Source of the DNA: Patescibacteria group bacterium
GTDB lineage: Bacteria > Patescibacteriota > Minisyncoccia > Phycocordibacterales > PALSA-1337
Length of the DNA: 16,913 bases
Reading direction: 5' to 3'
Assembly: GCA_028871265.1 (NCBI GenBank)
Contig: JAGWNR010000002.1
Coordinates: forward strand, 1 to 16,913
Made by a program: the position numbers and the translations under genes
Shown here: positions 1 through 16,913 of the stretch, one piece after another
Numbering within the stretch: the stretch's first letter is position 1
How the letters are laid out: each line of letters starts with the position of its first letter
The notes under the pieces: generated by a model
What the model saw: the letters and a program-made list of their open reading frames with translations, nothing else
Database searches by the model: none
Told to the model about the DNA's origin: nothing

Positions 1-266
1 AGATCTTTCATCTCTTTGGCTATGCCTTTGTCTACATAGCGGTAACAAACTTTTTTACCGTCGCGCACCGGCGTGAGCAACCCCACCTTGGCCAATGCTC
101 GCAAATGATGCGACACCACTGCCACGCTCTCTCCGATTTCTTTGGAAAGATCGGAAACGCACATGCCGGGGACTTTCCACATTTTGCATAATATGCAAAA
201 TCGCGTAGGTTCACCTGCACTACAAAATGCTTCTCTGAACTTTTTAACATTTATTGTCTCTTTCAT
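1..266 (-). CDS. ArsR/SmtB-family winged-helix repressor, C-terminus cut by window edge
   Basis: A reading frame starting at ATG 266 stays open to base 1 (88 codons visible). It shows the ArsR/SmtB order: an N-terminal helix with GEPTRFCIL, then MCVSDL (the position of the ELCVCDL metal site of ArsR), the recognition helix VAVVSHHLRALAKVGLL, and the wing start VRDGKKVCYRYV. The family consists of dimeric repressors released from DNA by metals or other effectors. In the alpha-3 site the first Cys is kept and the second is Ser, so a classical As(III) three-Cys site is not obvious; other Cys residues lie nearby (CSAGEP, FCILCK, KVCYRY), so the effector cannot be called. The gene has its own promoter with an operator-like palindrome that ends right at the start codon, which suggests autoregulation. 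A shorter frame over 32-250 on the same strand is only a shadow. Confidence 0.88.
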   Translation of the reverse strand, partial: MKETINVKKFREAFCSAGEPTRFCILCKMWKVPGMCVSDLSKEIGESVAVVSHHLRALAKVGLLTPVRDGKKVCYRYVDKGIAKEMKD

Positions 267-313
267 ATTCAAATGAATGTTTGAATGATATACGAATACG
301 CCAGAGCTGTCAA
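267..313 (-). promoter_or_regulatory. arsR promoter with overlapping operator-like palindrome
   Basis: On the minus strand TTGACA (313-308) is followed after exactly 17 bases by TATCAT (290-285). A perfect inverted repeat, ATTCAAA/TTTGAAT with a 6-base spacer (267-286), covers most of the -10 and the expected start of transcription, and its last base touches the ATG at 266. This is the usual geometry of an ArsR-family autorepression site. Binding is inferred, not shown. Confidence 0.75.
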
Positions 314-315
314 CC

Positions 316-345
316 TTTACTCCAATAGAAAACATATTGTATACT
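316..345 (+). promoter_or_regulatory. Promoter of the 352-690 gene, probably leaderless
   Basis: TATACT lies at 340-345 and the ATG at 352, leaving 6 bases, so transcription should begin at the start codon. The -35 candidate TTTACT (316-321) is weak, with an 18-base spacer. It is divergent from, and adjacent to, the arsR promoter. Confidence 0.55.
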
Positions 346-351
346 TTAAAC

Positions 352-690
352 ATGTTAAATCCTGACGATGTTTTCAGTCAAAGTTTTGAGCAAACAATAG
401 AAAAAGAACCGTCAATTGACGATGTTTTTTCCTCTGAAGAAGAATTGAAAACCAAAATCCAACAAGAACAAAAAATTGAATTCAATCCAATCACAGAAAT
501 AATTCCCCCAAATTACAACAGTGGTAGCGAAAATATTTCATATCACATAAATATATATAAATGTTCAGATGGTAGATACTGTGCCATCGCTATAAATGAA
601 GGCTACGCCAGGCTTGTTTGGATGGATACCAATTACCAGCTGGTCAAAAGCGAAGCTGACATTGATTTTCATAATCACATCCGGGCATGA
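352..690 (+). CDS. Small acidic hypothetical protein
   Basis: A 112-residue protein of unrecognised family, with no signal peptide and no membrane segment. The first half is acidic and probably disordered; it contains DDVFS twice (near residues 5 and 23), and the DNA carries a matching 12-base direct repeat, TGACGATGTTTT, at 363 and 417. The second half (SYHINIYKCSDGRYCAIAINEGYARLVWMD) looks like beta-strands of a small folded domain with two Cys. A TTG start at 337 is possible, but it lies inside the -10 region, so ATG 352 is preferred. The 3' end overlaps the end of the convergent PAP2_C gene by 16 bases. It is divergent from arsR, so it might be controlled by the same repressor, but only the position suggests this. 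Confidence 0.6.
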   Translation: MLNPDDVFSQSFEQTIEKEPSIDDVFSSEEELKTKIQQEQKIEFNPITEIIPPNYNSGSENISYHINIYKCSDGRYCAIAINEGYARLVWMDTNYQLVKSEADIDFHNHIRA

Positions 691-1388
691 GTGGAATCAG
701 TTTTTAGCGATTCCGGCACATCAGTTGCAAATAGATGTCGCGCCATCCTATAAACTCCATAGGAAATAAAGAACGCCGACAACACATCAATTGAATAGTG
801 TAGATGTCCGAGCAATACCACAATACCCAAAACAACAGACAAAACAATAAAAAAGTCTCGTATCCAGCGCCGATCCCAATATAGAAATGCCATTAAAAAC
901 GGCAATCCGGTATGACCCGAAAAAAATGAATCATCGCCCAGGAAAAATGAAGAATACAGTTTTGTGCCGATAATGTCTTCTAACAAATTTTGCGTATACG
1001 GATTAATAGTCGAATGTGTCGGAAAAGCGCCGATGTGTGTCAAGCTGATAAAGACCGATCTGGTCATCACAAATATAGCGATGGTTTTTAACATAAAGGG
1101 CAATCTGGACGGCCACAATAAACCAATCACGATAATAAAAAGCACCATGCCAGCGGCGCCGTTTACGAACAATCCGTCCACATCGTACGGCCCGATATTA
1201 CTGAGCACTATATCAGTAACCGGATTACTGACACTCGCCGTTGCGTATCGTACGGCATAAACATTTATTATTAGACTTGCCGCCAGCAATACGATACCCA
1301 AAACAAAAGAAAATATATAGCGCTTGCTTGAAAAGCAGATTTTATATTGTCCGCCTGTTTTCTTTAAAAAATCTTTAATAGCTTGCAT
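675..1388 (-). CDS. PAP2_C / sphingomyelin-synthase-like membrane phosphatase or phosphotransferase
   Basis: A 237-residue polytopic membrane protein with about six hydrophobic segments. Residues 151-160 read GDDSFFSGHT and residues 195-202 HLHYSIDV. These match the two signatures of the PAP2_C branch (sphingomyelin synthase-related lipid phosphate phosphatases), where the two His and the Asp (here His159, His197, Asp201) form the catalytic triad, rather than the KxxxxxxRP signature of ordinary PAP2 enzymes. The expected chemistry is transfer or hydrolysis of a lipid phosphate headgroup at the membrane; the substrate is unknown. ATG 1388 is preceded after 7 bases by TATACT, so a leaderless message is likely. 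Antisense frames inside it (for example 964-1260) are shadows. Confidence 0.82.
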   Translation of the reverse strand: MQAIKDFLKKTGGQYKICFSSKRYIFSFVLGIVLLAASLIINVYAVRYATASVSNPVTDIVLSNIGPYDVDGLFVNGAAGMVLFIIVIGLLWPSRLPFMLKTIAIFVMTRSVFISLTHIGAFPTHSTINPYTQNLLEDIIGTKLYSSFFLGDDSFFSGHTGLPFLMAFLYWDRRWIRDFFIVLSVVLGIVVLLGHLHYSIDVLSAFFISYGVYRMARHLFATDVPESLKTDSTHARM

Positions 1389-1395
1389 GGGTTAC

Positions 1396-1401
1396 AGTAT
1401 A
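1396..1401 (-). promoter_or_regulatory. -10 element of PAP2_C gene (leaderless)
   Basis: TATACT read on the minus strand, 7 bases before ATG 1388. No good -35 was found at the expected distance. Confidence 0.5.
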
Positions 1402-1479
1402 ACTCGACAATTTTAAAAGGAAAGGCGCAAGCGAAAGATCCTAGCGTCCATTTTGGGTTTCAGTGAATATGCTTCACCG

Positions 1480-1878
1480 CTATTTCCCCGCTTTTTCACC
1501 AAAAGCCTCATCAGCTTCGTCTTTGTCCGCGTCAGCCTTTGTGTGATGAATTGTGCCTTCTATATGATTGGCCGGCGCATAGACTGTATATAGTTTGAGC
1601 GGCTTTTTGCCGGTATTTATTACATTGTGATTAGCGCCAGCCGGCACCAAAACAGCCGTGCCGTCTTTCAACGCAAACTCATCACCATCGATAATTGCCT
1701 TGCCCACACCGCTTTCGAAACGCAAAAATTGATCGACATGATGAACCTCCATCCCGATTTCATCGCCCGGCGCCACTGACATTAAAACCACTTGACTATG
1801 CAAACCGGTATACAGAACTCGGCGATAATCGTTATTCTCCAGTGTCAATTTTTCAATATTTTCATAAAATGGTGTCAT
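1480..1878 (-). CDS. Single-domain cupin protein
   Basis: A 132-residue protein with both cupin motifs. Motif 1 is GDEIGMEVHHVDQFLRFESG, with His46, His47 and Gln50 at the metal-ligand region (the usual Glu replaced by Gln50). Motif 2 is GTAVLVPAGANHNVIN, with His84. The fold is therefore a small beta-barrel, probably metal-binding; the reaction and substrate cannot be told, as the family spans isomerases, dioxygenases and sugar-binding proteins. The last 25 residues are charged and rich in Ala, Asp, Glu and Lys, and look disordered. ATG 1878 is the first Met after the promoter; there is no Shine-Dalgarno sequence. It is transcribed separately from rpsG because a terminator separates them. 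Confidence 0.9.
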   Translation of the reverse strand: MTPFYENIEKLTLENNDYRRVLYTGLHSQVVLMSVAPGDEIGMEVHHVDQFLRFESGVGKAIIDGDEFALKDGTAVLVPAGANHNVINTGKKPLKLYTVYAPANHIEGTIHHTKADADKDEADEAFGEKAGK

Positions 1879-1912
1879 GGTGATATAAAATTAGTTGCAG
1901 ATTAATACCATT

Positions 1913-1921
1913 ATTATACCA
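1913..1921 (-). promoter_or_regulatory. Extended -10 promoter of the cupin gene
   Basis: TGGTATAAT on the minus strand, a consensus TATAAT with a TGn extension, 34 bases before the ATG. The -35 position falls inside the rpsG terminator stem and matches poorly, so the extended -10 probably carries recognition. Confidence 0.55.
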
Positions 1922-1923
1922 CA

Positions 1924-1951
1924 AAAAATCCCGCATCTTGGCGGGATTTTT
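1924..1951 (-). terminator. Rho-independent terminator of rpsL-rpsG
   Basis: An 11-bp perfect stem, AAAAATCCCGC/GCGGGATTTTT with a 6-base loop, lies 24 bases past the rpsG stop and ends in a T-run on the minus strand. Confidence 0.85.
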
Positions 1952-1974
1952 GTTTTATAAAAAGTGGGGTCGAT

Positions 1975-2445
1975 TTACCAAGCAAAGTGAGCAAAAGCCT
2001 TGTTTGCTTCGGCCATCTTGTGCATAGTTTCGCGCTTCTTCACTGCTTCGCCTTCGTTCTTTGACGCAGCGATGACCTCGTCAGCCAATTTTTCGTGCAT
2101 CGGCTTGCCTTTTTTGTTGCGTGCAGCCTCGACAATCCATTTCATAGACAGAGCCTGGCGTCTCTCCGGCCTGACCTCGCGCGGCACTTGGTAGTTGGCG
2201 CCGCCAACGCGGCGAGAACGGACTTCCATGTTCGGCGCCGTATTCTTCAAGGCCGCCTCGAACAATTCCATCGGGTTCTCGACTTTGGCCTTTTCTTTGA
2301 GAAGGTCGAACATACCATAGACAATCTCGCGCGCCGTGTTTTTCTTGCCACTCTCCATACAATAATTGATAAATTTGCCAATTTTTGCTGATTCATATCG
2401 CGGGTCAGCCTTGGGAATATTACGATTTTTTACTTTTCTTCGCAT
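1975..2445 (-). CDS. rpsG: 30S ribosomal protein S7
   Basis: 156 residues, full length and collinear with bacterial S7. Recognisable blocks are KFINYCMESGKKNTAREIVY near the start, then VRSRRVGGANYQVPREVRPE, the helix MKWIVEAARNKKGK, and the C-terminal KRETMHKMAEANKAFAHFAW. S7 is the primary assembly protein of the 30S head and contacts 16S rRNA at the exit site. It is the second gene after rpsL. In E. coli S7 represses its own synthesis by binding the rpsL-rpsG spacer; here that spacer forms a large imperfect hairpin, which would be the place to look for equivalent control (inference). No elongation factor gene follows; a terminator does. Confidence 0.98.
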   Translation of the reverse strand: MRRKVKNRNIPKADPRYESAKIGKFINYCMESGKKNTAREIVYGMFDLLKEKAKVENPMELFEAALKNTAPNMEVRSRRVGGANYQVPREVRPERRQALSMKWIVEAARNKKGKPMHEKLADEVIAASKNEGEAVKKRETMHKMAEANKAFAHFAW

Positions 2446-2456
2446 GATAGTTTTGA

Positions 2457-2527
2457 GTTACAAGTTTCAAGTCGCAAGTTGCAAGTTTCCTGTTTTGTCT
2501 TGTGACTTGCAGCTTGTCACTTGTTAC
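2457..2527. repeat. 29-base imperfect inverted repeat between rpsL and rpsG
   Basis: Arms 2457-2485 and 2499-2527 pair at 22 of 29 positions around a 13-base loop. Each arm is a run of the word CAAG (or CTTG) recurring about every seven bases, with mismatches confined to the linkers between words. It fills nearly the whole rpsL-rpsG spacer and would fold in the mRNA just before the rpsG start. Confidence 0.85.
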
Positions 2528-2534
2528 TAATTAT

Positions 2535-2951
2535 TTATTTCGCCGCTTTCGGCCTCTTGTTGCCGTATTGGCTGCGACCTTTGCGACGCTTTTCTACACC
2601 GGCACAGTCTAGGACACCGCGCACTACGCTGTAGCGCAATCCGACGTCCTTGACACGACCGCCGCGCAGTAGCACGACAGAGTGTTCCTGCAGATTGTGG
2701 CCTTCTCCTGGAACATAGGCGGTTACTTCCATACCATTAGATAATCGCACGCGGGCGATCTTGCGAATTGCCGAGTTCGGCTTTTTCGGCGTTTTAGTGG
2801 TCACTTTTATGCAGACGCCGCGCTTGAATGGCGCCGGGAAAAAGCTCGGGCGGTTTTCGATGCTATTAAATGTGCGCGTCAGGGCGACGGATTTTGGTTT
2901 CCGCTTGAAACTGACACGACGCTTTTTGGTCAATTGATTGATTGTGGGCAT
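2535..2951 (-). CDS. rpsL: 30S ribosomal protein S12, with a shortened decoding loop
   Basis: 138 residues with the S12 hallmarks [42 protein letters not shown] and GGRVKD. S12 lines the decoding centre of the 30S subunit. Lys42-Lys43 (E. coli numbering) of the PKKPNS loop are unchanged. The second loop, normally KDLPGVRYH, reads KDVGLRYS: one residue fewer, no proline, and Ser in place of His. A segment before KRGVC ([16 protein letters not shown]) is longer than in E. coli. The gene heads a two-gene operon with a leader of about 180 bases carrying two structured elements. Confidence 0.98.
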
Positions 2952-2956
2952 AAAAT

Positions 2957-3036
2957 AAGTCTTAAAGTCTATAAAGTCCTTAAAGTCGTAAAATCTTTTA
3001 CTTTATAGACTTTACAGACTTTTGACTTTATGGACT
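2957..3036. repeat. Iterated AAAGTC/GACTTT inverted repeat just upstream of rpsL
   Basis: AAGTC or AAAGTC words at 2957, 2964, 2973 and 2982 face GACTTT words at 3008, 3017 and 3024 and GACT at 3033, so the stretch folds into an imperfect hairpin that ends only a few bases before the rpsL ATG. It is the same design as the rpsL-rpsG spacer but with a different word. Confidence 0.8.
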
Positions 3037-3043
3037 GATCTGA

Positions 3044-3106
3044 TTTCGCCTGATTTTTTCACCGTCAGCGGCTTGAGAGATGCCGAGAGCGATTACTCAT
3101 GCGAAA
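3044..3106 (-). promoter_or_regulatory. Possible structured element in the rpsL leader
   Basis: TTTCGC (3044-3049) can pair with GCGAAA (3101-3106). Inside, CTGA/TCAG (3050-3068) and CGGC/GCCG (3069-3085) can form two short hairpins, so a three-way junction is possible. I do not recognise it as a known riboswitch class. The individual stems are short. Confidence 0.35.
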
Positions 3107-3140
3107 CCGTGAATAAAGTACGTTTTTTGAACGTGTTTGC

Positions 3141-3169
3141 AGTCTACTTTATTTCAAGGAAAAACGCAA
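3141..3169 (-). promoter_or_regulatory. Candidate rpsL-rpsG promoter
   Basis: On the minus strand TTGCGT (3169-3164), a 17-base spacer, then TAGACT (3146-3141). The predicted leader is about 180 bases. A 9-bp inverted repeat AATAAAGTA/TACTTTATT (3112-3120 and 3145-3153) brackets the start region. The -35 lies only five bases from the divergent TTGACA at 3174. Confidence 0.45.
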
Positions 3170-3173
3170 ATAT

Positions 3174-3202
3174 TTGACAATGTCTATACAAGATGTTAAT
3201 TT
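3174..3202 (+). promoter_or_regulatory. Candidate promoter of the 3249-3560 gene
   Basis: A consensus TTGACA (3174-3179) is followed after 17 bases by a weak TAATTT (3197-3202), with TG just before it. Transcription would start near 3209, ruling out translation from TTG 3174. Confidence 0.5.
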
Positions 3203-3248
3203 TATTGTTGGAAACAATCATCACAAACTTAAAAGAAGAAAGGAATGC

Positions 3249-3560
3249 ATGAACATTAAGAACTTTACCCTGAAGGGAGCAGGACTTCCAGAGGAATTAA
3301 AGGTGAAATGGAAAAAGCTTTTTGGCCGAAAACCATGGGTCACCAGTAAACTGTCGGATCTCTGCATCCTGGCTGATATTACCGATTATAACCTCGCATT
3401 ACCAAAGATGACTGAGGACGACGCCCGCAAGCTCACTGAATTGGTCAAAATCCACGAGAACATCAATTTCGCCGACGACTTCGAAACTGGCGGCAAAAAG
3501 CAAAAAGCGTCACACGCGGCAATGGATCGCCTGCTCAGGCAGATTATCGCCCGCAAATGA
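3249..3560 (+). CDS. Small hypothetical protein
   Basis: 103 residues starting MNIKNFTLKGAGLPEELK; family not recognised. It has no signal peptide or membrane segment and is rich in Lys and Asp/Glu, with predicted helices (TEDDARKLTELVKIHENI; HAAMDRLLRQIIARK), so it is probably a small soluble protein. ATG 3249 was chosen because the purine run AGAAGAAAGGA ends four bases before it, one of the few Shine-Dalgarno-like sequences in the window; the frame is open back to TTG 3174, but that codon is the -35 hexamer. It converges on the propeller gene and shares its terminator. Confidence 0.65.
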   Translation: MNIKNFTLKGAGLPEELKVKWKKLFGRKPWVTSKLSDLCILADITDYNLALPKMTEDDARKLTELVKIHENINFADDFETGGKKQKASHAAMDRLLRQIIARK

Positions 3561-3579
3561 CAAGCTCGAACAGCTTCAC

Positions 3580-3605
3580 AAAGTCCCGCACAAAATGCGG
3601 GCTTT
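3580..3605. terminator. Bidirectional terminator
   Basis: AAAG and CCCGC pair with GCGGG and CTTT around the loop ACAAAAT, between two convergent genes. A-rich and T-rich flanks allow termination in both directions. Confidence 0.75.
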
Positions 3606-3606
3606 C

Positions 3607-4638
3607 TTATTTTAAAGGAAATTTAAAATGATTTGGCAGCAGTTCTTTCAAACCATCTGCATACAAGGCGTATGCTCGTACAAATGAATCATCGACATGC
3701 GCATACAGAATGCCTTCGCCTGGTTTGGTCTCGACAAACTGGCTGGCAAAAGTGATCGTCCTGGCCTCGGTGTCTCTGATGAGCGGTTCTGGTGAAACCC
3801 AATCGATCTTTCCCTTTTCGTAATCATAGATGAAAAGTCCCACGGAAAACATGCCGTATTTTGTCTTGTCACCGACTTTTTTATTTGCTTCGCGACCATT
3901 CATGATGCCCAGCAATTTATTTTCACCCATATCAATGAACGATCTTGGCAAAAGCGGTCCGGGCGAAGCGTGGCCACCGATCCAAGAGATCTGGTGTTCT
4001 TTCGGATGAAAAACAATCTCGCCCGCTTTCCACGGCTTACCCATGTTTTCTGCAATGGCAATCCGAACCGTAGAATATGTCCTGTCTTTTTCTCTCTTAC
4101 TCGACTCGAACAAGTTCAGTCTAATACCTCTGCTGTTTAAAGGCGCGATCGAGATCTCTTTCGCACCCTCATGAGTCTTTGGATCTGCCAAAAGTGCTGG
4201 CGCAGTCATTTCCAGTGAATCGAGGTCATTTCCGACCGCATGGCCCAGATGGACGATGGTGTGTTTTTTACTTTTATCCAAAAAAGGCAAGGTGAAGTAG
4301 ACGTGAACCAAAGAAGACTCGTCGACAAAGATGTCCGGATCTTCAAAACCAATGAATTCAGATCCCTCTGTGCTCAAGCTGGCGATGACTTCATCGGCGC
4401 GCACAAAATTTAATCTTTCACCAATAGAAAAACTTTCCAGGGAATCTCCTTTTATTTTACGGATCTCGCTCCTATCTACATAACCACTAACCTCAACATC
4501 TCCCACTCTCTCGGTGATACATCGGACTATGCCTTCCTTGTAATCCGAGGTCGGATCAAGGGCTATGGCCATGACATGCTTGAACTTTCCGCCGGTTTCT
4601 ATGGCTTTGCCGTTATGTTGCAGGTAGGGTTTTGACAT
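3607..4638 (-). CDS. Predicted beta-propeller protein resembling GH43/GH130-type glycosidases
   Basis: 343 residues, no signal peptide, so probably cytoplasmic. The pattern of blades is suggested by repeated beta-rich segments, by GFEDPDIFVDESSLVHVYFT (about 97-116), which resembles the EDP-containing blade of five-bladed propeller glycosidases and phosphorylases (GH130, GH43), and by GGHASPGPLLPRSFIDMGEN further on. If correct, it would act on an oligosaccharide. Catalytic residues cannot be assigned, and a non-enzymatic propeller is possible. It starts at ATG 4638 with TATAAT 11 bases upstream (leader of about four bases). Confidence 0.55.
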   Translation of the reverse strand: MSKPYLQHNGKAIETGGKFKHVMAIALDPTSDYKEGIVRCITERVGDVEVSGYVDRSEIRKIKGDSLESFSIGERLNFVRADEVIASLSTEGSEFIGFEDPDIFVDESSLVHVYFTLPFLDKSKKHTIVHLGHAVGNDLDSLEMTAPALLADPKTHEGAKEISIAPLNSRGIRLNLFESSKREKDRTYSTVRIAIAENMGKPWKAGEIVFHPKEHQISWIGGHASPGPLLPRSFIDMGENKLLGIMNGREANKKVGDKTKYGMFSVGLFIYDYEKGKIDWVSPEPLIRDTEARTITFASQFVETKPGEGILYAHVDDSFVRAYALYADGLKELLPNHFKFPLK

Positions 4639-4649
4639 CTGATGCCTGC

Positions 4650-4658
4650 ATTATATCA
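4650..4658 (-). promoter_or_regulatory. Extended -10 promoter of the propeller gene
   Basis: TGATATAAT on the minus strand, consensus -10 with TGn extension, 11 bases before ATG 4638. Confidence 0.6.
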
Positions 4659-4667
4659 AATTTTCAT

Positions 4668-5288
4668 CTATTTAACCGCCAAGGAATCAGGGTTGGTTGG
4701 CACCAGAACCGCCGTCACGACCAGACGCTGACTGTAAGTGTCTGTGGCAGGCAACCATATACCGTGGCAAGTGATTATCTTCAAATATGCTGCGCCGTCT
4801 TGTCGAAAGACCTGCGTACTCGGAAAAGCATTCAAACTATAGACCGCACTTTTTACAATCTGAAAAGTCCGACTGGTGCCGTCAGACATGGCCACGGCGA
4901 TGAAATCACCCAGCTTTGCTTGGTCGAGATGCTTGAAAATACCGTCAATTGTGGGTTTATATCCGCCGTTATCGACATGCCCGTCGATAATAGCGCTTCC
5001 CTCACTCCCCGGAGTCGGATTACCGGTATACCAGCCCGCCTGCACAAAATTGTGTGGCACATCGACATTGCCCGTCTTGGTCAAGCCGACAGAAATAATC
5101 GGCGCATTGGTGCCCACAGATGGAATAGATATAGAAACAGGAACAACCGACGCTTTTGGCGCCATTGCCGCTTCTACATATACCGGAGAGATCGGAACAA
5201 GTATCCCAAAAAATAGAATGACTAGAGATCTAACGATAACCGAGAGAATTAATTCAATTTTAGCCGCAACTCTTGCTTTCGATAACAT
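4668..5288 (-). CDS. Sortase, class F-like
   Basis: 206 residues: an N-terminal membrane anchor (about 11-40) followed by a sortase beta-barrel. The catalytic triad is visible: His104 in SAIIDGHVDN, Cys174 in LKIITCHG, and Arg188 in TYSQRLVV. The short catalytic domain and the IITCHG block resemble class E/F sortases. Sortases cut a C-terminal sorting signal and attach the protein to the envelope or to another subunit. No LPxTG-type substrate with a C-terminal membrane tail is encoded in the window, although secreted proteins sit directly upstream. It has its own extended -10, 12 bases before the ATG. Confidence 0.9.
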   Translation of the reverse strand: MLSKARVAAKIELILSVIVRSLVILFFGILVPISPVYVEAAMAPKASVVPVSISIPSVGTNAPIISVGLTKTGNVDVPHNFVQAGWYTGNPTPGSEGSAIIDGHVDNGGYKPTIDGIFKHLDQAKLGDFIAVAMSDGTSRTFQIVKSAVYSLNAFPSTQVFRQDGAAYLKIITCHGIWLPATDTYSQRLVVTAVLVPTNPDSLAVK

Positions 5289-5300
5289 GCTTTGATCAAA

Positions 5301-5309
5301 ACTATATCA
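5301..5309 (-). promoter_or_regulatory. Extended -10 promoter of the sortase gene
   Basis: TGATATAGT on the minus strand, 12 bases before ATG 5288; no matching -35. Confidence 0.45.
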
Positions 5310-5375
5310 TGCTCATATCACTGCGCCACTTACTTTTTCAAAATCGTATGGTCAAATGTGAAAGGATACACTGCA

Positions 5376-6098
5376 TTAATCTTTTCTACAATACAGCTCT
5401 GCAATATATGGCTGCATGATCGAGTGAGCTTGACCACCACCGACAGCTTTTGATGTGAAATTCATCCCCCCTTGGCCATCACCATAAACGTCACTCCAAG
5501 GCCCTCCACCACCCGAGCCAAACTGTATCTTAATAGGTAAATTAGTAGTTACGGTAAATATCGGTAGTTCTGCGACACTTAGAGTGTGCTTTTCCGAACC
5601 ACCCGTAGCCCCATTTGCGTATGCAGAAGTCACTGTGGTTGTTCGTCCACCAATAGTAGCGGTTGTCGCTGGTCCAGAACCGATGATGGTTCTACCATAC
5701 GCCGCTGTATATGTACTCCAACCTGTTGGGCATGTGCTCAAATCAAAAGCCATGATTGCTCCTGATGGGATAGAACCACTTCCTGAACCGCCCGCCGAAG
5801 CCCAGCTGGCATTGCCGTTTCCATCATTTGTCAGGACACTGCCAGCAGCGTTTATCGTTCCGCTGGCAACATTCATGTTGGTAACAACGAGGTTGGCCAG
5901 AGCCAAAAGACCGGTCTTTGATTGAGTATATATATTGCCAGGTGTACCGCCGCCGACATTAATAGGTGCAGCTGTATTTCCGTTTGGAGGAGAGGATGGT
6001 GCTGGCGTCCAATCGGCCAAAACATACTGGATGCCTAGACCAACAATGATTGCCCCTGCACCTATGACGACCGACGATACAATTTTCTTGATATTCAT
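5376..6098 (-). CDS. Secreted tail-collar-like surface protein
   Basis: 240 residues. Residues 1-28 form a signal peptide or membrane anchor, followed by a Pro-rich linker and NTAAPINVGGGTPGNIYTQS, a type of segment I associate with parcubacterial surface proteins. From about 108 on it looks like a phage tail-collar domain: IPSGAIMAFDLSTCPTGWS, then GGSEKHTLSVAELPIFT and the closing SIMQPYIAELYCRKD. Cys123 and Cys237 could form a disulfide joining the ends of the domain. Tail-collar domains form trimeric fibre knobs in phages; in a host without phage genes nearby, an adhesive surface appendage is the likely use (inference). It follows the 6110-6424 gene by 11 bases, so the two are co-transcribed. 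Confidence 0.75.
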   Translation of the reverse strand: MNIKKIVSSVVIGAGAIIVGLGIQYVLADWTPAPSSPPNGNTAAPINVGGGTPGNIYTQSKTGLLALANLVVTNMNVASGTINAAGSVLTNDGNGNASWASAGGSGSGSIPSGAIMAFDLSTCPTGWSTYTAAYGRTIIGSGPATTATIGGRTTTVTSAYANGATGGSEKHTLSVAELPIFTVTTNLPIKIQFGSGGGGPWSDVYGDGQGGMNFTSKAVGGGQAHSIMQPYIAELYCRKD

Positions 6099-6109
6099 AA
6101 TAATTTATT

Positions 6110-6424
6110 TTAATTTGCTTTTAATTGGCGCAATGCATCATCTATTTGGCCTTGGCTCGCCTGCACCACACCAGATACAGAAATCTGCTTTAATCCCGCT
6201 TGTATTTCTGATAATGAGGCTGGTGCAGCTTGTCGTAACGATGCCACGGCATTATTTATGGCTTCGACTCGCGGATCCGCAATGTTGTGGGTAGGCGAAC
6301 CATGGTTCATCTCCATATAGACAAACACTATAGCCAACAGGCAGGCTGCAATTACTAATCCGATTATAGTCACCGTCAGATTGGATTGTGCGATTGGGAC
6401 ACGAACTTGCTCTGTATCATTCAT
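6110..6424 (-). CDS. Small single-pass membrane protein
   Basis: 104 residues: a short polar N-terminus, one membrane helix (about 16-37), then an outside domain with Ala/Gln-rich amphipathic helices (EAINNAVASLRQAAPASL; GQIDDALRQLKAN), possibly a coiled coil. Family not recognised. First gene of a pair with the tail-collar-like gene, so it may anchor or assist it. A leaderless start is likely: extended -10 TGATATACT lies 6 bases before ATG 6424. Confidence 0.7.
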   Translation of the reverse strand: MNDTEQVRVPIAQSNLTVTIIGLVIAACLLAIVFVYMEMNHGSPTHNIADPRVEAINNAVASLRQAAPASLSEIQAGLKQISVSGVVQASQGQIDDALRQLKAN

Positions 6425-6430
6425 ATAACA

Positions 6431-6439
6431 AGTATATCA
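6431..6439 (-). promoter_or_regulatory. Extended -10 promoter, leaderless, of the 6110-6424 gene
   Basis: TGATATACT on the minus strand; the hexamer ends 6 bases before the ATG. Confidence 0.6.
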
Positions 6440-6523
6440 GAACAATCTAGTCTACATATAAAAATTGGGGATAAATTGATTACTGAATTTTTGCTCTAGT
6501 AATAGGTCAGAAATGACTAGCCA

Positions 6524-6554
6524 AAATAAAACCCGCACTTCGCGGGTTTTATTT
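6524..6554. terminator. Strong symmetrical terminator
   Basis: A 13-bp perfect stem, AAATAAAACCCGC/GCGGGTTTTATTT with loop ACTTC, 32 bases past the stop of the 6586-7410 gene. The symmetrical A and T tails would work in either direction. Confidence 0.85.
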
Positions 6555-6585
6555 AACGATCTAGTTTCTGGAAAAAGTGTGACTG

Positions 6586-7410
6586 CTAGCGGGGCAAAAG
6601 TGACCCAGCGGCAGCATAGACCGTACTAACGTCAAGGTTTTTCATCAAACCTTGATATGACTCTAGTCCTCCACGTAGGATCGCTATCAAGTTTTTGATA
6701 TGGGTCGGTGTATCGGTTCCATAACCGCCATTAAGCGTACGGCCGTTTCCGGCAAAGTAAGCCTTGTGGGCATTGACGAATGTTATGAATCTCTGTACGA
6801 ACCCAGGATAATTCGATACATAACCCGGGTCAGTGCAGTAATAGATCTTCAGGGTCGCCCCTGGTACAGCTGCTCCGACTAACGTTTGGTTCGGTACTTC
6901 CAAGGGGAATAGCTGGTAATGAATCGCCCCAACAGGCTCCCATTCTGCGTACAAGGTCGATGGATTCGTTAGATTGATGTCGAGGCCATATGAGGAGAGG
7001 AGTGATTGGAGATATATGGCGTGTGGAATGCTCAGGGCGCTTTGGCATACGTTCGTGCTTTTCATTAGTGAATCCGTCTTTTTTGTTGACAGGACGCTAT
7101 AGAATTTGAGGAATTTAAAGCAAGGATCGGTTTTGAGGTCCGATTTGACAGTCGTGCTAGCGAGCGTGATACCCGTCGGATTCATAATTGAGTTATAGTC
7201 GTTCGTCGCCTTTAGCTCGCCACTGTCACAGGTAGTTGGTGTTTGTTCAACCGACGGATCATAGGGGGCGAATATACTGTCGCCGCCTCCCATTCCCTGG
7301 TTCGTCAGTCCTGCCGAGACAGAATGTGTAGCAGTGGTGAACCCGACAAAGATTATCAGGATTGCCACCAACGACGATCCGAGAACGAGAAAGTATTTAC
7401 TGTTTTTCAT
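6586..7410 (-). CDS. Secreted hypothetical protein with four cysteines
   Basis: 274 residues. A basic N-terminus (MKNSKY) and hydrophobic core (about 8-28) ending near THSVSA make a signal peptide or anchor. The exported part has four Cys (61, 97, 122, 192), an even number consistent with two disulfides. No family was recognised; the segment QRFITFVNAHKAYFAGNGRT is probably helical. It has a leader of about 30 bases and its own terminator, so it is a single-gene unit. The placement next to sortase and tail-collar genes suggests an envelope role but no more. Confidence 0.65.
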   Translation of the reverse strand: MKNSKYFLVLGSSLVAILIIFVGFTTATHSVSAGLTNQGMGGGDSIFAPYDPSVEQTPTTCDSGELKATNDYNSIMNPTGITLASTTVKSDLKTDPCFKFLKFYSVLSTKKTDSLMKSTNVCQSALSIPHAIYLQSLLSSYGLDINLTNPSTLYAEWEPVGAIHYQLFPLEVPNQTLVGAAVPGATLKIYYCTDPGYVSNYPGFVQRFITFVNAHKAYFAGNGRTLNGGYGTDTPTHIKNLIAILRGGLESYQGLMKNLDVSTVYAAAGSLLPR

Positions 7411-7449
7411 AAAACGTAGGGCTTTGGTTAATAAAAATTGTATACGACG

Positions 7450-7458
7450 TGTATATCA
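7450..7458 (-). promoter_or_regulatory. Candidate promoter of the secreted four-cysteine protein
   Basis: TGATATACA on the minus strand (extended -10), 39 bases before ATG 7410. A second TATACA at 7444-7439 is an alternative. Confidence 0.4.
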
Positions 7459-7571
7459 TATCAATAAAACCTTACGAGGCCTAGTAACTCGGCCGTTGCG
7501 AATATAGATAGAGTAACACCATATATCAAGGCCAGGATCAAAGCAGAAAGAGTGTCTCCGATGTCATACTT

Positions 7572-8183
7572 CTACATGTTTGTCAGCAAATGAAAAACAA
7601 CGTTGATTAACGGACTGACCATAGGCCAAACGACAATCAGAGCAATGAACATAAAAATGAGTGAATACCGTTCGATCCCGGCGCGAATATGCTGCTGTCG
7701 TGGCGATAGGAGCGCAAAGAGGATATGTGACCCATCTAGTGGTGGCAAGGGGATCAAATTGAAAAGCGCTAGAACAATATTGATCATCACTACATATGAC
7801 GAAATCGCTAAAAATGCAGTGTTCAAGGAGAGCATCGGTGCAAATCGAATCAACAGGCTAAAAACAACAGCTATCACTATATTTATGGCCGGACCAGCCG
7901 CCGCAATCAGAAATTCACCCAGGCGTTGATTTTTAACGTTATTAGGATTCCACACCACTGGTTTTGCCCAACCAAAGGTGAATCCACCCAGCAAATACGT
8001 CGCGATCGGAACAATCACTGACCCCAGAGGATCCAGATGCTTCAGGGGGTTCAAGGTCAGACGCCCTTGGATACGCGGCGTCGGATCGCCGAGGGCGTTG
8101 GCCGCAAATCCATGCGAAAGCTCGTGCATAACCACAGACATGATTAGAATGACGACGGTAAAAATGAGAGAAAGTGGGTCCAT
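7572..8183 (-). CDS. Site-2 protease, M50 family zinc metalloprotease
   Basis: 203 residues, entirely a membrane-embedded protease domain. HELSH (20-24) supplies two zinc ligands and the catalytic Glu; the second motif NLIPLPPLDGSH places the third ligand at Asp150. FGWAKPVVWNP (70-80) and the AAAGPAINI segment are typical of the short bacterial site-2 proteases. These enzymes cut substrates within the membrane, often in stress or regulatory pathways; no PDZ or CBS domain is attached, and the substrate is unknown. An upstream TTG (8213) keeps the frame open, but ATG 8183 begins the family-like sequence MDPLSLIF and is preferred. Confidence 0.92.
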   Translation of the reverse strand: MDPLSLIFTVVILIMSVVMHELSHGFAANALGDPTPRIQGRLTLNPLKHLDPLGSVIVPIATYLLGGFTFGWAKPVVWNPNNVKNQRLGEFLIAAAGPAINIVIAVVFSLLIRFAPMLSLNTAFLAISSYVVMINIVLALFNLIPLPPLDGSHILFALLSPRQQHIRAGIERYSLIFMFIALIVVWPMVSPLINVVFHLLTNM

Positions 8184-8196
8184 GTTTAATGATGAC

Positions 8197-8271
8197 CAAT
8201 AACCAAGATACAATAATCAAACAAAAAGCGAATATTCTTGTATCTGTTTGGTTATTGTATCTTGGTTATTG
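8197..8271. repeat. Near-perfect 26-base inverted repeat between M50 gene and rpmB
   Basis: Arms 8197-8222 and 8246-8271 match at 25 of 26 positions (the exception can be a G-U pair), around a 23-base loop. Each arm contains AATAACCAAGATACAATAA. It lies between two divergent genes, just upstream of the M50 start, so it could fold in the M50 message or be a site for a DNA-binding protein. Confidence 0.9.
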
Positions 8272-8307
8272 ATTATTTGCTTCATTAATCAAAACACAAT
8301 GAAAAAC

Positions 8308-8335
8308 TTGCATAAGTATTGATATATGATATCAT
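8308..8335 (+). promoter_or_regulatory. Candidate rpmB promoter
   Basis: TTGCAT (8308-8313), 16 bases, TATCAT (8330-8335). An extended -10-like TGATATATG overlaps it (8320-8328). The leader would be about ten bases. Confidence 0.45.
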
Positions 8336-8352
8336 TCTTTCCACTTAATAAC

Positions 8353-8595
8353 ATGGCAAAAGTATGCGCAATTACACAGAGGGGCTCAATCGTGGGTGGT
8401 GGTTATTCAAACCGCACTCGTGCCACCCAATTCAACCCGACCGGCAAGGTCCGCCGTTATCCTAATCTCCAGAAAAAGAAGGTCTACGTTCCTGAATTGA
8501 AAAAGACCTTTACCCTCACTATCTCCACTCGCGCCCTGAAAACTATTCAAAAGCACGGTGCTTTCAAAACCCTAAAGAAGGCTGGCATCATATAA
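8353..8595 (+). CDS. rpmB: 50S ribosomal protein L28
   Basis: 80 residues, beginning MAKVCAITQRGSIVGG and carrying the L28 pattern of SNRTRATQFNPTGKVRRYPNLQ and the C-terminal ISTRALKTIQKHGAFKTLKK. L28 sits near the tRNA exit side of the 50S subunit. An upstream in-frame ATG (8326) lies inside the promoter, and ATG 8353 gives the family N-terminus. It forms a single-gene unit closed by a terminator. The usual partner rpmG is not next to it. Confidence 0.96.
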   Translation: MAKVCAITQRGSIVGGGYSNRTRATQFNPTGKVRRYPNLQKKKVYVPELKKTFTLTISTRALKTIQKHGAFKTLKKAGII

Positions 8596-8601
8596 TGGAC
8601 A

Positions 8602-8625
8602 AAAACAGCCCCGGGGCTGTTTTTT
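8602..8625 (+). terminator. Rho-independent terminator of rpmB
   Basis: ACAGCCCC/GGGGCTGT palindrome followed by six T, 9 bases past the rpmB stop. Confidence 0.9.
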
Positions 8626-8649
8626 CATTTCAGAATGCTCGATTTCTGT

Positions 8650-8655
8650 TATTAT
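8650..8655 (+). promoter_or_regulatory. -10 element of the TraX-like gene (leaderless)
   Basis: TATTAT ends 6 bases before ATG 8662; the -35 is weak. Confidence 0.45.
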
Positions 8656-8661
8656 TGATAC

Positions 8662-9357
8662 ATGAGTGCCTTTCAAATAAAAGCCATCGCCATCGTCTGT
8701 ATGATCATTGATCACCTCGGCGTTTTTTTGTTCCCTCAAATATTTTGGCTCCGCTTGGTCGGCCGAATCGCTTTTCCCCTCTTTGCCTGGCTCATTGCAA
8801 ACGGCGCGCATTATACACATGACATGCGTTCCTATTTGAAACGTCTTTTTATTTTTGCCCTCATATCACAAATACCATTCACTCTAGCCACCCAACAAAT
8901 CAGTGGCCCAACAATTTTTTACTTGAACATATTTTTTACTCTTTTCCTCGGCCTGTCAGCCATTTATGTTATTAAAACGCAATCGAATAAATGGCTTTGG
9001 CTAATCTCCACCCTTGCCGCAGCTGGTATCGCCGACCTCGTTCAGAGCGATTATGGCGCAGCCGGTGTCCTATCCATCGTGGCTTTTTATCTATTTTTCG
9101 AAAATATCTGGTACATGGCTGTTGCCCAAATGTTAATCATGGGTGCGCTTCCCTGGCTCACTCTATATATTTTGCAACAAACATTCTATTTACCACTCGA
9201 ATACATGTACCTGACCAGTTCCTTTGAATATTTTGGACTGCTCGCCCTAGTATTTATATTTTTCTACAACAAAAAACCAGGTTGGAAAGATGGCCACCTC
9301 CTGTATGCTTTTTATCCTCTGCAATTCATCGTCTTCTTTTTATTGAAGGTTGTTTGA
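8662..9357 (+). CDS. TraX-family polytopic membrane protein
   Basis: 231 residues with around eight hydrophobic segments. The TraX pattern is clear: IKAIAIVCMIIDHLG at the start, VGRIAFPLFAWLIANGA, YLKRLFIFALISQIPF, an Asn in YLNIFFTLFLGL, DYGAAGVLSIVAFYLF, and YAFYPLQFIVF at the end. In F plasmids TraX N-acetylates pilin, but most chromosomal members are uncharacterised, probably acyl- or acetyltransferases acting on envelope molecules. No conjugation genes are nearby, so a pilin role should not be assumed. Confidence 0.9.
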   Translation: MSAFQIKAIAIVCMIIDHLGVFLFPQIFWLRLVGRIAFPLFAWLIANGAHYTHDMRSYLKRLFIFALISQIPFTLATQQISGPTIFYLNIFFTLFLGLSAIYVIKTQSNKWLWLISTLAAAGIADLVQSDYGAAGVLSIVAFYLFFENIWYMAVAQMLIMGALPWLTLYILQQTFYLPLEYMYLTSSFEYFGLLALVFIFFYNKKPGWKDGHLLYAFYPLQFIVFFLLKVV

Positions 9358-9391
9358 TGTGTAAATTAAATAAAAATTATCGTTCGCTCTT

Positions 9392-10336
9392 TTATTTCCC
9401 TTTCCATATTCTCTCACCGTCCGAAAAAAATTGGGCTGACGAGCTGGACAAATCTCTGATCTGGCTCACGTATGAGCGCGCGTTGAACTGCGGCTTTTTT
9501 AATGTAGTCGCTTTTGAAACCTTGCCGCTCGATTTCACTATGATGAATTTCGGGTCCAGAGCTTCAATAAATTTTTGTGACACATTCGAAGCACCACCTG
9601 AATGATCATACTCTAGAATGTTGATGGGACTCTTCAGATCTTTCAACAAACTAGAGGAGGTCGCCGCAATTCCTTTTGCCAAATAATTTTGGATTGCTCG
9701 CGAAGCATCGCCTGCAAATATCATTTCCGTTTTGCCAAACAAAAGATTTAGAACCAATTGCGCTGGGCTTGCTTTTGAAAAAGGAAAATTTTGGTCAGGA
9801 AATAGTACGTTCACCGCAACTGATTTATTGGCCAATTGCTTTTCATTTAGATGCTCGTTCCCTGTTGCAAGCACCTCACTAAAAAGGTTTACTCGATCAC
9901 CAACAGAAAGCTCAGTCACCGGAATACTTTTTTCCCGAGCTAGCCCGAGCACCGCTTCTGATGCCGTCGTTGTACCCATACCATCTGGCATATATAGATG
10001 CAAAACAGAATATCGTTTTATTACATCTATTAGACCACCGACAGATTTCGGTTGCGCGTCCGTCATTAATACAGAATCAATTGTTCGTCGATAAAATGGC
10101 ATTAGACGTGACAGCTCACGAATGATATCGCCACTCTGACCCCCATCGACTAAAACGATATGTTTGTTTGGCAATCGGATAAATATTCCATGCCCCCGAT
10201 TGAGAGAAAGAAAATCGACCTCCAAATATGCTGGTGCGTATTCCCACTGCCATACGTACCACAGAGAAAATCCCGCGATTACAAGTAAAATCGTCGAACC
10301 ATAGGATAACAGCCGCAGGAGTACCTGTTGTTTCAT
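9392..10336 (-). CDS. Metallo-beta-lactamase-fold protein like the ComEC C-terminal domain, metal ligands lost
   Basis: 314 residues: a membrane helix (about 9-29), then a domain with the ComEC/Rec2 C-terminal layout. LEVDFLSLNRGHGIFIRLPN matches the usual DVGQGDA strand, VLVDGG is kept, and SVGGLIDVIKRY follows the place where HxHxDH should be. There the sequence reads MTDAQPKSVGG (91-101), so all the usual His/Asp metal ligands are gone. FAGDAS keeps the bridging Asp (Asp210), but the HHGS block reads DHSG (244-247). It is therefore probably a catalytically inactive version of the external nuclease-like domain of ComEC. Start ATG 10336 is chosen over ATG 10345 because the latter overlaps the -10 TATAAT. 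Confidence 0.78.
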   Translation of the reverse strand: MKQQVLLRLLSYGSTILLVIAGFSLWYVWQWEYAPAYLEVDFLSLNRGHGIFIRLPNKHIVLVDGGQSGDIIRELSRLMPFYRRTIDSVLMTDAQPKSVGGLIDVIKRYSVLHLYMPDGMGTTTASEAVLGLAREKSIPVTELSVGDRVNLFSEVLATGNEHLNEKQLANKSVAVNVLFPDQNFPFSKASPAQLVLNLLFGKTEMIFAGDASRAIQNYLAKGIAATSSSLLKDLKSPINILEYDHSGGASNVSQKFIEALDPKFIIVKSSGKVSKATTLKKPQFNARSYVSQIRDLSSSSAQFFSDGERIWKGK

Positions 10337-10343
10337 GAAAGTC

Positions 10344-10349
10344 ATTATA
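10344..10349 (-). promoter_or_regulatory. -10 element of the MBL-fold gene (leaderless)
   Basis: Consensus TATAAT on the minus strand, 7 bases before ATG 10336. Confidence 0.6.
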
Positions 10350-10375
10350 ATAAAAGGAGATTAAGAAACATTAAA

Positions 10376-10407
10376 TCAAGGCGGAGCCTGTCAAGGCTCC
10401 GCCTTGA
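10376..10407. repeat. 13-bp perfect hairpin, shared with the comEC upstream region
   Basis: TCAAGGCGGAGCC (10376-10388) and its exact complement (10395-10407) flank TGTCAA. The left arm and its flank, TAAATCAAGGCGGAGCC, recur upstream of comEC at 12499-12515. It lies between the MBL-fold promoter and the sod promoter. A smaller GGGCT/AGCCC hairpin follows around 10419-10433. Confidence 0.85.
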
Positions 10408-10458
10408 CAGAGAAGTAGGGCTAAATAGAGCCCCTCTTCAAGGTCGCACCTCATCCGT

Positions 10459-10496
10459 ATGAGGTCTATCCTCGTCAGGTCAAGGATAGACCTCAT
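10459..10496. repeat. 14-bp perfect inverted repeat, shared with the comEC upstream region
   Basis: ATGAGGTCTATCCT (10459-10472) and its complement (10483-10496) around a 10-base loop beginning CG. The same 12-bp core, GAGGTCTATCCT, with the same loop length recurs at 12527-12560. Confidence 0.85.
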
Positions 10497-10515
10497 CTGA
10501 CCCCACCTGTCCGAA

Positions 10516-10524
10516 TGCTATACT
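10516..10524 (+). promoter_or_regulatory. Extended -10 promoter of sod
   Basis: TGCTATACT, with 35 bases to ATG 10560, so sod is one of the few genes here with a real leader. Confidence 0.55.
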
Positions 10525-10559
10525 ATGAAACACTTAACCAAAATTAATCCACAAAAACC

Positions 10560-11159
10560 ATGAAAAAATTTGAAGAAAAGAAATTTTCCATCCCTGTTCT
10601 AAAGGGTATCTCAGCCAAAACAATCGATGAACACCTAAAGCTATACGCTGGCTATGTCAAAAACGCCAATTCGATTTTGGAAAAAACACCTGAATATTCT
10701 GTCTGGGCGGAAAAAGATCCATTCGTGCCATATTTTGTCGGCGAGCTTGGCCGACGATTTAGTTTTGAATACAACGGCATACGCAATCATGAAATTTACT
10801 TTTCCTCATTCGAGGGCGGCCCGCAACCACTCGCAGCTGGCAAGCTCAAGGACATGATCAACGAAACCTGGGATTCATTCGACAAATGGCTCACCACTTT
10901 TAAAGCAATGGCCGCCACGACTCGTGGCATAGGCTGGGCAGCACTATGGTATGACCCCGCAGATGATCGTCTCATCAATTCATGGATCGATGAACAACAT
11001 TTCGGACAATTAAACGGATGCACCATGATCCTGGGGCTTGATATGTGGGAACATTCGTATGTAGCCGACTATCAACCTTCGGGCAAAAAACAATACATAG
11101 AAGATTTCTTTGCAAATCTGAATTGGAAAAAAATTGAAGAAAACTTTAAAAAGGCGTAA
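10560..11159 (+). CDS. sod: Fe/Mn-type superoxide dismutase
   Basis: 199 residues, full length for the family and without a signal peptide, so cytoplasmic. All four metal ligands are present: His25 (AKTIDEHLKLYAGYVKNAN), His77 (IRNHEIYFSSFEGG), Asp161 and His165 (LGLDMWEHSYVADYQPSGKK). The closing IEDFFANLNWKKIEENFKKA matches the family C-terminus. It converts superoxide to oxygen and hydrogen peroxide. Metal choice (Fe, Mn or either) cannot be decided; the region of the second-sphere Gln/His reads DEQHFGQ. A Cys (154) lies close to the site. It is convergent with comEC and divergent from the MBL-fold gene, so it sits inside the competence-like group without being co-transcribed with it. Confidence 0.93.
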   Translation: MKKFEEKKFSIPVLKGISAKTIDEHLKLYAGYVKNANSILEKTPEYSVWAEKDPFVPYFVGELGRRFSFEYNGIRNHEIYFSSFEGGPQPLAAGKLKDMINETWDSFDKWLTTFKAMAATTRGIGWAALWYDPADDRLINSWIDEQHFGQLNGCTMILGLDMWEHSYVADYQPSGKKQYIEDFFANLNWKKIEENFKKA

Positions 11160-11175
11160 CGAAATTCCTTGTGGT

Positions 11176-12441
11176 TCAAAAAGAAATTGAAACCCAGGGG
11201 ATTGCCGCAAACTTCGTAACAATAAAAAGTTCGTATGACAAAAACAAATGCGTCACTGCCGCAAATGGCCATGATGCCCATATTGAAAAGATGCCAGCGA
11301 TTCCGGTCAAAGAAATAAAAAGCATGGTGACCGGAATGAGAGGAAGGACCAGAATATTTGCAAAGACGCCGAGGACTGATATTTGACCCATCATGTGAAC
11401 CAAAAGCGGTGTCACCGCCAATTGCGTCGATGTAGTTGAAATGACCAATTCACGCATGCCAAATTTTTCTGGCACCCATTGAAACAATTTTCCGACAAAC
11501 GGGGACAGCCAAATCAAACCAGCTGTAGCCACGAATGATAGCTGGAACGACGGATCGTATAAAATAACCAACGGATTTATAAAAATCATGATGAGTGCTG
11601 CCACAATCAGAGCTCGGGCTGGTTCATACCTGCGACCGATCATTCCAGAAATGATGGCAATGATTGCCATGATACAAGATCGTACAACAGTCGCTCCCCC
11701 ACCGACCAACACACCAAATAAAATAATACCGATGCCGCCCAGAATGTTGCCCAACACTTCGGGCAAAAATGATAGAATCCTCTGTATTGTTGTAGCAATA
11801 ATAGTGATGTTGTATCCAGACAGAACGACGATATGAATGAGACCCACCTTACGAAAGTCATTTAACAATTCTTTGCCCAGAGAATCTTTTTCGCCGACAA
11901 CCAATCCACCAGCCAGAGACGCCTCTGGTTCGCCCAGAACCTGACGAATTGAATTCATAAATATTCCTTTCATTTTGAACAATAATCCAGTCACAGAAAC
12001 ACCAGATGTTTTTATTACGGAAACATCGTTTGATCTGACAATCGATATAATGTTGTCTTTCAAAAGATAATCAACATAGTCAAATGTGCGTCCATTTTGA
12101 CTGCCGAAATTCCTCGGTGCAGTTGTTGTTCCAGAAACCGACAAAACATCTCCATAATGAATATCCTTATATTTTGATGTGACTAGCTTGATGTACGTAT
12201 TATCAAAATCTCCTTGCATATTAAAAAACTTATTATCAAAAGAATTATCTGTACCATCAAATGGTTGGATTGTGACACTCTGTGTAAAATCTCCAATTTG
12301 TGGTTCATCAACAACGCGGGCTACGAAAATATTTCTGTTTCTATTTGATGCCATATCTGGCATATTGTTCGAAACATACCAAAAACGTAGGCAAAAAATG
12401 CATACCAAAACTGCCACAACGAAAAAAATTCTTGCTCGCAT
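11176..12441 (-). CDS. comEC: ComEC/Rec2-family DNA-uptake channel without the hydrolase domain
   Basis: 421 residues. After a membrane helix (about 4-20) comes an OB-fold-like domain (about 36-145, DUF4131 type) and then the competence membrane domain. Diagnostic blocks are SLAGGLVVGEKDSL, FRKVGLIHIVVLSGYNIT (about 196-213), VVRSCIMAIIAIISG, DPSFQLSFVATAGLIWLSP, and the ending AAIPWVSISF. Many ComEC proteins continue into a metallo-beta-lactamase domain; this one stops, and a degenerate copy of that domain is encoded separately about 840 bases downstream. The role is passage of single-stranded DNA across the membrane during transformation. A leaderless start is likely: TATACT ends 6 bases before the ATG. 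Confidence 0.93.
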   Translation of the reverse strand: MRARIFFVVAVLVCIFCLRFWYVSNNMPDMASNRNRNIFVARVVDEPQIGDFTQSVTIQPFDGTDNSFDNKFFNMQGDFDNTYIKLVTSKYKDIHYGDVLSVSGTTTAPRNFGSQNGRTFDYVDYLLKDNIISIVRSNDVSVIKTSGVSVTGLLFKMKGIFMNSIRQVLGEPEASLAGGLVVGEKDSLGKELLNDFRKVGLIHIVVLSGYNITIIATTIQRILSFLPEVLGNILGGIGIILFGVLVGGGATVVRSCIMAIIAIISGMIGRRYEPARALIVAALIMIFINPLVILYDPSFQLSFVATAGLIWLSPFVGKLFQWVPEKFGMRELVISTTSTQLAVTPLLVHMMGQISVLGVFANILVLPLIPVTMLFISLTGIAGIFSIWASWPFAAVTHLFLSYELFIVTKFAAIPWVSISF

Positions 12442-12447
12442 GTGGCA

Positions 12448-12453
12448 AGTATA
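12448..12453 (-). promoter_or_regulatory. -10 element of comEC (leaderless)
   Basis: TATACT on the minus strand, 6 bases before ATG 12441. Confidence 0.6.
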
Positions 12454-12498
12454 TATAAATAGGTATTAAGAAATCTTAAAAAAAGATTAAAAAAATCC

Positions 12499-12580
12499 TA
12501 AATCAAGGCGGAGCCTTGACATGGATGAGGTCTATCCTCGACACAGCAAGGATAGACCTCGTCAGGTGGAGGTCTATCCT
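12499..12580. repeat. Palindromic repeat cluster upstream of comEC
   Basis: TCAAGGC/GCCTTGA with loop GGA (12503-12519); GAGGTCTATCCT and its complement (12527-12538, 12549-12560) with a 10-base loop; then a third direct copy of GAGGTCTATCCT (12569-12580). The first hairpin, followed on the minus strand by a T-rich stretch, may also terminate the upstream DksA/TraR-like gene. Confidence 0.85.
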
Positions 12581-12590
12581 ACCACGCACC

Positions 12591-12956
12591 CTATTTTTTA
12601 GTATATTCAGCCAAAGTCCTTGCAGCGGGGTTCGCTTCCAAACGATCCTCCCCAATCGGTTTACCGGATACTTCACAAATACCGTACGTCCCTTTTTCTA
12701 TCCTTGCCAGAGCATCGGTCACTTCCTTTAGTTGTCGGTCTAACGACCCAACAATTCCTTGATTGTCTTCAAGTTCCTCCATTTTATCAGCCAGCTCACT
12801 CTCATCCGCCTGATCTATATCCATACTACCAGATGTCGCAATCCATCCACCAGGATTTTCTGTATCGCGGCTACTAATCGTTCGTAATTCCTCTTCAATC
12901 AAGGCCTTTTCCTTTTCCAATTTTTGCTTGAAATATTCGATCTTTTTTTGTGTCAT
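12591..12956 (-). CDS. DksA/TraR-family protein lacking the zinc-finger cysteines
   Basis: 121 residues: a long coiled-coil hairpin with the acidic tip (MDIDQADESELADKMEE), then the family C-terminus LARIEKGTYGICEVSGKPIGEDRLEANPAARTLAEY. DksA-type proteins bind RNA polymerase through its secondary channel and change promoter response. The usual four zinc Cys are reduced to one: CxxC reads CEVS and the second pair reads TLAEY. Zinc-free DksA relatives are known, so this can still be functional. ATG 12956 is preferred over ATG 12962 because the -10 TATACT (12971-12966) lies only three bases before the latter. Confidence 0.88.
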   Translation of the reverse strand: MTQKKIEYFKQKLEKEKALIEEELRTISSRDTENPGGWIATSGSMDIDQADESELADKMEELEDNQGIVGSLDRQLKEVTDALARIEKGTYGICEVSGKPIGEDRLEANPAARTLAEYTKK

Positions 12957-12965
12957 ATTCATATG

Positions 12966-12971
12966 AGTATA
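12966..12971 (-). promoter_or_regulatory. -10 element of the DksA/TraR-like gene
   Basis: TATACT on the minus strand, 9 bases before ATG 12956; predicted leader of 2-3 bases. Confidence 0.5.
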
Positions 12972-13916
12972 TTATCTTGTAAATGACTGTTTTTCAAGTC
13001 GATTGATAATTTCAGACAAAGCGTGGCTATCGGTCGTAATAACGATGATCCCAGGATCGACAAATGAATACATTATTAATTCATTTCCATCCTGTCTGGT
13101 AAATAGACGGATATCTTTGTTTGATATTACCCCATCTTTCCATGTGCCCTGTATGTCAAAATATTGTGCCACTGTGCTGGTTCCTGAAATAACGGGCTGC
13201 TCGACAGAAGGAAAAATCAAGGACAGATTATCTGGCATGCCTTTTTCCCAACTGATCATGCCAGCATAAGCGTTTTGGAAAAAGTTGTCAGACAGTACGA
13301 TAAATGGAGCCGCCGTACCATTATCGTTATAAACGCCTAGCATCCAGTTAGTATCCAGAGAGCGAAACAATATATCGGGAACGCTCATGCCAGTCATTGT
13401 CAAAAAATCAGTTATGGGCACTATTGTCGCAACCGGTTTGCCGTTTGCAGTAGATCCATTATCTGTTGTTACTGGGATAATCTGCAAAATCGAACCGGCT
13501 GTGTTTGTCCCGACTTTCGATAGAACATTTTTCACCGCTGTTTGTACCCCTCCTCTATTGAGGCCAGAGAAATCCAATGTTTTTTGCTCATTAGCTCCAA
13601 ATATACTCGGTACAGCTGTTTGCTGTGGCACCGTAGGTACTCGCACCGATAATGGGCTGTAAAGATATAAAACATATGCCCCGCCCAAGCCCATTAACAC
13701 CAAGGCGATGCTCATTATTGTGATAAAAATTTTCTTTCTCGATCCTTGACTCTCTGTATTAGTTTCTGCTGGCACATTCGATTTTACCCTTTTCTCTGAC
13801 AAAACCATTGATGCGGCCGAGGCATTTTTCTTTTGGATAGCTTCTTGAATATCACCCTCTAGTGTTCGGAGGGCTTTTTCGTGTTCAATTGGCTTTTGCT
13901 CACCATTTTCATTCAT
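12972..13916 (-). CDS. Single-pass membrane protein of unknown function
   Basis: 314 residues: a charged cytoplasmic N-terminus of about 58 residues (EHEKALRTLEGDIQEAIQKK, probably helical), one membrane helix (about 60-82, after SRKKIF), a Pro-rich linker, and an outside domain of some 200 residues rich in beta-strand-like segments (ATIVPITDFLTMTGMSVPDI; NELIMYSFVDPGIIVITTD). No family was recognised, no Cys pair and no catalytic motif. ATG 13916 is preferred; the ATG codons at 13928 and 13925 lie in or next to the -10. It precedes the DksA/TraR-like gene, which has its own promoter. Confidence 0.7.
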   Translation of the reverse strand: MNENGEQKPIEHEKALRTLEGDIQEAIQKKNASAASMVLSEKRVKSNVPAETNTESQGSRKKIFITIMSIALVLMGLGGAYVLYLYSPLSVRVPTVPQQTAVPSIFGANEQKTLDFSGLNRGGVQTAVKNVLSKVGTNTAGSILQIIPVTTDNGSTANGKPVATIVPITDFLTMTGMSVPDILFRSLDTNWMLGVYNDNGTAAPFIVLSDNFFQNAYAGMISWEKGMPDNLSLIFPSVEQPVISGTSTVAQYFDIQGTWKDGVISNKDIRLFTRQDGNELIMYSFVDPGIIVITTDSHALSEIINRLEKQSFTR

Positions 13917-13926
13917 GGTACCCATC

Positions 13927-13932
13927 ATTATA
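13927..13932 (-). promoter_or_regulatory. -10 element of the 12972-13916 gene
   Basis: Consensus TATAAT on the minus strand, 10 bases before ATG 13916. Confidence 0.5.
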
Positions 13933-13952
13933 ACGCAATTTTGCTTTTTTTA

Positions 13953-14489
13953 TTATCTCTGCAGACGGTCTTTTCTAGGTGCAGAACGCATTATGTATTT
14001 ATTTACTGCTTCATCTAGATCAGTGAAGTGGTCGGTTGCTTCAATCAATTTGGCTGAGGTCGATTTGCCAAAAGAAGCCACTTCCACCTGACAGCCTTCA
14101 CTCAGTTGTAAATATTCAACTAATGGCACAAAATCGCCGTCACCGGTCACCAAAATCACCGCATCCAGCTTTGGCGCCAACCTGACAGCATCGATGGCCA
14201 ATCCTACATCCCAGTCGGCTTTTTTCGCTCCAGAGCCGAATATTTGCAGATCCTTGACCTTGGTCTCTATACCCATGTTTATAAGTGCTTCAAAAAAAGC
14301 CTCCTCCTCGCCAGATTCTGTAGATATTACATATGCCACTGCGCGCACCAATCGACGGCCTGCCAAGGCATCCTTGACAATCTGACCGAAATTAACCCGT
14401 GCGTGATACAGATTCTTTGCGCTGTGATATAAATTCTGGGCGTCAATGAAAATACCGACACGCTGTTCCTTATGTTTTATTACTGACAT
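13953..14489 (-). CDS. NYN-domain (LabA/DUF88) putative ribonuclease
   Basis: 178 residues, a single PIN-like NYN domain. VGIFIDAQNLYHSA (Asp16), ADWDVGLAIDAV (Asp94) and VILVTGDGDFVPLV (Asp117, Asp119) form the acidic metal-binding cluster expected of this nuclease fold. RNA cleavage is the likely activity by family; the target is unknown. It lies downstream of rpsO, separated by about 110 bases of repeat-like spacer and no clear terminator, so read-through from rpsO is possible, and RNA or ribosome-related work would fit. Confidence 0.9.
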   Translation of the reverse strand: MSVIKHKEQRVGIFIDAQNLYHSAKNLYHARVNFGQIVKDALAGRRLVRAVAYVISTESGEEEAFFEALINMGIETKVKDLQIFGSGAKKADWDVGLAIDAVRLAPKLDAVILVTGDGDFVPLVEYLQLSEGCQVEVASFGKSTSAKLIEATDHFTDLDEAVNKYIMRSAPRKDRLQR

Positions 14490-14504
14490 GAAAATAAATT
14501 ATTA

Positions 14505-14578
14505 AAAGTTTATAAAGTTTTAAAGCCTGCAAAACCAACGTACTGACTTTTTAATATGCAAATGTTTTGCGGACTTTA
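14505..14578. repeat. Repeat-built inverted repeat between rpsO and the NYN gene
   Basis: TAAAGCCTGCAAAAC (14521-14535) and GTTTTGCGGACTTTA (14564-14578) pair at 13 of 15 positions. AAAGTTT-like words are iterated to the left. Same style as the rpsL and rpsL-rpsG spacers. Confidence 0.7.
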
Positions 14579-14600
14579 TAAGCTCTCTAACTTTGGCGGT

Positions 14601-14867
14601 TTATTTCTTCAATTCAAGTTTCTTTACAATTGCTGAATACCGACGCGGATGATTTTTTTTCAAATAGTTCAAGTGGGCCTGGCGGCTGGCGACCATCCCC
14701 AATAGGCCACGGCGTGAGTGATTGTCTTTCCTGTGCTTCTTCAAATGGCCGGCCAATTCATCAATCCTCCGGCTCAAAATGGCAATCTGGACCTCGGCAG
14801 AACCGGTGTCCTTGTCATGTATGGCCGTCTCTTTGATGATCTTGGCTTTTTGTTTTACTGAAATCAT
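14601..14867 (-). CDS. rpsO: 30S ribosomal protein S15
   Basis: 88 residues with the S15 pattern: DTGSAEVQIAILSRRIDELAGHLKKHRKDNHSRRGLLGMV followed by SRQAHLNYLKKNHPRRYSAIVKKLELKK. S15 binds the central domain of 16S rRNA early in 30S assembly. The family is normally followed by pnp; here the next gene in the same direction is the NYN nuclease instead. ATG 14867 has no Shine-Dalgarno sequence. Confidence 0.97.
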   Translation of the reverse strand: MISVKQKAKIIKETAIHDKDTGSAEVQIAILSRRIDELAGHLKKHRKDNHSRRGLLGMVASRQAHLNYLKKNHPRRYSAIVKKLELKK

Positions 14868-14876
14868 TGTTTTTCA

Positions 14877-14905
14877 ATGGTAGCACGAAATAGTTTTTTG
14901 TGCAA
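14877..14905 (-). promoter_or_regulatory. rpsO promoter
   Basis: On the minus strand TTGCAC (14905-14900), 17 bases, then TACCAT (14882-14877) preceded by TGC, an extended -10. The hexamer is 9 bases before the ATG, giving a leader of 2-3 bases. Confidence 0.6.
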
Positions 14906-14913
14906 ACTGCCAG

Positions 14914-14967
14914 CTTTCCTAAGTCGGACTTCCTAGCTTGGGTCGCACCTAGGAAAACTTTAGAAAG
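14914..14967. repeat. Nested inverted repeats upstream of rpsO
   Basis: Outer arms CTTTCCTAAGT (14914-14924) and ACTTTAGAAAG (14957-14967), imperfect; inner arms TTCCTAG (14930-14936) and CTAGGAA (14949-14955), perfect. It lies between the terminator-like hairpin at 14973 and the rpsO -35. Confidence 0.65.
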
Positions 14968-14972
14968 TAAAA

Positions 14973-14998
14973 CCACCTCGAGATTTCTCTCAAGGTGG
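14973..14998 (-). terminator. Terminator-like hairpin of a minus-strand transcript
   Basis: CCACCTCGAGA (14973-14983) pairs with TCTCAAGGTGG (14988-14998) except for one C-A mismatch, loop TTTC. On the minus strand it is followed by TTTTACTTT. No recognised gene precedes it on that strand, which points to a small RNA or small ORF between here and the promoter at 15316. Confidence 0.6.
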
Positions 14999-15061
14999 CA
15001 ATTTGGCATCGTTGTGACTTTGACTGGCAAGGTAACACAACAGGTGCGCCGGCGGCGAGGT

Positions 15062-15178
15062 TCAGGTCGAGATATATTTTGCCGCGTGGCGCGCCGAGAT
15101 GGTGCCGGCGTCGGTGGTGATGATTTTCAGGCCGGAATTTTTGGCGTTCAGGTTGGTGATGTTCGGAGGTGCGTTCAT
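15062..15178 (-). CDS. Candidate 38-residue small protein
   Basis: A frame of 38 codons starts at ATG 15178 with MNAPPNITNLNAKNSG and ends AAKYIST. AAAGGA lies 10 bases before the ATG. Third codon positions are mostly C or G, as might be expected for translated sequence, but the stretch is locally GC-rich so this is weak. A 16-residue frame (15225-15175, MKTIAPKWRNERTRHL) ends in a TGA that overlaps the ATG (ATGA), which could couple translation. The strand has a good promoter (15316-15288) and a terminator-like hairpin (14998-14973), so a transcript of about 300 bases is likely. It could instead be a non-coding RNA. The rest of the 485-base spacer between rpsO and xer holds no other gene I can see. 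Confidence 0.4.
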   Translation of the reverse strand: MNAPPNITNLNAKNSGLKIITTDAGTISARHAAKYIST

Positions 15179-15287
15179 AGGTGCCGTGTCCTTTCGTTGC
15201 GCCATTTTGGCGCGATTGTTTTCATTTGAATGAGCCTACGCGCAGCCCTCTGCACTCGCAGTACTTTGCAAAGATCATTCGCCAAGT

Positions 15288-15316
15288 ATCCTAGCATACC
15301 ACACTTTTCTTGTCAA
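15288..15316 (-). promoter_or_regulatory. Strong promoter of the minus-strand small transcript
   Basis: Consensus TTGACA (15316-15311), 17 bases, TAGGAT (15293-15288) preceded by TGC, so both -35 and extended -10 are present. Start predicted near 15281. The 5' part can fold through GAATGA/TCATTC (15275-15280 with 15228-15233). Confidence 0.6.
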
Positions 15317-15340
15317 GTATCTAAAAATGTTGCGCTATCC

Positions 15341-15346
15341 TACAAT
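15341..15346 (+). promoter_or_regulatory. -10 element of xer (leaderless)
   Basis: TACAAT ends 6 bases before ATG 15353; no good -35. Divergent from the small-transcript promoter. Confidence 0.5.
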
Positions 15347-15352
15347 AACCTC

Positions 15353-16273
15353 ATGTCGCACAATATTTCCGAGCTCAAACAGCAGTTTCTCGAATATATC
15401 GAGATTGAAAAAGGCCGGTCAGTGAAAACGGTTGAAAATTATGATCGGTATCTTGCCAGATTTATTGAGCATACCAAAATAAAAAAGGCCGAAGACATCA
15501 CTCCGGAAATGATGCGTGAATACAGACTGTGGCTAAATCGACAATCCGTGCATCGCCGCACCGGTCCTGAAAATATAAAGAAAAAGACTCAAAATTATTA
15601 TCTGATCGCTCTTCGGGCATTTTTGAAATTTTTGGCCAAAAACAATATCTCAACGCTGTCTCCAGAAAATATCGAACTCGCCAAAGTCGGCGAACGTCAC
15701 CTGGATTTGATATCGCACGATGAATTACAGCGGCTTTTAGCCGCTCCAAATGGCGATGATTTGAAATCGTTGCGAGACAAAGCGGTGTTAGAACTTCTCT
15801 TTTCAACGGGCTTGCGCGTGGCCGAGCTGGCTTCCCTCACCCGCGACATTGATTTTGACGCCGAGAGTTTCCCTGTCCGTGGCAAAGGCGAAAAAATCCG
15901 CGTGGTATTTATTTCCGACGAAGCCAGAAAAGCGGTCAAAAGATATTTGGCCAAACGCACCGACGTAGACGATGCTTTGTTTATACGCGTTGGTCACGCA
16001 AAATCTTCGAATGAGGATTTGATTTTAAACAAACGTTCTATCGAAAGGATTGTCAAAGATTGCGCCATAAAAGCCGGCATCTCCAAAAAAGTCACGCCTC
16101 ACGTCATCCGCCACTGTTTTGCCACCGATCTCCTCTCCAATGGCGCCGATCTGCGCTCCGTTCAGATGTTTTTAGGCCACTCGAACATTTCCACCACGCA
16201 GATCTACACTCATGTGACCGACAGACAGCTTCACGACGTATACAAAAAATTTCATGGTAAGGGAAGGAAATAA
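15353..16273 (+). CDS. xer: Xer-type tyrosine recombinase
   Basis: 306 residues: an N-terminal SAM-like core-binding domain (about 1-100, EKGRSVKTVENYDRYLARF) and a catalytic domain with every active-site residue in place: Arg155 (STGLRVAELA), Lys178 (RGKGEK), His250 and Arg253 (TPHVIRHCFAT), His276 (LGHSNISTTQIYTH) and the nucleophile Tyr285. Size and sequence are those of XerC/XerD, which resolve chromosome dimers at dif; a single recombinase may do this alone, but XerC and XerD cannot be separated here, and no dif-like site was identified. The frame stays open upstream to 15230, but ATG 15353, after a -10, gives the family N-terminus. Nothing suggests an integrated element around it. Confidence 0.95.
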   Translation: MSHNISELKQQFLEYIEIEKGRSVKTVENYDRYLARFIEHTKIKKAEDITPEMMREYRLWLNRQSVHRRTGPENIKKKTQNYYLIALRAFLKFLAKNNISTLSPENIELAKVGERHLDLISHDELQRLLAAPNGDDLKSLRDKAVLELLFSTGLRVAELASLTRDIDFDAESFPVRGKGEKIRVVFISDEARKAVKRYLAKRTDVDDALFIRVGHAKSSNEDLILNKRSIERIVKDCAIKAGISKKVTPHVIRHCFATDLLSNGADLRSVQMFLGHSNISTTQIYTHVTDRQLHDVYKKFHGKGRK

Positions 16274-16320
16274 TTTCACTACAACCCAGAAATTAATTCG
16301 GTGTAAGTTCCCAAGAAAAA

Positions 16321-16913
16321 TTAAGCCAATTTCTTTTGTCTCTTGACAATCGCTTTCATTTCTTTCTTCAGTTGTTTAATATGTTTTTCCGGCTTCAAGT
16401 TTTCTGGCATCTCACTACCCAATTCGCGCATCGTCTGCCTGACTTTTTTACCGACATCAAAGTGTGTTTTTCTTGAATCCAGATCACCATGAATATTTTC
16501 GCGTTTTAATTTTGCCTCAGTTTGAGTAATGCGAAAAATATTTGCCCCTAGTTCTTCCGAACCCATATGGTCTAGTAATTCACCTTTTTGAACATTTTTC
16601 TTTGCTTCAATATCGGAAAGCGACATCTCGTATAACCCTTTGTATCCCGCATTATTGAAAAGGCCAAAGTTTGATACGCCTGCTTGCTTTGCGGTGCTGA
16701 ACAGCAGTTTATTTTTGTCTGCAGCCTCCTGACGTTTTAGTAGTCTCTTTTCTGCTGCCGGTAATCCGTCTAATATCTCCTGTTTGCGTGTTTGAACGGC
16801 AAAATATGTTTGAGCCAGAGCAATTTCGGATTTTGTAGAATCTCCATTTTGAGCCACCAAATAACAGGCACATCTGTCCAATTTCCAATCTTTGATAGGC
16901 CTGACCGCATTAG
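16321..16913 (-). CDS. dinD: DinD-like DNA-damage-inducible protein, N-terminus cut by window edge
   Basis: The frame is open from 16913 to the stop at 16321; about 197 C-terminal residues are visible, the N-terminal part lying outside. It matches E. coli DinD in order: [55 protein letters not shown]. DinD is an SOS-regulated protein reported to inhibit RecA activities; homologues are scattered and probably spread by transfer. TTG 16881 is an internal codon, not the start, since the family sequence ([16 protein letters not shown]) continues before it. It is convergent with xer with 47 bases between them and no clear terminator. LexA control cannot be judged because the promoter is outside the window. 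Confidence 0.92.

Follow-up and report, generated by a model that had tools for sequence, protein, structure and literature searches.

In the window, the 16,913-nucleotide stretch of DNA analyzed here, which comes from the very small, uncultured Patescibacteria, ComEC is encoded by two genes, one for the membrane channel and one for a separate metallo-beta-lactamase (MBL) protein, and this partner protein has lost its metal site. Judged by sequence, the loss is a trait of the clade and not of the window genome alone. Our computations establish the homology and fold of the partner, the loss of its metal ligands together with the HHGS and GHP elements, open reading frames, signs of purifying selection and co-presence with ComEC. 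We consider it reasonably probable that the partner is a conserved pseudonuclease subunit that positions DNA at ComEC, with strand removal done otherwise.

Results

Two-gene ComEC and the fold of the partner

The features of the locus are listed in Table 1. Pfam analysis of the comEC product identified the Competence domain (PF03772, 2.7e-43) and DUF4131 (PF13567, 8.7e-8) and no MBL match; the partner is not fused to the Competence domain, its ORF being separated from comEC by 833 bases (ORF ends used). The two-piece ComEC proposed in the sequence-only reading, which had been made from the DNA letters and their translations, is thereby confirmed. The final membrane helix and tail of the compared relatives, apart from L049, which is likewise short there, are missing from the window ComEC, whose reading frame appears to be lost ahead of this helix; the quality of the ComEC model is modest (pLDDT 67.8). 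With ComEC lacking its last helix, uptake in the window genome itself may be impaired.

Table 1. Features of the comEC locus in the window
Feature	Positions	Strand	Remarks
Stand-alone ComEC-type MBL-fold protein, 317 aa	9392..10345	-	Membrane-anchored at the N terminus; without its metal site
Former GHHGS block, residues 247-252 DHSGGA	9590..9607	-	Active relatives: GHHGSx
Motif IV, residues 210-215 FAGDAS	9701..9718	-	Asp retained in window
Residues 187-193 FPFSKAS	9767..9787	-	Place of the Asn-ligand stretch of active proteins; inactive relatives mostly F.YSKAS
Former motif II, residues 95-101 TDAQPKS	10043..10063	-	Active relatives: THPDxDH
N-terminal helix, residues 2-35, probable membrane anchor	10241..10342	-	AlphaFold2 secondary structure
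Superoxide dismutase gene between comEC and partner	10560..11159	+	Convergent with comEC
comEC, OB fold (DUF4131) + Competence membrane domain, 421 aa	11176..12441	-	No MBL domain; last membrane helix missing

The length of the partner in Table 1 is counted from the first ATG; from the next Met it is 314 aa. A Pfam search of the 317-aa protein at E 1 returned no match. The NCBIfam profile TIGR00361 (ComEC/Rec2) aligned with it over profile positions 417-634, i.e., the C-terminal part (E 4.5e-7, 28 bits), a score under the curated cut-off of 190, which is a whole-protein value; the active family member L077 matched positions 388-659 with E 6.1e-43. The partner sequence also matched the solved ComEC MBL chains 9ic4 (E 0.0032) and 30bt (E 0.0072). 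AlphaFold2 yielded a model with pLDDT 83.5 and pTM 0.80, for which the top PDB match in Foldseek was again 9ic4, the ComEC nuclease domain (rank 1, E 4e-18, TM 0.74 by target). The structure match and the family survey speak against a chance resemblance or an unrelated fold, and the ComEC-type MBL layout recognized earlier from motifs is upheld.

Of the 247 genomes surveyed in the order, 219 had a match to a stand-alone ComEC-type MBL protein, as did 137 of 192 in the phylum. A two-gene ComEC, composed of a channel and a separate, N-terminally membrane-anchored MBL protein that is often encoded nearby, is thus commonly found in Patescibacteria. No second ComEC-type MBL was found in the window's own genome, which is approximately 90% complete: the family alignment matched once only, and the three Lactamase_B matches elsewhere belong to RNase J, a beta-CASP protein and a PF13483-type hydrolase.

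Loss of the metal site

Eight metal-site positions were counted, comprising the HxDxDH, Asn, GD and HHGS residues, with variants allowed at three of them (Asn for the first His, found in 21 of 100 order loci; His for the second position of motif II; His or Asp for Asn). The window partner retains two of the eight; the Asn-ligand column holds Ser, and the loss of the site described in the sequence-only reading is real. The NRYGHP loop of active proteins is absent from the inactive partner; we take this loop, by position and without alignment, to be the one that is essential in Legionella, and with it gone, any guiding of DNA would have to rely on residues elsewhere.

In the window's family, 40 of the 47 partners counted are without the metal site, catalytic Asp included, a count that omits the fragment L052 and includes some partners cut by contig ends. 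In the order outside this family, by contrast, 98 of 99 proteins keep all eight positions (100 loci read, L207 being a fragment, from 219 matching genomes, five of these in the family). Elsewhere in the phylum, all 69 proteins read keep seven or eight positions, and D100 in every case; these loci, the 29 best-scoring and 40 from lower ranks of 137 matching genomes, include a few of the same order or class. The clade with the inactive partner spans genera g1, g2, g3, g8 and g9 of one family, whose kin include Candidatus Taylorbacteria. An error in one genome is ruled out as the cause, since the same kind of loss recurs across the family. The sequence-only reading needs correcting on scope: the split extends widely through the phylum, and the loss is a trait of the clade, not of this genome.

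Partners were classed as "inactive" or "active" from their motifs, so that the ligand counts characterize these groups and do not test them independently. None of the 40 inactive partners has D100 or H249, the second His of HHGS, whereas each of these residues is kept by 105 of the remaining 106 proteins counted across family and order. At position 219, all 105 active rows counted there have Glu and all 40 inactive rows have Gln, and Gln219 is also seen in L201, an independent loss. Neither H249 nor position 219 alone marks inactivity, since across the phylum H249 is replaced by Gln in 6 of 69 proteins and position 219 varies. Some ligands survive among inactive partners, namely Asp213 in 10 and the first HHGS His in 17 of the 40, and L062 keeps six of eight positions; a new conserved stretch, F.YSKAS.PE, has appeared. 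The mean charge is +2.3 in inactive partners vs. -11.2 in other families; as proof of DNA binding this shift is weak, because active family members, averaging -2.9, are already near neutral, which makes it partly a family trait.

Retention of the inactive partner

No inner stops were found in the listed family partner matches, and their frames are open. Of ten inactive pairs, five had a measurable dS, though one >1, and for these a rough Nei-Gojobori estimate gave dN/dS of 0.11-0.23; in the remaining five, dS was saturated. Invariant residues persist among 15 and among 23 diverged sequences. The inactive partner evolves faster than ComEC, which indicates looser constraint, whereas in the single active pair tested the partner was not the faster. 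A partner was found only in family genomes that have ComEC (48 of 48), and the 99% complete genome G018 has neither. With open frames, low dN/dS and no occurrence without ComEC, the inactive partner is not debris. A ComEC tree did not reject a single clade of inactive rows (AU p 0.546); as drawn it needs two changes for them, with the window on a long branch beside a long active row and three active family members among the outgroup rows.

Nuclease and transformation genes

EndA-type nuclease PF01223 was sought in 53 family genomes at E 0.001 and found in none, which rules out EndA as the replacement for the lost nuclease. DprA is encoded in 51 of the 53 genomes (50 over the cut-off; 5.6e-56 in the own genome), which fits transformation, and the domain of the ComEA-type DNA receptor, HHH_3, was matched weakly in 24 of the 53 and never above the cut-off. 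Nucleotide scavenging, suggested by the sequence-only reading, finds no support beside this distribution of DprA; in a Saccharibacterium, comEC is needed for transformation and, in the available text of that report, does not appear among the genes important for growth (PMC10633639). Uptake without strand degradation, suggested in the same place, is likewise unsupported, as the genome carries an SNase with an N-terminal hydrophobic stretch.

Alternative explanations

That the partner is a decaying remnant without function would agree with the disappearance of most metal-site residues, its faster evolution and the truncated ComEC of the window; the open frames, low dN/dS, invariant residues and confident fold speak against it, and we regard decay as highly improbable. 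Only slightly more credible, and still very unlikely, is a partner that remains a nuclease, its site rebuilt from other residues or metal-free. The surviving ligands would permit this, but no replacement His/Asp set is conserved across the inactive rows, and the metal-ligand mutants of the Moorella domain described in the available text of PMC12455585 are mostly virtually inactive. The exception given there, D600A, has approximately 5-fold less activity. Recruitment of the inactive MBL protein to a task outside DNA import, e.g., as a membrane-located binder of some other ligand or protein, with its place near comEC due to inherited gene order, has more in its favor and is nonetheless rather unlikely. 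A new set of conserved residues (F.YSKAS.PE, Gln219) now surrounds the former site; comEC and partner lie apart in some genomes with both (G002, G013, G025); and of the 42 family loci that contain the two genes, 41 have a dismutase homologue between them, encoded on the opposite strand, so they form no simple operon. On the other side, the partner never occurs without ComEC, both are absent from G018, and comEC is upstream of the partner, with both in the same orientation, in 42 of 48 family loci and in 46 of the 70 loci fetched in the order.

A further proposal is that the membrane-anchored SNase took over strand degradation in the clade, like EndA in Streptococcus pneumoniae. SNase occurs in 30 of 41 inactive-partner genomes vs. 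1 of 7 active-partner genomes of the family (Fisher p 0.005), although this association probably reflects few loss events among genomes that are not independent, and in 79 of 241 genomes of the order draw outside the family. The N-terminal hydrophobic stretch of the own-genome SNase is consistent with such a role; its contig, however, differs from that of comEC, and a third of the genomes in the order draw carry SNases, although the partners read there are mostly active. SNase is missing from 11 of the 41 inactive-partner genomes, which rules it out as a general replacement and leaves a takeover throughout the clade unlikely.

Discussion

The inactive partner is probably a scaffold or DNA guide rather than a nuclease. 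We hypothesize that the nuclease subunit of a two-gene ComEC became a pseudoenzyme in the window's clade, that it would still dock beside the ComEC/OB-fold entrance, and that, once docked, it may act as a structural subunit that holds or guides the DNA coming in. Removal of the non-imported strand would fall to another nuclease, the best candidate in the window genome being the membrane-anchored SNase; alternatively, import of the other strand could displace it. The structural or DNA-binding subunit of the sequence-only reading stands as the best reading, though as one that we infer. The available part of PMC8579336 names as an open question for the field how the non-imported strand is degraded or displaced in organisms whose ComEC is without this domain.

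The Moorella ComEC C-terminal nuclease domain (9ic4; TIGR00361) resembles the partner in fold, sequence kinship and association with a ComEC channel; here, unlike in Moorella, the protein is a separate membrane-anchored polypeptide that has lost the metal ligands, HHGS and GHP elements. A milder precedent for an inactive MBL domain is offered by S. pneumoniae, a transformable lineage with ComEC and EndA that keeps a probably inactive one (PMC8579336, PMC5031224, PMC12455585, as far as their available text goes). There, the MBL domain lies within ComEC and has several of its ligands substituted, and strand cutting is done by EndA, whereas in the window's clade it is a separate protein, most of the site is gone and no EndA-type gene was found in 53 family genomes. 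The available text of PMC8579336 proposes that the pneumococcal domain was retained as a guide, and that of PMC12455585 reports that a double mutation in an MBL-domain loop abolished transformation in Legionella; the latter indicates that the domain matters beyond its ligands. Closer to the window, the split ComEC systems with an active-type partner (L077, L049, L116) share the two-gene layout and the kind of protein but keep all eight metal-site positions. The survey of CPR ComEC by Meheust et al. 2019 agrees in that the ComEC-MBL fusion is essentially absent in CPR; a separate MBL gene and its inactivation are not described in its available text (PMC6744442).

A stronger version of the favored reading, which we put forward tentatively and hold to be possible rather than probable, is that throughout the clade the MBL subunit is now a dedicated non-catalytic DNA-handling subunit, its pocket remodelled into a conserved binding surface, with strand removal by the membrane-anchored SNase or by displacement. 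In CPR bacteria, for which the MBL domain is reported as essentially unfused to ComEC, a gene of its own often encodes it. Genera that are related and share one two-gene layout, some with active-type and others with erased sites, provide a matched natural comparison, in which the proteins are separate and open to deletion, swapping and purification. If this stronger version is true, the guide and nuclease functions of the MBL domain would have been separated in nature.

Separate ComEC-type MBL protein in the window

A domain search found no metallo-beta-lactamase (MBL) domain in the window comEC product, and an MBL-type partner protein is encoded by a separate gene (table below), so the two-piece ComEC proposed in the sequence-only reading was borne out. 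The partner lacks a Pfam match; its assignment to the ComEC C-terminal domain was upheld by matches to that part of TIGR00361 (ComEC/Rec2) and to solved ComEC MBL domains. The AlphaFold2 model (pLDDT 83.5) comprises a single long N-terminal helix and an MBL-like fold, for which the nearest solved structure is 9ic4, the ComEC nuclease domain of Moorella glycerini. The window genome measures 655 kb and is about 90% complete. Close kin of the relatives' partners come from Patescibacteria/Parcubacteria MAGs or uncultured bacteria, 3 of 24 being Candidatus Taylorbacteria.

Genes of the comEC region and the SNase gene of the same genome (window positions unless a locus is named)
Feature	Position	Strand	Details
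comEC	11176-12441	-	421 aa; DUF4131 OB fold + Competence membrane domain
3' end of comEC, where it meets the dismutase gene; tail-like stretch in another frame	11000-11180	-	
Superoxide dismutase gene	10560-11159	+	convergent with comEC; between comEC and partner
Partner gene	9392-10345	-	317-aa protein; downstream of comEC, past the dismutase gene
TraX-family membrane protein	8662-9357	+	PF05857, 1.5e-36; adjoins partner gene
Sortase-domain protein	4668-5288	-	PF04203, 3.3e-19
SNase	L284:1097-1801	+	contig C20, other than comEC's; N-terminal hydrophobic stretch

The window ComEC stops ahead of the last membrane helix present in the relatives shown, and one relative (L049) is likewise short at that end. 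This helix is not visible in the frames past the comEC stop; a tail-like stretch lies in another frame beside the dismutase gene. Two readings fit this: a ComEC that can do without its last helix, or a failing uptake system in this single organism. The family-wide pattern is independent of this 3' end.

Distribution and gene order

With the single window protein as query, a partner was matched in 48 of 53 family genomes, each of which also carries ComEC (48/48). Three family genomes lack both genes, including G018 at 99% completeness, and two others (G011 and G050) gave no partner match and have ComEC on contigs of <5 kb. Using 46 aligned family proteins as the query gave matches in 219 of 247 sampled genomes of the order and in 137 of 192 of the phylum; thus, a ComEC-type MBL does exist as a separate protein in many Patescibacteria. 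According to Meheust et al. (PMC6744442), the ComEC-MBL fusion is essentially absent in CPR.

Gene order was counted in family and order loci, the latter taken with about 3.5 kb of flank. The comEC gene lies upstream of the partner on the same strand in 42/48 family loci; a dismutase gene intervenes in 41 of these 42, and its overlap with the comEC frame was seen in 17 of the 41. Among 70 order loci fetched, comEC was upstream on the same strand in 46 and on the other strand in 1; the remaining 23 had no visible comEC, 4 of them being short of upstream sequence.

Loss of the metal site

Partners were grouped as active or inactive by their motifs at eight positions (four of motif II, the Asn ligand, the GD Asp and two HHGS His), with a few variants allowed. 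All eight are kept in 7/7 active-type family members and 98/99 order proteins. The 40 inactive family members counted keep 0–6, so the ligand loss noted in the sequence-only reading is common to them and not specific to one genome. D100 and H249 are each kept in 0/40, Asn in 2/40, H101 in 8/40, D213 in 10/40, the first HHGS His in 17/40, and the first and second motif II positions in 19/40 and 21/40. The NRYGHP loop of active proteins is missing from inactive ones, often with a K/S/P-rich stretch or a gap instead. All 69 phylum partners read keep seven or eight positions, with D100, H101, D213 and the first HHGS His present in 69/69; H249 is replaced by Gln in six (e.g., L222, L241, L244), all reading HPHxDH.

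Metal-site loss, as read from these motifs, is special to one clade. The ComEC tree as drawn requires two changes for the inactive rows, and its data do not reject a single inactive clade (AU p 0.546). L201 (genome G120), from another family of the order, keeps 1/8 positions in what looks like an independent loss, and L062, with 6/8, looks like an intermediate. Separately, 21/100 order loci (e.g., L106, L109, L126) carry Asn for the first motif II His (NPDxDH), resembling the Asn-for-His replacement that PMC8579336 gives for S. pneumoniae ComEC.

Selection on the inactive partner

No inner stops occur among the family matches listed. In the 5 of 10 inactive pairs with measurable dS, dN/dS was 0.11–0.23 for the partner and 0.07–0.16 for ComEC, and the one active pair gave 0.08 for both; these values are rough, as they derive from simple counts with dS over 1. 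Gln219 occurs in 40/40 inactive partners, with Glu in the active family and order rows counted; Gln219 also occurs in L201, and the position is variable in the phylum sample. The motif F.YSKAS.PE is conserved in inactive partners, close to where active ones carry the Asn ligand. Judging by these sequence patterns, the inactive partner is maintained by selection.

Candidate nucleases and proposed role

EndA-type genes were found in 0/53 family genomes. An SNase could stand in for the partner as an alternative nuclease: it occurs in 30/41 inactive-partner genomes versus 1/7 active-partner genomes of the family, and the inactive-partner share also exceeds that among sampled order genomes of other families (79/241). 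However, the genomes behind this association are not independent, and the SNase is absent from 11/41 inactive-partner genomes. No clear ComEA was found in family genomes; DprA is nearly universal (51/53), which is consistent with transformation.

No description of a separate inactive ComEC partner was found in the open-access papers searched. The Moorella ComEC MBL domain is reported as a Mn-dependent nuclease in which most ligand mutants are virtually inactive, and in Legionella a double mutant in one loop abolished transformation, perhaps through loss of melting or of guiding (PMC12455585). As described in PMC8579336, inactivating the metal site of the domain in B. subtilis lowers transformation 10- to 100-fold without abolishing it, although an opposing report is cited; the authors of PMC8579336 suggest that a dead S. 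pneumoniae domain may be kept as a guide. By analogy, we propose that the clade's partner would act as a structural or DNA-guiding subunit.
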